From Ruania rhizosphaerae (GTDB lineage Bacteria > Actinomycetota > Actinomycetes > Actinomycetales > Beutenbergiaceae), in NCBI RefSeq assembly GCF_009805705.1, contig NZ_VSMB01000009.1:62001-126000 (forward strand): 64,000 nucleotides of DNA. The letters run 5' to 3'. The notes under the pieces are model-generated. The model worked only from the letters and a program-made list of their open reading frames with translations. It was not told the origin of the DNA and ran no database searches. This document shows, in pieces, positions 1 to 64,000 of this stretch (position 1 is the first letter of the stretch; every line of letters starts with the position of its first letter). The translations under genes were made by a program, and so were the position numbers.

Positions 1-757
1 GGTGCTCCATCGCATCGACCTCTGCCACACGCGCCGCTCGGGCCGCGAGGACCGGTCCGAGCACCCCGGCGATCAGCAGGGTGAGGGCGAGCACCGCGCC
101 GATGGCAGGCGAGAACGCACCCACCAGGATCACGCTGCCGGTCGAGACCACGGCGGCCACAGCGGCCGGCAGGAGGCCGCGGACCACCACATCACCCACG
201 GCGTCGGCATCCGCGCCGATCCGCGAGAGCAGGTCCCCGCGCCGCAGACCCAGGGTCGCCTCGGGGCGACCCACGGCGAGAGTCCGGTAGAGCCGCTCGC
301 GCAACGTGGCGACTCCCCGCAGCGCGACATCGTGTGAGGCCAGCCGGTCCAGGTAGCGGAACAATCCGCGCGAGATCCCCAGCGCGCGGACGGTGACCAC
401 TGCGACGGTCAGGTCGAGGACGTGTGGCATCTGGCTCGCTCGGGCGATCAGCCACGCCGAGACGGCTGCGAGCCCGACAGCCGCGGAGAGGGTCAGCGAC
501 CCCCATGCCACCGCTACCAGCGCGCGCCGGCGGGAGACGTCCAAGAGCGGAAGAATCGCCCGGACCGCGCGCAGGTCGGAGAGCAGGCCGCCCGATCGAG
601 CGCCGCCTGCCGACCGGCCCCCTCTTCCCGGCCGGCCCCCTCCACGGGCCGAAAGATCGGCCCCTTCTCGGGATTCACCCTGACTTTCGGGCCCCTGAAG
701 CACGTCGGCGGGCCGGGTCGGCTCGACCGGACTGCCGGAACGTGTCTCGGCGCTCAC
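1..757 (-). CDS. cydC: Thiol reductant ABC exporter subunit CydC, N-terminal part (cut by window edge)
   Basis: Partial gene; about 252 codons are visible and the ATP-binding domain lies outside the window. I start it at GTG 757, whose GTGA overlaps the cydD stop, the same coupling style seen elsewhere in the operon. The first 65 residues are Gly/Arg/Ser-rich and low in complexity. They are followed by a membrane domain with several hydrophobic helices and the segment RALGISRGLFRYLDRLASHD, typical of CydC. With CydD it forms a heterodimeric inner-membrane exporter of cysteine/glutathione needed for cytochrome bd assembly. Family assignment rests on the membrane domain and the operon context. 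Confidence 0.85.
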   Translation of the reverse strand, partial: MSAETRSGSPVEPTRPADVLQGPESQGESREGADLSARGGGRPGRGGRSAGGARSGGLLSDLRAVRAILPLLDVSRRRALVAVAWGSLTLSAAVGLAAVSAWLIARASQMPHVLDLTVAVVTVRALGISRGLFRYLDRLASHDVALRGVATLRERLYRTLAVGRPEATLGLRRGDLLSRIGADADAVGDVVVRGLLPAAVAAVVSTGSVILVGAFSPAIGAVLALTLLIAGVLGPVLAARAARVAEVDAMEH

Positions 758-2412
758 GCGACACGCTCCCCGGCCCGCACCGCGATCACCGCATCGCACG
801 CCTCGATCAACTCCGGCCGGTGGGCCACCACGACCACCACCCGGCCCGCCGTGGCCGCCCGGCGGAGGACCTCGATCAGGTGCTCCTGGGCGAGGCCGTC
901 CAGGTGCGCCGTCGGCTCATCGAGGGCGAGGACCGGCGCCGGGGCGAGCAGGGCGCGCGTGAGCGCCAGCCGCTGACGCTGCCCGAGGGAGAGGCCCCAG
1001 CCGCCCTGTCCGATCCGGGTCTGCCACCCCTGCGGTAGCGACGCGATGACTTCCGACCAGCCGGTGGCGCTCGCCGCTTCGGCCAGCCGCGAATCGTCGG
1101 CGGGCCGCGTCACTCCCAGGTAGTCGGCGACCGTTCCCGGTTCGATCACCGGTCGCTGCGGCACCCACGCCACCTGCTGCCACCACTGCTCAGGTGAGAG
1201 GGACGCAACGGAGGTGACGCCGTCGGGAGCCTCCACGAGAACCTCGCCCTCGTCCGGGGTGAGGGCCCCGACCAGGGTGAGCATCGCCGTCGACTTCCCT
1301 GCACCGTTCGGGCCGGTCAGGCCCGTGACCTGCCCCGCCACGGCGCGCCCGGTCAGGTCACGCGGTGCGGCGTAGGCGCGATCGTCTGCCCCCACCGTGA
1401 CGGCGTTCCACCGGATCGCGTGGACAGTCTCGGGTGCGTGGCCGGTCCCGTCGGGGGGCGGCTCGGTGTCGAGGACCGCGTGTACCCGTTCCGCGGCCGC
1501 GATGCCGTCGGCCGAGGCGTGGAAGTGGGCGCCCACCTGCCGGATCGGCAGCAGCGCCTCCGGTGCGAGGATCAGCACCGCCAGACCAGCCTCCAGACTC
1601 ACCGAACCGGTCACGAGCCGCAGCCCCACCCCGACGGCGACGGCCGCGACGATCAGGCTGGCGAACAGCTCCAGCACCGCGGAGGAGGCGAAGGCCACCC
1701 GCAACGTGGCCATGGTGCTGCGACGAGAGGCCTGAGCCAGTGAGCGGACGCGCTCCGCGGGCCCGAGTGCCCGCCCGAACGCCTGCAGCGTGGGCAGGCC
1801 CGCCAACAGGTCCAGCAGCTGGGCGCCGAGGCGCTCGGACTCCTCGAGGCGACGGCGCGCGAAGGTTTGGGTGACCACACCGATCAGCCACATGAACACC
1901 GGAATCACCGGAAGCAGTGCCACCACGGTCACCGCCGCGGTGAGATCGAGAGTCGCCATGAGGATCAGGACCGCGGGAGTGAGGATCGCCGCCAGCAACA
2001 GTTGCGGCAGGTACCGCACGAAGTACGGTTCCAGATCGTCCAGGCCGCGGGTGAGGGTGGTCCGCACCTCGCTGCCGTGGCGGGCCAGCCAGCGGGGTCC
2101 GAGCGTCGCGGCGTGGTTGAGCGCCTGGGCGCGCAGTTCGGCGATCACCCGGGTGGCGCTACGGTGGGCGAACCGTTCCGTGGCCGCGGCCAGCACCGCC
2201 CGCAGCACGACCAAGCCCGCCACGGCCGCTACTGCCGGTGCGACGTCCGCCCAGGTGGCGTCACCGTCGATCACCGGTGCCAACGACCGGGCCAGCAGCA
2301 CCGCCGTCGCCAGCACGCACGCGGTGGTCGCCACCGTGAGCCCGGCCGTCAGCAGCATGTACCCACGCGCGGCGCGCGCCCGGGTCAGCAGCCGAGGGTC
2401 GAAGGGCTTCAT
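754..2412 (-). CDS. cydD: Thiol reductant ABC exporter subunit CydD
   Basis: Half-transporter of 552 residues. An N-terminal ABC membrane domain (about residues 15-310) is followed by a nucleotide-binding domain. Walker A GPNGAGKST lies near residue 370, the signature near 474 and Walker B with LALDEP near 495. The signature reads LSLGQ rather than the common LSGGQ. It pairs with CydC to export reduced thiols and support assembly of the bd oxidase. The start ATG overlaps the cydB stop (ATGA) and its stop overlaps the cydC start, so cydB-cydD-cydC should be translationally coupled. Identity is well supported by operon position. Confidence 0.93.
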   Translation of the reverse strand: MKPFDPRLLTRARAARGYMLLTAGLTVATTACVLATAVLLARSLAPVIDGDATWADVAPAVAAVAGLVVLRAVLAAATERFAHRSATRVIAELRAQALNHAATLGPRWLARHGSEVRTTLTRGLDDLEPYFVRYLPQLLLAAILTPAVLILMATLDLTAAVTVVALLPVIPVFMWLIGVVTQTFARRRLEESERLGAQLLDLLAGLPTLQAFGRALGPAERVRSLAQASRRSTMATLRVAFASSAVLELFASLIVAAVAVGVGLRLVTGSVSLEAGLAVLILAPEALLPIRQVGAHFHASADGIAAAERVHAVLDTEPPPDGTGHAPETVHAIRWNAVTVGADDRAYAAPRDLTGRAVAGQVTGLTGPNGAGKSTAMLTLVGALTPDEGEVLVEAPDGVTSVASLSPEQWWQQVAWVPQRPVIEPGTVADYLGVTRPADDSRLAEAASATGWSEVIASLPQGWQTRIGQGGWGLSLGQRQRLALTRALLAPAPVLALDEPTAHLDGLAQEHLIEVLRRAATAGRVVVVVAHRPELIEACDAVIAVRAGERVA

Positions 2413-3449
2413 CGACGGGACGCATCATCTGCCCGGGCGGGCAGGCCGGTGTGCGGGGGAATGACCTCGGCTGTGAGGCGCTTGCGGAACACCCAGTACG
2501 TCCACGCCTGGTAGCCGATCACCAGCGGGGTCAGGAAGGCCGCCACCCAGGTCATGATCGTCAGCGTGTAGGAGGTGGACGAGGCGTTCGCGATCGTCAG
2601 GGAGTTCGCCGGGTCGTTGATCGCCGGCATCACGTTCGGGAAGAGCGAACCGAACAGCAGTGCGACGGCCGCGGCGATCACCAGCACGCTGGCCCCGAAG
2701 GCCCACCCCTCCCGGCGTGCCCGGGTGGTCACGATCACGGCGACCAGTCCAGCGGCTGCGAGGCCGACAGCGGCCCAGGTCCACGTGTGCGCGGAGTGGC
2801 TGAGCTGAGTCCAGACCGCGAACGTTCCCGCGACCAGCGTGGTCGGCACGGCCAGCACGGCGGCGGCGCGTCCGGCGCGCTCGCGCATGGGGCCGGCCGT
2901 CTTGAGTGCGAGGAAGATCGCGCCGTGGGTCGCGAAGAGCGTCGCGGTGGTCGCGGCGCCGAGCAGGGCGTAGGGGGAGAGGAGGTCCAGCACGGAGCTC
3001 GTCATCTGATGGTCAGGCGTCAGCTCGACCCCGCGCACCAGGTTCGCCAGCGCGAGCCCCCAGCCGACGGCCGGGATCCACGACCCGAGGGTGATCGCCC
3101 AGTCCCAGCGTGCCCGCCAGACCGGGTCATCGATCTTCCCGCGGAACTCGAACGCCACCCCGCGCACGATCAGTGCGATCAGAATGAGCAGCAGGGGGAG
3201 GTAGAAGCCGGAGAACATCGTGGCGTACCACTCGGGGAAGGCAGCGAACATGGCGCCTCCGGCCACGAGCACCCACACCTCGTTCCCGTCCCACACCGGT
3301 CCGATGGTGTTGATGACGAGCCGGCGGTCGGTGTCGTTGCGGCTCAATGGGCGCATCAGCATCCCGACGCCGAAGTCGAAACCTTCGAGCACCAGGTAGC
3401 CGAGCCAGAGCACGGCGATGAGCAGGAACCAGAGCTGGGGGAGATCCAT
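2409..3449 (-). CDS. cydB: Cytochrome bd ubiquinol/menaquinol oxidase subunit II
   Basis: 346 residues, normal for CydB. The N-terminus has the family pattern of a first helix followed by GYLVLEGFDFGVGML, and about nine hydrophobic segments follow. The motif GPVWDGNEVWVL near residue 50 is characteristic. Subunit II stabilises the haem-bearing subunit I in the cytoplasmic membrane, where the complex reduces oxygen to water at low oxygen tension. It starts 11 bases after the cydA stop and overlaps cydD by 4 bases. Confidence 0.96.
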   Translation of the reverse strand: MDLPQLWFLLIAVLWLGYLVLEGFDFGVGMLMRPLSRNDTDRRLVINTIGPVWDGNEVWVLVAGGAMFAAFPEWYATMFSGFYLPLLLILIALIVRGVAFEFRGKIDDPVWRARWDWAITLGSWIPAVGWGLALANLVRGVELTPDHQMTSSVLDLLSPYALLGAATTATLFATHGAIFLALKTAGPMRERAGRAAAVLAVPTTLVAGTFAVWTQLSHSAHTWTWAAVGLAAAGLVAVIVTTRARREGWAFGASVLVIAAAVALLFGSLFPNVMPAINDPANSLTIANASSTSYTLTIMTWVAAFLTPLVIGYQAWTYWVFRKRLTAEVIPPHTGLPARADDASRR

Positions 3450-3460
3450 CGGAGGTGTCC

Positions 3461-4966
3461 TCAGTAGGCGAAGGAGAGGGGCGTGTTTGTGCTGCCGGTG
3501 TCGTCGGCATCACCGCTGCCGCCAGAATCATCAGGCCCATCGGCGTCTGCGGCGGTCGGGGGCGACGTCGCGGCGACGCCCGCCGCGGCATAGCGGCGCA
3601 TGAGGCGGAACCACACCACGGCCAGCACCCCGTAGATCGCGGTGAACGCGGCCATCGAGGCGATCACTTCCCCGGCCACCACTGATTCGGAGACCCCGTC
3701 GGCGGTCAGCAGCCGGATGGCGTCGACCCCGTTGGGATCGGGATTGGGGACGACCACCCAGGGTTGGCGCCCCGTCTCGGTGAAGATCCAGCCGAAGGAG
3801 GCAGCCACGAAGGGCATCGGCAGCGCGAGCAGGCACAGCCGCGCGAACCACGGGTTCTCGGTGACACGCCCCTTGCGCAGCAGCCACAGCCCGGCGAGGG
3901 CCAGGGCGGCGCTGAAGGCGGCGAAGCCGATCATGAACCGGAAGGACCAGTAGGTGAGGGCGAGATTGGGCTGGTAGTCCACACCCTCGCCGTACGCCTC
4001 CTCGTACTCGGTCTGCAGGTCCTGCACGCCCGGGAGGTAGCCGTCGAAGTCTCCCGTGCCGAGGAAGCTGGTCAGGCCGGGGACGGTGAGTACGTGGTGG
4101 ACACCCTCGCAGGAGTTCGACAGGTCCCCGATGGTCAGGATCGAGAAGGCGGCACCGCTCTCACCCTCGCAGAGAGCTTCGGCGGCGGACATCTTCATCG
4201 GCTGCTGCTCGTACATCAGCTTCGCCTGCCAGTCACCGCTGGCTGCCACCCCGACTCCGGAGAGCAGGATCGTGACCATCCCGAGGATCGCGGCAGGCCG
4301 GTAGATCTCACGGGCACTCTGGTGATCCCCGCCGCGTACCGACTTCACGATCCACCAGCCGGCCACCCCGGCCACGAATGTCCCCGCCACGAGGAAGGAG
4401 GTGGCGATCGTGTGGGCGTAGGCGGCGAGAAGGGTGTTGTTGGTGAGGACGGCCCCGAAGTCGGTCATCTCGGCGCGACCGGTGACGTCGTTGTAGATCG
4501 CACCGACCGGGTGCTGCATCCACGAGTTCGCCGCCAGGATGAAGAACGCAGAGGCATTGCTGCCGGCTGCGACGATCCAGATGCACGCCAGGTGCACCTT
4601 CTTGGGTAGGCGGTCCCAGCCGAAGATCCACAGTCCGATGAAGGTGGACTCGAGGAAGAACGCGGCCAGCCCCTCGATCGCCAGCGGTGCGCCGAAGACG
4701 TCGCCCACGAACCGGGAGTACTCGCTCCAGTTCATCCCGAACTGGAACTCCTGGACGATTCCGGTGACCACACCCAGCGCCAGATTGATCAGCAGCAGCT
4801 TGCCGAAGAACTTCGTCAGCTTCAGCCACCGCTCACTGCCGGTGCGAACCCAGACTGTCTGCATGATCGCCACCAGTGGCGCCAGACCGATCGTGAGGGG
4901 GACGAAGATGAAGTGGTAGACGGTGACGATGGCGAACTGCCACCGCGCCAGGTCCAGAGTGTCCAC
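3461..4966 (-). CDS. cydA: Cytochrome bd ubiquinol/menaquinol oxidase subunit I
   Basis: I start the gene at GTG 4966 (501 residues) because a GAGGAGGA ribosome-binding site lies about 8-10 bases upstream and the protein then begins VDTLDLARWQFAIVTVYHF, the canonical CydA N-terminus. The open frame continues 60 codons upstream but without family-like sequence. His18 corresponds to the conserved haem-ligand histidine. The quinol-site region and the TGRQPWV motif near the C-terminal third are present. The C-terminal tail (about 30 residues) is Ala/Asp/Ser-rich and variable. First gene of the cydABDC operon, divergent from the RNase E gene. Confidence 0.95.
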   Translation of the reverse strand: MDTLDLARWQFAIVTVYHFIFVPLTIGLAPLVAIMQTVWVRTGSERWLKLTKFFGKLLLINLALGVVTGIVQEFQFGMNWSEYSRFVGDVFGAPLAIEGLAAFFLESTFIGLWIFGWDRLPKKVHLACIWIVAAGSNASAFFILAANSWMQHPVGAIYNDVTGRAEMTDFGAVLTNNTLLAAYAHTIATSFLVAGTFVAGVAGWWIVKSVRGGDHQSAREIYRPAAILGMVTILLSGVGVAASGDWQAKLMYEQQPMKMSAAEALCEGESGAAFSILTIGDLSNSCEGVHHVLTVPGLTSFLGTGDFDGYLPGVQDLQTEYEEAYGEGVDYQPNLALTYWSFRFMIGFAAFSAALALAGLWLLRKGRVTENPWFARLCLLALPMPFVAASFGWIFTETGRQPWVVVPNPDPNGVDAIRLLTADGVSESVVAGEVIASMAAFTAIYGVLAVVWFRLMRRYAAAGVAATSPPTAADADGPDDSGGSGDADDTGSTNTPLSFAY

Positions 4967-5376
4967 GAGCGCTGCGTCCTCCTCGGTGTCGGTGCGTTCA
5001 CGGTAGGCGCGGCCGTGGCCGGCGATCCGGGACGAAGGTCCCTGCTGTGGGTGTGCCGTCACGGGTCTTGACGGCGGCAGTGTGCGATACTTCTGCGTGG
5101 TGACCGGCTCGTTCCATACCTGCCGGGAGCCCGGTGACATCAGCACAGGTAGTTGGGGTCATGGGACACGCGCCGCCTCTGGCGGCTGGCGCGGCTCAGG
5201 ACCGACCACCCGAGGACGCCCCCATGGCGTTGGATGCCACTGGCAGACGGTCAGCGCGAACACCATCGCGAGGCTCGAGCACCCAGGACTTTTTTCGAGG
5301 TGGCCACCAGGTCACCACCGAGCAGCCCCGGGCACCAGGTGGGTATGGCTGGCGCCCGCGGCCAGGGAACCCACCC
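4967..5376. other. Divergent intergenic region between cydA and the RNase E gene
   Basis: About 410 bases without a convincing gene. It must hold the cydA promoter and the promoter and 5' leader of the RNase E gene. The RNase E reading frame stays open back to 5134 but the translated stretch has no recognisable domain. A run of six T follows a GC-rich segment at about 5289-5295, which might be part of a leader hairpin. A TTGACG element at 5068 has no well-spaced -10 partner, so I do not call a promoter. RNase E leaders are often autoregulatory in other bacteria; nothing here proves that. Confidence 0.4.
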
Positions 5377-8300
5377 GTGTCAGACGAACAGCAGAACACA
5401 CCCGAAACCGCTCAGACTCAGCCGCGTACGCGCCGGTCCCGGCGAGCCACCGCACCGGCGATGACGCCGGACGTCGCCACCGAGACCGCCCCCGTCACGG
5501 ATCCGCAGACCGCGGAGAACGTCGCCGACACCGCCGCAGAGGCTCCTTCACAGCCCGACGCCGAGGCCGCACCCGAGCAGGAGAGCCCGCCGGCGCGCAA
5601 GCCCAGGGCGAAGCGCTCGCCTCGTCGCAAGACCACGTCCGGCTCGGTTGACTCGGTTGACTCGGCCGACCAGACCGTCACGGACAGCGACTCAGGCGGC
5701 TCAGGCGACTCCGCGCCCACCGGCGAGAGTTCCGCTGCCGTTGCGGACGTGTCGTCGCCCAGCGCCGGCGCGGAGGCTAAGAAGGTCGAGGAGCCAAGTG
5801 CTCCCGACGACGCAGCCTCAGCCGAGGGCACACAGTCGCCTGCCGAGGAGGACAAGCCCGCGCGCAAGCGCCGCAGTGGCGGCCGCCGTGCGGTCTCGAC
5901 CGGTGGCACACCGCAGCCGGTGCTGGACGTCTTTGCCGCATTCGGTGTCACCGCAGACGAGGAGGGCGAAGCCGACGAACAGGCGAGTAACCCTCAGATC
6001 GATCTCGACCTGCCCGAGCGGGAGACGACGGGCAGGGATGAGGACGAGGCCGTCGTCCACGAGGCACAGGACGACGAGGAGGAGAGTGAGCCCGAGGAGG
6101 CCGCCTCCTCCGACGACGACTCTCCCCGCCTGCCGGCGACCGCGCTGCTCTTCCAGGCTCCGGACCCGTCCCGCGGTCGCCGTCGCAGGAAGGCGACCAG
6201 CGATGCGGGAGCTCCGAAGGTGCACAGCGCGCCTGATGGCGACGCTGACGACACGGACAAGAGCGCCGGCGACAACACGGCCGACAGCGAGTCCGCCGAG
6301 GGCGGGCAGCAGGACGAGGCGTCCTCCGACGAGCAGACTGGCGGCGGTGGCAAGCGCCGTCGGCGCCGCGGGGGCCGTGGCCGCCGTAAGTCCGGGGGTG
6401 GCCAGGACCAGGACGATCAGGACCAGTCCGGCCAGAAGGACGACGCCGACGAGGGATCCGACTCCGGCAGGAGCGGTTCGGGGGAGTCGTCCAAGGGTTC
6501 GAAGAAGAAGTCCGGGAAGGGCAAGGGCGGCTCCAAGGACTCCAAGGACACCGACGAGGCGGACCAGGACTCCGACGCCGACTCCTCCTCGGACTCGGGT
6601 GAGGACGGCGCGGGTGAGCAGGAGGGCTCGGGTTCGTCCCGCCGTCGTCGGCGCCGTCGCAGCCGCGGATCGCGTAGCGGCAACGGAGAGGAAACCTCGG
6701 CCAAGGACGAGGTGACTGCACTCAAGGGTTCCACGCGGCTCGAGGCCAAGCGTCAGCGCCGCCGGGAGGGCCGGGATTCCGGCCGTCGGCGTTCGATCAT
6801 CACCGAGGCGGAGTTCCTCGCGCGTCGTGAGTCGGTCGAGCGCTCGATGGTGGTGCGTGAACGTGATGGCCGCACGCAGATTGCGGTGCTTGAGGACGAT
6901 GTGCTGGTCGAGCACTACGTGGCCCGCAAGACCCAGAGCTCGATGGTCGGCAACGTCTACCTGGGCCGCGTGCAGAACGTGCTTCCGTCGATGGAGGCCG
7001 CCTTCGTCGACCTCGGCAAGGGGCGTAACGCCGTCCTGTACGCCGGTGAGGTGAACTGGGACGCGGCGGGCCTGGAGGGACAGCCTCGCCGTATCGAGCA
7101 GGCGCTCTCCTCCGGAGACTCCGTCCTGGTTCAGGTGACCAAGGACCCGATCGGGCACAAGGGCGCACGCCTGACGGCGCAGGTCACCCTCGCGGGCCGG
7201 TACCTGGTGCTCGTGCCGTCCGGCTCGATGACCGGCATCTCCCGCAAGCTGCCCGACACCGAGCGCCAGCGGCTGAAGAAGCTCCTCAAGGAGATCGTGC
7301 CCGAGGGGCAGGGCGTCATCGTGCGCACGGCCGCCGAGGGCGCGAGTGAGGAGGCGCTGCGCCGCGACGTCGAACGTCTCACCAAGCAGTGGGACGACAT
7401 CCAGACCAAGGTCGGCCGTAAGTCCATCAGCGCCCCGGTGCTCCTCAAGGGTGAGCCGGAGCTCTCCACCCGGGTGGTCCGGGACGTCTTCAACGAGGAC
7501 TTCAAGCAGCTCGTCGTCGCCGGCGACGAGGCGTGGAAGACGATCTCCGACTACGTCGGTACCGTCGCACCGGACCTGAGCGAACGCCTCAGCCACTGGA
7601 CCTCCTCCAAGGACGTCTTCGCCGAGTACCGGATCGACGAACAGCTCGCCAAGGGTATGGACCGCAAGGTCTGGCTGCCCTCCGGTGGGTCGCTCGTGAT
7701 CGACCGGACCGAGGCGATGACGGTGGTCGACGTCAACACCGGGAAGTTCACCGGATCCGGCGGCACGCTGGAGGAGACCGTCACCAAGAACAACCTGGAG
7801 GCGGCCGAGGAGATCGTGCGCCAGCTGCGGCTGCGCGACATCGGCGGCATCATCGTCGTGGACTTCATCGACATGGTGCTCGAAGCCAACCGGGACCTGG
7901 TGATGCGACGCCTCGTGGAGTGCCTGGGCCGGGACCGGACCCGCCACCAGGTGGCCGAGGTGACCTCGCTGGGTCTGGTGCAGATGACCCGCAAGCGTGT
8001 TGGCCAGGGTCTGGTCGAGGCGTTCAGTGAGACCTGTGAGCACTGCAACGGACGCGGTTTCCTCGTGCACTCCGAGCCGGTGGAGTCTTCTGGCGGCGGC
8101 GGTGGTGGTAAGGGCAACGGGAACGGCAATGGTGGCGGCTCCTCCGAGTCGTCTTCGCGGCCTTCCCGACGGCGTAAGGGCCGTTCCGAGAAGGCCTCGC
8201 CCGAGCCTGAGATCGACCCGGAGAAGCAGGCTCAGGTGCGTGCCACCCTCGCCACGATCGCGGCCGCGGCCGCGCACGCCCATGAGCACGAGCAGCATCA

Positions 8301-8664
8301 GGAGGAGGACAGCAACGCCGGCACGCCCTCGGCTCCGGTCGCTGCCGACTCGGATGCGTCTGACTCGGATGCGTCCGGCACGGAGTCGGGTGAGGCTACG
8401 GAGTCCGGCGAGTCGGCAGTTCCGAAAGGGGACGATGCCGAGTCTGCAGCTCCGAAAGGAGATGGTGCAGAGTCCGCAGCTCCGAAAGGAGACGACGCCG
8501 AGTCCGCAGCACCCCAAGGGGACGACGCTGGGACGGGCACTGCGCAGGTGGATGCCGTGGACCCGCCAAACGCGGAAGCAGTAGCCGAGCCGGCGCAGCC
8601 CGTGAGCCATGCCGAGGCTCTCGTGGAGCCCGTGCCCTCGGTCGAGGAGAAGCCCGCGCAGTAG
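5377..8664 (+). CDS. rne: Ribonuclease E/G family endoribonuclease
   Basis: 1095 residues from GTG 5377; upstream in-frame starts to 5134 are possible, but VSDEQQNTPE looks like the natural beginning. The first 460 residues are disordered, rich in Asp/Glu/Ser with Arg-rich patches (RRRRRGGRGRR). The catalytic core follows at about 470-890: S1 domain (SSMVGNVYLGRVQNVLPSM), metal-binding aspartates in DVNTG near 786 and DFIDM near 829, and the zinc-link CEHCNGRGF near 887. The C-terminal tail has four 10-residue repeats. It cleaves single-stranded RNA in mRNA decay and rRNA/tRNA processing. Disordered arms flanking a central core are the usual actinobacterial layout. Confidence 0.95.
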   Translation: MSDEQQNTPETAQTQPRTRRSRRATAPAMTPDVATETAPVTDPQTAENVADTAAEAPSQPDAEAAPEQESPPARKPRAKRSPRRKTTSGSVDSVDSADQTVTDSDSGGSGDSAPTGESSAAVADVSSPSAGAEAKKVEEPSAPDDAASAEGTQSPAEEDKPARKRRSGGRRAVSTGGTPQPVLDVFAAFGVTADEEGEADEQASNPQIDLDLPERETTGRDEDEAVVHEAQDDEEESEPEEAASSDDDSPRLPATALLFQAPDPSRGRRRRKATSDAGAPKVHSAPDGDADDTDKSAGDNTADSESAEGGQQDEASSDEQTGGGGKRRRRRGGRGRRKSGGGQDQDDQDQSGQKDDADEGSDSGRSGSGESSKGSKKKSGKGKGGSKDSKDTDEADQDSDADSSSDSGEDGAGEQEGSGSSRRRRRRRSRGSRSGNGEETSAKDEVTALKGSTRLEAKRQRRREGRDSGRRRSIITEAEFLARRESVERSMVVRERDGRTQIAVLEDDVLVEHYVARKTQSSMVGNVYLGRVQNVLPSMEAAFVDLGKGRNAVLYAGEVNWDAAGLEGQPRRIEQALSSGDSVLVQVTKDPIGHKGARLTAQVTLAGRYLVLVPSGSMTGISRKLPDTERQRLKKLLKEIVPEGQGVIVRTAAEGASEEALRRDVERLTKQWDDIQTKVGRKSISAPVLLKGEPELSTRVVRDVFNEDFKQLVVAGDEAWKTISDYVGTVAPDLSERLSHWTSSKDVFAEYRIDEQLAKGMDRKVWLPSGGSLVIDRTEAMTVVDVNTGKFTGSGGTLEETVTKNNLEAAEEIVRQLRLRDIGGIIVVDFIDMVLEANRDLVMRRLVECLGRDRTRHQVAEVTSLGLVQMTRKRVGQGLVEAFSETCEHCNGRGFLVHSEPVESSGGGGGGKGNGNGNGGGSSESSSRPSRRRKGRSEKASPEPEIDPEKQAQVRATLATIAAAAAHAHEHEQHQEEDSNAGTPSAPVAADSDASDSDASGTESGEATESGESAVPKGDDAESAAPKGDGAESAAPKGDDAESAAPQGDDAGTGTAQVDAVDPPNAEAVAEPAQPVSHAEALVEPVPSVEEKPAQ
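8410..8529 (+). repeat. Four 30-bp tandem repeats inside the RNase E tail
   Basis: Four imperfect 30-base units encode a 10-residue motif of the form E-S-A-x-P-(K/Q)-G-D-(D/G)-A. The copies differ by a few bases, including some that change residues. They lie in the disordered C-terminal arm, so copy-number variation should be tolerated. Confidence 0.85.
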
Positions 8665-8678
8665 GTTGCTCGCTGTGC

Positions 8679-10721
8679 TCAGCGCCGGGCGGGGCGTGCC
8701 ATCCGGCGCTCCCACACCCAGCGCACGAGCACGGGGAGGGCGGCGGCGACTGCGAGCAGGAGTAGTCCCGCCGTCGCCACCCGCCAGCCCCACAGCGTGA
8801 GTGGTGCGATCAGCACCGCCCAGAACGCGAGGATCAGCAACCCCCGCCCAGCGGGGCCCCGCGAGCGTGCCGACGATGACGGCGTGCCGTCGGCGAACAC
8901 GTCGTCGCTGACCGTCACCCGTTCCGCCCGCGTGTCCGACAGGATCAGACCCGCCTCCCGCGCGAAGCCGGCGAGCGCCGTCAGATCTCCGTCGGGCACC
9001 CAGGACTCCATCGGCAGCACAGCTCGCCACTGCCCGGTGCGCCCGGCGAGTGCCACCGCCCACGTGCCCTGGTCGTCGATCAGCCGGTGCAGCGCCACCA
9101 CACCCGGTTCAGTCTGACCCGGACCCGAGTACCACGCCTCGTGGCCACCGGGCCCGCGGACTCCCACGTCACGGCCATCGAACACGAGCGCTGCACGGGA
9201 GGCGAACGCTCGCGTCACCGTGGCCGAGGCGCCGGGTCTGTACACGGCCACCGGTCGCCACTGTCGCCGGTCCCGAAGCCGCTCCAGCAACGCCCAGGCC
9301 CACGGCTCCACCACAGCCAGCACGGCCCACAGCGCGCACAACCGCACGAACCAGGTCTCGGACAGCAGATAGGCGCCCCCGAGTCCGGCGATCCCGATCG
9401 CCCACGGCGCCGGGCCGCGCAGGATGGAGTTCACCGGTGAGGCAGGCCCGGTATCCCCGCGCCACCGCTTGTACCGCTTCAGGCGCCGCTTGAACGCCGC
9501 GGCCGGCCGTGCCGCGCGCCCACGATAAGGCTGCAGATGGGGAGCCGGCCGGATCAGGTCCACGACCGGTGGCGGGTTGAACGCCATGGTGCCAGGAGCC
9601 GCCTGGGGGAAGCGCACGGCCGTTCCGGTGGGCTGGGTGGATGAACGCGTGCGGTCATCACCCTCCGGTGGCCGGGCGCTGGGCGGGTGCAGCACCCCGC
9701 GGCGCAACGGCACGTCGAGCATCGCCACCCCGGCGCCGAAGCCGCTGAGCTCGAGGGTGCGAACCAGTAGATCCCGTCCGCGCAAGGGACCACCCGCCGG
9801 TGCGGTGGATCGCTCCTGCGCGATCACGTACTCCGGCTGCGCCAGCCAGTCGGCCACCGCGATGGCACCGAGGCTGTGCCCGGAGGCGGAGCAGAAGTGC
9901 AGCACCCCGAGGTCATCCCACCCCGGGATGCGGGCATAGCGCTCAGCAGGATCGTAGGGGGCCAGCACGTCCCGTTCCGGCGGCGGCACCACGTGCAGCA
10001 CCATCGCGATCGGCTCGGTCTCACCGATCACCCGGGTTCCGCCGTCGTGGATGATCTCCACCCGGCCAGGGGTGAAGATCACGCGCGCTCGCCGTGCCCA
10101 CCGGCGCTGCGGAGCGGCCCGAGCCCCCGCTCGTAGTTCGATCCGACCCAGGGCCGGTGGCACCGGCGGCATCGCCGGCCGTTCGAAGTCCCAGACTGCG
10201 GCGGTGAACACGTGTGCGAGGTGCTCAGCCGCGTTCGCCGTCTCCGCCATGGCCCCGGCCAGCATCACCCGGTGCAGGCCGCCGGCCGGTGCGTGGTGAC
10301 TCGGCGGCAGTCGCTCGGCTGATTGGCCGACATCGTGGCGCACGACCTGCAACGCACCGCCGAACCCGTAGACCGGCTCGACCGCCCCGTGCACATCCGG
10401 TGGTTGCGTCCCGACCGGGGCCTGCGTGGTCAGTGACGTCTCGCCCCACGACGGCAGACTCGGCCCGGCCAAGGCGGTGCGCTCGGGCGCAGACAGCTGC
10501 CAGCCGCTGAGCCGTTCCTGGCCCAGGTCGAGCGAGGCATCCAGGGAGGTGAAGGCCGTGCGTAGCTCGTGCTGCTCGGAGGGCAGCACGGTGAGCAGCT
10601 CAGCCACTGCAGCGCGAGCGCGGGCCACCCCGGTGCGCGCCTGCTCGAACGGGTCGCCACCACGGGCCACGAGCAACTGCGTTGCGGTGTGTGGGCGGGC
10701 GGGGCGGGGCAGATCGGTCAT
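8679..10721 (-). CDS. Uncharacterised membrane protein with alpha/beta-hydrolase-like local motif
   Basis: I do not recognise the family. The protein is 680-700 residues; I use ATG 10721 (MTDLPRPARPHTA), with an alternative start at 10781. Two hydrophobic pairs are visible, near residues 450-490 and 620-665. Between them lies a soluble stretch with several beta-rich segments. Residues around 280-320 read GVLHFCSASGHSLGAIAVADW, which superficially resembles a GHSLG nucleophile elbow. No downstream Asp/His pair can be placed with confidence. It is convergent with the RNase E gene (14-base gap) and co-directional with the S51 peptidase gene. Confidence 0.6.
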   Translation of the reverse strand: MTDLPRPARPHTATQLLVARGGDPFEQARTGVARARAAVAELLTVLPSEQHELRTAFTSLDASLDLGQERLSGWQLSAPERTALAGPSLPSWGETSLTTQAPVGTQPPDVHGAVEPVYGFGGALQVVRHDVGQSAERLPPSHHAPAGGLHRVMLAGAMAETANAAEHLAHVFTAAVWDFERPAMPPVPPALGRIELRAGARAAPQRRWARRARVIFTPGRVEIIHDGGTRVIGETEPIAMVLHVVPPPERDVLAPYDPAERYARIPGWDDLGVLHFCSASGHSLGAIAVADWLAQPEYVIAQERSTAPAGGPLRGRDLLVRTLELSGFGAGVAMLDVPLRRGVLHPPSARPPEGDDRTRSSTQPTGTAVRFPQAAPGTMAFNPPPVVDLIRPAPHLQPYRGRAARPAAAFKRRLKRYKRWRGDTGPASPVNSILRGPAPWAIGIAGLGGAYLLSETWFVRLCALWAVLAVVEPWAWALLERLRDRRQWRPVAVYRPGASATVTRAFASRAALVFDGRDVGVRGPGGHEAWYSGPGQTEPGVVALHRLIDDQGTWAVALAGRTGQWRAVLPMESWVPDGDLTALAGFAREAGLILSDTRAERVTVSDDVFADGTPSSSARSRGPAGRGLLILAFWAVLIAPLTLWGWRVATAGLLLLAVAAALPVLVRWVWERRMARPARR

Positions 10722-10827
10722 CGTGGTCTCAACGTAGCGTCCACCATCGGTCGTGCCGGTCCTTGCGGGTGGGGAGAACACCCCGTCGGGGCTCCCGCGC
10801 GGTCAGGGCGGGTCAGGGCTGGGCCGG

Positions 10828-11565
10828 TCAGGCTGAGGGCAGCAGCCGCGGCTGCCACCGCTCCTCCTGCGCCACCCCGTCGGCAGCGCGCACCACCCGA
10901 TAGGCGGCCACGTCGCGACGTTCGGCGACCACCTCGGCCAGGTCGATGCCCTCGTAGACCAGGCCCACGCCGTCGTCGGTGCAGTGTGTCTCGCCCAGGA
11001 CCCCGCTCCCCACCAGTTCGTGCACGAGCGGCCGACGGCGGGACTCGCTGTCGTAGTGCACACCGTTGGCGTAGGGCAACAGGCCCAGGCCGGTGGTGAC
11101 CGGCCGCAGACCGGGGCCAAAGGAGTCGGTGGTCCCGCCGGTGAACCAACAGATCGAACCCGCGCTGACTCCGGCGAGCACCACGCCGGCCTCCCACACA
11201 CGGCGGAAGATCTCGTCGAGGCCGTGCACGCGCCAGACCGCGAGTAGGTTGGCGACCGACCCGCCGTCCACCCAGACCACGTCTTGTGCGAGCAGGTGCG
11301 CTTCGATGTCGGCCACGTTCGGCATCGTGAACAGCCGCAGGGCGCTGACGTCGAAGCCTGCCACCCGGCCTGCCTCGTGCATCGATGCGATCCGCCAGTC
11401 CTGATCGCCGCTGGCCGTGCCCAGATAGGTCAGGCGCGGTGTACGCCCGTGCACGCCGGAGCGGTCAACGGCGTGGTGCACGAGGGCGTTGAACTCCAGC
11501 CGACTGCGCTGCCCGGGGCGGTAGCCGCCGGAGGTGGCAACGATGGTGGGCACGGATGCGGGCAC
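10828..11565 (-). CDS. Peptidase E / cyanophycinase-like S51 family peptidase
   Basis: 245 residues. The nucleophile elbow GVSAGSICWF (about residues 131-140) carries the predicted catalytic serine. The preceding VVWVDGGSVANLL strand is the other conserved S51 signature. S51 enzymes such as peptidase E release N-terminal Asp from dipeptides, using a Ser-His-Glu/Asp arrangement on a glutamine-amidotransferase-like fold. There is no signal peptide, so it is probably cytoplasmic. It sits upstream of the 680-residue membrane protein gene on the same strand, but a 106-base gap gives no strong operon evidence. Confidence 0.85.
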   Translation of the reverse strand: MPASVPTIVATSGGYRPGQRSRLEFNALVHHAVDRSGVHGRTPRLTYLGTASGDQDWRIASMHEAGRVAGFDVSALRLFTMPNVADIEAHLLAQDVVWVDGGSVANLLAVWRVHGLDEIFRRVWEAGVVLAGVSAGSICWFTGGTTDSFGPGLRPVTTGLGLLPYANGVHYDSESRRRPLVHELVGSGVLGETHCTDDGVGLVYEGIDLAEVVAERRDVAAYRVVRAADGVAQEERWQPRLLPSA

Positions 11566-11930
11566 GCGTGACTCCTGCTCTGTGTCGATACCGGGAACTG
11601 GGATGAAGCCTACGGCGGCGCATCGCTCGTGCGGGCGGGATGGAATCGACGGTCATACTGCCAAGTAGGCTCGTATGGACACGTTGTGGCGGTATGACCG
11701 TCGTCTTCTGCCGACGAACCGCTGGCACGTCGAGAGAGGTCCAGGTCACGTACGTGTGGTTTGCCCATCGGGGTGGCTGTCGCGTAATCTAGGGCGTCGG
11801 TGCGTGAGCACCGTCTCCCGTGCGTGCCTACGCTGGCGCCGGCCGTGAGTTGCATAGCGCACATGCGTTGATGCACGACGGACACGGCAGCCGAGTTTGC
11901 ACGGGCACCCCCAGCAGTCTGACGACAGAG
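11566..11930 (+). other. Divergent intergenic region and rplU leader
   Basis: About 365 bases between the S51 peptidase and L21 genes, with no supported ORF. It carries the likely rplU promoter at 11761-11790 and a leader of roughly 130 bases. An in-frame extension of rplU back to 11820 lacks L21 similarity. Confidence 0.5.
11761..11790 (+). promoter_or_regulatory. Probable sigma70-type promoter of rplU-rpmA
   Basis: TTGCCC at 11761-11766 and TAATCT at 11785-11790, spaced by 18 bases, about 140 bases before the L21 start. Assigned from element match and spacing only. Confidence 0.55.
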
Positions 11931-12251
11931 ATGAGCAAGAACGTGGTGTACGCGATCGTGAAGGCCGGCGGCCGGCAGGAGAAGGTGTCTGTCGGCGACA
12001 TCGTCGTCGTGGACCGGGTCTCCGGGGACGCTGGCGACTCCGTAGAGCTCCGGCCCGTCCTGCTCGTCGACGGTGACAAGGTCACCTCCGACGCCAAGGC
12101 GCTGGAGAAGGTGACGGTGACGGCGGAGATCGTCCGGGACGACAAGGGCCCGAAGATCACCATCCTGAAGTACAAGAACAAGACCGGGTACCGCAAGCGC
12201 CAGGGGCACCGCCAGAAGTTGACCCGCCTCAAGGTCACCGGAATCAAGTAA
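11931..12251 (+). CDS. rplU: Large ribosomal subunit protein bL21
   Basis: 106 residues from ATG 11931 ([19 protein letters not shown]). GTG codons 12 and 15 bases later would give the shorter [10 protein letters not shown] form common in the family, and neither option has a strong Shine-Dalgarno, so the start is uncertain by a few codons. The whole chain matches bL21, including the C-terminal [15 protein letters not shown] segment that contacts 23S rRNA. It is followed 54 bases later by rpmA, the standard L21-L27 pairing. Confidence 0.97.
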
Positions 12252-12305
12252 CCGCCGTTCCCGCGAGGGATCAGCGGTAGGGACACGAACGAGAAAGGGT
12301 CACCC

Positions 12306-12563
12306 ATGGCACACAAGAAGGGCGCTAGTTCCTCCCGGAACGGGCGCGACTCCAACGCCCAGCGGCTCGGTGTGAAGCGTTTCGGCGGCCAGGACGTCAA
12401 GGCCGGCGAGATCATCGTCCGTCAGCGTGGCACGCACTTCCACCCGGGCCAGAACGTGGGCCGCGGCGGCGATGACACGCTCTTCGCGCTGCAGCCGGGC
12501 GCCGTCCAGTTCGGGCAGCGCCGTGGCCGCAAGGTCGTCGACGTGGTCGCGGCTGAGGTCTGA
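12306..12563 (+). CDS. rpmA: Large ribosomal subunit protein bL27
   Basis: 85 residues, the usual length. It begins [20 protein letters not shown], the N-terminal arm that reaches toward the peptidyl-transferase centre. [15 protein letters not shown] is also conserved. A GAAAGGG element precedes the ATG. A strong terminator-like hairpin follows the stop before obgE. Confidence 0.98.
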
Positions 12564-12573
12564 GCACGATCTC

Positions 12574-12620
12574 GACGGCGGGGGCGCAGCGGCTGAGTCG
12601 CTGTGCCCCCGCCGTCTTTT
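12574..12620 (+). terminator. Rho-independent terminator after rpmA
   Basis: An almost perfect GC-rich stem pairs 12574-12591 with 12599-12616 around a 7-base loop, followed by TTTT. It lies 11 bases after the rpmA stop and 43 bases before obgE. It may only partly terminate and so lower obgE expression relative to the ribosomal genes. Confidence 0.85.
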
Positions 12621-12662
12621 CATGACGGCGCACCGGCGTCGTCGGCACTGAAGGGGAAGACC

Positions 12663-14207
12663 ATGGCGAGCTTCATCGACCGGGTCGTGCTGCACGTGCG
12701 CGGCGGTGACGGCGGGCACGGCTGTGCCTCCGTCCGGCGAGAGAAGTTCAAGCCGCTCGGCGGCCCGGACGGAGCCAACGGTGGCTCCGGGGGCGACGTC
12801 GTGCTCGTGGTCGACCCGCAGGTCACCACCCTGCTCGACTACCACCACCTCCCGCACCGGCGTGCCGAGAACGGTACGCAGGGCATGGGGGACATGCGCA
12901 CGGGCAAGATCGGGCAAGCTCTCGAGCTCCCGGTTCCCGACGGCACCGTCGTCAAGACCACCGATGGCCAGGTGCTCGCCGATCTCGTGGGTGCCGGCAC
13001 GCGTTTCATTGCCGCCGAGGGTGGCCGCGGCGGGCTGGGTAACGCCGCGCTCGCTTCACCCAAGCGGAAGGCACCGGGCTTCGCCCTGCTGGGTGAGCCG
13101 GGGCGTGAACGCGACCTCGTCCTCGAGCTCAAGACAGTCGCCGATGTCGCCCTGGTGGGGTACCCCAGCGCCGGCAAGTCCTCGTTGATCGCCGCGATCT
13201 CGGCCGCCCGCCCGAAGATCGCCGAGTACCCCTTCACCACCCTGGTCCCCAACCTCGGTGTGGTCCAGGCCGGATCGCAACGCTTCACCGTGGCCGATGT
13301 GCCGGGGCTGATCCCGGGCGCGAGCGAAGGCAAGGGCCTGGGGCTGCAGTTCCTGCGCCACATCGAACGCTGCGCGGTGATCGTGCACGTACTCGACTGC
13401 GCCACTCTCGAACCCGGCCGGGATCCGATCAGCGACCTCGACGTGATCGAGGCTGAACTCGCGGCCTACCAGGCTGACCTCGACGTCGGCGACGGGCATG
13501 TGCCGCTCGCCGAGCGGCCCCGGCTGGTGGTGCTCAACAAGATCGACGTTCCCGAAGCCCGCGACCTCGCCGAGATGGTCCGCCCCGATCTGGAGCAGCG
13601 CGGGCTACAGGTGATGGAGATCTCGACGGCGTCCCATGAGGGTTTGCGCCCGCTCACCTTCGCCCTGGCCGAGCTGGTCACGGCTGCCCGTGCGGCGGCG
13701 CCTCAGCCCGAACCCACGCCCACCGTGCTGCGGCCGCGCGCCGTGGACGACGCCGGCTTCACCGTGACGCGCCGTCAGAGCGATCACGTGTACTACCTCG
13801 TGCGCGGGGACAAGCCCGAGCGATGGGTGCGCCAGACCGACTTCGCCAACGACGAGGCCGTCGGCTACCTCGCAGACCGTCTCGCCCGGCTCGGGGTGGA
13901 GGAAGAACTCTTCCGGGCCGGCGCTCAGGCGGGCGACGAGGTCGTGATCGGGGACGGACCTGACGGCGTCGTCTTCGACTGGGAGCCGACCATGGCCGTC
14001 GGTGCCGAGCTGCTCGCCGGCCCGCGCGGCAGCGACCTGCGCCTCGAGGAGCACCACCGGCCCACCCGGGCGGAGAAGCGGGAGGCGTTCCACAACAAGA
14101 TGGACGCCAAGGCCGCTGCGCGGGACGAGTTGTGGGCCGAAGGCGAGGACTCCGCACCCGTGCTCTGGGAGGAGCCCGACGAGGAGGATGACGGAGGGCG
14201 CAGGTGA
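12663..14207 (+). CDS. obgE: GTPase Obg
   Basis: 514 residues from ATG 12663, chosen because AAGGGGAAG precedes it and [20 protein letters not shown] is the canonical N-terminus. Domain order: glycine-rich Obg fold (1-160), G domain with P-loop GYPSAGKSS (about 165-173), [20 protein letters not shown] and NKID near 292, then the OCT domain (about 360-440) and an acidic tail typical of actinobacteria. Obg is an essential ribosome-assembly and stress-linked GTPase. Its stop overlaps the proB start (GTGA). Confidence 0.97.
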
Positions 14208-15346
14208 GCCCCGCCGTCGTGGACCGTTCCGCCTTTGCCGACCCGGTACGTGCGGCACGCATCGTGGTCAAGGTGGGGTCGTCGTCGTTGACCGACGACG
14301 AGGGGCGCCTCGATGTGGGGCGCCTGACCGCCCTGGTGGATGTGCTCGCCGCGCGGATCGCCGACGGCGGACAGGTCACCCTGGTCTCCTCGGGCGCCAT
14401 CGCCTCGGCACTGACCGTTCTGGGGCTGACCGGCCGGCCGAAGGATCTGGCCACGGCGCAGGCCGCGGCGAGTGTGGGCCAGGGACTGCTGATGGCCCAC
14501 TACACGCGAGCTTTCGCCGCACACGGGCGCCACGTCGGGCAGGTGCTGCTCACCGTCGAGGACGTCGTGCGTCAGGGGCACTACCGCAACGCTCAGCGCG
14601 CGCTCAACCGCCTGCTCGATCTCGGCGTGGTGCCCATCGTGAACGAGAACGACACCGTGGCCACCCATGAGATCCGGTTCGGCGACAACGACCGGGTGGC
14701 CGCGCTGGTGGCACATCTGACCCACGCCGACGCGTTGCTGCTGCTCAGCGACGTCGACGCCCTCTACGACGGTCCGCCCACCCGCCCCGGATCACGGCGC
14801 ATCGCCCGGGTCGAGAGCCGAGCGGACCTGGCCGGGGTGGAGATCTCCGCGCCCGGAAGTGTTGTGGGGACCGGCGGGATGGTCACCAAGGTCGAGGCGG
14901 CCACGATCGCCACCGGGTCGGGTGTTCCGGTGGTGCTCACCTCTGCCGCCAGGGCCGCCGCCGCACTCGCTGGTGAGGACGTCGGAACCTGGTTCGCGCC
15001 CACCGGGCGGCGAATCCAGACCCGCCGCCTATGGCTCGCCCACGCTGCCCGCACCCGCGGACGGGTGGTCATCGATGCCGGAGCGGTCCGGGCGATCACC
15101 ACCGGGAAGAAGTCGCTGCTCGCTGCCGGAGTGGTCGGAGTCGAGGGCAGCTTCGAGGCAGGTGACCCGATCGAGGTCGCCGGCCCCGAGGGCGTGGTCG
15201 TGGCACGTGGGCTGGTGGGCTACTCGGCCGAGGAACTGCCGGACCGGATGGGGCGGCGCTCGGAGGAGCTCGCGCGATCGCACGGCGACGCCTCGGTGCG
15301 CGCCGTGGTGCACCGCGATGATCTCGTCCAGGTGCGGCCGCGCTGA
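14204..15346 (+). CDS. proB: Glutamate 5-kinase
   Basis: 380 residues starting at GTG 14204, overlapping obgE by 4 bases. The amino-acid kinase domain begins with [14 protein letters not shown] and has the substrate loop [26 protein letters not shown]-terminal PUA domain (about 285-370) follows. It catalyses the first committed step of proline synthesis, ATP-dependent phosphorylation of glutamate. The next enzyme, proA, usually adjacent in related genomes, is 8 kb away here, separated by the protease/sigma cassette, the sulfur-regulated unit and the MFS gene. Confidence 0.97.
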
Positions 15347-15418
15347 GACTTTCTGCGAAGCGGATGTATCACGCCAGCGGTTGTGCGCACCTGAACAAGC
15401 GTGAAGAGTACTCCCATC

Positions 15419-15991
15419 ATGGATCGAACAGCGCAGCAGACGGTGTGGGCCACCGCCGCTGAGCACTACCGCCGATGGCGGGCGGGCTCACCCACGGCGA
15501 TGGACGAGCTTGTCCGCTGCCTGACCCCCGTGCTCTGGCAAGTGGTACGAGCCCAGCGGCTCGACGCCGAGACTGCCTCCGACGTCGTGCAGACCACCTG
15601 GCTCGCACTGGTGCGCCGGCCCGATGCAGTCCGCGAGCCCGAGGCCGTCGGAAGCTGGTTGGTGACCACGGCGCGGCGAGAGGCCTGGCGCGTGGTCAAG
15701 GCCGGTGCACGGACCGAGCTCATGGAGGAACTGCCCGAGACCGGTGAAGGTCATTCCGCGGAGCAGGAAGCCACGACCCGATGGCTGGACCGGTTGCTGT
15801 GGCGGTCGGTCTCCCAGCTCTCGCAGCGGTGCCAGCGGCTGCTGCGGGTGGCGGCCTTCCTGGACCGGCCGAACTACCGGAATCTGGCCGGTGAGCTGGA
15901 CATGCCGGTCGGGAGCATCGGGCCCACCCGGGCACGGTGCCTGGCACGACTACGGACATTGCTGGCAGCAGAGGGGGTTGACCATGCGTGA
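15419..15991 (+). CDS. ECF-type RNA polymerase sigma factor
   Basis: 190 residues from ATG 15419; a GAAGAG element lies about 9 bases upstream, and an upstream GTG at 15401 is possible. Region 2 is visible at about 25-85 (ETASDVVQTTWLALVRR, then AVGSWLVTTARREAWRVVK). Region 4 is at about 125-180 and ends in an HTH (YRNLAGELDMPVGSIGPTRARCLARL). It should redirect RNA polymerase to a small regulon. It overlaps the next small gene by 8 bases and starts a run of four co-directional genes ending in two proteases, so it probably controls or is controlled by that module. Confidence 0.9.
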   Translation: MDRTAQQTVWATAAEHYRRWRAGSPTAMDELVRCLTPVLWQVVRAQRLDAETASDVVQTTWLALVRRPDAVREPEAVGSWLVTTARREAWRVVKAGARTELMEELPETGEGHSAEQEATTRWLDRLLWRSVSQLSQRCQRLLRVAAFLDRPNYRNLAGELDMPVGSIGPTRARCLARLRTLLAAEGVDHA

Positions 15992-16445
15992 GGGTGGCGA
16001 GGGACGGACGCCGGTGAGGTGGCCGGCCGAGGATGAGACGATGCGGGCCCTGAAGGAGATGTGGGAACGCGCAGACCCGGTGCCGGAGGGACTGGTGGAT
16101 GCCCTCATCGCAGCAGTCGCTGCCGAGGACCTCGATGCTGAGCTACTCACGCTGCAGCCGGCGCAGCTGGCCGACGTGCGCGGCGAGGCAGCCCAGGTGC
16201 TGGAGTTCACCTCCGACAGCCTCACGCTCGTGGTGCGGTTGGGGCAGGACGACGACGGCTCCCGCCGGGTGGACGGCTGGGCCGAGGGTATCCGCGAGGT
16301 GGCGCTCGTGAACGAGGAATGGTCCCGGACGGCGCGGGTGAGCGCCGCGGGCCGGTTCGAGTTCGACAAGGTGCCCTCCGGCCCGGTACGACTACGACTA
16401 CGTTCCGACGAAGGTGCGTACCTGACTCCAGGATTCGAGGTATGA
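15984..16445 (+). CDS. Small acidic protein between sigma factor and protease (function unknown)
   Basis: 153 residues. It begins inside the sigma-factor gene (ATG 15984; sigma stop 15989-15991) and ends one base before the protease ATG region, so all three are likely coupled. The N-terminal half is helical and acidic (MRALKEMWERADPVPEGLVD). The C-terminal half is beta-rich, ending in a repeat-like RVSAAGRFEFDKVPSGPVRL that resembles a carboxypeptidase-regulatory/transthyretin-like strand pattern. No transmembrane helix or zinc motif is visible, so it is not an obvious membrane or ZAS-type anti-sigma factor. A sigma-binding or protease-substrate role is inference from position. Confidence 0.8.
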   Translation: MREGGEGRTPVRWPAEDETMRALKEMWERADPVPEGLVDALIAAVAAEDLDAELLTLQPAQLADVRGEAAQVLEFTSDSLTLVVRLGQDDDGSRRVDGWAEGIREVALVNEEWSRTARVSAAGRFEFDKVPSGPVRLRLRSDEGAYLTPGFEV

Positions 16446-16446
16446 G

Positions 16447-18012
16447 ATGACCGACTGGAAACCACGAGCGCTCTGGGCGCGTGTGCGCGCCTGCGGGCCC
16501 GACCTGGACTCCGGGTGGTTCGGCACGACCTACCTCGCCGACTCGTTGCTCTGCCCGCTGGTGCCCGGGGTGGAGGAGGACCTGTGGGTCCTGGAGGAGG
16601 TCCTGGCCGAGCGACAGTGGCAGCTTGAGATCGGCGATCCGGTGCTGTTCGTGCCGGAGGAGGTGAGCGCCGAAGCAGGGGTGACAGGCGCGGTCGAGAC
16701 CTTCCGGAAGGCATACGCCGGCGGCGATCGGGACGGCGCCCTGGACGCGCTGCGAGCGCTGTGGAAGCGCGTCTTCGCAGGCAAGCAGTACGCGGGGCCG
16801 AAGGGGGAGCCGATCCCGGTCGGAGTGATCGGGCTGCGGCTGGTGCGGCGTCCGGGTGCCCCAGTGGACGGACCCGATGCGGCCCTGGTGCTGCGGGCCG
16901 TGCAGGAGCGGCGGGAAAAGCCTGCTGCCCTGGGGCTCGATCACCTGCTCAGTCTGAGCCCGTTGATCGAGACGAACCCGCTGATCGAGACCAATCCCTT
17001 GATTGAGACGAACCCGCTGATCGAGACGAATCCTCTCATTGAGACCAACCCCGCGGCGGGCTACGCGCGGCCCGGACTCGGGGGACGGCAGCCGGTGAGT
17101 GTGCCGGTCACGCCCCCGGCCCGCCGCCCTGAGGCCTCCCGCCGGGTCACGGTCGCGGTGCTGGACACCGGCTGTGGTGACCATGAGTGGCTCGACGACG
17201 TCGTCTCGGTACCGCAGCTGAACGGGGGGCCCATCGGCCGGCACGGTTCACCGGACCCAGAGCGCGATCCGGATCCAGGCCCCACGATCACCGGTCTCGC
17301 CGGCCGTGCCGTCGGTCATGGAACATTCATCGCCGGACTGGTGCGCCAGGTGGCCCCGGACGCGGACCTGCTCGCCGTGCGGGTCTGCGACGGTGACGGG
17401 ATCGTCACCGAGCTCGAGCTCATCGGGGTGTTGGCGCAGCTCGCCGAATACCAGCGCACGAGCGGGCCGATCGACGTGCTCAACCTGTCCCTCAGCTACA
17501 CTCACGAGCGCCCAGAGGATGTCGCCTACAGCACGGCGCTGTATGGGGTGCTGCACCAGTTGCGGGCGGACGGCACCACCGTGGTCGCCTCGGCCGGCAA
17601 CGCCGCCACCACGCGGCCGCACTTCCCCGCCGCGTTCACCCTCTCCCCGGACCCGTCGGTGGCGCCACTGATCTCCGTGGGCGCGCGGAACCCGAACGGG
17701 ACCATTGCGGCCTTCAGCAACCAAGGAACCTGGATCACCTGCTGGGAGGATGGTGCAGCGCTGGTGAGCACCAGTCCACGGCTGGATTCCGGACGTCAGC
17801 CCAGCGTGGAGACCGGGCCGGGGAGCGAGACCCTCGACCTGGACGACTTCCGCGGCGGCTTCGCCGTCTGGAGCGGCACGTCCTTCGCCGCGCCACTGCT
17901 CGCCGCACGAGTGGCGCAGGTGCTGGAACCAAGGATTCCCCCGGCGAAGGACGTGCCGGACCGGCTCCGGGCTGCCCAACTCGCTCTGCGATCGGTGATG
18001 GACGGTCGATGA
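16447..18012 (+). CDS. Cytoplasmic subtilisin-like (S8) serine protease with PLIETN repeats
   Basis: 521 residues, with no signal peptide or membrane helix, unusual for an S8 enzyme. The first 160 residues have no recognised domain. Five PLIETN repeats (about 172-201) form a linker. The protease domain follows with Asp240 (VAVLDTGCG), His291 (GHGTFIAG), the oxyanion asparagine Asn385 (ASAGNAATT) and Ser479 (SGTSFAAPL), so the full catalytic set is present. The gene starts two bases after the small-protein stop and ends four bases before the TPR-CHAT gene. The context suggests intracellular limited proteolysis within one regulatory module rather than secretion. Confidence 0.93.
   Translation: MTDWKPRALWARVRACGPDLDSGWFGTTYLADSLLCPLVPGVEEDLWVLEEVLAERQWQLEIGDPVLFVPEEVSAEAGVTGAVETFRKAYAGGDRDGALDALRALWKRVFAGKQYAGPKGEPIPVGVIGLRLVRRPGAPVDGPDAALVLRAVQERREKPAALGLDHLLSLSPLIETNPLIETNPLIETNPLIETNPLIETNPAAGYARPGLGGRQPVSVPVTPPARRPEASRRVTVAVLDTGCGDHEWLDDVVSVPQLNGGPIGRHGSPDPERDPDPGPTITGLAGRAVGHGTFIAGLVRQVAPDADLLAVRVCDGDGIVTELELIGVLAQLAEYQRTSGPIDVLNLSLSYTHERPEDVAYSTALYGVLHQLRADGTTVVASAGNAATTRPHFPAAFTLSPDPSVAPLISVGARNPNGTIAAFSNQGTWITCWEDGAALVSTSPRLDSGRQPSVETGPGSETLDLDDFRGGFAVWSGTSFAAPLLAARVAQVLEPRIPPAKDVPDRLRAAQLALRSVMDGR
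16960..17049 (+). repeat. Five 18-bp units encoding PLIETN hexapeptides
   Basis: Five consecutive units translate identically to PLIETN but differ from each other at synonymous positions (for example TTG/CTG/CTC for Leu, ATC/ATT for Ile, AAC/AAT for Asn). All visible differences between copies are synonymous. Confidence 0.95.
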
Positions 18013-18016
18013 CACG

Positions 18017-20353
18017 GTGACAGAGCCGCTCGCCGGTGGCGTGCCCGATGATGCCGCCGCGCTTCATCTGGAGGCCCGGCGCGTGGCCAACGCCGGCGAT
18101 CTGCCCGGTGCGGAGGCTCTGCTGCACCGGGCCCGCCGCTGCGCCACCGACATCGAGGACATCTGCCGCATCGAGGGCACGCTCGCCTTCGTTGAGGCCG
18201 AACAAGGGCGGGCCGAAGAGGGGCTGGCGCGGTGCGAGGCCGCTCTCGATCGCGCCGATCGTGGAACATTGGCCCATGCACTCCTCGCGGGCCAGCTCGG
18301 GACGATCCGCTTCGTCCGTGGAGAGATCGCTGCGGCCATCGAGCTGTTCGGCACCGCCCTCGAGGTTTTGACGGGTGAGGAGCGGTGCCGCATGCTCCTC
18401 AACCGGGGCACGGCGCATTTGACCGTCGCCGACTATGAGGCCGCTCGGCATGACTTCGACGAGGGTGCGCGCGGCCCCAACCCGGTTTCGGCGGCCAAGT
18501 GTGCGCACAACCTCGGCTACCTCTACCTGCTGCGCGGGGAGTTGGTGGAGGCACTGCGCTGGATGGATCGTGCTCGTCGCGACCTGGCTGAGCTCGGTCT
18601 CTCGGTGACGACCGCGATTGACATCGACCGGTCCGAAGCACTGGACGCCGCCGGGCTCCGTGGTGAAGCAGTGGCGCTGCTGCGCGACGTGGCCGCGCGC
18701 CTGCGTGGCAGCGGGCTCTGGCGGCTGCAGGCAGATGTCGATCTGCACCTGGCCCGCCAACTCCGTGACGACGAGGCTCTGGAAGCCGCCGAGCGTGCTG
18801 TGCGCCGCAATCGTCAGCACGGTAACGCCGTCGATGCAGACGAGGCGCGCGCGGTGGTGCTGCTGGTTCGCGGCCGCGGCACGAGGCCACCGAGTGCGCA
18901 CAGCCTGGAGAGGCTCGCTGACCGGCTGGAGCAGGCGGGGAGGCGGCACACCGCAGCTGCACTGCGGATGCGCGCCGCCGGCCTGCGCGGGACCTCGCCC
19001 CGTCTCCCGGGGGAGGAGGAGCCGCTGACCGTTCGGCTGCTCGCCGGTGAGGTCGCGGCGGAGGTGGCGCTGCGGGCAGGCGACACGGATGCGGCTCTGA
19101 GCGCGGCATCGGCCGCGATCGACGAGCTCGACCGGTGGCAGCGCGGTATCGGCAGCCTGGAGCTGCAGTCGGTGAGCAGGCGGTTGGGCGCGCGGGTGAT
19201 CCGGCTCGGTCAGCAGGCAGCGCTGCTCAGTGGCGACGCGCAGCACCTGCTCACCTGGTCCGAACGAGCCCGCGAGCTCGTTGCCCGGGTCCCCGCCACC
19301 CGGCCCCCTGAGGAGCTGGCGGACCTCCTGGCCGATCTACGCCGCCTCGGCCCTGACGGCGACCCGGCCGAGCGTTTGCAGTTGGTGACGCAGATCCGTC
19401 AGGGCCGCTGGCTGGCTGCAGCGGAGCTGCCCGCCGACGCCCCGGTGACGGTGCAGGCTGTGCGCGAGCGGTCGGCAAGAGTACGGGCCGGACGCTATGT
19501 CACGCTGATGGAGATCGAGGGCCGGCTGATCGCCCTCACCCTGGGCGACCGCGAGGACATCCTCGACCTGGGTGCCTGGGGCGAGATGGATCAGCTCCTC
19601 GGGGGCCTCAGCGCGGACCTGACGATGGCGGCACAGCTCGCCGCACCGGTGGTGCGGGCCGCACTCCAGGAGCGGATCGAGGGCTTGGACCAGATACTCG
19701 CACCGGCGCTCCAGGGGGCAGGCTCGCTGACGATCACCGCACCGGCAGTGATGGCCCGGATGCCCTGGGGGCAGCTGCCGAGCACGGTGGGCGTCCCGGT
19801 GACTGTGCCGACCTCGGCGAGCGCGTGGCTGCGCCAGACCCCTGCCGGGCCGATCCGCAGTGTCGGGGTCGTCGTCGGGCCCGGTACCCGCACCGGGAGC
19901 GCCGAGGCGGACCTGGTCCGCCAGGGATGGCACACGGTCACCGTGGGGGAGCGTTGCCACGACGCCCAGACTCTCGCCGCGAACGTGGATCTGCTGCACG
20001 TGAGCGCCCACGGGCAGGACCGGGAGGCGCACCCGCTGTTCGCGTCCCTGCAACTGGCGGACGGGGACCTGTTCGGGCACGACGTCGAGCTCTTCGGCCA
20101 GGTGCCGCCGGTGGTGATCCTCTCCGCGTGCGGGGCCGCTGGTGGCTCGCTCGGGATGGCGCGGGCGTGGCTGCACGCGGGCGCCCGGTCGGTGGTGGCG
20201 GCGCCGGCCGACATCGCCGAGACGGCCGCCCTGGACCGGTTCGGGCAGTTGCATGCCTTGCTCGCCCGCGGCAGCACTCCGGCCGAGGCGGTTGCGAACG
20301 CCTTCGGCGGCGAGGCGCTCGACTGTGCCGTGCAGTGCTACGGCGCGGGCTGA
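18017..20353 (+). CDS. TPR-CHAT caspase-like protease
   Basis: 778 residues from GTG 18017. The first 480 residues are alpha-helical TPR-like repeats (for example NLGYLYLLRGELVEALRWMD). The C-terminal region is a CHAT domain with the cysteine-protease dyad His665 in LLHVSAHGQD and Cys705 in VVILSACGAAGGS, so it appears catalytically intact. CHAT domains are separase/caspase-related peptidases; TPR-CHAT proteins act as signal-activated proteases in several prokaryotic immunity systems, including type III-E CRISPR. It ends the sigma/small protein/S8 protease operon. Its activator and substrate are unknown. Confidence 0.92.
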   Translation: MTEPLAGGVPDDAAALHLEARRVANAGDLPGAEALLHRARRCATDIEDICRIEGTLAFVEAEQGRAEEGLARCEAALDRADRGTLAHALLAGQLGTIRFVRGEIAAAIELFGTALEVLTGEERCRMLLNRGTAHLTVADYEAARHDFDEGARGPNPVSAAKCAHNLGYLYLLRGELVEALRWMDRARRDLAELGLSVTTAIDIDRSEALDAAGLRGEAVALLRDVAARLRGSGLWRLQADVDLHLARQLRDDEALEAAERAVRRNRQHGNAVDADEARAVVLLVRGRGTRPPSAHSLERLADRLEQAGRRHTAAALRMRAAGLRGTSPRLPGEEEPLTVRLLAGEVAAEVALRAGDTDAALSAASAAIDELDRWQRGIGSLELQSVSRRLGARVIRLGQQAALLSGDAQHLLTWSERARELVARVPATRPPEELADLLADLRRLGPDGDPAERLQLVTQIRQGRWLAAAELPADAPVTVQAVRERSARVRAGRYVTLMEIEGRLIALTLGDREDILDLGAWGEMDQLLGGLSADLTMAAQLAAPVVRAALQERIEGLDQILAPALQGAGSLTITAPAVMARMPWGQLPSTVGVPVTVPTSASAWLRQTPAGPIRSVGVVVGPGTRTGSAEADLVRQGWHTVTVGERCHDAQTLAANVDLLHVSAHGQDREAHPLFASLQLADGDLFGHDVELFGQVPPVVILSACGAAGGSLGMARAWLHAGARSVVAAPADIAETAALDRFGQLHALLARGSTPAEAVANAFGGEALDCAVQCYGAG

Positions 20354-20390
20354 GACAAGGCTCCGACGACACCGCCACGATCCGATTTGG

Positions 20391-20420
20391 TTGACACGTC
20401 ATCCAATCGGCCTCTACAGT
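20391..20420 (+). promoter_or_regulatory. Strong sigma70-type promoter ahead of the SAM-IV riboswitch
   Basis: TTGACA at 20391-20396 and TACAGT at 20415-20420 with an 18-base spacer. The predicted start point (about 20427) falls just before the first riboswitch stem, so the aptamer would be the very 5' end of the transcript. Confidence 0.75.
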
Positions 20421-20429
20421 CATGACCAA

Positions 20430-20548
20430 GGTCTTGAGTGTCAGCACGTTGGAAACAACACGGCCCCGGCCAGCTGACCGGCAACCCTCCACTTGCGGTG
20501 GGGTGCCCCGGGTGACGACCTGGCCCTGGCCAACTGGTGCAGGGCAAG
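20430..20548 (+). promoter_or_regulatory. SAM-IV riboswitch
   Basis: Recognised from the conserved actinobacterial SAM-IV layout. The P1 strand GGTC with TTGAGTGTCAGC begins at 20430, the GACCGGCAACCCTCCAC core is near 20476-20492 and the GGTGGGGTGCCCCGGGTGA strand is near 20497-20515. P1 closes with GACC at 20517-20520, and the downstream hairpin GCCCT/AGGGC (20523-20545) belongs to this class. It should sense S-adenosylmethionine and repress a sulfur gene when SAM is plentiful. Call made from remembered consensus; a covariance search would confirm the exact ends. Confidence 0.85.
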
Positions 20549-20592
20549 CGCAACACCGCGAGCGCGGTGACCGAGAGAAGGAACAGCATCAG

Positions 20593-20679
20593 ATGATTCA
20601 GGACCGGACCACAGTGCCCCAACGGCCTGCACTGCGATTCGCCACCTGCATGATGTGTTGCTGTTCCATGTCGGCCTGA
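20593..20679 (+). CDS. Cys/Met-rich leader peptide (28 residues)
   Basis: A short ORF beginning MIQDRTTVPQRPALRF and ending CMMCCCSMSA, preceded by GAGAAGGA about 10 bases before the ATG. It contains four cysteines and three methionines in its last ten residues, including three consecutive Cys codons. This arrangement is typical of ribosome-mediated attenuation sensing cysteine or methionine supply, as described for CCC-containing upstream ORFs in mycobacteria. It lies between the SAM-IV aptamer and the monooxygenase gene, whose start is 146 bases downstream. No U-tract terminator is obvious in between, so control may act on translation or Rho access. Confidence 0.8.
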   Translation: MIQDRTTVPQRPALRFATCMMCCCSMSA

Positions 20680-20824
20680 GCCGAACTCTCGACCGGTCCC
20701 TCGGGCGATCCGCCCCTTCGGTACCACCCTCGGTTCGCGGCTGCACACCTGCCGGTGGCGTGACAACGCCGGCGTGCACCCGGCGCGATCGAGCTCCCCG
20801 CTCTCGCAGAACAAGGAACTTCTC

Positions 20825-21814
20825 ATGCCTGCTTCGGCCGCACTTCGCACGTCCCTGATCTCCCTCGATCTTTCCGGCGCCGGCGCCCCCCGGGAGTGGC
20901 GTCGCGCCGAGGACTCCGACGCCGAGTCCTTCATCATGGGCCGCCTGGCCGGCCTCGCCTCGCTCGCAGACAAGGGCGGCGTGGACCTGCTCACACTGGA
21001 CGAGACCTTCCACCACGCCGGCGTGCGCCGTCGTGACGACTGGCTCGACGGGGCCGTGGCTGCCTCCCGCCTCTCCCGGCACACCACCGGTGCCACGCTC
21101 GTGGCGACCGTGCCGCTGGGCAGCCACCGTCCCGAGCATGTGGCCGGGGCGGTCGCGAGCGTGCACCGCGCCTCCGCCGGCCGTGCCGGCTGGCAGTTGG
21201 AGGTGGCCGAGTCCGGAGCACGGAGCCTGCGCGCCGTGGAGTCGGTCATCAACGGATGGCCGACGGCGCCGCGCACCTCCGCGGGTACGTCCCGTCCGCA
21301 GGTGGTCGTCCCGGTGCGGACCTCGGTGGATGGCGAGCTTGCTGCCGCCCGCGCCGATGTCGCCCGGCTCAGCGTCGGCACACTCGAGGAGGCGCGTGCG
21401 GCTCGTGCGGCCATCCGCGAGGCTGCCGTGGAGTGGGGGCGCGACGCCGACGATGTGCAGGTGCTCGTGGACGTGCGCGCGCTGATCTCAGCCGATGCTC
21501 CCAGCGCCCGTGCGCGCTGGGACCTGCTGACGTCGTTGGAGGAGCAGCCGCGAGAGGTGCCACTGCGTTCGATCGGCACCGCGAGTGATCTCACCGACCT
21601 GTGGGCCGAGTGGGTGCACGCTGGTGCGGCGGACGGATTCACCGTGATCCCCGCCTCGGTGCCCACCGATGTGGTGGCTCTGGTGAACGAGGTCGTCCCG
21701 CAGTTGGAGGCTCGCGGCCTGCGCAAGCCGCGCACCGCGACCGTGCAGACCGCACCGGCGGCCGGGCGTCGTCAGCGGGTTGCCGCGCCGACCCGCGTGC
21801 GCGCCACGGCCTGA
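20825..21814 (+). CDS. Luciferase-like (LLM) flavin-dependent monooxygenase, probable organosulfur use
   Basis: 329 residues from ATG 20825 (AAGGAA just upstream). The N-terminal LLM pattern is visible (GLASLADKGGVDLLTLDETF), as is the closing segment GFTVIPASVPTDVVALVNEVVPQLEARGLRKP, typical of SsuD/DszA-like members. Family enzymes use FMNH2 and oxygen; many release sulfite from sulfonates or attack thioethers. The sequence is shorter and more diverged than classic SsuD. The upstream SAM-IV riboswitch and Cys/Met leader argue for a role in sulfur acquisition. The substrate cannot be read from sequence. Confidence 0.8.
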   Translation: MPASAALRTSLISLDLSGAGAPREWRRAEDSDAESFIMGRLAGLASLADKGGVDLLTLDETFHHAGVRRRDDWLDGAVAASRLSRHTTGATLVATVPLGSHRPEHVAGAVASVHRASAGRAGWQLEVAESGARSLRAVESVINGWPTAPRTSAGTSRPQVVVPVRTSVDGELAAARADVARLSVGTLEEARAARAAIREAAVEWGRDADDVQVLVDVRALISADAPSARARWDLLTSLEEQPREVPLRSIGTASDLTDLWAEWVHAGAADGFTVIPASVPTDVVALVNEVVPQLEARGLRKPRTATVQTAPAAGRRQRVAAPTRVRATA

Positions 21815-21870
21815 CCCGGGGTCAGCACCCAGAAATCACTCGTCGATCTGGCGCCCCTGCCAGAAGTTCA

Positions 21871-21919
21871 ACGTCGATCTGGTCGTTGAGTCCAGCCGAC
21901 TCAACGACCAGATCGACGT
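21871..21919 (+). terminator. 21-bp perfect inverted repeat (probable terminator or repeat element)
   Basis: Arms 21871-21891 and 21899-21919 are exact reverse complements around a 7-base loop. The right arm is followed by GTGATTTTG, a weak T tract. Part of the arm (CGTCGATCTGG) also occurs at 21841-21851. It ends the LLM gene unit before the MFS gene, but a mobile palindrome is also possible. Confidence 0.6.
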
Positions 21920-22067
21920 GTGATTTTGCTGACCGAGGTGGCGGTGTCGTCTCGGTCACCAGACCTGGCGAGGCCGGGTTTCGGCGATGTAAACTCAGTG
22001 CTGCGATCAGGGCTTCTGCGCACCAGCGGTGGGGTGGTGCGCGCCTCGTCGCACCCAGGAGCCCTGA

Positions 22068-23306
22068 ATGTCCCCGCTGAGTTCCTACCGGAACCTGTTC
22101 TCCCTCACCGGCGCCCTCTACGTGGCTGTCGCCTTCCTGGCACGGCTGCCGCTGGCGATGTCCCAGATCGGGGCGCTGCTGTTGGTCTCGGCGGTCACCG
22201 GCTCCTACGGTGCCGGTGGCGCTGCCGCAGGTGCGACCGCGGTCGTCAACGCCGTCGCGTCCCCATTCGCGGGCGCGCTCACCGATCGGGTGGGGCAGCG
22301 ACGGGTGCTGCTCGTGCAATCGGTGGTGGGTGCGGCCGGGCTCCTGTGGCTGGTGCTGGCCGCCGCTGCCTACACCCCGGGTGAGGCGTGGTGGCCGCTC
22401 GTGCTCATCGCCGGTGCCAGCGGGGCGTTCCTGCCCCAGGTGGGCACGATGGCGCGAGTACGGTGGCGCCCGATCGCCCGCCGATCCGGCGGTGCTGAGC
22501 AGCGGCTCGTCGATGCGGCCTTCTCCTACGAGGGCGCCGCCGACGAGGCGAGCTTCGTCCTCGGCCCGGCCCTGGTCGGGGTGGTGGCCGCCGTGCTCAA
22601 CCCTTCGGCCGCGCTGATCGCCGCCGGCGTACTGCTGGGCGTGTTCGGCCTGTGGTTCGCGTTGCATCCCACCGCCACGGTGGTGCCCAAGCGCGATCGG
22701 ACAGTGGCAGCGGTGGCCATGCCTGCGGTGCTGTTCGTGTTGATCTTCGCCCAGCTGACGATCGGGATGATCTTCGGCTCGGTGCAGGCGGGTGCGTCGG
22801 TGCTGGCCACCGAGGCCGGTGAACCGGGCCTGACCGGTCTGCTGCACGCGCTGCTCGGCATCGGGTCGGTCACGGCCGGGTTGGCCGTCGTCGCGGTGCC
22901 GGAGGCGTTCCGGTACGAGAACCGGCTGCGACTGTTCACCGTGGCGCTGGCACTGCTGAGCCTGCCCCTGCTCCTGGTCAACTCCTTGGGCACGCTGGTT
23001 CCGGTGCTGATCGTTCTCGGGTTGGCCGTCGCGCCCTCGATGATCACCACCTTCACCCTCGCCGAGCGCATCAGCCCGCCGAGCCGGCTCGGGGCCGCGA
23101 TGACGCTGCTGGCTGCGGCCACCGGCCTCGGGTATGCCATCGGATCCAGCGCCGCCGGTCGCCTCGCGGACTGGGGCGGATACACCCCGGCGTTCGCTGT
23201 CACGATCGTCGGCGCCGGCCTGGCTGCCCTGATCTCGCTGTTCGGGGCCCGGGCGCTGCGCCGGGCCCAGGCGGCACCCAGGACCGTACCTGAGCAGGCC
23301 GTCTGA
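22068..23306 (+). CDS. Major facilitator superfamily transporter
   Basis: 412 residues, about 12 hydrophobic helices. The segment GALTDRVGQRRVLL between helices 2 and 3 is the MFS A-like motif. The central cytoplasmic loop is charged (RRSGGAEQRLVDAAFSYEGAADEASF). It resembles actinobacterial drug-efflux-like MFS proteins; the substrate is unknown. The start ATG follows AGGAGCCCTGA. It stands alone: a hairpin precedes it and 180 bases separate it from proA. Confidence 0.88.
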   Translation: MSPLSSYRNLFSLTGALYVAVAFLARLPLAMSQIGALLLVSAVTGSYGAGGAAAGATAVVNAVASPFAGALTDRVGQRRVLLVQSVVGAAGLLWLVLAAAAYTPGEAWWPLVLIAGASGAFLPQVGTMARVRWRPIARRSGGAEQRLVDAAFSYEGAADEASFVLGPALVGVVAAVLNPSAALIAAGVLLGVFGLWFALHPTATVVPKRDRTVAAVAMPAVLFVLIFAQLTIGMIFGSVQAGASVLATEAGEPGLTGLLHALLGIGSVTAGLAVVAVPEAFRYENRLRLFTVALALLSLPLLLVNSLGTLVPVLIVLGLAVAPSMITTFTLAERISPPSRLGAAMTLLAAATGLGYAIGSSAAGRLADWGGYTPAFAVTIVGAGLAALISLFGARALRRAQAAPRTVPEQAV

Positions 23307-23377
23307 GGATTCGACTGACCGGACCGACACGGGTGCGTCACGCGGGGAGGAATGGTGCCTCACCATGCCGTATCCGA

Positions 23378-23478
23378 GTCAGTCCGGTCAGCGGGCGGGC
23401 GAGAGGACGCATCTGGGCGCGTCGTAGCTGCGTCAATCCGGTCAGCGGGTGGGCACCGGAGAACATCTGGGCACCCGT
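23378..23478 (+). repeat. Imperfect direct repeat upstream of proA
   Basis: Two copies (about 23378-23422 and 23432-23478) share TCCGGTCAGCGGG-(C/T)-GGGC and, further on, CATCTGGGC. A third, inverted copy of the 10-base core is at 23315-23324. They lie between the MFS gene and proA and may be operator sites or a small repeat family. Confidence 0.6.
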
Positions 23479-23489
23479 ATCCTGGAGTG

Positions 23490-24788
23490 ATGAGCGTGGA
23501 CACCGCAGCACAGGTCACCGACGAGCAGGCGAGCACCGGGGTCCGGGAACTGGCGCAGGCGGCGAAGATCGCCTCCCGCGCACTGCGCAGTGCCACCACC
23601 GCCGCCAAGAACGAGGCGCTGTACGCCCTCGCCGACGCACTGGTCGCTGACGCCGATCGCATCCTGGCCGCCAACGTGGTCGACGTGGAGCGCGAGAGTG
23701 CCGCCGGGATGAATGCGGGACTGGTGGACCGGCTCCGGCTCACCGATGAGCGCATCGCCGGGATCGCTGACGCACTCCGCGAGCTGGCTGCACTCCCTGA
23801 CCCGGTGGGGGAGGTCGTGCGTGGTCAGACCCTGCCGAATGGGTTGACTGTGCGCCAGGTACGGGTGCCGATGGGCGTTGTCGGGATGATCTACGAGGCC
23901 CGGCCGAATGTGACGGTGGACGCCGCAGGACTAGCCCTCAAGAGCGGCAACGCGGTGCTCCTGCGCGGTGGCTCAGCGGCCGCGAGCAGCAACGAGACCA
24001 TCGTGGCTGTGCTGGGAGAAGCACTTGAACGGGTCGGGTTGCCACGTGAGCTCATCCAGTCCGTCGATGCCTACGGCCGCCCTGGTGCGCGGGCCCTGAT
24101 GCGTGCCCGCGGACTGGTGGACGTGCTCATCCCGCGCGGCGGCGCCGGCCTCATCCAGACCGTGGTGGCCGAATCCCAGGTGCCGGTGATCGAGACCGGC
24201 GTGGGCAACTGCCACATCTACGTGGACGCCACTGCCGAGGTGGACCAGGCCATCCAGATCCTGCTCAACGCCAAGACCCAGCGGGTCGGGGTGTGCAACG
24301 CCGTCGAGACGCTGCTCGTGCACGCCGACGCCGCTGAGACCTTCCTCCCCGCGGCGCTCGCGGCGCTGGCCCAGGCAGGGGTACGCCTGCACACCGATGA
24401 GACCTCAGCCACTCACGCTCCCTCGTCTGCGGACGTCGTTCCTGCCACGGACGAGGACTGGGCGACCGAGTACCTGAGCATGGACATCGCGGTACGGGTG
24501 GTGCCGGACCTGGACGCCGCGCTCGAACACATCCGCACCTGGTCCTCCGGGCACACCGAAGCCATCCTCAGCAACGACGTCGCGGCCGTGCGCCGATTCA
24601 CCAGTGAATTGGATTCGGCGGCGCTGCTGGTCAACGCCTCCACCCGGTTCACCGACGGTGGCCAGCTGGGCCTCGGTGCCGAGATCGGGATCTCGACCCA
24701 GAAGTTGCACGCCCGGGGCCCGATGGGTTTGGCCGAGCTGACGACGACCACGTGGATCGTGCAGGGCGAGGGACACGTGCGGCCATGA
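23490..24788 (+). CDS. proA: Glutamate-5-semialdehyde dehydrogenase (gamma-glutamyl phosphate reductase)
   Basis: 432 residues from ATG 23490; GTG 23496 has a better-spaced GGAG and may be the true start. The upstream open frame has no ProA similarity. Aldehyde dehydrogenase superfamily features include [21 protein letters not shown] and the catalytic-cysteine region [12 protein letters not shown]. The C-terminal [15 protein letters not shown] is characteristic. It reduces glutamyl 5-phosphate with NADPH in proline synthesis. Its partner proB lies at 14204, separated by unrelated genes, so the two are probably no longer co-transcribed. Confidence 0.97.
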
Positions 24789-24857
24789 GGCCTGAGTGGC
24801 CCGGAGGCATGACAGACTAGGGGCAGGGTCGTGACACGCAGACGAAGGAGAACGTAG

Positions 24858-25019
24858 ATGCGCAGCTCGCTGCTGATCATCGCTGCCGAACAGACCGAGC
24901 ACGCTGCCGAGGGCCTGCAGCCGATCGGGTTCGGTCTGGTTGCCGGTGGCATCCTGCTGTTCCTGCTCCTGGTGACTCTTGCGTTCCGGAGCCTGGGAAC
25001 CCGCAACCGTCCCCGCTGA
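24858..25019 (+). CDS. Small single-helix membrane protein (53 residues)
   Basis: AAGGAG lies 7 bases before ATG 24858. The product has a short polar N-terminus, one hydrophobic helix (about residues 22-43, IGFGLVAGGILLFLLLVTLAF) and a basic tail RSLGTRNRPR. This predicts an outside-N, inside-C anchor. Small membrane proteins between proA and nadD are familiar in actinobacteria, but the function is unknown. The good ribosome-binding site and helix make it a real gene. Confidence 0.8.
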   Translation: MRSSLLIIAAEQTEHAAEGLQPIGFGLVAGGILLFLLLVTLAFRSLGTRNRPR

Positions 25020-25049
25020 GATGGGCAGGGTCCGCATCGTTGATCGGCT

Positions 25050-25690
25050 GTGGCGATGATCGCCGCGACCCGCACACCGTCGCGGGTGGGAATCATGGGC
25101 GGCACCTTCGATCCCATCCACCACGGCCACCTCGTCGCTGCCAGTGAGGTGGCCGACGAGTTTGACCTGGACGAGGTGGTGTTCGTGCCCACCGGGGCGC
25201 AGCCGTTCAAGCTCGACCGCGCGGTCACAACTGCCGAGCACCGATACCTGATGGCAGTGATCGCGACGGCCTCCAACCCCTTGTTCTCCGTCTCCCGCGT
25301 GGACATCGACCGCCCCGGCACCACGTATACGATCGACACGCTGCGGGATCTGCACGCCGTGTATCCGGATGCCGAGCTCTTCTTCATCACCGGTGCCGAT
25401 GCGCTCGGTCAGATCCTCTCCTGGAAGGACTCCGACGCCCTCTGGGATCTCGCGCACTTCGTGGGCGTGACCCGCCCGGGCCACCACTTCGACACCGAGG
25501 ATCTACCGCCGGGGGAGTACTCGCTGCAGGAGATTCCCGCGATGGCGATCTCCTCCACCGACTGCCGCAAGCGGGTACAGGCGGGTAAGGCCGTCTGGTA
25601 CCTGGTGCCGGACGGCGTGGTGCAGTACATCGCCAAGCATGGGCTCTACGTCGACCCTGCAACCTTTCAACACCCTGCGGAGGTGGTCTC

Positions 25691-25694
<4 letters not shown>
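25050..25694 (+). CDS. nadD: Nicotinate-nucleotide adenylyltransferase
   Basis: About 214 residues. GTG 25050 and ATG 25056 are both possible starts, with no clear Shine-Dalgarno. The nucleotidyltransferase signature [15 protein letters not shown] (HxGH) is at the N-terminus and [14 protein letters not shown] (ISSTxxR) at the C-terminal side. It adenylylates nicotinate mononucleotide in NAD synthesis. The stop overlaps the start of the next gene (GTGA), which is followed by rsfS; this order is conserved in actinobacteria. Confidence 0.95.
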
Positions 25695-26941
<1,247 letters not shown>

Positions 26942-26967
26942 ACTCAAGAGACGACTCAAGGAGACAC

Positions 26968-27390
26968 GTGCCTGCCGACGATCGTTCACGCCACCTCGCC
27001 GCAGTGGCGGCCCGCGCCGCGGCTGACATCAAGGCCCGGGAGGTCATCGCCCTCGATGTCTCCGAGCAGCTCGTGCTCACGGACGTCTTCGTGGTCACGT
27101 CCGGCTCCACCGAACGTCAGGTGCGTTCGATCGTCGACGCCGTCGAGGAGGCCATGCGTGCCGAAGGCGTCAAGGCCGCCCGTAAGGAAGGCGTGGCGGA
27201 GGGCCGTTGGGTGCTGCTCGACTTCACCGACATCATCGTGCACGTCCAGCACGAGGAGGACCGCGTCTTCTATGCTCTCGAACGGCTCTGGAAGGACTGC
27301 CCGGTGATCGAGCTTCCGGAGGAGGCTCGTGGGGAGAGCGGCGAGAGTGACGATACCGACAGCCGGGCAGGGCTGGACGAGGGCCTGTGA
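26968..27390 (+). CDS. rsfS: Ribosomal silencing factor RsfS
   Basis: 140 residues from GTG 26968, which is preceded by AAGGAGA; the upstream in-frame extension is not RsfS-like. The chain VIALDVSEQLVLTDVFVVTSG, EGRWVLLDFTDIIVHVQHEEDRVFYALERLW is the conserved RsfS/Iojap core. It binds L14 on the 50S subunit and blocks subunit joining under starvation. The C-terminus is an acidic extension. It overlaps the downstream phosphatase by 4 bases. Confidence 0.96.
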   Translation: MPADDRSRHLAAVAARAAADIKAREVIALDVSEQLVLTDVFVVTSGSTERQVRSIVDAVEEAMRAEGVKAARKEGVAEGRWVLLDFTDIIVHVQHEEDRVFYALERLWKDCPVIELPEEARGESGESDDTDSRAGLDEGL

Positions 27391-28037
27391 CCGCCGGGAC
27401 TGTCATCCTCTGGCGGCACGGGCAGACCGACTACAACGTCGAGGGACGCCTGCAGGGGCAGGTGGACATCCCGCTGAACGCCACGGGTGAGCGTCAGGCC
27501 GAGCTGGCTGCCGAGGTACTCACCCAGGCGCACCCGACGGCGATCCTCACCTCCGATCTCGGCCGGGCCTTCGCGACGGCGCAGGCGCTGGGAGAGCGGA
27601 CCGGGCTGCCGGTGGCAACCGATCCGGGGGTGCGCGAACGGAGCTTCGGCGTGTGGGAGGGCCTGACTCATCCCGAGGTCAAGGCCGGGTGGCCGGAGCA
27701 GTTCCACGCATGGCAATCCGGCGACCATCCCGAGGGTGTCGAGGCCGAGACTCGCCGTGAGGTTGGTCACAGGGTGTCGCGGACCATCGAGGCTGTCGCG
27801 GCGAGGCTGAGCGCGTCAGATGTGCTGGTCGTCACGTCTCATGGGGCCGCGATCTCCTGCGGGATCGCTGTTCTGCTGGGACAGGATGCCGAGGATTGGC
27901 GCGGAATCACAGGGATTGGCAACTGTCACTGGTCGGTGCTGCGGCACGCCGGTGGGGGAGTGCCGAGCTGGCGGCTGGCCGCCCACAACGTGGGGGTGCA
28001 GGAAGCCGATTTCGCACGAGCGGCACGGATCGTCTAG
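27387..28037 (+). CDS. Histidine phosphatase family protein (GpgP-like)
   Basis: 216 residues. The phosphoglycerate-mutase-like motif RHGQTDYN (phosphohistidine at about residue 11) is present, with a second histidine in TSHGAAI. The order nadD-rsfS-phosphatase matches that of the mycobacterial glucosyl-3-phosphoglycerate phosphatase gene, so a GpgP-like role is possible but not proven. Coupled to rsfS by GTGA overlap. The tRNA-Ala promoter seems to lie within its 3' end. Confidence 0.85.
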   Translation: MTAGTVILWRHGQTDYNVEGRLQGQVDIPLNATGERQAELAAEVLTQAHPTAILTSDLGRAFATAQALGERTGLPVATDPGVRERSFGVWEGLTHPEVKAGWPEQFHAWQSGDHPEGVEAETRREVGHRVSRTIEAVAARLSASDVLVVTSHGAAISCGIAVLLGQDAEDWRGITGIGNCHWSVLRHAGGGVPSWRLAAHNVGVQEADFARAARIV

Positions 28038-28040
28038 ACT
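28011..28040 (+). promoter_or_regulatory. Candidate tRNA-Ala promoter
   Basis: TTCGCA at 28011-28016 and TAGACT at 28035-28040, spacing 18, placing the start point about 20 bases before the mature tRNA. It overlaps the end of the phosphatase gene. Confidence 0.4.
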
Positions 28041-28068
28041 CAAACCCGCTCGTGAGGGCAACCCACTC

Positions 28069-28141
28069 GGGGCTATGGCGCAGTTGGTAGCGCGCTTCCA
28101 TGGCATGGAAGAGGTCGGGGGTTCGAATCCCCCTAGCTCCA
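28069..28141 (+). tRNA. tRNA-Ala (anticodon GGC)
   Basis: 73 bases fold as a cloverleaf: acceptor GGGGCTA with TAGCTCC and an anticodon stem CTTCC/GGAAG around the loop ATGGCAT (anticodon GGC). The T arm is GGGGG-TTCGAAT-CCCCC and the discriminator base is A. CCA is not encoded. It reads GCC alanine codons, abundant in this high-GC genome. Its 3' end marks the left edge of the mobile island. Confidence 0.97.
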
Positions 28142-28153
28142 CGGCTGTGATGT
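28134..28153 (+). repeat. Left att-like sequence at the tRNA-Ala 3' end
   Basis: Twenty bases covering the last 8 tRNA bases (28134-28141) and 12 beyond match 43006-43025 at 16 of 20 positions. This fits a diverged attachment-site duplication flanking the island. Confidence 0.45.
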
Positions 28154-28167
28154 CTCGCGACATCGTG

Positions 28168-28209
28168 AACGGGTGAACCCTCACCAGGGTGGGGGTTCAC
28201 CCGTTTTTT
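28168..28209 (+). terminator. Rho-independent terminator after tRNA-Ala
   Basis: Stem 28168-28180 pairs with 28193-28205 (AACGGGTGAACCC with its complement), followed by a run of six T. It also overlaps the end of the IS481-type remnant on the opposite strand. Confidence 0.85.
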
Positions 28210-28757
28210 GGTTGGTAGGTGCGGGTGGGGTCGAGGGTGTGTTCGGTGAGGATTTCGCCGGTGGCGGCGTTGATCACGGTGGCGTGGTCGTTGTGGACGA
28301 GGCAGATGATCTCGGTGCGGGCGTGGGCGCGGCCGATGCCGAGGTGGAGCATGCGTGCGCTGTGGCGCAGGCTGATCTTTCCGGTGGGGTCGATGGTGTC
28401 GTAGCGCACGCGCCAGAGGTCGGGGTCATCGGGTGCGGTGGGGGTGGCTTTGGGGATGAGGTGGTAGGCCTGGGCTGGGGTTCTGCGGGCGATGCCACGG
28501 TGGGGGCGTTCGTGGTTGTAGTAGTCGCGGAAGGTGTCCAGGATCTGTTGCAGATCGGGCAGGGTGGCTGCTTGCTGGGTGCGTAGGTGTTTGGCCAGGG
28601 TCTGCCAGAAGCGTTCGATCTTTCCCTGGGTGGTCGGTTTGAAGGGTTTGCCGTTCTTCTGGGTGATGCCATGCAGCGCGAGGAGGGTCTCGAAGGCGTT
28701 GCCGGTGCCGTCGGGGCGGCCGCGGCCTCCGCGTGCGTAGCGGGTGGTGTAGACCAT
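28197..28757 (-). pseudogene. IS481-type transposase, 3' fragment
   Basis: The remaining 186 codons hold the C-terminal part of an rve integrase core: KPTTQGKIERFWQTL, with the conserved glutamate, and YNHERPHRGIARRTPAQAY. The N-terminal half, including the first catalytic aspartates, is missing. The frame breaks off at the left end of the IS3 element. The likely history is IS3 insertion followed by loss of the upstream part. Confidence 0.75.
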
Positions 28758-28806
28758 GTGTGGTGTGTCAAGTTTCTCGGACAGTCGTAGTGGTGTGTCT
28801 TGGTGG

Positions 28807-29664
28807 TCAGGCCGCCACGATGTGGTCAGCGGGGGCGGCTGTTCGGTCGGCCCATTCCTGGGTCGGTGTGCGGTAGCCGATCGTTGAATGACGTCGGATC
28901 CGGTTGTAGAAGATCTCGATGTAGTCGGCCACGGCGAATCGTGCCCGAGTGCGGGTGGTGAATGTGTCTTGGTGGTACATTTCGTTCTTCAGTGCGGAGA
29001 AGAAACTCTCGGCTGCTGCATTGTCCCAGCACACCCCGGTTCGTCCCATTGATTGGGTGAATCCGTTGTCGGTGCAGAATCGGGCGAATTCAGTGCTGGT
29101 GTATTGGGTGCCGTGGTCGGAATGGAATATTGCGTTCTTGGCTGCGCGGCCGTGGGTGCGGGTCATGGCCAGGGCGTCGGTGACCAGGCTGGTGCGCATG
29201 TGGTCGCCCATCTGCCAGCCGATGATCATCCGGGTCGCCAGATCCAGCACCACTGCCAGGTAGAGCCACCCCTGTCCGGTGCGCAGGTAGGTGATGTCGC
29301 CGACGAGGTGGGTACCTGGCTCGGCGCTAGCCGGGTCGAAGTCACGCTTCAGCAGGTCGGGGTAGGTCTGGGCTTGCTCGGCCCGCACGGTGGTGCGTCG
29401 CCAGGCTCGGGGCTGGATGGCCGCCAGGCCCATCTCCCGCATCAGATCAGCAACCAGGCCTACCAAGCAGGGCGTGCCGGCCGCGTTCAGCGCCGCGGTG
29501 ATGCGCCGACACCCTGCGGTGGCCCGCTGACGGTCGAACTCGGAGGCGATCAGTTCCTTGAGCCCCTCGCGGCGTGCCCGGGTCGGGGTCCAGGTCCCGG
29601 CTCGCTCGCGCCAGGTGTAGAACGTCGAACGCGGCACCTTCAGCTGGGCACACATCCACGCCAC
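28807..29664 (-). CDS. IS3-family transposase OrfB
   Basis: 285 residues from GTG 29664, though OrfB is normally made as an OrfAB fusion and the frame is open further upstream. The DDE integrase core is complete: D in HLVGDITYLRTG, D in FHSDHGTQYTS and E in WDNAAAESFFSALKNE. The N-terminus contains the HTH_21-like segment VPRSTFYTWRERAG. Catalyses IS3 copy-out transposition. OrfB itself looks intact. Confidence 0.9.
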   Translation of the reverse strand: MAWMCAQLKVPRSTFYTWRERAGTWTPTRARREGLKELIASEFDRQRATAGCRRITAALNAAGTPCLVGLVADLMREMGLAAIQPRAWRRTTVRAEQAQTYPDLLKRDFDPASAEPGTHLVGDITYLRTGQGWLYLAVVLDLATRMIIGWQMGDHMRTSLVTDALAMTRTHGRAAKNAIFHSDHGTQYTSTEFARFCTDNGFTQSMGRTGVCWDNAAAESFFSALKNEMYHQDTFTTRTRARFAVADYIEIFYNRIRRHSTIGYRTPTQEWADRTAAPADHIVAA

Positions 29665-29708
29665 GGGGTAATTGTCCTTCTCCGCTTCGATCAGGGCAGA
29701 CTTTTCGT

Positions 29709-30001
29709 CTAGCCCTGCTCCCTGGCGAAGAAGGCCGCGGCTTTTTTAGAAACTCGTTCTCCATGCGCAACCGACGATTGTCCTCTTCCAACTGCGCGAG
29801 CCGACCATAGTCGGTCGGGGTGAGCTTCTTCTCCGGTTCAGGATTCTCCCTACGGTACTTCTGGACCCAATTACTCAGCGTGCCAGCATGGATGCCCAGC
29901 TCGCCCGCGACCTGAGCGATCTGCCGCTCAGACTGGATGACCAACTGCACCGCCTCGGCCTTGAACTGCGCACTGAACCGGCGCCTGGATGTACCTGCCA
30001 T
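29709..30001 (-). CDS. IS3-family transposase OrfA (possible one-base defect at an A run)
   Basis: The recognisable part starts at ATG 30001 with an HTH (VAGELGIHAGTLSNWVQKYR) followed by a leucine-zipper-like coiled coil (LEEDNRRLRMENEFLKK). At an A6G run (about 29745-29751) frame 0 leaves the expected sequence. A minus-one shift there restores the usual AAAFFAREQG ending and stop at 29709. OrfB lies in the third frame. Either the run lost one A and OrfAB production is impaired, or the run is the frameshift site. Confidence 0.7.
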
Positions 30002-30048
30002 GTCCTCGATCCTCTCTCATGAGGACTGTCCAACATCCTTGATACACC

Positions 30049-30490
30049 CCATGGCGAATGCGGTCTTGCGGGAGTGAGCCGTCGGCGGCAAGGTCGAGAA
30101 GGTTGTCTTCCTTGGTGGTGAGCTGCGTGAGCTGGTCTTCGAGGTTCTTGCGGAGCAGTTGCTGCGCGGCGACCTGGTCGTTCAGCGCGGACTCGATGTG
30201 GCTGCGCACGGCGGCGACGAACGCGGGGCTGAGGCGGATGGTCTTGTAGTGCTCAGCAACAGCGTCTTCGACCCGTTCGATGCTGGAGTATGGGGCGTCG
30301 CAGACGCGGTCTTGCACGCCGCGGCAGAAGAAGTAGCCGTAGTCGGCGTTGCCGTGCCGTCCGGTGGTGCGCATGAGGATCATGCGCCGGTTGACGTGCT
30401 GCTCGAGGCGGCACTGCCCGCACCAGATGGTGCCCTTGAGGTAGTGGTCATGGCGCTTTCGGCGTTCGCGGGCGTAGCCGCGCTCGCCCA
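30049..30490 (-). pseudogene. Large serine recombinase remnant
   Basis: The translated frame shows a zinc-ribbon region (KGTIWCGQC, later YFFCRGVQDRVCDAPY) and a coiled-coil segment (LRKNLEDQLTQLTTKEDNLLDLAADG), typical of the middle and C-terminal parts of large serine recombinases. The catalytic resolvase domain is absent upstream and the C-terminus is cut by the IS3 element. It probably belonged to the element that created the island. Confidence 0.75.
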
Positions 30491-30815
30491 CACTGCCCGG
30501 CATGTTCCCCGCACTCTCATCGCCTGTACTGTCGCAGTAGCCTACGAAATCATATTCCTTTGAATGCATCAGTGTGCGAAAATGGGGGCAGATCGCAGTG
30601 TCCCGGTCGAGCCGTCCAGCTCCCGCCTGCGACTCCGTCACACCCTCCCGAGCGGCGCGGCACTCTAGCAGTGTCAGTGGTCGCCGGTAGCGTTGGACAC
30701 GGCACCATGAGCACAACTTAAGGCGCGCCCTGGGCGCGGAGGAGCATGAACACACCATGACGAGCCATCTGAGCAGTGAACGAAGCTACGGCGCGACGCC
30801 TTCGAGGGTGGTGGC
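30491..30815. other. Region upstream of hsdM without a supported gene
   Basis: About 325 bases. The open frames here do not resemble known proteins. A short AT-rich patch at about 30540-30590 stands out from the flanking composition. It should hold the hsdM promoter; TTGGAC at 30693 lacks a convincing -10, so none is called. Confidence 0.4.
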
Positions 30816-33272
30816 GTGACGGTGGCGCTCAAGAAGTCTGACCTCTACAGCTCGCTGTGGGCCAGCGCGGACCAGCTCCGTGGCGGCATGGATGCCAGTC
30901 AGTACAAGGACTACGTCCTGACGCTGCTGTTCATGAAGTACGTCACGGACAAGGCGAAGTCCGACCCGGACAGCCTCATCGAGGTGCCCGAGGGCGGTTC
31001 GTTCGATGACATGTTCGCCGCGAAGGGCGACAAGGAGATCGGTGAGCGGTTCAACAAGATCATCGGCAAGCTCGCCGAAGCCAACGACCTGCGCAACGTC
31101 ATCGACCAGGCCGACTTCAACGACCCGGAGAAGCTCGGCAGCGGAAAGGAGATGCAGGATCGCCTCTCCAAGCTGGTGACGATCTTCAACGATCTCGACT
31201 TCAGCGGCTCGCGAGCTGAGGGCGACGACCTGCTCGGCGACGCCTACGAGTACCTGATGCGTCACTTCGCGACGGAGTCGGGCAAGAGCAAGGGCCAGTT
31301 CTACACGCCTGCCGAGGTGTCGCGCGTCGTGGCGAAGGTTGTCGGCATTGGCCGCCAGACGCGTCAGGACGAGACGGTCTATGACGCCGCAGCCGGTTCC
31401 GGATCGCTCTTGCTCAAGGCTGCCGCCGAGGCGCCGCGCGGCATGACGATATACGGCCAGGAGAAGGACAACGCGACGTGGGCGCTGTCCAAGATGAACA
31501 TGATCCTCCACGGCAACGAGACCGCGGAGATCTACAAGGGCGACACGATTACCAACCCGCAGCTGACGAACGGGACGAGGCTCAAGACCTTCGACTACGT
31601 CGTCATGAACCCGCCGTTCTCCGTCAAGTCGTGGAGCAATGGGCTCGAGGAGGACTACGGACGTTTCGAGTACGGCAAGCCGCCTGAGAAGAACGGTGAC
31701 TATGCCTTCCTGCTCCACGCGCTGACGTCGCTGAAGTCTGAAGGCAAGGCTGCCGTCATCCTCCCGCACGGTGTGCTGTTCCGCGGCAACGCTGAGGGCA
31801 ACATCCGCCGCGAGCTCCTCAAGCGCGGCTTCATCAAGGGCGTCATCGGCCTGCCGGCGAACCTCTTCTACGGCACGGGTATCCCTGCGTGCATCGTCGT
31901 ACTTGACAAGGAGAACGCCGTTAGCCGCACTGGTGTCTTCATGGTCGACGCCAGCAAGGGATTCATCAAGGACGGCGCCAAGAACCGACTGCGTGACCAG
32001 GACATTCACCGCATCGTCGACACGTTCAACAAGCAGATCGAGATCGATCGCTACTCGCGCATGGTGCCGATGAGCGAGATCGCGGACTCGAAGAACGACT
32101 ACAACCTCAACATCCCGCGCTACATCGACAGCTCGGAGTCCGAAGACCTGCAGGATCTCTCCGCGCACCTCAACGGCGGCATCCCGTGCCGCGACATCGA
32201 AGCACTTCAGAAGTACTGGGATGCGCTGCCGTCACTGAAGGACGCGCTCTTCGAGCCGCTCCGTGAGGGATACTCCAGCCTCAAGGTCGAGTTGAGTGAG
32301 GTGCAGGACTACGCGCTTCACCGCAGCGGGCTCGACAGCCTCCGGGCACAGGTCGCGGCCATCGTTGACGAGTGGTTCGCCGCCCATCGTGACGCACTCC
32401 TGGGCCTCACAGCCGAGACCAAGCCGGGTGACCTCATTACGACGCTGAGCGACGACCTGCTCGAGCGGTTCAAGCCGGTTCCCCTCCTCAACGAGTACGA
32501 CGCGTACCAACAGCTCATGACCTACTGGCACGACGTCATGCACGACGACCTGAGCCTGATCATGGCGGAGCTGAGCGCAGGCAGAGACTGGGCGAAGGCA
32601 GCGGCACCCCGCCCGACCATCGAGGACAAAGAGCGCAAGCTCAACGAGACTCCGGACCTCGAGCTCGGTACCGGTCGCAAGAAAACCAAGTACAAGATGG
32701 ATCTTGTCCCGCCGTCGCTCATCGTGAGGCGCTACTTCGCAGATGAACAGTCGCGCGTCAATGAGGTGAACGCAGAGCTCGAGGCGGCGACGATAGCGGT
32801 CGCTGAGCACGCAGAAGAGCACGGCGCCGATGAAGGCGTGCTCGCCGAGGCGACGAACGACAAGGGTGCCTTCACGAAGCAGCTCGTGAATGCCGTCATC
32901 AAGGCGGCGAAGCTCGCCCACGATGGAGAAACTCTCGACGTCGCGCGCGACGCTCTCGCGCTCGTAGATGCAGAAGCCTCATTGAAGCGGATTGCGAAGC
33001 GTGATCAAGCGGCGCTCGATGAGATGACACTGCGCAAGTACGGCGACCTGACGGACGACGATGTGAAGTCAATCGTGCTCGATGACAAGTGGCATGCCGC
33101 CATCGCGGCGAAGATCGACGGTGAAGTCAACGCGTTGACTCTCGTGCTCGTCGCCCGTATCCATCAGCTCGGAGAGCGGTACGCAGACACGGTCGGAGAC
33201 CTCGACGCCGAGTTGGAGAAGCTCGACGCGAAGGTTGTGAGCCACTTGGTGGTTATGGGGGTCGAATCGTGA
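30816..33272 (+). CDS. hsdM: Type I restriction-modification system methyltransferase subunit HsdM
   Basis: 818 residues from GTG 30816. The HsdM N-terminal domain covers about 1-150. The N6-adenine methyltransferase domain follows with QFYTPAEVSRVV, SAM motif YDAAAGSGSLLLK near 190 and NPPF near 265. A long C-terminal extension (about 500-818) is helical and larger than classical HsdM. It methylates adenine in the target set by HsdS and protects host DNA. It overlaps hsdS by 4 bases. Confidence 0.95.
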   Translation: MTVALKKSDLYSSLWASADQLRGGMDASQYKDYVLTLLFMKYVTDKAKSDPDSLIEVPEGGSFDDMFAAKGDKEIGERFNKIIGKLAEANDLRNVIDQADFNDPEKLGSGKEMQDRLSKLVTIFNDLDFSGSRAEGDDLLGDAYEYLMRHFATESGKSKGQFYTPAEVSRVVAKVVGIGRQTRQDETVYDAAAGSGSLLLKAAAEAPRGMTIYGQEKDNATWALSKMNMILHGNETAEIYKGDTITNPQLTNGTRLKTFDYVVMNPPFSVKSWSNGLEEDYGRFEYGKPPEKNGDYAFLLHALTSLKSEGKAAVILPHGVLFRGNAEGNIRRELLKRGFIKGVIGLPANLFYGTGIPACIVVLDKENAVSRTGVFMVDASKGFIKDGAKNRLRDQDIHRIVDTFNKQIEIDRYSRMVPMSEIADSKNDYNLNIPRYIDSSESEDLQDLSAHLNGGIPCRDIEALQKYWDALPSLKDALFEPLREGYSSLKVELSEVQDYALHRSGLDSLRAQVAAIVDEWFAAHRDALLGLTAETKPGDLITTLSDDLLERFKPVPLLNEYDAYQQLMTYWHDVMHDDLSLIMAELSAGRDWAKAAAPRPTIEDKERKLNETPDLELGTGRKKTKYKMDLVPPSLIVRRYFADEQSRVNEVNAELEAATIAVAEHAEEHGADEGVLAEATNDKGAFTKQLVNAVIKAAKLAHDGETLDVARDALALVDAEASLKRIAKRDQAALDEMTLRKYGDLTDDDVKSIVLDDKWHAAIAAKIDGEVNALTLVLVARIHQLGERYADTVGDLDAELEKLDAKVVSHLVVMGVES

Positions 33273-34477
33273 GGGCCACGGCTACGTCCCAGGCGTGGGG
33301 TGACGTCGCCCTTCTCGATTTGGTGACCATTAAGAGCGGTCAGGTTGATCCTCGTGAGGCCGCGTACCGAGGTCTCCCGCTGATCGCACCGGATCACATC
33401 GCTTCCGGAACTGGTCGCCTAATCAAGAGGGAGTCGGCGGCGGCGCAGGGGGCCATCAGCGGCAAGTATCTCGTGCGCCCAGGAGACGTCATCTACAGCA
33501 AGATCCGTCCGTACTTGCAGAAGGCGTACAAGTGCGACTTTGACGCCCTCTGTAGTGCGGACATGTACCCGCTCACGCCTCGTCGCAACGCGGACTCTTC
33601 GTTCATTCTCCACACGCTTCTAGGGCACGACTTCACGAACTTCGCGGTCAGTGTTTCCGCGCGTAGCGGCATACCTAAAATCAACCGTGAAGAGCTCGCC
33701 GAGTACAGGATGCGGGTCCCGAGCGGTGCTGAGCAACGCGAGATCGGCCTCGCGCTCGACGATGCCGACCAGCTGATCGATACTCTCGAGCGCCTCATCG
33801 CCAAGAAACAGGCGATCAAGCAAGGCATGATGCAGCAACTCCTCACCGGCAAGACTCGCCTCCCCGGCTTCACCGAGCCGTGGCGTGAAGCCACCGTAGG
33901 AGGGCTCACCGATCAGCATCGTCGGACAGTCGACCCACGGCAGGATCGAGAAAGGCGTTTCCAGCACTTCAGCCTTCCTGCCTTCGATGACGGAGAGGTC
34001 CCGATCACTGAACCCGGCTCGGCGATCGACAGCATCAAGTTCGTTGTGCCTGCAGGTTCCGTTCTGGTCTCCAAGCTGAATCCGCGGATCCCGCGCATCT
34101 GGGCACCCGACGGGATCGGCGACAACGTGATTGCGTCGACTGAGTTCGTAGTGCTGACGCCGCGGCCAGGAACGGATCGCTCCTACTTGAAGTGGCTGAT
34201 GAAGTCGGATGCGGTCGTCTCGCGCATGAAATTGCTTGCCACAGGAACGACCGGCAGTCACGCCCGAATCCACCCGAGACAGGTGGCGGCGCTCGAGACC
34301 CGGGTCCCGAGCGAACCAGAGCAGGTGGCGATAGCAGCGCTGCTGGACAGCGCCGACCGCGAGGTCACTCTTGTCCGCCGGCGACTGACGAAGGCGCGCG
34401 CAATCAAGCAAGGCATGGTGCAGCAGCTCCTGACTGGCCGCACCCGCTTGCCGGTGAATGACGAGGTCGCCGCATGA
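33269..34477 (+). CDS. hsdS: Type I restriction-modification system specificity subunit HsdS
   Basis: 402 residues with two target-recognition domains (about 1-150 and 205-350). Each is followed by a conserved helix: AIKQGMMQQLLTGKTRLPGF in the centre and AIKQGMVQQLLTGRTRLP at the end. It determines the bipartite DNA target of the complex. Both its ends overlap neighbouring genes by 4 bases (hsdM before, the TIGR02391-type gene after). No internal stop or truncation. Confidence 0.95.
   Translation: MRATATSQAWGDVALLDLVTIKSGQVDPREAAYRGLPLIAPDHIASGTGRLIKRESAAAQGAISGKYLVRPGDVIYSKIRPYLQKAYKCDFDALCSADMYPLTPRRNADSSFILHTLLGHDFTNFAVSVSARSGIPKINREELAEYRMRVPSGAEQREIGLALDDADQLIDTLERLIAKKQAIKQGMMQQLLTGKTRLPGFTEPWREATVGGLTDQHRRTVDPRQDRERRFQHFSLPAFDDGEVPITEPGSAIDSIKFVVPAGSVLVSKLNPRIPRIWAPDGIGDNVIASTEFVVLTPRPGTDRSYLKWLMKSDAVVSRMKLLATGTTGSHARIHPRQVAALETRVPSEPEQVAIAALLDSADREVTLVRRRLTKARAIKQGMVQQLLTGRTRLPVNDEVAA
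33812..34452 (+). repeat. Paired 53-bp direct repeats within hsdS
   Basis: The segments 33812-33864 and 34400-34452 encode the two conserved helices and share long identical stretches such as ATCAAGCAAGGCATG. They bracket the second recognition domain and could support recombination that swaps domains. Confidence 0.8.
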
Positions 34478-35202
34478 ATGGGATGAACCTCGAATGGGCG
34501 GTGCACGAACTCGACTCGTTCATTCACCTGGCTGAGCGGATCCCGCATCCGAGCGCGAACGTGATTGGGACTGTGCATCGCGGGTCAGGAAGCGACCTGG
34601 CAGCGCAGGCGCAGATCGTCGAGCAGATTCTCGATCGAGCGACCCCGGGATGGAGAGAAGCGTTACCCGAGAAAGGGCGTCAGTGGGCTGGCTTGCGGGA
34701 GGCTGCAAGCAGAGGCCGCGCTCAACTTCAACGTGAGGACGAGCTGCGGCAGAACTTGGGCGACGACGCCCCTGAGATCTCCGCCTCCAACCTGCACCCC
34801 TGGATCTGGAGTGGCGCTCGCTCGCTGTGGCAATCGGGCCACTTCGTCCAAGCAGTGCGCGATGCCGCTACCAAGCTGAATGCCGAGACGCAGAACAAAG
34901 TCGGCCGCCGCGACGTCAGCGAGACGGATCTGTTCAAGCAGTCGTTCTCGCTCGACGAGGCGAAGACCGGCAAGGCGCGGCTTCGTCGCCTGAGTCCGGA
35001 GGATAGTGACACCTACCGCTCGGTACAGCGCGGCGCGATGGCGTTCGCGGAGGGTGTCTTCGCGGGGATCCGGAATCCGCTCAGCCACGAGGCGGATCAG
35101 GAGATGTCTGAGCAAGTGGCACTTGAACACCTGGCTGCGTTGAGCGTGCTCGCGCGGTGGGTGGATGAATCAACTGTGGAGCACGCAGGAGAACCGTCAT
35201 GA
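34474..35202 (+). CDS. TIGR02391-type (Ymh-like) protein inside the type I RM operon
   Basis: 242 residues. Conserved family features are LHPWIWSGARSLWQSGHFVQAV (about 108-130) and GVFAGIRNPLSHE near 195-210. Such proteins are frequent companions of type I restriction loci and other defence genes, but their biochemical role is not established. It overlaps both hsdS and hsdR by ATGA junctions, so it is a coupled member of the operon rather than a passenger. Confidence 0.8.
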   Translation: MNGMNLEWAVHELDSFIHLAERIPHPSANVIGTVHRGSGSDLAAQAQIVEQILDRATPGWREALPEKGRQWAGLREAASRGRAQLQREDELRQNLGDDAPEISASNLHPWIWSGARSLWQSGHFVQAVRDAATKLNAETQNKVGRRDVSETDLFKQSFSLDEAKTGKARLRRLSPEDSDTYRSVQRGAMAFAEGVFAGIRNPLSHEADQEMSEQVALEHLAALSVLARWVDESTVEHAGEPS

Positions 35203-38200
35203 GCACCGTAGGTCAGATCGAACGTAAGACGCAGAGTCGCGTCGTCAAGCTGTTCAGGGAGCAGCTCGATTATGAGTACCTCGGCGACTGGCATGACGGC
35301 AACCGCACCAGCGGCATCGAGGACGATCTGCTGATCCAGAACCTCCAGACGCGCGGGTACGACGCGACGCTCATCAGTCGGGCGCTCGATCGCCTGCACA
35401 AGGCCGCGGCAGTTGGCGTAGGGCGCAACCTCTACGAGGCCAATCGCGGAGTCTACGAACTACTCCGCTACGGCGTGAAGGTCAAAGCAGCCGTCGGTGA
35501 GCAGTCCGAGACCGTGCATCTCATCAACTGGGCGGATCCGAACGCCAACCACTTCGCTATCGCCGAAGAGGTCACGGTGCTCGGCCAGCACACGAAGCGC
35601 CCTGACGTCGTGCTCTACGTCAACGGTCTGGCGCTCGGCATCATCGAACTCAAGCGCTCCAAGGTCTCGGTCAGCGAGGGCATTCGCCAGAACATCGGCA
35701 ACCAGAGCAAAGACCTTATCCGACCGTTCTTCGCCTCGACGCAGTTCCTCTTTGCCGGCAACGACGCCGAGGGACTCCGCTACGGCGTGATCGACACCCC
35801 AGAGAAGTACTGGCTCGAGTGGAAGGAAGACTCCGACGTCCAGTCCCCGCTCGATCGTGCGCTGCTGCAGATGTGCTCGAAGGGCCGCTTCCTCGAGCTG
35901 ATTCACGACTTCATCGTCTTCGACAAGGGCGTCAAGAAGGGGCCTCGTCACAACCAGTACTTCGGCATCAAGGCCGCGCAGGCGCGGATTGCCAAGCGCG
36001 AGGGCGGCATCATTTGGCACACTCAGGGATCCGGCAAGAGCCTCACGATGGTGTGGCTCGCCAAGTGGATCCGCGAGAACCAGCCGGATGCGCGCGTACT
36101 CCTCATCACTGACCGCACCGAGCTCGACGATCAGATCGAGAAGGTCTTCAACGGCGTCAGCGAATCGCTCTACCGCACCAAGAGCGGCGCCGACCTGATC
36201 GCGACACTCAACAAATCCGAGCAGTGGCTGATCGGCTCGCTCGTCCACAAGTTCCGCGGCAACGACGATGAGGCCACCGAGGACACAGACGACTACATCG
36301 AGCAGCTCAATGCTTCCCTGCCTGCTGACTTCAAGGCCAAGGGCAACATCTTCGTCTTCGTCGACGAGGCCCATCGCACGCAGTCGGGGAAGATGCACGA
36401 CGCGATGAAGAAGCTCCTGCCCGAGGCGATGTTCATTGGCTTCACCGGTACGCCCCTGCTCAAGCAGGACAAGGCTACGAGCATCGAGACGTTCGGCTCC
36501 TTCATCCACACGTACAAGTTCAACGAGGCTGTCGACGATGGCGTCGTGCTGGATCTGCGCTACGAGGCGCGTGACATCGACCAGGAGATGACGTCGCCGC
36601 AGCACGTCGACAAGTGGTTCGAAGCGAAGACCAAGGGCATGACCGACCTCAGTCGCGCAGAGCTGAAGAAGCGCTGGGGCACCATGCAGAAGGTCGTCTC
36701 AAGCAGATCGCGGGCATCGCAGATCGTGGCGGACATCCTGTTCGACATGGACACGCGCCCGAGGCTCATGGATGGCCGAGGAAACGCGATGCTCGTCGGC
36801 TCGAGCATCAGCCAGGCTTGCACCTTCTATGACCTCTTCGTGGCCGCCGGGTTCAAGGGAAAGTGCGCCATCGTGACGAGCTACGAACCGAGTGTCAGCG
36901 AGATATCGAAGGAGGACTCCGGCGCTGGGCTGACCGAGAAGATGGCACGTTACAACACCTACCGGCGCATGCTCGCGGACTACTTCGAGACATCCGAAGA
37001 CGACGCGATGGGCCGGGTTGAGGAGTTCGAGGCTGCCGTCGAGAAGCAGTTCATCGATGAGCCCGGCCAGATGCGCCTGCTCATCGTGGTGGACAAGCTC
37101 CTGACCGGCTTCGACGCGCCGAGCGCCACATACCTGTACATCGACAAGAAGATGCAGGATCACGGGCTCTTCCAGGCGATCTGCCGCGTCAACCGCCTCG
37201 ACGGGGACGACAAGGACTACGGCTACATCGTCGACTACCGCGACCTCTTCAAGTCGCTCGAGAAGGCCATTGACGACTACACGACCGGTGCGTTCGAGGG
37301 GTACGACAAGCAGGACATCGAAGGTCTTCTCTCCGACCGCATCGACAAGGCCCGTGAGGACCTCGAGGACGCGCTTGAGCGGATCCGAGCCCTCTGCGAA
37401 CCAGTGCTGCCGCCGAAGGGCACCGATCAGTACTGTGCGTACTTCGTTGCTCGCGAGGCCGGGAATGCGCAGGAGATCAAGGACAACGAGCCCAAGCGCG
37501 TCGAGCTCTACAAGGCCGTTGCCGGAGTCACGCGATCGTTCGCAAACATCGCCAACGACATGAGCGCGGCCGGCTACAGCCCTGCCGACGTTGAGAAGAT
37601 CAAGGCGGAGATTGCGCACTACAGCGATGTGCGGGCAGAGGTGAAGCTCGCCGCTGGCGAGGATGTCGACTTCAAGGCCTACGAGGCGGACATGCGCTTC
37701 CTGCTGGACACGTACATCAAGGCCGGCGCATCTGAGGTCATCTCGAACTTTGAGGACGATGGGCTCATCGACCTGATCGTCAAGTTGGGCGCAGGCGCTA
37801 TCGACAGGCTGCCCCCGGGCATCAAGAAGAACAAGGAGGCGGTGGCCGAAACCATCGTCAACAACACCCGCAAGCTCATCATCGACGAGCACGGGACGAA
37901 CCCGAAGTTCTTCGACCGCATGAGCGAGCTTCTCGACGCGGTGCTTGAAGAGCGGCGCCAGCAGGCACTCGCGTACGAGGAGTACCTCGCGAAGATCCTC
38001 GACATCGCGCAGCAGGCCGGCAGCAAGGACACTGGCAAGAGCTACCCGTCATGGGTGAAGAGCGACGGGCAGCGCGCGATCGTGGATTTCTTCTGGCCGG
38101 ACGAGGGCATTGCGATCGAGATCGAGTCGGCCGTGCGCAACAACAAACAACACGGTTGGAAGGACAACGCTCTCAAGCGTAAACAAGTCAAACGTGCGAT

Positions 38201-38282
38201 CGCCCGCAAATTCACCGATGGCGATGACCCCCGGATCGATACGTTGTTCGAGCTCGTGAGTAGGCACGATGAGTACAACTAG
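35199..38282 (+). CDS. hsdR: Type I restriction endonuclease subunit HsdR
   Basis: 1027 residues, full length. The PD-(D/E)xK nuclease is near 134-152 (RPDVVLYVNGLALGIIELKRSK). Then come the helicase motor with P-loop HTQGSGKSLTM near 275-285, VFVDEAHRTQ near 388, FTGTPL, and GFDAP-containing motifs. The C-terminal region (about 930-1020) holds another charged domain. It cleaves unmethylated DNA after ATP-driven translocation. It overlaps the downstream metalloprotease gene by 14 bases. Confidence 0.96.
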   Translation: MSTVGQIERKTQSRVVKLFREQLDYEYLGDWHDGNRTSGIEDDLLIQNLQTRGYDATLISRALDRLHKAAAVGVGRNLYEANRGVYELLRYGVKVKAAVGEQSETVHLINWADPNANHFAIAEEVTVLGQHTKRPDVVLYVNGLALGIIELKRSKVSVSEGIRQNIGNQSKDLIRPFFASTQFLFAGNDAEGLRYGVIDTPEKYWLEWKEDSDVQSPLDRALLQMCSKGRFLELIHDFIVFDKGVKKGPRHNQYFGIKAAQARIAKREGGIIWHTQGSGKSLTMVWLAKWIRENQPDARVLLITDRTELDDQIEKVFNGVSESLYRTKSGADLIATLNKSEQWLIGSLVHKFRGNDDEATEDTDDYIEQLNASLPADFKAKGNIFVFVDEAHRTQSGKMHDAMKKLLPEAMFIGFTGTPLLKQDKATSIETFGSFIHTYKFNEAVDDGVVLDLRYEARDIDQEMTSPQHVDKWFEAKTKGMTDLSRAELKKRWGTMQKVVSSRSRASQIVADILFDMDTRPRLMDGRGNAMLVGSSISQACTFYDLFVAAGFKGKCAIVTSYEPSVSEISKEDSGAGLTEKMARYNTYRRMLADYFETSEDDAMGRVEEFEAAVEKQFIDEPGQMRLLIVVDKLLTGFDAPSATYLYIDKKMQDHGLFQAICRVNRLDGDDKDYGYIVDYRDLFKSLEKAIDDYTTGAFEGYDKQDIEGLLSDRIDKAREDLEDALERIRALCEPVLPPKGTDQYCAYFVAREAGNAQEIKDNEPKRVELYKAVAGVTRSFANIANDMSAAGYSPADVEKIKAEIAHYSDVRAEVKLAAGEDVDFKAYEADMRFLLDTYIKAGASEVISNFEDDGLIDLIVKLGAGAIDRLPPGIKKNKEAVAETIVNNTRKLIIDEHGTNPKFFDRMSELLDAVLEERRQQALAYEEYLAKILDIAQQAGSKDTGKSYPSWVKSDGQRAIVDFFWPDEGIAIEIESAVRNNKQHGWKDNALKRKQVKRAIARKFTDGDDPRIDTLFELVSRHDEYN

Positions 38283-38994
38283 CGCGTACCTGACTGTCCG
38301 CGGCATCGACATCGACGTCGTCTACAAGGACATCAAACACCTGCACATCGGCGTCTACCCACCTGCTGGCCGTGTCCGGGTCGCCGCGCCGACGCGCTTC
38401 GACGACGACACCATCCGTCTAGCGGTCGTGCAGCGGCTCTCGTGGATCCGCCGGCAACGCAAGGAGCTGGCTGGCGCCGCACGCCAGTCGATGCGCGAGA
38501 TGGTGACGGGAGAGAGCCATTACGTCTGGGGGACGCGTAAGCGCCTCAAGGTCGTTGAGCGGCCAGGACGATCTCATATTGAACTCGATGGAGAGCGCCT
38601 CGTGCTCTATGCGTCGACCAACTCCACGCCTGAGCAGCGTCGGTCAGTTCTTGATCGCTGGTATCGGGAGCAGCTGCGCAACGCGCTGCCGGATCTCATC
38701 GCCAGGTGGGAGTCCGAGCTCGGTGTCACCGTGCCGAAGTGGACGGTTCGCAAGATGAAGACCAAATGGGGCTCCTGCAACCGCGAGACGCACAACATCT
38801 GGTTCAACGTGGAGCTGGCAAAGAAGGATCCAGTCTGCCTGGAGTACATCGTGGTGCACGAGCTCACCCACTACTTCGAGCGTGGGCATGGCGCGAGGTT
38901 CGCCGCGCTCATGGACAAGCATCTGCCTGACTGGCGGATGCGTCGTGACCTGCTCAATGGCTCGCCGCTTGCCGAGGAGGAGTGGGACGCGTGA
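38269..38994 (+). CDS. YgjP-like (DUF45) zinc metallopeptidase
   Basis: 241 residues. The HExxH motif is at 197-201 (VVHELTHYFERGHGARF), preceded by KWGSCNRETHNIWFN, both hallmarks of the YgjP/SprT-like family. Genes of this type often sit behind hsdR. Whether the peptidase processes the restriction complex is unknown. It is the last intact gene of the RM operon and ends in a GTGA overlap with a short decayed frame. Confidence 0.88.
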   Translation: MSTTSAYLTVRGIDIDVVYKDIKHLHIGVYPPAGRVRVAAPTRFDDDTIRLAVVQRLSWIRRQRKELAGAARQSMREMVTGESHYVWGTRKRLKVVERPGRSHIELDGERLVLYASTNSTPEQRRSVLDRWYREQLRNALPDLIARWESELGVTVPKWTVRKMKTKWGSCNRETHNIWFNVELAKKDPVCLEYIVVHELTHYFERGHGARFAALMDKHLPDWRMRRDLLNGSPLAEEEWDA

Positions 38995-39004
38995 TCGAAG
39001 GTGC

Positions 39005-39073
39005 TCCAACCGGCAGGCGATTGAACTGGTGCTCGAGCAGGCCGAAGTATTGGCGCGCGAGGAGACTGCGTAG
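39005..39073 (+). pseudogene. Possible remnant of an HsdR-like C-terminus
   Basis: A 22-residue frame ending in a TAG reads SNRQAIELVLEQAEVLARE, close to the C-terminal helix of several HsdR proteins. It has no start of its own and lies between the metallopeptidase and the HamA-like gene. It may be debris from an earlier restriction gene. Confidence 0.3.
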
Positions 39074-39117
39074 GCCATGAATTGCTGCGGGAGAAGCGTC
39101 CGGGCTTGGGGGATCGC

Positions 39118-39915
39118 GTGGACGGAGTGAGAGTCGTCACCGTCGACGACGCCAGCATTCTGGTGCTCGAAGAAGTGACTCAGGAGATTAAGGACACGCT
39201 CAACGCGAGGCTTGTCGAGTACTGCTACGGGCGTGTCAAGGCCGCTGAGGATCCCGACTACTACTCGCTCGATACGACGCTCGATGAGTTCTTCAAGCTC
39301 TACGACACCAAGAGCGAGAAGACCCAACTTGGTATCGCTGGCGAACTAATTGTGCACCTTCTCGTGCCGCACGGTCACGAGAAGTTCGTGTCCGCCGCGC
39401 TCTATCTCAACAAGGAGGAGCGCGCGATCAAGAAAGGGTTCGACCTCACCTTCTATGATGACCACGACGGCGGCCTTTGGTACGGCGAGGTCAAAGCGGG
39501 GAAAGTATCCGACACTCAGACTGCGGACAGCAAGATTCGTGATCTCATCGGCGTTGCCGAGCGAAGCCTCCACGACATGTTCACGTCTGACGTTCGCAAG
39601 AAGCGCTGGGACGCAGCGCTTCTCGACGCAGACGCAACGTTGCAAAGTACCCAAGCATCGAACGTCAAGAAGCTTCTTCGCACTGACTTCAAGACCGTCA
39701 ACGGCGGCGGCAAGGCGAAGGTCCGCGCACTTCTGTGCGGTGTCGTGATGCGCGACCTAATGCTCGACGAGATCGACCCAGAGACAGGCAAGGCGCTGAT
39801 CGAGAGCGTGAAGGGGCGCGGGCGGTTCGCTGAACTCCGCCTGCTTCTCATCCAGCAGTCTGACCTTGAGGACTTGGTTGAAGTGTTGCGCGCCTCGATT
39901 GGAGCGCCGGTCTGA
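39118..39915 (+). CDS. hamA: HamA-like (DUF1837) nuclease of a Hachiman-type defence system
   Basis: 265 residues from GTG 39118, chosen for the GGGGGA element upstream; TTG 39082 is an alternative. The centre reads GIAGELIVHLLVPHG and then KKGFDLTFYDDHDGGLWYGEVK (about 105-126), fitting the DUF1837 nuclease core in which an Asp and an ExK form the metal site. In Hachiman, HamA is the effector nuclease held by the helicase HamB. The stop and the HamB start share one base (TGATG). Assignment is from motif and partner, not from a search. Confidence 0.75.
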   Translation: MDGVRVVTVDDASILVLEEVTQEIKDTLNARLVEYCYGRVKAAEDPDYYSLDTTLDEFFKLYDTKSEKTQLGIAGELIVHLLVPHGHEKFVSAALYLNKEERAIKKGFDLTFYDDHDGGLWYGEVKAGKVSDTQTADSKIRDLIGVAERSLHDMFTSDVRKKRWDAALLDADATLQSTQASNVKKLLRTDFKTVNGGGKAKVRALLCGVVMRDLMLDEIDPETGKALIESVKGRGRFAELRLLLIQQSDLEDLVEVLRASIGAPV

Positions 39916-42377
39916 TGGTCGTTGACATCACCTATCGGAAGTTGCGCCATCAGGCGAACCTCGACGATTCGCGCTTCCTCAAGCTCTACACGAGCATGTC
40001 GCTTGGGCAAAGGATCTCGGACGACGAATACCAGCAACTGCTTTCGTATGCTGTGATATTCCTTCGTCAAGGCGACGCGACCGTCGAGCGGCTTGGTTAT
40101 CGAATCGCACTGCAGTACTCACTGGACACCACAGACTTCGAGCCGCTGCTAGACATTGCGGATCACCGAGAACTGATGCCCGTCATTGCCGCGATCCACA
40201 CAGCCCATCCCGAAGTACTTGAGGACGACTCGTTGCATCGGGTGCTTGGAGTCGCTCATGGCAAGAACTTCACATCGGACGGGGTCACGCGTACGCGCGA
40301 ACAGCTGGCGTTGCGCGCGTTCAACACGATCAATTCGCACGCGGCCATCATCGCGCCGACCTCGTACGGCAAATCTGAGATGATGACCGACCGCGCACTT
40401 GCGTCCCTGCCCGGCGCCGTCTGCATCGTGGTGCCGTCGAAGGCGCTCATCGCACAGACGAAGACTGAGCTCGTTCGTCTTATGCGCCAGCGAGACGTCT
40501 CCGCGCGCGTCATCTCGCATCCAGAGGCCTACAACGGCGAGTCGTCTTTCGTTGCGATCCTCACGCAGGAACGGCTGCATCAGCTTTTCGTCGATAATCC
40601 GGAACTCAAGATTGATCAGCTCCTGATCGACGAGGCGCAGAACGTCCTGTCAGACGACGCGCGTGCGCTTGAGCTATCCCAGGTGATCCTCGTTGCCCGT
40701 TCCCGCAAGGCCGACATGCAGGTCGCCTACTACACGCCGTTCCTCGAGAACCCGGAAGCTCTCCGACACGTCAACGGTGCGGATCAGCAGGTACGTGCCC
40801 GCACGGTAAATGAGCAAGTCAAGGTTGAGCAGTTCTTGGTGGGGGCACCTGGGAAAGCCCTCCAGGTCTTCGACCAGTTCTTGGCTCGTTCTTTCGAATC
40901 GTCGATAACGGTTCCAGACGATGATGCCGACGCGGTCATCGCATTCGCCGGCCCTCGCACCATCGTCTACTTGAACAAGCCTCGCGACGCTCAGGACTTG
41001 GCGCGTCGCATCGCAAGCAAGGTTGGTTCCGCGAATGACGCGATTGCTCCTGCAGCCGCCAAAGCTATCGAGGCAATCAGTGACCTTGTCGACAAGGACT
41101 ACCTCCTCGTCGACGTAATCCGAAGCGGTGTTCTTTTCCATCACGGACAGATCCCCGAGGTGCTGCGACAGTACGTCGAGAACCTCTTCCGGGAGGATCA
41201 GTCCCCGGACAATCGGCACCTCGTGACGACATCCACCCTGCTGGAGGGAGTGAACACCCCAGCCGACACAATGGTGCTGTTGTCGCCCGATCGGGGACGC
41301 GGCTACTTAGCACGCTCCGCCTTCAGGAATCTGGTTGGTCGCGTGGCTCGGTTCAGCCAGATCTTCTCGTCGGATACACCGAAGCTCGAGTTGCTCGTTC
41401 CGAAGGTATACGTCCTCGAGAGCTCGTACGCGCCGAAGCGCTGGAATCCATTGAACTGGCTCGGGGATGTAGCTGACCCGTCGAAGTCGGCGTCCGATCC
41501 AGTGGAGAATCCACTTCTCGAGTCTGGCCCAGCCGAGCAACCGCGCATCGAGGCGCTTGAGCGGCTCGAGAACATCGAATCGGGCGCGTCCGGTCTTGAG
41601 GGTGCTCGGCTCGCGCAGACCGCCCTCGGGCGTCTCTGCTTCCGCCACGGCGCCCATGACTTCGATGTGTTCCGCTACGAGTTGCTTCTGCAGGAGCGTG
41701 CGACCGATCGCAGCGGCGACACCGTCTCGACCGCCGATGACCTGATTGCGTTGATCGTCGACATCTTCCTCACAGGTGTCGAGCTTGGCCGCGACACTGA
41801 TGATCTCGAACGCATTCGAGACGAGCAGGGAGCGCGTAACTTCTATGCCATGTTCCTCAGCTGGCGGGCGGAAGGCGATCCCCTGAAGCGCATGATCGGA
41901 CGCTACCTGACGCATTGGAGTCGTCAGGAGGACGATTTGATCTGGGTCGGGTCGAAGTGGGGCGAGGTCAAGCGCTTCGCGACGGAACACACGAGTGCAT
42001 ACGTAAGACGGGCAACGAAAACTCGCGGTGCACTCGTCAACCTCGCAATTGTGCGGATCAAGGCAGAGCTCGACTTCCTTGACTACAACCTCATGAAGTA
42101 CCTGGAGATCTTGTTCTCGTTGGACCTGGTTGAGGAGACCTTCTACCTCAAGCTTAAGTACGGCACAGCGGATCGATATGTGATCGCACTACTGCGTAAC
42201 GGCATGTCCTTCGAGCTTGCGTATCTCATTGCAGAGTCCTATCGCGAATTCGTCGGGGCCGATACCATCGCCAACACGATTGAGCTACGCCCAGGTCTAT
42301 TGGAGGCGATGGAGTCGGCGAATGTCAATGACATCTTGCTATTCGAGGTGCGGGGACTGATTGGGGCGCAGGCGTGA
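39915..42377 (+). CDS. hamB: HamB-like superfamily 2 helicase of a Hachiman-type defence system
   Basis: 820 residues. Ski2-like helicase motifs: P-loop variant PTSYGKSEM (about 148-156), DEAQN near 239, TTSTLLEGVNTPAD near 438 and NLVGRVARF near 475. The N-terminal 120 residues and C-terminal 300 residues have no recognised domain. HamB surveys DNA and releases or activates HamA when it meets damage or invading DNA, in studied examples. It is paired directly with the HamA-like gene. Confidence 0.78.
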   Translation: MVVDITYRKLRHQANLDDSRFLKLYTSMSLGQRISDDEYQQLLSYAVIFLRQGDATVERLGYRIALQYSLDTTDFEPLLDIADHRELMPVIAAIHTAHPEVLEDDSLHRVLGVAHGKNFTSDGVTRTREQLALRAFNTINSHAAIIAPTSYGKSEMMTDRALASLPGAVCIVVPSKALIAQTKTELVRLMRQRDVSARVISHPEAYNGESSFVAILTQERLHQLFVDNPELKIDQLLIDEAQNVLSDDARALELSQVILVARSRKADMQVAYYTPFLENPEALRHVNGADQQVRARTVNEQVKVEQFLVGAPGKALQVFDQFLARSFESSITVPDDDADAVIAFAGPRTIVYLNKPRDAQDLARRIASKVGSANDAIAPAAAKAIEAISDLVDKDYLLVDVIRSGVLFHHGQIPEVLRQYVENLFREDQSPDNRHLVTTSTLLEGVNTPADTMVLLSPDRGRGYLARSAFRNLVGRVARFSQIFSSDTPKLELLVPKVYVLESSYAPKRWNPLNWLGDVADPSKSASDPVENPLLESGPAEQPRIEALERLENIESGASGLEGARLAQTALGRLCFRHGAHDFDVFRYELLLQERATDRSGDTVSTADDLIALIVDIFLTGVELGRDTDDLERIRDEQGARNFYAMFLSWRAEGDPLKRMIGRYLTHWSRQEDDLIWVGSKWGEVKRFATEHTSAYVRRATKTRGALVNLAIVRIKAELDFLDYNLMKYLEILFSLDLVEETFYLKLKYGTADRYVIALLRNGMSFELAYLIAESYREFVGADTIANTIELRPGLLEAMESANVNDILLFEVRGLIGAQA

Positions 42378-42567
42378 GTGGGCAAAGCTTTGGGACACGG
42401 CGGTGGTCGAGCCTCGTCTCCGAAACGCAATTCGCGGTAGACCTTGTGCTGATCGGCATTCGACGAGTGAGCCACCTGCCTATGATGGAGACGTAGTCGG
42501 CCAGATCTCGTACGACCAAACGTTCCCCCTTCATGTCGGCTTGCACGGCTACACCAGCCGTACACGA

Positions 42568-43014
42568 TTAGCGTTCGCGACCATGCGGGTCGCGCATCTG
42601 GACATCGATACTCATGAGTGCGGTACGGACCGTCGCAGCGTTGAAGCCGAACTTGGCCCCGACAGTTGCCAGTGACTCTCCGGATTCATACAGCTTGGCG
42701 GCCAGCGACACCTGGGTTGAGTTCATGCCCCGAGGCCGCTTGGCCGTGTCGCTCCGGTTGAGCACTTCGCTGACCGTGACGCGGTGGATGCCGTGACGCG
42801 CAGCAATCTGTTTCATCGTCTGCCCTGCTTTGTACTCGGCGACGATGGCGCGCTCCGTCTCAGCAGGTAACTGCTTGCCTGCCCGTGCGGGTCGCGGAGA
42901 TCGAGGGGTGCGTTGCGGGGCTACGCCTCCGATCTGACCCCTGGCCGCTGCGACCAGACCACCGAGTTGACGAACTGTCTCGTTTCGATTGCAGTAAGTC
43001 TTTAGGAGCCCCAC
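42568..43014 (-). CDS. Helix-turn-helix protein at the island edge
   Basis: 148 residues from GTG 43014. Two Hin-recombinase-like HTH units are visible (MKQIAARHGIHRVTVSEVL and LATVGAKFGFNAATVRTAL), ending MRDPHGRER. There is no catalytic recombinase domain. Such proteins are common next to integrated elements and may bind recombination sites. The start codon lies inside the right att-like sequence, which supports it being part of the island. Confidence 0.7.
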   Translation of the reverse strand: MGLLKTYCNRNETVRQLGGLVAAARGQIGGVAPQRTPRSPRPARAGKQLPAETERAIVAEYKAGQTMKQIAARHGIHRVTVSEVLNRSDTAKRPRGMNSTQVSLAAKLYESGESLATVGAKFGFNAATVRTALMSIDVQMRDPHGRER

Positions 43015-43025
43015 GGTCGTGATGT
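43006..43025 (+). repeat. Right att-like sequence of the island
   Basis: GAGCCCCACGGTCGTGATGT matches the tRNA-Ala 3' junction at 28134-28153 in 16 of 20 positions. A terminator-like hairpin lies 18 bases further on, as expected behind a tRNA gene before insertion. Confidence 0.45.
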
Positions 43026-43042
43026 TGCAAGACTTCCGATAG

Positions 43043-43074
43043 AGCCCGGATCCGCGAGGGTCCGGGCTTTCTTC
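43043..43074 (+). terminator. Terminator-like hairpin to the right of the island
   Basis: AGCCCGGA (43043-43050) pairs with TCCGGGCT (43061-43068), followed by TTTCTT on the plus strand. No plus-strand gene ends here now, so it may be the displaced terminator of tRNA-Ala. It could also serve the minus-strand TetR gene weakly. Confidence 0.6.
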
Positions 43075-43081
43075 GGTGTCG

Positions 43082-43657
43082 TCACAGCAGTGCGGTGAGA
43101 AGTCTGTCGAGAGCGCTGTGTGACTGTTCCCGGGCGGCGGCAGGGTTCTCGTGCTGGGCGACCCAGAGTGCCGTCTCGTTCATGGCACCCGAAAGCTGGG
43201 CCGTGGTCGCGTCGAGAAGTGTCTGGTCGATGCCCACCGCGAGTAGAGCCTCGCGCAGGTGGGCCGCCGAGTTCTCTGTATCGAGCCGGCGCCACTCCTG
43301 CCAGCCCACGACCGCAGGTGCGTCGATGAGCAGGATGCGAACGGCCGGAGCCGCTGTGATCGCGTCGAGGAACGCGTGCGAGCCCGCTCGGAGCTGGTTG
43401 CCCGGGTCACCGCCAGCCCTGTCGGCGGCGCTGGCCACGACCGCTGCGATCTGCACCTGGAGCGCTGCCGCGACCGCGGCGAACAATTTCGCCTTGCTGC
43501 CGTAGTGGTGGTACACCGCCCCGCGTGTGACCTCAGCCGCCCGAGCAACGTCGTCGAGAGAGACGTCGGCGAAGCCGCGGGAGGCGAACTGCTCGGTGGC
43601 CGCCTCCAGCACGCGTTGAGCGGTCCTGGCTGCGTCGGCGGCGGAGGCGCGGGGCAT
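43082..43657 (-). CDS. TetR-family regulator, divergent from VOC gene
   Basis: 191 residues. The N-terminal HTH (FADVSLDDVARAAEVTRGAVYHHYGSKAKLFAAV) is typical; the C-terminal ligand domain matches the common TetR_C pattern with GWQEWRRLD. It faces the VOC gene across a short intergenic region holding two copies of a TACACTGTGTA-type operator in inverted orientation. It therefore probably represses itself and the VOC gene until a small ligand binds. Confidence 0.9.
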   Translation of the reverse strand: MPRASAADAARTAQRVLEAATEQFASRGFADVSLDDVARAAEVTRGAVYHHYGSKAKLFAAVAAALQVQIAAVVASAADRAGGDPGNQLRAGSHAFLDAITAAPAVRILLIDAPAVVGWQEWRRLDTENSAAHLREALLAVGIDQTLLDATTAQLSGAMNETALWVAQHENPAAAREQSHSALDRLLTALL

Positions 43658-43671
43658 CTGACTTCCTTTAC

Positions 43672-43716
43672 GTACACTGTGTATGTATAGTCGACCTCGT
43701 TACATACACAGTGTAC
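43672..43716. promoter_or_regulatory. Double TetR operator
   Basis: 16-base arms at 43672-43687 and 43701-43716 are exact reverse complements. Each arm holds a near-palindromic TACACTGTGTA core. They sit between the divergent TetR and VOC genes, just before the VOC ribosome-binding site. Confidence 0.75.
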
Positions 43717-43730
43717 TTAAAGGAGGCTTC

Positions 43731-44138
43731 ATGTCTGTCACCAGCGTCTACCCCGTGCTCATGTCGCGGGACGTCGCCGCCGCCGCATCCTTCTACCGCG
43801 ACGTCGTCGGGTTCGAGACCACGTTCGAGTCTGACTGGTACGTCAGCCTGCGGCTGGACGCATGTGAGCTGGCAATCCTGGCGCACGACCACGAGACCGT
43901 CCCGTCGGGGTACGGGGCACTTCCCGCCGGTGTGCTCATGAATCTCGAAGTCGACGATGTCGACGCAGTCCACCGGAGGATCCTCGGCATTCAGGGCGTG
44001 GAGATCGTCCAGCCGCTGCGTGACGAACCGTTCGGGCAGCGTCACGTGATCGTGACCGCTCCCGACGGCGTCTTGCTCGACGTCATCCAGCCCATCGCGC
44101 CGAGCGAGGAGTTCGCGGCCGCCTACGGTGGTGTGTAG
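43731..44138 (+). CDS. VOC superfamily (glyoxalase/dioxygenase-fold) protein
   Basis: 135 residues from ATG 43731, preceded by a perfect AAAGGAGG. The beta-alpha-beta repeats of the VOC fold are visible (VYPVLMSRDVAAAASFYRDVVGF and later DDVDAVHRRI). Members include glyoxalase I, dioxygenases and antibiotic-binding resistance proteins. Its start and operator context suggest induction by a toxic small molecule. The substrate is unknown. Confidence 0.85.
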   Translation: MSVTSVYPVLMSRDVAAAASFYRDVVGFETTFESDWYVSLRLDACELAILAHDHETVPSGYGALPAGVLMNLEVDDVDAVHRRILGIQGVEIVQPLRDEPFGQRHVIVTAPDGVLLDVIQPIAPSEEFAAAYGGV

Positions 44139-44186
44139 ACCGGTGCGAAGGCCCGGTCGCGGTCGGGCGCCGTACCGGGCGACGAC

Positions 44187-45026
44187 TCACGACGGGCTTG
44201 TCCGCGGGGAGCGGTCCTGCGCGCCGCCGGGTCGAAAACGCTGCGCCACCTGGCAACGGAACGGGTCGCCGTCGAGGTAGATCTCACGCGGTGACCCCTC
44301 CGGGACGCGCGACCCGAGGGCGGCAGCCGTGCGCACCGCGTCGAAGGCACGCAAGATCGTCGGGAACTGCACCTCTGCATAGGGCACATCGACGACGACC
44401 TCCGTCCCCGCCGCCTCCACCTCGTCAGCGTCCGCCGCACTCACCACCGGGATGCGGATCTCCACAGGCCCGTCGGACTCCCAGCTGACCTCACCGTGGT
44501 AGACCACCACGAGCGGCTGGGAGGTATCCACGGCCGACCCTGCCCGCTGGGAGAGCGCGGCGGCGCAGCGTTCGATGTGCGCGGGCAGGTCGGCCGCGGT
44601 GGTGCGCACGGTCCTGGCGACGAACAGCCGTTCCGGGGTCTCGCGGATCGACACCGCGAGATCGACCGGCTGCTGTCCGCCGCCTTGCTTGTGCGCCGTC
44701 GGGTCCTCGGCAAGGCCATCGAGCAAGGCGAGTGCGCGCTCGTGTGCCCGCACTGTCTCGAGGCGATAGTCGGCGAGCAGTTCCCGCCGCTGCGCACCGG
44801 TGGCCGCCAGGACGGCACCGATGCGCTCCAACGGCATTCCGACACGGCGCAGTAACGTGATCGTGCGAGCCCGGTCGGCCTGGGACCGGACGTAGTAGCG
44901 GTAGCCGGTGTACTCATCGACCGCATCTGGCAGCAGTAGCCCGCGTCGCTCGTACAACCGCAAGGCTTTCGGCGACAGCCAGGTCAGGCGGCTGAACTCC
45001 CCGATTGAGAGTCTGGTGGTGGTCAC
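44187..45026 (-). CDS. MerR-family regulator with GyrI-like effector domain
   Basis: 279 residues from GTG 45026, chosen because GTGA overlaps the stop of the upstream GyrI-like gene; an in-frame GTG at 45056 exists. The N-terminal MerR HTH (RLSIGEFSRLTWLSPKALRLYERRG) is followed by a coiled dimerisation helix. A GyrI/BltR-like ligand domain (about 130-255) follows. Such regulators respond to drugs or cationic compounds. Forms a two-gene unit with the following entry. Confidence 0.88.
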   Translation of the reverse strand: MTTTRLSIGEFSRLTWLSPKALRLYERRGLLLPDAVDEYTGYRYYVRSQADRARTITLLRRVGMPLERIGAVLAATGAQRRELLADYRLETVRAHERALALLDGLAEDPTAHKQGGGQQPVDLAVSIRETPERLFVARTVRTTAADLPAHIERCAAALSQRAGSAVDTSQPLVVVYHGEVSWESDGPVEIRIPVVSAADADEVEAAGTEVVVDVPYAEVQFPTILRAFDAVRTAAALGSRVPEGSPREIYLDGDPFRCQVAQRFRPGGAQDRSPRTSPS

Positions 45027-45511
45027 CTCAGCAAGTATGCGATCTCTACCGCCCACTTGCTGCGATCCGGCTCGGTCTCCGGGTCGGTGAGGAACTGTTC
45101 GGTGCGCGCCTGCCAGTGGATGCCATCGGCCCGTTCATCGATCGCGAGCTCCAGATCCTGGACCTGCGCCCAGTCCCACATCTCCCGGTGCGTCTGGGTG
45201 AGCGAGTCCGGGCCGCCCTGCGGGCGTGCCACGAGGTAGCTCCCGGCCGGGAGCGCGCCGGTCTCGAACCCTGCGATCTCGACCGGTGCGGCTACCGGAA
45301 CGGACACGACCACGTCCATCGGGTCGGTCGCCGTCTGTAGCCGCCGGTACTGGTAGATCGGACCACCCAGTGGCGTCTCGCCTGCCTGTGCCAGGGCCCC
45401 GTAGATCGCCGGCACGTGGGCGTTGACGCGATCCCAGTGCGCCAGCTCGGCGGTCATCGACACACCCACCCACCAACGTTCGGCCCGGTCCTCGACCATG
45501 AATGCGGTCAT
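45023..45511 (-). CDS. GyrI-like small-molecule-binding domain protein
   Basis: 162 residues made almost entirely of a GyrI-like effector-binding fold (VVVSVPVAAPVEIAGFETGALPAGSYLVARPQG). AAAGGAAC precedes the ATG. It is transcribed with the MerR regulator that carries a similar domain, so it may buffer or present the same ligand. No catalytic residues can be assigned. Confidence 0.8.
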   Translation of the reverse strand: MTAFMVEDRAERWWVGVSMTAELAHWDRVNAHVPAIYGALAQAGETPLGGPIYQYRRLQTATDPMDVVVSVPVAAPVEIAGFETGALPAGSYLVARPQGGPDSLTQTHREMWDWAQVQDLELAIDERADGIHWQARTEQFLTDPETEPDRSKWAVEIAYLLR

Positions 45512-45623
45512 CGTGTTCCTTTCTGGTCACCACCCGCCTCTCGGGTGGGCTGCAGACAGCACACGCCCTTCCCCAGGGGCAAGGTCAACCGCGTGAGTGC
45601 CGGCCCAGCGTCACGCCTGGGAT

Positions 45624-46733
45624 TCACTGACCGTGATTGATCGTTCGGTGCCCCGCTCGCTGTGCGGCGAGTGCGGCCAGTGCCATGGCGACCACGGCTG
45701 CACCGACGACGGCGGCGACTTCGGTGAGGCCCGGTCGATCCGCGAAGCCGTGGAGCAGGGGATTGGACCATTCGAAGACGTAGGACGGCGGCCACCAAGT
45801 GTTGATGGCGCGGGCAAGCGGCGGCAGCGCGGAGACCGAGATGAACCCGCCGCTCGCGAAGTAGCTCCCCAACGCCGCCATGATGAGTGCAGGCTGGATC
45901 ATTCGGTGAGTGCGCAGGTACGCCGCTACCACGACACCCACACCCGCGGCCGCTGCAGTAGCCGGCAAGACGATCGCGGCAGCCAGGAGCAGCTCCTGCA
46001 TTCCTACCCGGGTTCCGAAGGCCAGGGCCACCAGCGCCGTCGGTATAGCCGCGACGGCAGCCAGGACGAATCCCGCAGCTGCCGCACCCAGGCCGGCGAC
46101 GTAGCTACCGAGCGGAGTCAGCGCGATCTCCTTCTCGGTGCGATGCTCGCTGTCGACGGCGTACAGGTTCGCTGCGATCATCGCCGCGCCCAAGAGCAGG
46201 GCGAGGATCACGGCCGACCCGCCCATGAAGGCCGTCCGTGGCACATCGACCGGTTTGACCCTGTCGATGATCGCGGCGACCTGGTGAGCGTTCGTCGCGC
46301 CGTCGAAGGCGTTGGCGGTCGTGGTCACGCGCAACCGGACGTTCTTCATGGCATCGGAGTTGATGTTGTAGGTCGCGATCTCGACCGCTCCGGTCTCGCT
46401 GAAGTCGGCCGGGACCGTGACCACCAGTTGCAGGCGCCCGGCATGCAGGAGCTCAGCTGCCGCGTCCGCCTCGGTCTCGACGATCCGGAAGTAGGAACCG
46501 GTCGGTCCGCGGGTCTCGGTGACAGTCTCGACGAACTGGCGCGAGTGCGCCGTCTCAGCCTCGTCGACGACTGCGATCGGCCACGCATCGTTGGCTCCGA
46601 AGATCACCGAGGCCAACGCGAGGACGACGACAGGCACCGCCATCGTCTGGACGAGCAGTTCCGGGCGGCGCCAAGCGATACGAAGGTTGCGGGCGAACAC
46701 GGCGGCGAGGGCGTGAAGGTGGGTCAGCATCAT
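45624..46733 (-). CDS. ABC-2 type exporter permease (second subunit)
   Basis: 369 residues from ATG 46733 (ATGA overlap with the preceding permease gene); the long upstream frame is spurious. One N-terminal helix, a large outside domain (about 45-195) and five or six C-terminal helices fit the ABC2_membrane_3 layout. The domain contains VVTVPADFSETGAVEIATYNI. It completes an ATPase-permease-permease operon (48660 to 45624). Confidence 0.88.
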   Translation of the reverse strand: MMLTHLHALAAVFARNLRIAWRRPELLVQTMAVPVVVLALASVIFGANDAWPIAVVDEAETAHSRQFVETVTETRGPTGSYFRIVETEADAAAELLHAGRLQLVVTVPADFSETGAVEIATYNINSDAMKNVRLRVTTTANAFDGATNAHQVAAIIDRVKPVDVPRTAFMGGSAVILALLLGAAMIAANLYAVDSEHRTEKEIALTPLGSYVAGLGAAAAGFVLAAVAAIPTALVALAFGTRVGMQELLLAAAIVLPATAAAAGVGVVVAAYLRTHRMIQPALIMAALGSYFASGGFISVSALPPLARAINTWWPPSYVFEWSNPLLHGFADRPGLTEVAAVVGAAVVAMALAALAAQRAGHRTINHGQ

Positions 46734-47863
46734 TGTCCTTGGGTGAAGCGGAGGGCCTTGGTCAGCTTCCACACGGCGAACGAGACGGCAGCAGCGGCCA
46801 GGAGAAGGCTCCCGAGTGCCGCGACGATCGCGCCCTCGGGTTGGGGCAGCGAGGTGACCTCGAAGCGGACGACGTCGAACAGTGGCGCGAGGGGAATCCA
46901 GTGCGTGGACGCCCACAGCAGTTCGACCCCGCCGCCGTGAGCGAAGCCACGGATGTAAGACTCGTAGCCGCTGACGAGGAAGTGGGCCACGGCGATCAGG
47001 ACGGCGACCGGGACGAGGGGGAGTGCCCGGCGGAGCTTGACTCCGAGGAGGGTGCCCAGGGCGGCGCCATAGATCCAGACGATCGCGAGAACTCCGGCGG
47101 ATCTCCAGCTCAGCATGTGCCACGGGTAGCCAAGCACCCACCCCAGAGCGGCAAGTGTTACTGCGATCGTGACAACGGACATGATTGCCGCTGCGGCCCA
47201 CTTCCCGGCGACCAGCGAGGCGTGACCGCTGGGCGAAAGCACGAGTGCCTTGGCCGTACGCTCCTCCCATTCCCGGGCGATGCTGACCCCGACGCTGACG
47301 ATGCCGGCATAGAGTGCAGCGAACAACAGCAAGGCCGAACCCAGATAGACCGAGACGGGGATATCTCGCTCGAGTTCGGTGGATTCGAGGATCGCCAGCC
47401 GGTCGGGAGGAGTCGATGGCAACGTCTGCTGGAACTGCCGCAGTGCTTCTTCGATTCGCAGGTGCTGGTTCTTCGTGCCGTCGGCATTGATGTTGACCAA
47501 TGACAGCGTCACCGCCGGGTCCTCACCTTCATCCACCGAGCGTCCGAAGCCCTCGGGGATCACGAGCATGGCGCCGACGTCTGCGCCCTCGTACATGTCT
47601 CGGGCCTGATCCGGGTCGGAGGTGAGGATCTCGTAGTAGTCGCCGTCGCTGTTGTGCATCTGGGACATGACGGCGATGAAGTCGGCCGAATGGGGTGTCT
47701 GGTCCTCATCGGCGATCGCGATCGTCGCTGTGGTGGAGACGTGGACGACGATCGCATACAGGAATGTGAAGGCGACCGGAACCACGATGCTGATGATGAC
47801 GAACAGGGGCGCGCGGAAGGAGACGAGCAGATCCTTCTTCGCCAGAGCGAGTGCAGCGTGCAC
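46730..47863 (-). CDS. ABC-2 type exporter permease (first subunit)
   Basis: 377 residues from GTG 47863, 8 bases after the ATPase stop. The topology matches its partner: one helix, an outside domain (LVIPEGFGRSVDEGEDPAV), then a bundle of helices from about residue 195. It is similar in design but not identical to the second permease, so the exporter is a heterodimer. The substrate is unknown; drug, peptide or lipid export is plausible. Confidence 0.88.
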   Translation of the reverse strand: MHAALALAKKDLLVSFRAPLFVIISIVVPVAFTFLYAIVVHVSTTATIAIADEDQTPHSADFIAVMSQMHNSDGDYYEILTSDPDQARDMYEGADVGAMLVIPEGFGRSVDEGEDPAVTLSLVNINADGTKNQHLRIEEALRQFQQTLPSTPPDRLAILESTELERDIPVSVYLGSALLLFAALYAGIVSVGVSIAREWEERTAKALVLSPSGHASLVAGKWAAAAIMSVVTIAVTLAALGWVLGYPWHMLSWRSAGVLAIVWIYGAALGTLLGVKLRRALPLVPVAVLIAVAHFLVSGYESYIRGFAHGGGVELLWASTHWIPLAPLFDVVRFEVTSLPQPEGAIVAALGSLLLAAAAVSFAVWKLTKALRFTQGQ

Positions 47864-47871
47864 GAGGGGCC

Positions 47872-48660
47872 TCAGTTCCGTAGTCCGCGGCCGGTGAAGT
47901 GCAGGAAGACGTCCTGCAGACTGACCAGCGGTACCTCGACGCGTTCGACCTCCGGAACCTGGGAGGTGAGCTCGTTCAGGTTGCCCCGAACGACGTTCAC
48001 GCCTCGATCGATGATCGTGATCTGATCACCGAGCCGCTGCGCCTCCTCCATGTAGTTGGTGGTCAGCAGCACGGCGCGGCCTTCCCGTGCGACGTCCTCG
48101 ATCCGATTCCAGATCGCTTCGCGTGACTGGACGTCGACACCAAGCGTGGGTTCGTCCAGCAGGAGCAGTTCGGGCCGCATCATCAGTGCCTTGCCCAGTG
48201 CGAGTCTGCGCTGCATGCCTCCGGAGAATGTGCCAGCGCGATCATCGGCACGCGCGCCGAGCTGCACGAGCTCGAGCGCTTCGTCGATGCGGGTGCGTTG
48301 TTCGCGGGCCGACATCCCGTAGTAGCGGGCGTGAAACGTGAGGTTCTCGCGGGCCGTGAGCTCGGGATAGAGCGAGGTCTCCTGGGGAACGAGGGCGATC
48401 CGGCGCAGCAGGTCCCGGCGTTGGGTTGCCGGATCCAGGTCCAGCACCCGGACACGTCCTGAACTCGGGGTCACCAGGCCGGTGAGCACATTCATCAGCG
48501 TCGTCTTGCCGGACCCGTTCGGACCGAGTAGGCAGCTCACCTCACTCGGGCGCACGTCCAGATCGACACGGTCCAGGGCCCGGAATGGCTCCCGCTTGCG
48601 TCCTCGAGAGAACTCGACCGTCACCTCCGTCACGTCCACTGCCACCTGCGGCTGGTTCAC
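47872..48660 (-). CDS. ABC transporter ATP-binding protein (exporter)
   Basis: 262 residues. Walker A GPNGSGKTT, Q-loop region VPQETSLYPEL, signature FSGGMQRRLALGKAL and Walker B LLLLDEPTLGVD are all present. It energises the two downstream ABC-2 permeases. It is divergent from a TetR gene 66 bases away, which probably controls the operon. Confidence 0.94.
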   Translation of the reverse strand: MNQPQVAVDVTEVTVEFSRGRKREPFRALDRVDLDVRPSEVSCLLGPNGSGKTTLMNVLTGLVTPSSGRVRVLDLDPATQRRDLLRRIALVPQETSLYPELTARENLTFHARYYGMSAREQRTRIDEALELVQLGARADDRAGTFSGGMQRRLALGKALMMRPELLLLDEPTLGVDVQSREAIWNRIEDVAREGRAVLLTTNYMEEAQRLGDQITIIDRGVNVVRGNLNELTSQVPEVERVEVPLVSLQDVFLHFTGRGLRN

Positions 48661-48726
48661 GGTGCCTCCTTCGTCAAGTGCGGGTCTACGAGATCGTGGC
48701 GGAGGTTGATGCTAGATTCAACGCTG

Positions 48727-49368
48727 ATGAATAAAACTCGAGGTCGCCCCCGATCTGGTTCCGACGACGGCCGCGACCGGCTCCTGGAAGCCGCCCGAGA
48801 GCTCTTCTCAGCGCACGGCTACAACGGTGCAACGGTGCGGATGATCGCGGGCCGAGCAGGCTGTGATCCAGCATTGGTCTCCTACCACTTCGGATCGAAG
48901 AAGCTGCTGTTCGCTCGCGCGATGGCCCTCTCGCTTGGCCCGTCCTCGGTACTGGAGGAGGCGATCGACGGTGACCCGGAGGGTGTGCCGGAGCGGCTTG
49001 CCGTCCTCGTCATCCGGGCATGGGAAACGCCCGAGGTGCAAGGGACGCTGACTCAGCTGGTGGCTACCGGAATGCAGCACCCGGAAGTGCTGCATGCCTT
49101 CCGGGAGTACCTCGAACGAGAGATCGTTGGACCGCTCGTTGAATATTTTGGCGGGAGTGCCGCGGCGCGTGAGCGAGCCACAGCGACGATCACGATCATC
49201 ATCGGCCTGATCTTCGGTCGCTACGTGATCGGCGTCGAGCCGCTTCGGTCAGAGCGCCCCGATCGGCTCCTGGCCCTCTTGACTCCCAGCCTGGAGGCCA
49301 TCTCGCGACCTGGTCAGCGCACGCGGCGCAGACCGGTGAACCGATCTGTCGGTGGGCGAGATACGTGA
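48727..49368 (+). CDS. TetR-family regulator of the ABC exporter operon
   Basis: 213 residues from ATG 48727; other in-frame starts at 48706 and 48709 exist. The HTH is clear (GYNGATVRMIAGRAGCDPALVSYHFGSKKLLF), and the C-terminal helices resemble the TetR_C drug-sensing type. TAGATT at 48713 lies about 9 bases before ATG 48727, which would allow a leaderless mRNA. An inverted GTTGA/TCAAC repeat at about 48705-48722 may be its operator. Confidence 0.85.
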   Translation: MNKTRGRPRSGSDDGRDRLLEAARELFSAHGYNGATVRMIAGRAGCDPALVSYHFGSKKLLFARAMALSLGPSSVLEEAIDGDPEGVPERLAVLVIRAWETPEVQGTLTQLVATGMQHPEVLHAFREYLEREIVGPLVEYFGGSAAARERATATITIIIGLIFGRYVIGVEPLRSERPDRLLALLTPSLEAISRPGQRTRRRPVNRSVGGRDT

Positions 49369-49546
49369 GCGCCGGATCGGATAGGCATGTCGCCGGCCGA
49401 AAGGAAGGTAGGCCGCGAATCATGCCCCGGCCTCCGAGCGGGCAGGAATGCAGACCCTGCGATGGACGGGTTGTGCGGTGCCGGTACGATCGCTGGGATC
49501 GTCACCCGCTGTCGACGGGAGCCGTGACCGACGGAAGGACCGCCGC

Positions 49547-51121
49547 ATGCCCGACCTCGTCCTGACGCTTCTCGCCGCGACTGTGCTGGGCGTAGGAGCT
49601 CATCTGGTGCGGGTGCCCCCATTGGTAGGATTTCTAGCGGCGGGCTTCCTGCTCGGTGGGATGCAGGTGGATCCTTTCCCGGGACTACCGGAGCTGGCCG
49701 ATCTGGGCGTGACGTTGCTGCTGTTCACCATCGGCCTGAAGTTCGACGTGCGCACCATCTTGCGCCGGGAAGCGTTCGGGACCGGTCTGATCCACATGGT
49801 CTTCAGCATCCTCATCGGCGCGGGAACGCTGGGGTTGCTCGCCGTGGTCGGTGCCGTGCAGGCCGGGAGCTGGCAGACCCTTGCGCTGATCGGGTTCGCG
49901 CTATCCTTCTCCTCCACCGTGTTGTGCGTGAAGGTCCTGGAGGAGCGCTCAGACGACGGATCCTTCTATGGGCAGACCGCGATCGCGATCCTCGTCATCC
50001 AGGATCTCGCAGCGGTCATCTTCATCACCGCCACCAACGACGAACCGCCGAGCTTGTGGGCACTGGGACTCGTGCTCCTGATCCCGGCCGCGTGGCTGCT
50101 GCGCCGGATCCTTGAGCACGTCGGCCGCGGTGAGCTGCTGATCCTGTTCGGGATCGTTCTGGCCCTCGGGCCGGGCTACTACCTATTCGAGGCCGTCGGC
50201 ATCAAGGGCGACCTGGGCGCCCTGGTGGTCGGTCTGCTGCTCGCCAGCCACCCGCGTGCCATCGATCTGTCGAAGGCGTTGTTCAGCATCAAGGAGCTGT
50301 TCCTCGTCGGCTTCTTCCTCACCATCGGCATGGGGGCGGGACCCTCATGGTCGGATCTGGCCGTGGCGGTGGTGCTGTGCATCGTGCTCGTCCCGATCAC
50401 GATCGCCATGTTCGCCGTTCTGGCCCGAGCGTTCGGGCTGCGCAACCGTACGGCGATGCGGGTGGGACTTGTGCTCGGCAACTTCTCCGAGTTCTCCATC
50501 ATCGTGACTGCGGTGGGGGTCAGCAGCGGCATGCTCACTGACCGCTGGCTGACGATCGTGGCGCTCGCCGTGGCGGTGAGCATGGTGGTCTCCTCGCTGC
50601 TCAACGGCCGCGGCGCACATCTGGCGGGCCGGATCGCCGCCCGGATGCCGGCGCAGGACCCCACCAGGCTCAGGCTCGCCGACCGGCCGATCAACACCGA
50701 CGGCCATCACGCCGTGGTCCTCGGGATGGGCCGTGTGGGGCGCTCCACCTACGCTCGCCTGCGGGAGAATGCCGATCTGCAGGTTCTCGGCGTCGATAAC
50801 GATCACGGCGTCGTCACCCGCCTGCGGGATCAGGGCTACGACATCGTCGAGGGTGACGCCACGGACCTGGAGTTCTGGCAGCGCATCTGCTCGGGCGGCT
50901 TCGTCGAGACCGTGGTGCTGGCCATGCCGATTCACGATTCGAATACCTTCGCGCTCGACCAGGTACGGGCAGCCGGATTCACCGGCAAGCTCGCCGCCGT
51001 GGCCCAGTACCCCGAGCAGGTGGAGCACCTGCGGGAGGAGGGCGTGGAGGCAGTGATCAACGTCTACGCCGGCGCGGGTGTGGCGCTCGCCGATCAAGTG
51101 GTACCGCCCCGGAACTCCTGA
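49547..51121 (+). CDS. KefB/CPA2-type monovalent cation:proton antiporter
   Basis: 524 residues from ATG 49547, preceded by GGAAGGACC. About 12 membrane helices (1-370) form the Na/H-exchanger domain; LLFTIGLKF and SFSSTVLCVKVLEE are family segments. A cytoplasmic Rossmann (TrkA-N) domain follows with GMGRVGRS near 402 and acidic DN residues at the nucleotide-binding edge. It probably exports K+ or Na+ in exchange for protons under nucleotide control. No glutathione-binding partner (KefF/KefG) gene is nearby. Confidence 0.9.
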   Translation: MPDLVLTLLAATVLGVGAHLVRVPPLVGFLAAGFLLGGMQVDPFPGLPELADLGVTLLLFTIGLKFDVRTILRREAFGTGLIHMVFSILIGAGTLGLLAVVGAVQAGSWQTLALIGFALSFSSTVLCVKVLEERSDDGSFYGQTAIAILVIQDLAAVIFITATNDEPPSLWALGLVLLIPAAWLLRRILEHVGRGELLILFGIVLALGPGYYLFEAVGIKGDLGALVVGLLLASHPRAIDLSKALFSIKELFLVGFFLTIGMGAGPSWSDLAVAVVLCIVLVPITIAMFAVLARAFGLRNRTAMRVGLVLGNFSEFSIIVTAVGVSSGMLTDRWLTIVALAVAVSMVVSSLLNGRGAHLAGRIAARMPAQDPTRLRLADRPINTDGHHAVVLGMGRVGRSTYARLRENADLQVLGVDNDHGVVTRLRDQGYDIVEGDATDLEFWQRICSGGFVETVVLAMPIHDSNTFALDQVRAAGFTGKLAAVAQYPEQVEHLREEGVEAVINVYAGAGVALADQVVPPRNS

Positions 51122-51521
51122 CGAACGCCCGGTCTCGGCCGCGCTGTCGCCGGGGTCTTGGTGAGGAGCGCGCGAGGGGCGACTTCGGAGTGGTGCCCGC
51201 GCGGGAGTGGGACGAGGCTCAGAGCGCGCACCGCGCCGTGCGTCGACAGTTCCCGTGTGGTCGATCGAGTGGAGGCTGCCGCTGCCGTCTCATCGACGAC
51301 ATCGTCGCTGCAGGCGCGCCCCGGAGACGACTGCCTGGCGCCGGTGCCCACCGACGGTGTCTTGACACCCATGTAGGACAGGGGCATGATCAACAGCGAG
51401 CATATGCACACCACGTGAGCAAGTGCCCACGATGTGTATCTCGCGGAGATTGTCCACAGAGAGGTGGCCCCGGGGCGAGCCCCCGGGTAGTACGGCTCTC
51501 TCGTACGAGAGGAAGAAGCAC
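51122..51521 (+). other. Leader and control region of the ABC-importer/catabolic cluster
   Basis: 400 bases without a gene. A TTGACA box at 51362-51367 has CATGAT 17 bases further as a weak -10. Two hairpins lie in the leader: a GC-rich one at about 51467-51487 and the palindrome CTCTCGTACGAGAG at 51498-51511, whose right arm overlaps the ribosome-binding site of the binding-protein gene. No regulator gene is visible between 51122 and 64000. Confidence 0.5.
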
Positions 51522-53195
51522 ATGGGAGTGCCTCATCGAAGGATTGCTGCTGCCGCGGCAGCTACGGCAGCACTCGTGCTGACCGCCGCGTGCGGCGACG
51601 GCGAAGGAAACGGCGGCGATGACCAGTCGGGTGGTCAGGATCAGATCATCATCGATCTGCTCTTCGACGGGCAGGAGGCGTCAGTAGACCCGCACCGCGC
51701 GGCTGCACCGTCGGACCGCACCATGTTCCGTGCCATGTACGACACATTGGTCACGTTCCCCACAGCAGACCTGTCCGAACCCCAGCCGTGGCTGGCCACA
51801 GAGTGGTCGTCCAACGACGATGCCACCGAGTGGACCTTCCAGCTGCGAGACGACGTGACCTTCTCGACCGGAAACGACCTCACGTCCGAGGATGTGGTGT
51901 GGTCGCTCAATCGCCTCAAGAACGTCGGTGATCGCGCGTCCTACCTCATGGACGGTCTGTCGGTGCGAGCTGATGGCGACTACACCGTGGTCGTGGAGTC
52001 CGAGGTGACCAATGTGGCCGTACCGTTCATCCTCACGAGTTCGAACGCGGCCATCCTTGACTCCGAGGAACTGGCTGCGAACGGTGGCACAGCGGATGAG
52101 TCTGCTGCGAGCACCGATGACGCAGGCATCTACCTGTCGAGCAACTCGGTCGGTAGCGGCCCATACCAGCTCGAGCGCTATGAGGCCGGGTCGGAACTGG
52201 TGATGACGCGGAACGAACAGTGGTGGGGGAACGAGCCCGCCTACGAGCAGATCGTGCTGCGCGACGCCGAACCGGCAGTGCAGCGCCTCAACGTCTCCAG
52301 CGGTGACTCTGACATCGTGGTCGACCTGGGGCAGGAAGAGATCGCCGCCCTCGGCGAGACCGAGCTGCAAGTGGCAACATCACCGGGTACCAATGCCTGG
52401 GTCCTCGTGTTCAATCTCGATGACTCCGTTTCGACAGTGACCAGCTCGGCGGACTTCCGTGAAGCCGCCCGGATGGCCATCGACTGGGAGGCGCTCGCTG
52501 AACTGGGCGGTGACGGAGCGCAGCGCCACTGCGGCTTCATCCTGCCCACGGTTGCATCCGGCCTCCAAGAGGGCGACGAGGGATGTATCGAGTTCGATGT
52601 CGACGGTGCCCGCTCGATCATCGAGGACGCCGGTCTCGACGGGGAGACTGTCACCCTTACCCTGCAGGCGTTCGATCGCGACGGGGTCAACGCCGTCGAG
52701 GTCGGCAGCCGGATTGCTCAGATGTGGCAAGACATCGGGATCAACGCTGAGATCGTCGAGCAGCCCGACGCTGTCGTGGCCGATCTGCGAAACAGCGGCC
52801 AGATCGAGGTGTTCATCGTGCCCAACTCGATGCGCTCGCCCCACCCCTACACCTACGTCGGGACGATGAACCCGAGCGGTGGAACCTCGCAGTCGGGTGA
52901 GAGCTATCGCGGCGGATGGCAGGCGGCCGACCAATCCGGAGCCGTCCACGAGCCGCTGCCCGGACAGACCGAGTGCGCAGCCCTCGGTGTGGACGGACAG
53001 AACTCGGCCTCCATGGATGACGCGGTTCCGCTGTACGAGGACTGGCAGCGTTGCATGAACGAGGTCTCGCCGTTCATTCCGCTGATCGTGGGCACCGCCA
53101 GCGTGGTGGCGCAGCCAGATCTGCCGGAGATCACGGACTACCACCCGCTGTGGGCCATCGACATCCCGACCTACACCGGTGCGGCCATCGGCTGA
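51522..53195 (+). CDS. Peptide/nickel-type (family 5) ABC transporter substrate-binding lipoprotein
   Basis: 557 residues from ATG 51522. A lipoprotein signal peptide is present with lipobox LTAAC (Cys24), followed by an acidic Gly-rich linker. The SBP_bac_5 fold follows, with EWTFQLRDDVTFSTGNDLTSEDVVWSLNRL. It binds the solute outside the membrane and feeds the two permeases that follow. Despite the name, the family also carries oligosaccharides and opines, and the sugar-related neighbours make that likely here. Confidence 0.93.
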   Translation: MGVPHRRIAAAAAATAALVLTAACGDGEGNGGDDQSGGQDQIIIDLLFDGQEASVDPHRAAAPSDRTMFRAMYDTLVTFPTADLSEPQPWLATEWSSNDDATEWTFQLRDDVTFSTGNDLTSEDVVWSLNRLKNVGDRASYLMDGLSVRADGDYTVVVESEVTNVAVPFILTSSNAAILDSEELAANGGTADESAASTDDAGIYLSSNSVGSGPYQLERYEAGSELVMTRNEQWWGNEPAYEQIVLRDAEPAVQRLNVSSGDSDIVVDLGQEEIAALGETELQVATSPGTNAWVLVFNLDDSVSTVTSSADFREAARMAIDWEALAELGGDGAQRHCGFILPTVASGLQEGDEGCIEFDVDGARSIIEDAGLDGETVTLTLQAFDRDGVNAVEVGSRIAQMWQDIGINAEIVEQPDAVVADLRNSGQIEVFIVPNSMRSPHPYTYVGTMNPSGGTSQSGESYRGGWQAADQSGAVHEPLPGQTECAALGVDGQNSASMDDAVPLYEDWQRCMNEVSPFIPLIVGTASVVAQPDLPEITDYHPLWAIDIPTYTGAAIG

Positions 53196-53288
53196 CGATC
53201 GCCTCGGGTGTGGCCGGCGCCTCCTTGCCGGTCACACCCGATCGATTGGCAGGCACTGGCGCCTCGAGACGAAAGTAGTGATCGATAC

Positions 53289-54320
53289 ATGGGCGTACGA
53301 AGCTCCTTCTGGCTGTTCGTCATCAAACGGTTAGGCATCTCGGTCTTCCTCCTGTGGGGAGTGGCCACGATCATGTTCCTCGCCGCCCGGTTGGTCCCGG
53401 GTGACGTCATTTCGGTGATGCTCGGAGAGGAAGCAGCCGCCGATCCGGTGGCACGTCAGGCAATGATCGAACGGTTCGGTCTAGACCGGCCCGTGCCCGA
53501 GCAGTACTACCTGCATATGACCAACCTCGTGCAGGGTGACTTCGGAATCTCGATGCGTACCCGCGGGCCAGTAGCGGACGAGCTCGCACGAGCGGTCCCG
53601 GCCTCCTTGGAGCTGGGAATCCTCGCTGGACTCATCTCGGCGATCCTCGGCATATTCCTCGGTACGCTCTCGGCACTGCAGCGCGGCAAGCTGGCCGATC
53701 AGCTCATCCGCGTTGTGACGGTCACAGGCATTTCCGTTCCGCTGTTCTGGCTCGCACTCGTCGCGCTCTACGTGTTCAGTTTCAAACTGCAGATGTTCCC
53801 TGGAATCGGCAGGCTCTCCCCGGGGGTGGCCCCGCCGCCGACGGCCACCGGAATGTACACGATCGATGCGCTCCTCGCCGGGCAGTTGGGGACGTTCGCT
53901 GACGCCTTCATGCACCTGCTCATCCCTGGAGCCGTACTTGCGGTGTTTACGATGACGCTCATTACCCGCTTCACCCGGTCCGCCGTTCTCGAAGTGCTGA
54001 ATGAGGACTACGTCCGCACCGCGCGTGCGAAAGGTCTGACGTCGGTGCGGATCCTCTTCGCCCACGTGCTCCGGGCGGCGTTCGTCCCCATCGTCACCGT
54101 GATCGGCATCATGTTCGGTGCCGTGTTGGCAGGTGCCGTGCTGGTGGAGGAGATCTTCAACTTCCCAGGAATCGGGCAGATGATGTTCCGTAGCGCCGTA
54201 TTCTTGGATATGCCAGGAATGATCGGTATTGGCCTTGTCGTAGCTGTGATCTATGTCGGGATCAGTTTCGTGACAGACATTCTCTACGGCGTGATCGACC
54301 CGCGTATCCGAGTGAGCTAG
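53289..54320 (+). CDS. ABC transporter permease, DppB-like
   Basis: 343 residues from ATG 53289. Six helices; the DppB N-terminal pattern (LGISVFLLWGVATIMFLAARL) and the EAA-type loop LNEDYVRTARAKGLTSVRIL are present. Forms the channel with the next permease. The gap of 93 bases after the binding-protein gene is the longest within the transporter operon. Confidence 0.94.
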   Translation: MGVRSSFWLFVIKRLGISVFLLWGVATIMFLAARLVPGDVISVMLGEEAAADPVARQAMIERFGLDRPVPEQYYLHMTNLVQGDFGISMRTRGPVADELARAVPASLELGILAGLISAILGIFLGTLSALQRGKLADQLIRVVTVTGISVPLFWLALVALYVFSFKLQMFPGIGRLSPGVAPPPTATGMYTIDALLAGQLGTFADAFMHLLIPGAVLAVFTMTLITRFTRSAVLEVLNEDYVRTARAKGLTSVRILFAHVLRAAFVPIVTVIGIMFGAVLAGAVLVEEIFNFPGIGQMMFRSAVFLDMPGMIGIGLVVAVIYVGISFVTDILYGVIDPRIRVS

Positions 54321-54324
54321 AACG

Positions 54325-55281
54325 GTGGCAGAAATGAGTGTTCCTTTGTTGTCGCGCCTGTCCAGAGAGGGCCGTGCGCCCGCCGTGGGCAGTGAGCCGA
54401 CGCTGCCATCCGCCGAAGACCTTCGGGCACACCTCGACAAGCAGGTGCGCATCGCAGGACGCGGCTTCTGGAAGCAGCCTCTCGCGGTCGCGGGTGTCAT
54501 CATCCTCGGCCTGTGGTTGGTCGCCGGTGTCTTTGCACCGTGGATCGCTCCCTACGACCCGCTCGCACAAGACGCTGCGAGATTCCTCCCGCCCGGCGGC
54601 GACCATCTCATGGGCACCGACTCCCTCGGACGCGACGTGCTCAGCCGCATCATTCACGGTGTCCGGATCACCGTGCCCTATGCCGTGATCATCGTGGCCG
54701 TCTCGACCGCCATCGCCCTGGTGGTCGGCTCGATCGCGGCCTATGCCGGGGGGTGGGTGGACGAGGTCCTCATGCGGATCACTGACATCTTCCTCGCGCT
54801 GCCCTCGATCGTGTTGGCGATGATCGTGGCGGCCGCGATCGGGCCGGGACTGGAGAACGCCGTCATCGCGATCATCATCGTGGCCTGGCCTCCGATGACG
54901 CGCATCGTGAGGAGCCTCGTGCTCTCCATCCGTTCGCGCGACTACGTGACGGCCTCACGGCTGCTGGGAGCAAGCTCGTCGCGGACGCTTGTCGTCGACT
55001 TCGGCCCGAACCTCATCGGTTCCGTCGTGGTGGTGGCGATGATTGAGATCAGTCAGCGGATCCTGCTGCTCGCAGCTCTGAGTTTCCTGGGGCTTGGTGC
55101 ACAGGAACCCACACCTGAGTGGGGGCGGATGGTGTCCGACGGCGCGGCCATCCTCGACCGCTGGTGGGTCGCCACGTTCCCTGGGCTGGCAATCCTGACA
55201 GTGGTGCTCGCCTTCAACCTGATCGGCGACACGTTGCGCGACACAGTTGACCCCCAGGTCTCGAAGCAGGTGAAGGAGTGA
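54325..55281 (+). CDS. ABC transporter permease, DppC-like
   Basis: 318 residues from GTG 54325 (ATG 54334 also possible). The family markers DPLAQDAARFLPPGGDHLMG and HLMGTDSLGRDVLSRIIHG are present, then five or six helices with a SRDYVTASRLLGASSSRTL loop. It completes the membrane channel and overlaps the next ATPase gene by 4 bases. Confidence 0.94.
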   Translation: MAEMSVPLLSRLSREGRAPAVGSEPTLPSAEDLRAHLDKQVRIAGRGFWKQPLAVAGVIILGLWLVAGVFAPWIAPYDPLAQDAARFLPPGGDHLMGTDSLGRDVLSRIIHGVRITVPYAVIIVAVSTAIALVVGSIAAYAGGWVDEVLMRITDIFLALPSIVLAMIVAAAIGPGLENAVIAIIIVAWPPMTRIVRSLVLSIRSRDYVTASRLLGASSSRTLVVDFGPNLIGSVVVVAMIEISQRILLLAALSFLGLGAQEPTPEWGRMVSDGAAILDRWWVATFPGLAILTVVLAFNLIGDTLRDTVDPQVSKQVKE

Positions 55282-56288
55282 CCGTGGACAACCTCCTCGA
55301 AGTCAAGGATCTCAAGATCTGGGTGGCCGGAGCCGCAAGGCCCATCCTGGTCGTCGATGGCGTCGATCTGCAGGTGCGTGCTGGCTCAGTGCTCGGCATC
55401 GCTGGTGAGAGCGGCAGCGGGAAGTCGATCTCAGCACAGTCCCTGATAGGGATCCTCGGCGAGAAGTTCGTCTACGAAGGCGAGATTCGGCTGGAGGGAA
55501 GGCTCATCGGTGACGGAGGTGAGCCGTTCGCGGCGATCCGCGGCCGCGAGATCAGCATGATCTTCCAGGACCCGCTGAACTCGCTCCACCCGCAGATCCA
55601 GATCGGTAAGCAGCTCACCGAGCACGCCGGCCGATCCGGCCAGGACAGCCGGAAGGCGGACAAACGGGCCCGCGAGCTGCTGCGGGAGGTGCGTATCCCT
55701 GATCCCGACTGGGCGATGAAAGCCTATCCTCACCAGTTCTCCGGTGGTATGCGCCAGCGTATTGCCATCGCAATGGCGCTCGTGGGGGATCCGAAGGTGC
55801 TGATCGCCGACGAACCCACCACGGCTCTCGATGTCACGGTGCAGGCCGGTGTGCTTCGCTTGATCAAGCGGCTGTGCGTCGAGCGTGACCTCGGCGTCAT
55901 GATCATCACCCACGACCTCGGCGTGATGAATGCGATGGCGGACGACCTGACCGTCATGTACGCCGGCCGGGTGGTCGAGAGCGGGCCGGCCACGCAGGTG
56001 CTGCAGTCGCCGCGCCACCCCTACACCGAGCAGCTCGTCGGCTCCCTTCCCGCCGGGCCAGCACGCGACGGTGGGAGGGCCCGGAACATGCGGGCCATCG
56101 CCGGCGAGCCTGCCACGCCGCGCAACCGACCCGCCGGGTGCGCATTCCACCCGCGCTGCCCGTGGGCCGAGGACCGGTGCGCGGTGACCGTTCCACCGGT
56201 CGAGTACCGAGGCGAGGGCAGGCGAAGCGCCTGCCTGGTGGATCCCTTCTTCTCCGTGGACGATGTGAGAAAGGCGGCTGCACGATGA
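55278..56288 (+). CDS. ABC transporter ATP-binding protein, DppD-like
   Basis: 336 residues from GTG 55278 (GTGA overlap). Walker A GESGSGKS, signature FSGGMRQRIAIAMAL and Walker B VLIADEPTTALD are present. The C-terminal oligopeptide-transporter extension has CAFHPRCPWAEDRC with conserved cysteines, typical of iron-sulfur-type DppD. Works with the DppF-like partner immediately downstream (ATGA overlap). Confidence 0.95.
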   Translation: MTVDNLLEVKDLKIWVAGAARPILVVDGVDLQVRAGSVLGIAGESGSGKSISAQSLIGILGEKFVYEGEIRLEGRLIGDGGEPFAAIRGREISMIFQDPLNSLHPQIQIGKQLTEHAGRSGQDSRKADKRARELLREVRIPDPDWAMKAYPHQFSGGMRQRIAIAMALVGDPKVLIADEPTTALDVTVQAGVLRLIKRLCVERDLGVMIITHDLGVMNAMADDLTVMYAGRVVESGPATQVLQSPRHPYTEQLVGSLPAGPARDGGRARNMRAIAGEPATPRNRPAGCAFHPRCPWAEDRCAVTVPPVEYRGEGRRSACLVDPFFSVDDVRKAAAR

Positions 56289-57301
56289 ACAGTGACAGCA
56301 TGGCGTTGGTCGTCAATGACCTCGAGGTCGAGTACCGGACGAAGGGACGAGCCCGCGTGCGTGCGGTCGCCGGCGTCTCGTTGCAGGTCGGTCGAGGAGA
56401 GATCGTCGGGCTCGTCGGAGAGTCCGGGTGCGGCAAGTCGACGGTCGCGAAGGCGGTGGTCGGCATCGAGCGTCCCGCGGCAGGCGAGGTGCTCTACCGA
56501 GGTGCGCGCGTGACCCCCATCTCCCGCATCGGGAAGCGGCCCAAGAACCAGCGGAACTTGCAAATGGTGTTCCAGGAGCCGGCATCCTCGCTGAACCCGC
56601 GCCGTTCGATCGGATCGCAGGTGGCGGATGCACTGAAGTTCGCCACCGATCTGCCGCAGGCCAAGCACGAGGAACGAGTTCGCGAGCTCCTCGACATGGT
56701 GGGACTGCCCAAGAACGCCCACCGTGCCTATCCGCACCAGTTCAGCGGTGGTCAGAAGCAGCGCGCGTGCATCGCGCGCGCCTTGGCCGCAGATCCCGAG
56801 GTGCTGGTGGCCGACGAAGCCATCTCCTCCCTCGACGCCTCCGCGCAGGCACAGATCGCGGACCTGCTCGTGGGCCTGGTCAAGAAGCTCGACATCGGCC
56901 TGCTGTTCATCTCCCACGACCTCGCCGTGATCGGTGAGATCTGTGACCGGATCGCGGTGATGTACCTGGGCAAGATCGTCGAGCTGGGACGGCCCGAGCA
57001 GATCTGGTTCGAACCCCGCCACCCGTACGCGCGCGCCCTGATGCGCTCGGTACCGCGGATCGGTCGGGACAGCTTCCCCGAGTCGCTCGAGGGAGAGGTT
57101 CCCGACCCGGCGAACCCGCCCTCCGGGTGCAGGTTCAACACCCGCTGCCCGTTCGTGATGGACAAGTGCCGCGTGCAGGAGCCCGCGCTCATCGATGTCG
57201 AGCAGGAGGACGGCGGAACTGTCGCCTGCTGGTTGCAGGAACCGGGCGCCGTCGTGGATCTGGACACCCTGGCCACCGAACGAGAAGTGGCATCGGCCTG
57301 A
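56285..57301 (+). CDS. ABC transporter ATP-binding protein, DppF-like
   Basis: 338 residues from ATG 56285 (ATGA overlap). Walker A GESGCGKS, signature FSGGQKQRACIARAL and Walker B VLVADEAISSLD are present. The usual PTSALD is replaced by AISSLD, as in many DppF. The C-terminus has CRFNTRCPFVMDKC. It provides the second nucleotide site of the importer. A 67-base gap separates it from the catabolic genes. Confidence 0.95.
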   Translation: MNSDSMALVVNDLEVEYRTKGRARVRAVAGVSLQVGRGEIVGLVGESGCGKSTVAKAVVGIERPAAGEVLYRGARVTPISRIGKRPKNQRNLQMVFQEPASSLNPRRSIGSQVADALKFATDLPQAKHEERVRELLDMVGLPKNAHRAYPHQFSGGQKQRACIARALAADPEVLVADEAISSLDASAQAQIADLLVGLVKKLDIGLLFISHDLAVIGEICDRIAVMYLGKIVELGRPEQIWFEPRHPYARALMRSVPRIGRDSFPESLEGEVPDPANPPSGCRFNTRCPFVMDKCRVQEPALIDVEQEDGGTVACWLQEPGAVVDLDTLATEREVASA

Positions 57302-57368
57302 GGGTGCGGGGAGCGCACACCGTTGCCACACGCCGGCCAGCACGTCAACGAACCTGATGAGGAACGCA

Positions 57369-58385
57369 ATGCAACGACAGCAACAGCAGGTGATCCTGGG
57401 GAGTTCGGGGCTGTCTGCCACGAGGCTGGGACTTGGCGGCGGACCGCTGGGGAACATGTTCGCCCCGATTGGCGAGGATGACGCGCGGGCAGCTTTGGAG
57501 CGCGCGTGGGACCTAGGCGTCCGGTTGTACGACACGTCGCCGTTCTACGGGTACGGGACCTCGGAGCGACGCTTCGGTCGGATGCTGGCAGACAAGCCGC
57601 GGGAGGAGTTCGTGCTGTCCACCAAGGTGGGCAAGATGCTGCGAGCCGATGTCGAGCCCAAGGCCGAACAGTTCGTCGACGGCGAGCCGTTCTTCCGGGA
57701 CGTACCGGCCCTGAATGTGGAGTATGACTACTCCGGCGATGGTGTTCGCCGCTCGATCGAACAGAGCCTGGAGCGGCTCGGACTCGATCGGATCGACCAC
57801 GTCAACGTGCATGACCCGGACGACTTCTTCGAGGAAGCGATCAACGGCGCCATCCCGGCGCTGGTGCAGCTGCGCTCCGAGGGAGTGATCGGAAGCGTCG
57901 GGATCGGGATCAACCAGGCCGATCTGCTCGAGCGGTTCGTGCGCGAGGCTGATCTGGATCTGGTGCTGCTCGCGGGCAGGTACTCGTTGCTCGACCAGGC
58001 GGCGCTGTCGACCACGCTGTTCGAGGCGACCCAGCAGACCAACACCGCGATCATGCTCGGTGGCGTGTACAACAGCGGACTCCTCGTGCGGCCCGAGGTC
58101 GGTGCGCGCTTCAACTACGAAGCGGCACCGACGCCGCTGATCGACCGTGCGCAGGCGCTCGCCGCCATCTGCGACCGGCACGATGTGCCGCTGATGGCGG
58201 CGGCGATCCAGTTCCCGCTCGCGCACCCCGCGATCACCGCCGTGCTGACCGGGGTACGGGCGGCCGTCGAGATCGAGGAGAACGTCCGGATGCTCAACCA
58301 CCACATCCCGGCACAGCTGTGGGCCGATATCCGCGCCTCGGGGCTCGTGCACGAGGAGGCCGTGCTGCCGGACGAGGCAGCCTGA
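57369..58385 (+). CDS. Aldo/keto reductase, aldose/fucose dehydrogenase-like
   Basis: 338 residues from ATG 57369 with GAGGAAC upstream. The AKR signatures are LGLGGGPLGNMF, YDTSPFYGYGTSERRFG (catalytic Asp and Tyr) and LSTKVGKML (catalytic Lys). The architecture resembles D-threo-aldose/L-fucose 1-dehydrogenases, which oxidise the free sugar to a lactone with NAD(P). Such an enzyme would start oxidative use of an imported sugar. The exact substrate is inferred only by family. Confidence 0.85.
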   Translation: MQRQQQQVILGSSGLSATRLGLGGGPLGNMFAPIGEDDARAALERAWDLGVRLYDTSPFYGYGTSERRFGRMLADKPREEFVLSTKVGKMLRADVEPKAEQFVDGEPFFRDVPALNVEYDYSGDGVRRSIEQSLERLGLDRIDHVNVHDPDDFFEEAINGAIPALVQLRSEGVIGSVGIGINQADLLERFVREADLDLVLLAGRYSLLDQAALSTTLFEATQQTNTAIMLGGVYNSGLLVRPEVGARFNYEAAPTPLIDRAQALAAICDRHDVPLMAAAIQFPLAHPAITAVLTGVRAAVEIEENVRMLNHHIPAQLWADIRASGLVHEEAVLPDEAA

Positions 58386-58388
58386 TCG

Positions 58389-59801
58389 ATGGCCCCTTCA
58401 GGCTCCGATCCAGTACCGATCCCGATGGTTCAGGCCCCCGTGCGGCGATCCCAGCCGGAGCGGCGTCCTCGCCGAATGCTGGAGCTCGACGAGCGCCTGA
58501 TCGTCATCGACGACGACCCCACCGGAAGCCAGGCCGTCCACGGAGTGCAGGTGGTCGGCCGGTTCGACGAACCAACCATCACCGCTGCCCTGACGGCGTC
58601 GCAGACGGTCTTCCTGCTGAGCAACGCCCGCGCCCTTCCTGAGCACGCCGCGGTGGCACGGCTGGCGCAGATCGCCAGCACGGTCCGTCAGGTCTGCCAC
58701 GCGCTGGGTCTACAGGCGCGCTTCGCCAGCAGGTCGGACTCGACGCTGCGTGGGCACTTCCCCGCGGACGTGCGCGCGATCGCTGGAGCGGGCCCCTTGC
58801 CCACCGTGCTGCTGGTGCCGTGCTTCGTAGACGGCGGGCGCTGGACGTTCGACGACGTGCACTGGGTGCGTGAGGGGCAGAGCCTGGTCCCCGTCGGGCA
58901 GACCCCCTATGCGCGCGATGACTCCTTCGGATTCCACTCCTCCCGGCTGCCGGAGTGGGTGGCGGAGAAGTCAGGTGGTCAGATCCTCGCCGAGGACGTG
59001 ATCTCACTCCCGCTGCAGCAGGTGCGCACGGGCGGACCGGAGGCGCTCGCGACGATGCTGGCGGGTGCTGCCGGATCGGTGGTGGTGGCCAACGCCGTCG
59101 ACGATGGCGATCTGGAAGTGATCGCGGACGCCGTGCGGATCGTGGAACGGGAGGGCCAGGAGGTGCTCTACCGCACGGGAGCCTCGTTCGTCCGCGCACG
59201 CGCCGGGATTTCCCGGCGTGAACCGGTCACTGTGGCAGACCTCGGCCTCACGCGTCGTGGCCGGGGTGGTCTGGTGGTGTGCGGTTCGCACGTGCCGCTC
59301 TCGACGGCGCAGCTCACCACGTTGCTCCAGCGTGAGGACTGCGTAGGGATCGAGTTGGACGTTCCGGAGGTGGTTGCGCGTGGTGAGCGGGCGGCGGTTG
59401 CCCAGCGTGAGGCCGCGGGCCGGATCGTCGCTGCGGTGCGGGCCGGCCGCCACGCCGTGGTCTACACCAGCCGGGAGGTGGTGCCGCCCGCGCCGGGACA
59501 GGGGGCACTCGAACTCGGCGAGATTGTCTCGGGCGCACTTGTGGAGCTCGTGCGTCGCGTACGGAGCGAGCCGGACTTCCTGGTCACCAAGGGCGGAATC
59601 ACCTCCCACGAGGTGGCGACCCGTGCCTTGGAACTCGAGCGCGGCACCGTGCTCGGGCAGGTCGTCCCTGGCGTGTCGGCCTGGCGCGTCGACACCGGTG
59701 GTGCGGGCTCCCAGGTGCTCGTGGTGTTCCCCGGGAATGTAGGCGACGAGCGCTCCCTCGCTGACGTCGTCGGAGCTCTCAGCGTGCCGGAACAACACTA
59801 G
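58389..59801 (+). CDS. Four-carbon acid sugar kinase family protein (DUF1537/OtnK-like)
   Basis: 470 residues; start at ATG 58389, 3 bases after the previous stop (an inner ATG 58478 is possible). Hallmarks are DDDPTGSQAVHGV near 38-50, SRSDSTLRGHFP near 117 and TKGGITSHEVATRAL near 400. Family members phosphorylate tetronic acids such as erythronate or threonate. This suggests the sugar acid made from the imported carbohydrate is activated here. Confidence 0.9.
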   Translation: MAPSGSDPVPIPMVQAPVRRSQPERRPRRMLELDERLIVIDDDPTGSQAVHGVQVVGRFDEPTITAALTASQTVFLLSNARALPEHAAVARLAQIASTVRQVCHALGLQARFASRSDSTLRGHFPADVRAIAGAGPLPTVLLVPCFVDGGRWTFDDVHWVREGQSLVPVGQTPYARDDSFGFHSSRLPEWVAEKSGGQILAEDVISLPLQQVRTGGPEALATMLAGAAGSVVVANAVDDGDLEVIADAVRIVEREGQEVLYRTGASFVRARAGISRREPVTVADLGLTRRGRGGLVVCGSHVPLSTAQLTTLLQREDCVGIELDVPEVVARGERAAVAQREAAGRIVAAVRAGRHAVVYTSREVVPPAPGQGALELGEIVSGALVELVRRVRSEPDFLVTKGGITSHEVATRALELERGTVLGQVVPGVSAWRVDTGGAGSQVLVVFPGNVGDERSLADVVGALSVPEQH

Positions 59802-59931
59802 CGTGAGCAGATGCTCACTGGTAGAGTATTTGCTACAAGGGTGATGGATCCGGTTCTCCGGCCAGTCCGGATGAGCGCGATGTCGCACAGTTCGTCACCA
59901 CCACGACCGACACGGAGAGGTGTCTGCACAC

Positions 59932-60357
59932 GTGAACAAGGTCCTTCGGATGAGCACGGTGAGCAACGAGCTCGCGAACGAGTTGATGGACGTGGCAAGC
60001 GCACGCGGTGAAGAGCTCGGGGGTCGATTCTCGATCGCCCTGGTGGATGTCGCCGGAACCCTGAAGAACTTCCGGCGCTTGGACTCCTGCCCCCTCGTCG
60101 GCGTGCAGGTCGCGCAGGACAAGGCCTACACCGCTGTGCTGAAGGGAATTCCTACGCATGAGTGGTACGAGGGCATCAAGGACAACCCCTCGCACCTGTA
60201 TGGCGTCCCGTCGGCGGTCGAACGCGTGACGATCTTCGGGGGCGGATTCCCGATCCACGTCGAAGGCGAGCTCATCGGCGGGCTGGGAGCGAGCGGCGGG
60301 ACGTACCTCGAGGACATGGACGTCGTGCAGTCGGCGATCAGCGCCGTCATCGGCTGA
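59932..60357 (+). CDS. GlcG/HbpS-like small protein
   Basis: About 141 residues; start GTG 59932 is tentative (59920 and 59950 are alternatives). The fold pattern FSIALVDVAGTLKNFRRLD, VAQDKAYTAV and IFGGGFPIHVEGELIGGLGASGG is that of the GlcG/HbpS family. Members are linked to glycolate use or haem sensing and often to sugar catabolic operons. The role here is unknown. Confidence 0.8.
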   Translation: MNKVLRMSTVSNELANELMDVASARGEELGGRFSIALVDVAGTLKNFRRLDSCPLVGVQVAQDKAYTAVLKGIPTHEWYEGIKDNPSHLYGVPSAVERVTIFGGGFPIHVEGELIGGLGASGGTYLEDMDVVQSAISAVIG

Positions 60358-60400
60358 CCGGACACGAGACCGACGGAAGCGACGAACGGAGAGCACGACC

Positions 60401-60889
60401 ATGAAGCGACGCGGAGTCATCCACGACAAGTTGTCCTACGCCCTCGCCACGATGGGCCACGACGATCTGCTGATCGTCACCGACGCCGGCATGCCCTTCA
60501 AGCGTGACGACGAGCGAACCATCGATCTCGCGCTGGCCCCGGACGTACCCGACATCTTCACGGTGCTGCGGGCGATCCGTCAGGACCTGTGGGTCGAGAA
60601 GTTCGCCTTCATCGCCGAGGGGCGCAACCCCAACGTGGTCAACGGGGTGAGTGAGATCTTCCCCGATGCCGAGAGCACCACGATGCCGAACGACTGGTTC
60701 CACCACGCCGTCGACAACACCGCCAAGTGGGTCGTGCGCTCCGGTGCGTGGACCCCGTGGGGCAACGTCGCATTGTGGTCCGGGATCCCGGTGGCCGAGT
60801 GGATGTCCTCCACCGGTGCCGAGCCCCCGCAGGAGTGGGACGAGCGGCTGCGGCTGAACCGGGAGCACGGCAACGACGGAGTCCGGTGA
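60401..60889 (+). CDS. RbsD/FucU-type sugar mutarotase
   Basis: 162 residues. RGVIHDKLSYALATMGHDDLLIVTDAGMP matches the RbsD/FucU N-terminus, with the conserved His in the IHDKL region. Mutarotases convert pyranose and furanose or alpha/beta forms so that kinases or dehydrogenases get the right anomer. Its place next to a kinase and dehydrogenases supports a sugar route. Confidence 0.9.
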   Translation: MKRRGVIHDKLSYALATMGHDDLLIVTDAGMPFKRDDERTIDLALAPDVPDIFTVLRAIRQDLWVEKFAFIAEGRNPNVVNGVSEIFPDAESTTMPNDWFHHAVDNTAKWVVRSGAWTPWGNVALWSGIPVAEWMSSTGAEPPQEWDERLRLNREHGNDGVR

Positions 60890-60922
60890 TCGAGAGACCG
60901 GCAACGAGGGAGAGGACGAACG

Positions 60923-61648
60923 ATGGCTCAGTTCGCAACGGATTTCAGTGAGTACGAGACGGGGCGCGCGCCGCACGACTGGGTGAACGCCTGGGTGCCG
61001 GCCGAACAGCGCTTCGAGGTGGCGGAGGTCGAGGGCGCACTGGGCGGCAAGGCACTCCAGCACGAGATCGAGGTGCACAACCGCCGCGCCTGGCGATGGA
61101 CCGCAGTTCCCGGCAGTGACGAGGTCGAGGTGCTCGCCCGGTTGCGTTCCAGCAGCGCCGACTCCCGGTTCGGGATCCTGTGCCGCGCCGACGGCGCACA
61201 GCAGCGGGACACCGAAGAGGGCGTATCCCTCGAGCTCTTCTGCGGGCATCTGCGGGACGAGGCGCCGTTCGAGGCTCCGCGCCAAGAGATGCGTCAGACC
61301 GTGTTCTTCGGCACCTATGACCCCGCCCAGGAGGCGCAGCGCGGTCCCGCACGCCCTCACGGCATCGGGCGTCCCCGTGTGGAGGAGTACTACCCCTGGC
61401 AGGCGGGGGAGTGGAACTGGATGCGGCTCCAGGCGCGCAACGAGGGCGGCTTCATCGCCGTCCGGTTCACGGTGTGGTCCGACGGTACGCCGGAGCCGCA
61501 ACAGTGGCGGCACGACATCATCCGGACCGAGCCCGATCATGTCGGTCGCCAGGGCTGGGTAGGAATCACCGGTCAACGGACCGAGGGCGTACGCGAGTAC
61601 GACTACTTCGCGGTCGGGACCGACGGGGACCGGGCACCCGCCCCCTGA
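60923..61648 (+). CDS. Concanavalin/LamG-fold-like protein of unknown function
   Basis: 241 residues with GGGAGAGG before ATG 60923. Beta-strand-rich, with patterns such as EVEVLARLRSSSADSRFGILCRA and WMRLQARNEGGFIAVRFTVWSDG reminiscent of jelly-roll carbohydrate-binding proteins (DUF1080/LamG type). No signal peptide, so it would act in the cytoplasm. It may bind or hydrolyse the imported sugar; this is inference from fold and context. Confidence 0.65.
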   Translation: MAQFATDFSEYETGRAPHDWVNAWVPAEQRFEVAEVEGALGGKALQHEIEVHNRRAWRWTAVPGSDEVEVLARLRSSSADSRFGILCRADGAQQRDTEEGVSLELFCGHLRDEAPFEAPRQEMRQTVFFGTYDPAQEAQRGPARPHGIGRPRVEEYYPWQAGEWNWMRLQARNEGGFIAVRFTVWSDGTPEPQQWRHDIIRTEPDHVGRQGWVGITGQRTEGVREYDYFAVGTDGDRAPAP

Positions 61649-61701
61649 ACCACTGGCCTTCGGCGCATCCACGAGACGAGTACACGCAAGGAGACAAGAC
61701 G

Positions 61702-63258
61702 ATGGCATTGCTCGCGATCGACGCAGGCACGGGGAGCGTCCGTGCGGTGATCTTCGACGAGACCGGCACGCAGCTCGCTGCCGCGGGCCGGGAGTGGGAG
61801 CACCGCAACGATCCACGCTTCCCCGGGTCGATGGACTTCGAGGTGGACCGTAACTTCGGGCTCGTCAGCGAGAGCATCCGTGAGGCGCTTGAACTCGCCG
61901 GACTGCGTGGATCGGATATTGCCGGCGTGAGTGCGACGAGCATGCGCGAGGGTTTCGTCGCCTTCGACGCCGCCGGCAAAGAGCTGTGGGCATGCGCCAA
62001 CGTCGATGCGCGTGCCTCCGCAGAGGTGACGGAGCTGCGCGAGCTCGGGGCCCAGATCGAAGCGGAGTCCTACGCGATCTCCGGGCAGACCTTCGCGCTG
62101 AGTGCCCAGCCCCGCCTGCGGTGGCTCGCCAAGCACCTGCCGGAGATCTACGAGCGTATCGACGCGATCGAGATGCTCAGTGACTGGGTACTCACCCGGC
62201 TCACCGGCGTCACGGTGAGCGAACCGACCAATGCCTGTACCAGCGGTATGTTCTCGCTCGAGGACAGGGCGTGGTCGGCGGAGATCGCGCGGATGTGCGG
62301 CTTGCGAGACGACATCTTCCCGCGGGTGGTCGAGCCCGGGTCGATCGTCGGCGAGGTGACGGCGCGGGCCGCCGAGACCACGGGTCTCGCGGTGGGTACG
62401 CCCGTCGTCGCCGGCGGCGGCGATGCGCAGCTGGCAGCACTGGCCCTGGGGGTGGTCGACCCCGGGCAGACCGCGATCTCAGGCGGGACCTTCTGGCAGC
62501 AGATGGTCAACATCAGTGAGCTGCGGACTGATCCGCAGATGCGTATCCGCGTGGACTGCCATGCGATCCCGGGAGTGTGGCAGGCGGAGGGCATCGTCTT
62601 CACACCCGGCCTGGCGGCACGGTGGTTCCGGGACGCATTCGGTGGACCGGAGAAGGAACGAGCCGCGCGAGAGGGCCGCGATCCCTACGACCTGCTGACC
62701 GAGCGAGCCGGCCACGTCCCGCCCGGATCGCACGGCGTGATCCCGATCTTCTCCGACGTCATGAACTACGGGGCATGGATGCACGCAGCACCTTCGTTCC
62801 TCAACCTCTCGCTGGACGTGGCGCGGTCCGGAACCGACGTGCTGTTCCGGGCCCTCATGGAGAACGCGGCCATCGTCACCCGCGGCAACCTGGGGGTGAT
62901 CGCCTCCTTCACCGGAACCTCCTCCGACGAGGTGGTCTTCGCCAGCGGCGCGGCCAAGAGCCCGGTGTGGACGCAGATCGTCGCCGATGTGCTGCAGGTG
63001 CCGGTGCGAGTCCCGGTGGTGAAGGAGGCGACCGCGCTCGGTGCGGCCTTGTGCGCCGGTGCTGCGGTGGGATCGTTCGACGATCTCGCCTCCGCCGGCC
63101 GGTCGGTGGCGGCATGGGAGCGGGTGGTCGAACCGGACGTAGCGAACGCAGGCGTCTACGACGAGGCCTACGGACGTTGGCAGGCGGCCTATCCCGCGCA
63201 GCTGGAGCTCGCCCGGTCCGGCGTGACCGAGCCGATGTGGCGAGCCCCCGGAATCTGA
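61702..63258 (+). CDS. FGGY-family kinase, LsrK (autoinducer-2 kinase)-like
   Basis: 518 residues from ATG 61702. Beyond the FGGY fold it shares many segments with enteric LsrK: AIDAGTGSVRAVIFD, a SMREG segment, ANVDARA, GGTFWQQ, IPIFSDVMNYG and the closing WRAPGI. That is far closer than to xylulose or glycerol kinases. LsrK phosphorylates the open AI-2 molecule. No lsrACDB, lsrF, lsrG or lsrR is present here, so the real substrate could be AI-2-like or a related sugar. Confidence 0.85.
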   Translation: MALLAIDAGTGSVRAVIFDETGTQLAAAGREWEHRNDPRFPGSMDFEVDRNFGLVSESIREALELAGLRGSDIAGVSATSMREGFVAFDAAGKELWACANVDARASAEVTELRELGAQIEAESYAISGQTFALSAQPRLRWLAKHLPEIYERIDAIEMLSDWVLTRLTGVTVSEPTNACTSGMFSLEDRAWSAEIARMCGLRDDIFPRVVEPGSIVGEVTARAAETTGLAVGTPVVAGGGDAQLAALALGVVDPGQTAISGGTFWQQMVNISELRTDPQMRIRVDCHAIPGVWQAEGIVFTPGLAARWFRDAFGGPEKERAAREGRDPYDLLTERAGHVPPGSHGVIPIFSDVMNYGAWMHAAPSFLNLSLDVARSGTDVLFRALMENAAIVTRGNLGVIASFTGTSSDEVVFASGAAKSPVWTQIVADVLQVPVRVPVVKEATALGAALCAGAAVGSFDDLASAGRSVAAWERVVEPDVANAGVYDEAYGRWQAAYPAQLELARSGVTEPMWRAPGI

Positions 63259-63289
63259 CAAGACCTAAAGAACCTGAGAAGGAGCGAAC

Positions 63290-64000
63290 ATGGCAGCAGA
63301 GCTGGAAGGAATGGTCATCGCCGTCACCGGGACCTCCCGCGGCCTCGGCGAGGCCACGGCGAAGGTCCTCGCGACCAATGGTGCGAGCGTCGTAGCCGCG
63401 AGCCGGGACGAGGCGCTCCTGGACGACCTCACCGCGAGCATTCGCGATGTGGGCGGTTCGATCACACCCGTCCTGGCCGACGTCACCGACGAGGCACAGG
63501 TGGCCTCGATCGTCGAGCGCGCCGTGCAGGTGCACGGCCGGCTGGACGGCATGGTGAACAACGCCGGGGTGATCCGGGTCGACTCGGTGGAGCAGATGAG
63601 CGCCGACGACTGGGACGTCGTCAACAACGTGAACGTCAAGGGCGTGTTCTACGGCTGCAAGCACGCCGTCCGGCAGTTCCTCCAGCAGGGGACTTCGGGT
63701 GCGATCGTGAATGTCTCGTCCGTCTCGGCCCTCGTCGGCATGGCCGGTCAGCCTGCGTACGCCGCCTCGAAAGGGGCCGTCAACGCGTTGAGCCGACAGG
63801 TCGCCGTCGAGTATGCCGAGCGAGGGGTGCGCTGCAACGTCGTGGGCCCCGGGTCCATGGACGGCCAGATGTTCCGGCAGTACCTGGCCGGACAGGACGA
63901 TCCGGACGCCGCCGAGGCAGCCGTGCGGGCCGCGCACGCCATGAATCGCGTCGCCGATCCACGGGAGGTGGCCGAAGCGATCTCGTTCCTCCTCTCACCG
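63290..64000 (+). CDS. Short-chain dehydrogenase/reductase (partial, cut by window end)
   Basis: 237 codons visible; AAGGAG precedes ATG 63290. Classical SDR motifs: cofactor loop TGTSRGLGE, NNAG, and the catalytic Ser and YAASK. Probably NAD(P)-dependent oxidation of a sugar, polyol or sugar acid in the same pathway. The last few residues lie beyond the window. Confidence 0.92.
   Translation, partial: MAAELEGMVIAVTGTSRGLGEATAKVLATNGASVVAASRDEALLDDLTASIRDVGGSITPVLADVTDEAQVASIVERAVQVHGRLDGMVNNAGVIRVDSVEQMSADDWDVVNNVNVKGVFYGCKHAVRQFLQQGTSGAIVNVSSVSALVGMAGQPAYAASKGAVNALSRQVAVEYAERGVRCNVVGPGSMDGQMFRQYLAGQDDPDAAEAAVRAAHAMNRVADPREVAEAISFLLSP

Follow-up and report, generated by a model that had tools for sequence, protein, structure and literature searches.

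The S8 subtilisin-like protease of a four-gene module in Ruania rhizosphaerae carries a tandem array of short peptides, and sequence comparisons demonstrate covariation between the residues of the repeated unit and the TPR groove of its partner, the TPR-CHAT protease, making the array a putative docking ligand for that groove. These two features, the array and its covariation with the groove, did not appear in our literature searches and were absent from the sequence-only reading that preceded this work; the gene context is known, being that of ECF54 in the consulted sections of a published review (PMC8999054).

Organization and distribution of the module

The module occupies positions 15419-20353 of the window, the whole 64,000-nucleotide stretch of DNA that was analysed. 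All four genes lie on the + strand: an ECF sigma factor, ECF54-like by context (SIG; 15419..15991, with a GTG at 15401 as an alternative start), a 153-residue protein (SMALL; 15984..16445) whose ATG overlaps the SIG stop codon, an S8 subtilisin-like protease (16447..18012), and a TPR-CHAT protease (18017..20353). Pfam matched Sigma70_r2 (E = 1.5e-8), Peptidase_S8 (E = 4.6e-22), and CHAT (E = 6.6e-10), plus TPR, and these ORFs and family matches bear out the four coupled genes that the sequence-only reading had placed here. Its naming of Cys705 and Ser479 as active-site residues was also correct, and both proteases are intact: the S8 triad D240/H291/S479 is kept in 58/58 aligned proteins, and H661, H665, and C705 of the CHAT protein are conserved in 17/17. 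Its description of two intact intracellular proteases holds as far as the catalytic residues go, while the word "cytoplasmic" reflects a by-eye reading of the N-terminus alone. The location between proB (14204-15346) and proA (23352-24788) was confirmed, both genes being identified by NCBIfam models; the interval also holds at least two further genes, encoding a luciferase-like and an MFS protein.

The four-gene association is recurrent across Actinomycetes. Co-occurrence of the four families beyond close relatives, a check that the earlier reading had asked for, was found across family/order and class-wide loci, with all four genes present in 16/20 loci at the family/order level (the S8 gene of locus L038 lies on the opposite strand) and in 76 of the 80 named loci. 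Within Ruania, the distribution is patchy, the CHAT gene being absent from 4 of the 8 genomes searched, a set that includes the source genome. A PADLOC search returned no strong match to defence-system proteins, the weak ones being to subtilase (6.3e-5), BovA (6.8e-4), and IetS (0.047).

The module had been put forward as an undescribed system, which it is not, because the four-gene association is already in print as the ECF54 context: the consulted sections of PMC8999054 list carboxypeptidase, subtilase, and CHAT proteins near this sigma factor, report proteolytic control as a proposal, and tabulate a representative from Geodermatophilus. The Klenkia loci L207 and L218, from the same family as Geodermatophilus, contain the full module. 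The likeness lies in the combination of an ECF sigma factor with a subtilase, a CHAT protein, and a carboxypeptidase-type protein, although the match of SMALL to Pfam CarboxypepD_reg (E = 0.016) is below the cut-off; those same sections of PMC8999054 make no mention of a peptide array, TPR groove pairing, SIG-SMALL pairing, or a promoter motif.

A peptide array under selection in the S8 linker

In the AlphaFold2 model of S8, residues 27-169 (16525..16953, + strand) form a beta-alpha-beta unit, a helical insert, and a second beta-alpha-beta unit, a predicted order of strands and helices that fits a ferredoxin-like propeptide and suggests that this region may be one. Foldseek aligned about 500 columns of the model to PCSK9 and ProN-Tk-SP, proteins with prodomains, at modest TM-scores (0.37-0.40); Pfam gave no I9 match on S8. 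Subtilisins autoprocess directly after the propeptide.

Most of these S8 proteases carry a short peptide, repeated in tandem 2-12 times, between the propeptide-like and catalytic domains. The window encodes five copies of PLIETN followed by a sixth P (S8 residues 172-202; 16960..17052, + strand), which TRF reports as a repeat at 16959-17051 with a 77% DNA match, and the array region (residues 175-218) is mostly at pLDDT<50 in the model. Arrays scoring at least 10 occur in 158 of 177 distinct S8 relatives, and a score of 8 was reached by none of 1780 shuffled regions and by 0/42 S8 proteins of the other type. Our literature searches found no description of a peptide array within S8. The unit follows the core P-[F/Y/L/V/H]-x-x-[T/S/G/P] and varies across genomes, with about 105 different units; in the spaced arrays of L044, L211, L283, and L287, the cores are conserved while the spacers are divergent. 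Only a degenerate pair is found in the S8 proteins of L027-L030, L035, L262, L263, and L265, and the S8 of L056, although of the same type, has no array.

Within most genomes, the peptides are identical (139/158 arrays are perfect) though their codons are near saturation. Codon differences among units number 33 synonymous and 0 non-synonymous in the window, and 3265 versus 143 over all arrays; the mean synonymous difference between units is 0.35, versus 0.40 when codons are drawn at random from that gene, in 94 perfect arrays that include two duplicate pairs. In L185 and L192, all units changed jointly with unit-specific codons retained, in contrast to the difference between the window and L022, which looks like whole-array replacement: 10/30 residues and 45% of shared codons differ in the array, versus 15/491 residues and 7% of codons in the remainder of the gene. 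Because any two perfect arrays must show a change in every unit, such all-at-once residue changes are partly built in, and the real information on joint change is in the codon patterns. By these sequence comparisons, unit identity is shown to be under selection.

Array units covary with the TPR groove

The TPR region (CHAT residues 24-201; 18086..18619, + strand) contains the positions covarying with the array unit, and its best sequence matches among solved structures include 7yeh and 1w3b. This region resembles OGT-type peptide-binding TPR superhelices in sequence, with different function and partners. Among solved structures, the CHAT domain matches 8rot best ("CHAT domain-containing protein", E = 1.5e-9), and it also matches 8d9f and 7x8a ("CHAT domain protein", E about 7e-6), chains which we take to be Csx29.

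Tree-free mutual information pointed to the TPR region and was inflated by relatedness; tree-simulated nulls, decoy columns, and independent contrasts were then used. Unit position P+1 covaried with CHAT 201 at z = 11.0, a value reached in 0/100 simulated nulls (mean maximum 3.7), and three re-runs at equal depth gave z of 9.2-9.7, exceeding 160/160 decoy columns (highest 8.6, mean 5.3). This final decoy test used 100 simulations for both units and decoys; controls with fewer were noisier in their maxima, the highest decoy being 9.0 with 40 simulations (n=45), and decoys reaching 10.5 with 30 (n=120), where P+1 itself scored 9.6. The residues at P+1 and CHAT 201 fit each other in size, F occurring with C/S (50/64), Y with G (22/36), and L with V/I (10/11). 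Position P+3 peaked at CHAT 125, 158, and 161 (z = 7.9-8.4; 2/160 decoys reached 8), and by independent contrasts its charge correlated negatively with that of CHAT 125 (r = -0.70) and 161 (r = -0.60), ranks 1 and 2 among the columns tested, whereas one background pair in 150,837 was as negative as -0.70. At P+3 and CHAT 161, charges are opposite in 63 of 133 loci and alike in none.

Singly, P+2 and P+4 are ordinary (z about 6, reached by 37/160 decoys). When the top five CHAT columns for each of P+1 to P+4 are combined, 9/20 fall inside a TPR groove set that covers 40 of the 765 columns, compared to 0.33 per five for decoys; this set uses TPR ligand positions from the literature, was defined after the first look, and does not include CHAT 201. 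Position P+5 gave many scattered signals, with 0/5 top columns within the set, and is not used as evidence. The overall pattern suggests that the TPR groove may physically bind the array unit.

SIG, SMALL, and a candidate promoter

SIG scores 48.9 bits against NCBIfam sigma70-ECF (cut-off 42.9; residues 27-181), and Pfam recognizes region 2 only. SMALL was modeled by AlphaFold2, as a single chain like all models here, with two N-terminal helices (14-30 and 37-50) and a beta-sandwich (strands within 56-147) at a mean pLDDT of 87.6; Foldseek found zero matches to this fold at E<=0.001. Of 100 class-wide loci, 97 have SMALL immediately 3' of SIG and in the same orientation, and in 24 of 100 class-wide SIG-SMALL loci neither CHAT nor S8 lies within 6 kb. 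SMALL is a probable direct partner of SIG and, by analogy, could be its inhibitor. The most negative charge pair of 10,404 joins SIG R66 to SMALL E48 (opposite in 140 and like-charged in 2 of 252 loci), a contact that is suggestive only, because the largest positive correlation (r = +0.37) is of equal size to the largest negative one (r = -0.35; 255 loci). The SIG9-SMALL101 pair, the strongest in 135 loci (r = -0.72), was missing from the top pairs in 255 loci.

For effectors adjoining SIG-SMALL pairs that lack CHAT and S8, ORFs were listed at 12 loci and the long ORFs of 6 scanned with Pfam; four gave nothing. A CoA ligase/ATP-grasp protein and DNA gyrase A near two such loci look like ordinary neighbours, and several long ORFs in these surroundings are probably antisense.

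The spaced words TGTATCA-N16-CTCCT are enriched across 136 upstream regions, and the motif stands 5' of 61/129 SIG-first and 13/41 S8-first array-type loci, versus 2/74 others (counts that include duplicate loci). The sole exact motif match in the window is the promoter-like TGTATCA-N16-CACCT at 15365..15392 (+ strand), 5' of SIG. The source genome (4.43 Mb) contains one match, equal to the number for the reversed control pattern, so the genomic count is uninformative and it is the position that informs. SIG may recognize TGTATCA-N16-CTCCT. A second motif in Microbacterium was considered as a driver of ORFs and rejected, as most of these ORFs look spurious and the downstream sequence looks non-coding; an Rfam scan gave just three sub-threshold miRNA matches (11201-11261 of L152).

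A proposed switch and its alternatives

We consider it reasonably probable that the module is a switch of the ECF54 type that regulates itself, with its two proteases paired in a species-specific manner via the array and the TPR groove. A short linear motif would be present in several copies in the disordered linker of zymogenic S8, and the concave groove of TPR-CHAT would bind one copy at a time, with the P+1 pocket located around CHAT 197-201 and P+3 in charge contact with CHAT 125 and 161, holding TPR-CHAT beside the junction of the S8 propeptide and catalytic domain. Upon a trigger, CHAT would cut the S8 linker and unleash S8 (or S8 would activate CHAT); S8 or CHAT would then destroy SMALL, taken to keep SIG inactive, and free SIG would transcribe its own operon from TGTATCA-N16-CTCCT, thereby amplifying the response. 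Which protease cuts which target, the trigger, and the output are parts of this scheme that we infer. Counting against docking are the degenerate or absent arrays of some S8 proteins and the protease-less SIG-SMALL loci (24/100). The model also leaves the presence of several copies unaccounted for, since the six-residue spacing looks too short for separate TPR domains to bind simultaneously.

The closest competitor, to which we give a substantial if smaller chance, is the proposal of the sequence-only reading that SMALL is an anti-sigma factor and a substrate of CHAT or S8, like Csx30 and Csx29, with no contact between S8 and CHAT needed. The consulted portion of PMC10028731 supplies the precedent from type III-E CRISPR, where Csx30 keeps CASP-sigma inhibited up to the point of its own processing by Cas7-11-Csx29 and CASP-sigma motifs occur in the sigma factor's own locus. 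This analogy is reasonable in that both have a TPR-CHAT protease with Cys-His, a sigma factor, and a third protein, and it falls short in that the module described here adds an S8 protease and a peptide array; no relative of SMALL was found below E 0.06 among PDB sequences. The SIG-SMALL adjacency and, suggestively, the SIG66-SMALL48 charge swaps favor the proposal, which nevertheless leaves the array and its covariation with the groove unexplained. Its odds overlap with those of the docking model because the part concerning SMALL is compatible with both.

Alternatively, although we regard this as rather unlikely, the array could encode a peptide messenger, S8 cutting its own linker between units and the free cytosolic peptides filling the TPR groove to switch CHAT on or off. 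The likeness is to RRNPP receptors (Rap/Phr), in which a TPR groove reads a short peptide that subtilisin-type proteases help to produce; here, the ligand precursor would lie inside its own processing protease, no secretion signal is evident by eye, and the TPR is fused to CHAT rather than to an HTH or phosphatase domain. Units identical within most genomes resemble multi-copy peptide precursors, the array adjoins the propeptide-like domain, where subtilisins autoprocess, and the covariation would suit a free peptide as well as a tethered one. However, in L044, L211, and L283 the core is retained but the spacers vary from unit to unit, and released peptides would therefore not be identical.

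The published ECF54 proposal, by which proteases degrade the sigma factor to keep it off without any anti-sigma factor, is reported as such in the consulted part of PMC8999054, but we judge it improbable: SMALL follows SIG in 97/100 loci, even without a nearby protease, as is more in keeping with a dedicated sigma partner, and the published carboxypeptidase-domain protein, if it is SMALL, has here only a regulatory-like match below cut-off. A tripwire, in which foreign (phage) proteases would cut the repeated site and free S8, would suit the diversity of units and their location in a linker; it is very unlikely, as bait should follow enemies rather than a neighbour's TPR groove and the charge complementarity with CHAT 125 and 161 is left unaccounted for. 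Neutral replication slippage, despite the tandem DNA repeat, the copy number of 2-12, and one array block-exchanged between close relatives, is scarcely credible given near-saturated codons with identical peptides, the joint change of units in L185/L192 with unit-specific codons kept, and covariation with another protein.

Implications

CHAT proteases also act in other sigma-linked cascades: in the SAVED-CHAT systems of type III CRISPR, a sigma factor is linked to a cascade of proteases that includes a CHAT protease. The module described here differs in that its CHAT protein has no SAVED-domain Pfam match at E<=1 and its partner protease is a subtilisin. For ECF54, the sections of the literature consulted offer a gene neighbourhood and a proposed role for proteolysis, to which the array-groove pairing would add a concrete contact between the proteases.

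Our broadest reading, a tentative one that we hold to be doubtful as a whole, is that the subtilisin linker carries the ligand array of a partner caspase-like protease, with peptide and groove changing together in each lineage to yield about a hundred self-recognizing, mutually exclusive pairs. If binding is true, these would be about a hundred pairs of short peptide and TPR that might be orthogonal and serve as binding reagents; if S8 also releases peptides, this would be intracellular peptide signalling in which the enzyme that processes the messenger is also its precursor. The arrays are a clear case of repeats changing together despite diverged codons, and the module would bring caspase-like proteases of bacteria into a single switch together with subtilisins and sigma factors.

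A four-gene module recurs among relatives

The module consists of four closely packed ORFs: an ECF sigma factor (SIG, 15419-15991, Pfam sigma region 2), a 153-residue protein (SMALL, 15984-16445) whose start overlaps the SIG stop, a subtilisin-like protease (S8, 16447-18012, Pfam Peptidase_S8) and a TPR-CHAT protease (CHAT, 18017-20353, Pfam TPR and CHAT). Against Pfam, SMALL gave only a sub-threshold match to CarboxypepD_reg. ORF calling and domain searches place all four genes where the sequence-only reading had put them, and its observation of a four-gene module is correct. Upstream of the module are obg and proB, and on the 3' side lie genes for a luciferase-like protein and an MFS transporter, followed by proA and nadD. 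The genome (4.43 Mb, with the window on contig 43) contains a single CHAT match. The window also contains a perfect 6-bp tandem repeat, GCCTGA, in 9.2 copies (26038-26092).

A CHAT protein search produced matches in 22 of 39 genomes, its own included; CHAT is present in four of the eight genomes searched in the window's genus, so the distribution of the module is patchy. The proposed co-occurrence of the four families held: all four genes were found in 16 of 20 fetched loci of relatives, in two main orders, SIG-SMALL-S8-CHAT and S8-SIG-SMALL-CHAT, and in 76 of the best 80 of 520 stretches confirmed in an S8-alignment scan (Microbacterium, Nocardioides, Cellulomonas, Klenkia and others). S8 at profile E<=1e-60 occurs in 58/396 genomes of the window's order and 88/391 of the order of survey entry G411. 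Searching the class with a SMALL profile gave matches in 117 of 394 genomes and 58 of 138 genera. From these we took a class-wide sample of 100 matches (E about 1e-11 or better), leaving out weaker matches, loci already in the set and the contig-end match G087. Within 6 kb, 64 of these loci had both CHAT and S8, 8 CHAT alone, 4 S8 alone and 24 neither; some of the contigs are short. SIG-SMALL pairs with no CHAT or S8 match nearby include L065-L068, L070, L072, L074 and L076-L082.

S8 carries a tandem peptide array

In aligned S8 relatives, a tandem array of a short peptide lies between conserved LDH and Y-x-x-PG-x-GGR-x-PV motifs, before the catalytic Asp; in the window it comprises five PLIETN units (16960-17049). 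From 206 S8 sequences above 250 bits we removed 5 without the anchor motif, 23 duplicates in catalytic sequence and one masked sequence (L281). Among the 177 left, 158 had an array score of at least 10; a score of 8 was reached by 0/1780 shuffled regions (maximum 5.5) and 0/42 S8 of the other type (maximum 4). The period was 6 in 142 of the 158 arrays, with 2 to 12 copies, and 139 were perfect, with about 105 distinct units; for one, L203, the script chose the wrong stretch, the true array being SPMING x3 with one change. The 19 lower-scoring S8 include nine with clear short arrays or spaced cores (L033, L040, L177, L207, L211, L218, L284, L285, L294), eight with only a degenerate unit pair (L027-L030, L035, L262, L263, L265), one in which no array was found (L056), and L270, outside these classes with a misplaced anchor.

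In the predicted S8 structure (mean pLDDT 78.1), the N-terminal domain shows the strand and helix order of subtilisin propeptides. Most of the array falls within the low-confidence residues 175-218, which separate this domain from the catalytic one. Foldseek aligned about 500 columns of this model to prodomain proteases, with TM about 0.4 and a large rmsd.

Codon comparison indicates that unit identity is under selection. Units differed by 3265 synonymous and 143 non-synonymous changes; array detection favors identical peptides and so lowers the latter count, but it does not create the former. Over 94 perfect arrays, counting two duplicate pairs, synonymous difference between units averaged 0.35, and codons drawn at random from the gene in question gave 0.40; the copies are thus old rather than products of fresh slippage. 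The units within an array nevertheless change together: the fourth residue is T in all three units of the Microbacterium locus L185 and S in all three of L192, with 16 of 17 other codons identical unit by unit. Between the window and its close relative L022, by contrast, the array was apparently swapped as a block within near-identical flanks.

Array units covary with the TPR groove of CHAT

The 137 loci used here have units of six residues anchored by a proline, loci with another period or without the proline being left out; 135 of them carry both S8 and CHAT. Across the 137, unit positions, numbered from the proline, were tested for covariation with 1506 columns from all four proteins, with traits simulated on the protein tree as the null. 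P+1 covaries with CHAT 201, with 187, 197, 198 and 200 close by; P+3 with 125, 158 and 161; P+2 with 99 and 132; and P+4 with 24, 54 and 55. Because decoys outscore the simulated null, real decoy columns at equal depth served as the comparison. P+1 (z 9.2-9.7 in three runs) exceeded 160/160 decoys (highest 8.6), and P+3 scored 7.9-8.4, with 2/160 decoys at 8 or more, whereas P+2 and P+4 (5.7-6.6) were ordinary, 37/160 decoys reaching 6. In earlier, shallower and noisier controls, the decoy maximum was 9.0 of 45, and in a second 10.5 of 120, with P+1 at 9.6.

The chemistry adds support for array-TPR pairing. By independent contrasts, P+3 charge is anticorrelated with CHAT 125 (r -0.70) and 161 (r -0.60), which rank first and second among the columns tested; a value as negative as -0.70 arose once in 150,837 background pairs. 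At 133 loci, P+3 and CHAT 161 are oppositely charged in 63, like-charged in 0 and neutral on at least one side in 70, with about 21 changes of P+3 charge on the tree by parsimony. P+1 and CHAT 201 fit in size, F occurring with C/S (50/64), Y with G (22/36) and L with V/I (10/11).

TPR positions 2, 5, 9, 12, 13, 33 and 34 are known ligand-binding positions. Of the top columns for P+1 to P+4, 9/20 fall in the corresponding 40 of 765 columns (hypergeometric 1.3e-7), a set fixed after the first results were known and not including CHAT 201; P+5 has 0/5, and decoys (n=120) average 0.33 per five, 8/120 having at least two. The leading columns thus tend toward ligand-binding positions. The best solved matches of the TPR region are TPR superhelices, OGT included, and the S8 array likely docks in this groove.

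A probable SIG-SMALL pair and a promoter-like motif

SIG and SMALL probably form a pair, mainly given their adjacency, SMALL lying directly downstream of SIG in 97 of the 100 class-wide loci. The SMALL model (pLDDT 87.6) comprises two helices and a beta-sandwich, and structure and sequence searches gave no clear solved relative. The most negative of 10,404 charge pairs (contrasts, 255 loci) joins R66 in SIG region 2 to E48 in the second SMALL helix (r -0.35; 140 opposite and 2 like-charged of 252 loci), a size that is unexceptional because the most positive pair reaches +0.37. Between SIG and the SMALL beta-domain (135 loci), 3/5040 pairs fall under -0.5, a higher rate than for any other protein combination compared, with another residue pair in the lead.

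The motif TGTATCA-N16-CTCCT (15365-15392 in the window, upstream of SIG) precedes whichever gene comes first in the operon: 61/129 SIG-first and 13/41 S8-first array-type loci have it, versus 2/74 others (duplicates kept). As searched, it occurs once in the genome, and a reversed control gives as many. Autoregulation of its own operon by SIG would be the natural reading; PMC10028731 likewise reports motifs of the type III-E CASP-sigma in its own locus.

Further copies were seen elsewhere. In five Microbacterium loci (L152 11035-11170; also L147, L153, L185, L192), a second copy some 21 nt beyond the CHAT stop codon is followed by ~130 nt conserved in DNA, with frame by eye not preserved, possibly a small RNA controlled by the same sigma factor; an Rfam scan gave no match over threshold. 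In two Nocardioides-type loci (L061 near 3962, minus strand; L183 near 10829, plus strand), a copy stands before a protein of 98-105 aa, similar by eye to protease inhibitors. Near other-type loci (L116, L119, L120, L124, L125, L134), the motif lies upstream of proteins of 346-893 aa, which have ATPase-like N-termini and by eye look like LuxR-family regulators.

Relation to ECF54

The module fits what is known of the ECF54 context, so the suggestion of an undescribed system does not stand. The review PMC8999054 states that proteolytic control of ECF54 without an anti-sigma factor has been proposed, on the ground that carboxypeptidase, subtilase and CHAT domain proteins are conserved in its context, and one of its tables gives a Geodermatophilus representative; Klenkia, of the same family, has the module (L207, L218). 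The caspase or peptidase systems named in passages of PMC8195603 and PMC7159879 are different ones.

The sequence-only reading suggested that SMALL could be both sigma inhibitor and substrate of CHAT or S8. Adjacency is consistent with this, but the weak SIG-SMALL signal lowers its odds, leaving it somewhat short of an even chance. The same weakness slightly lowers those of our favored explanation, in which SMALL restrains SIG, the S8 array docks in the CHAT groove, a protease cascade follows and SIG autoregulates; as a whole we hold it to be moderately probable, the full protease-SIG cascade being hypothetical. Titles and abstract openings in the open-licence literature yielded no description of a peptide array in such modules. 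New here are the peptide array in S8 and the lock-and-key relation between it and the CHAT TPR groove.
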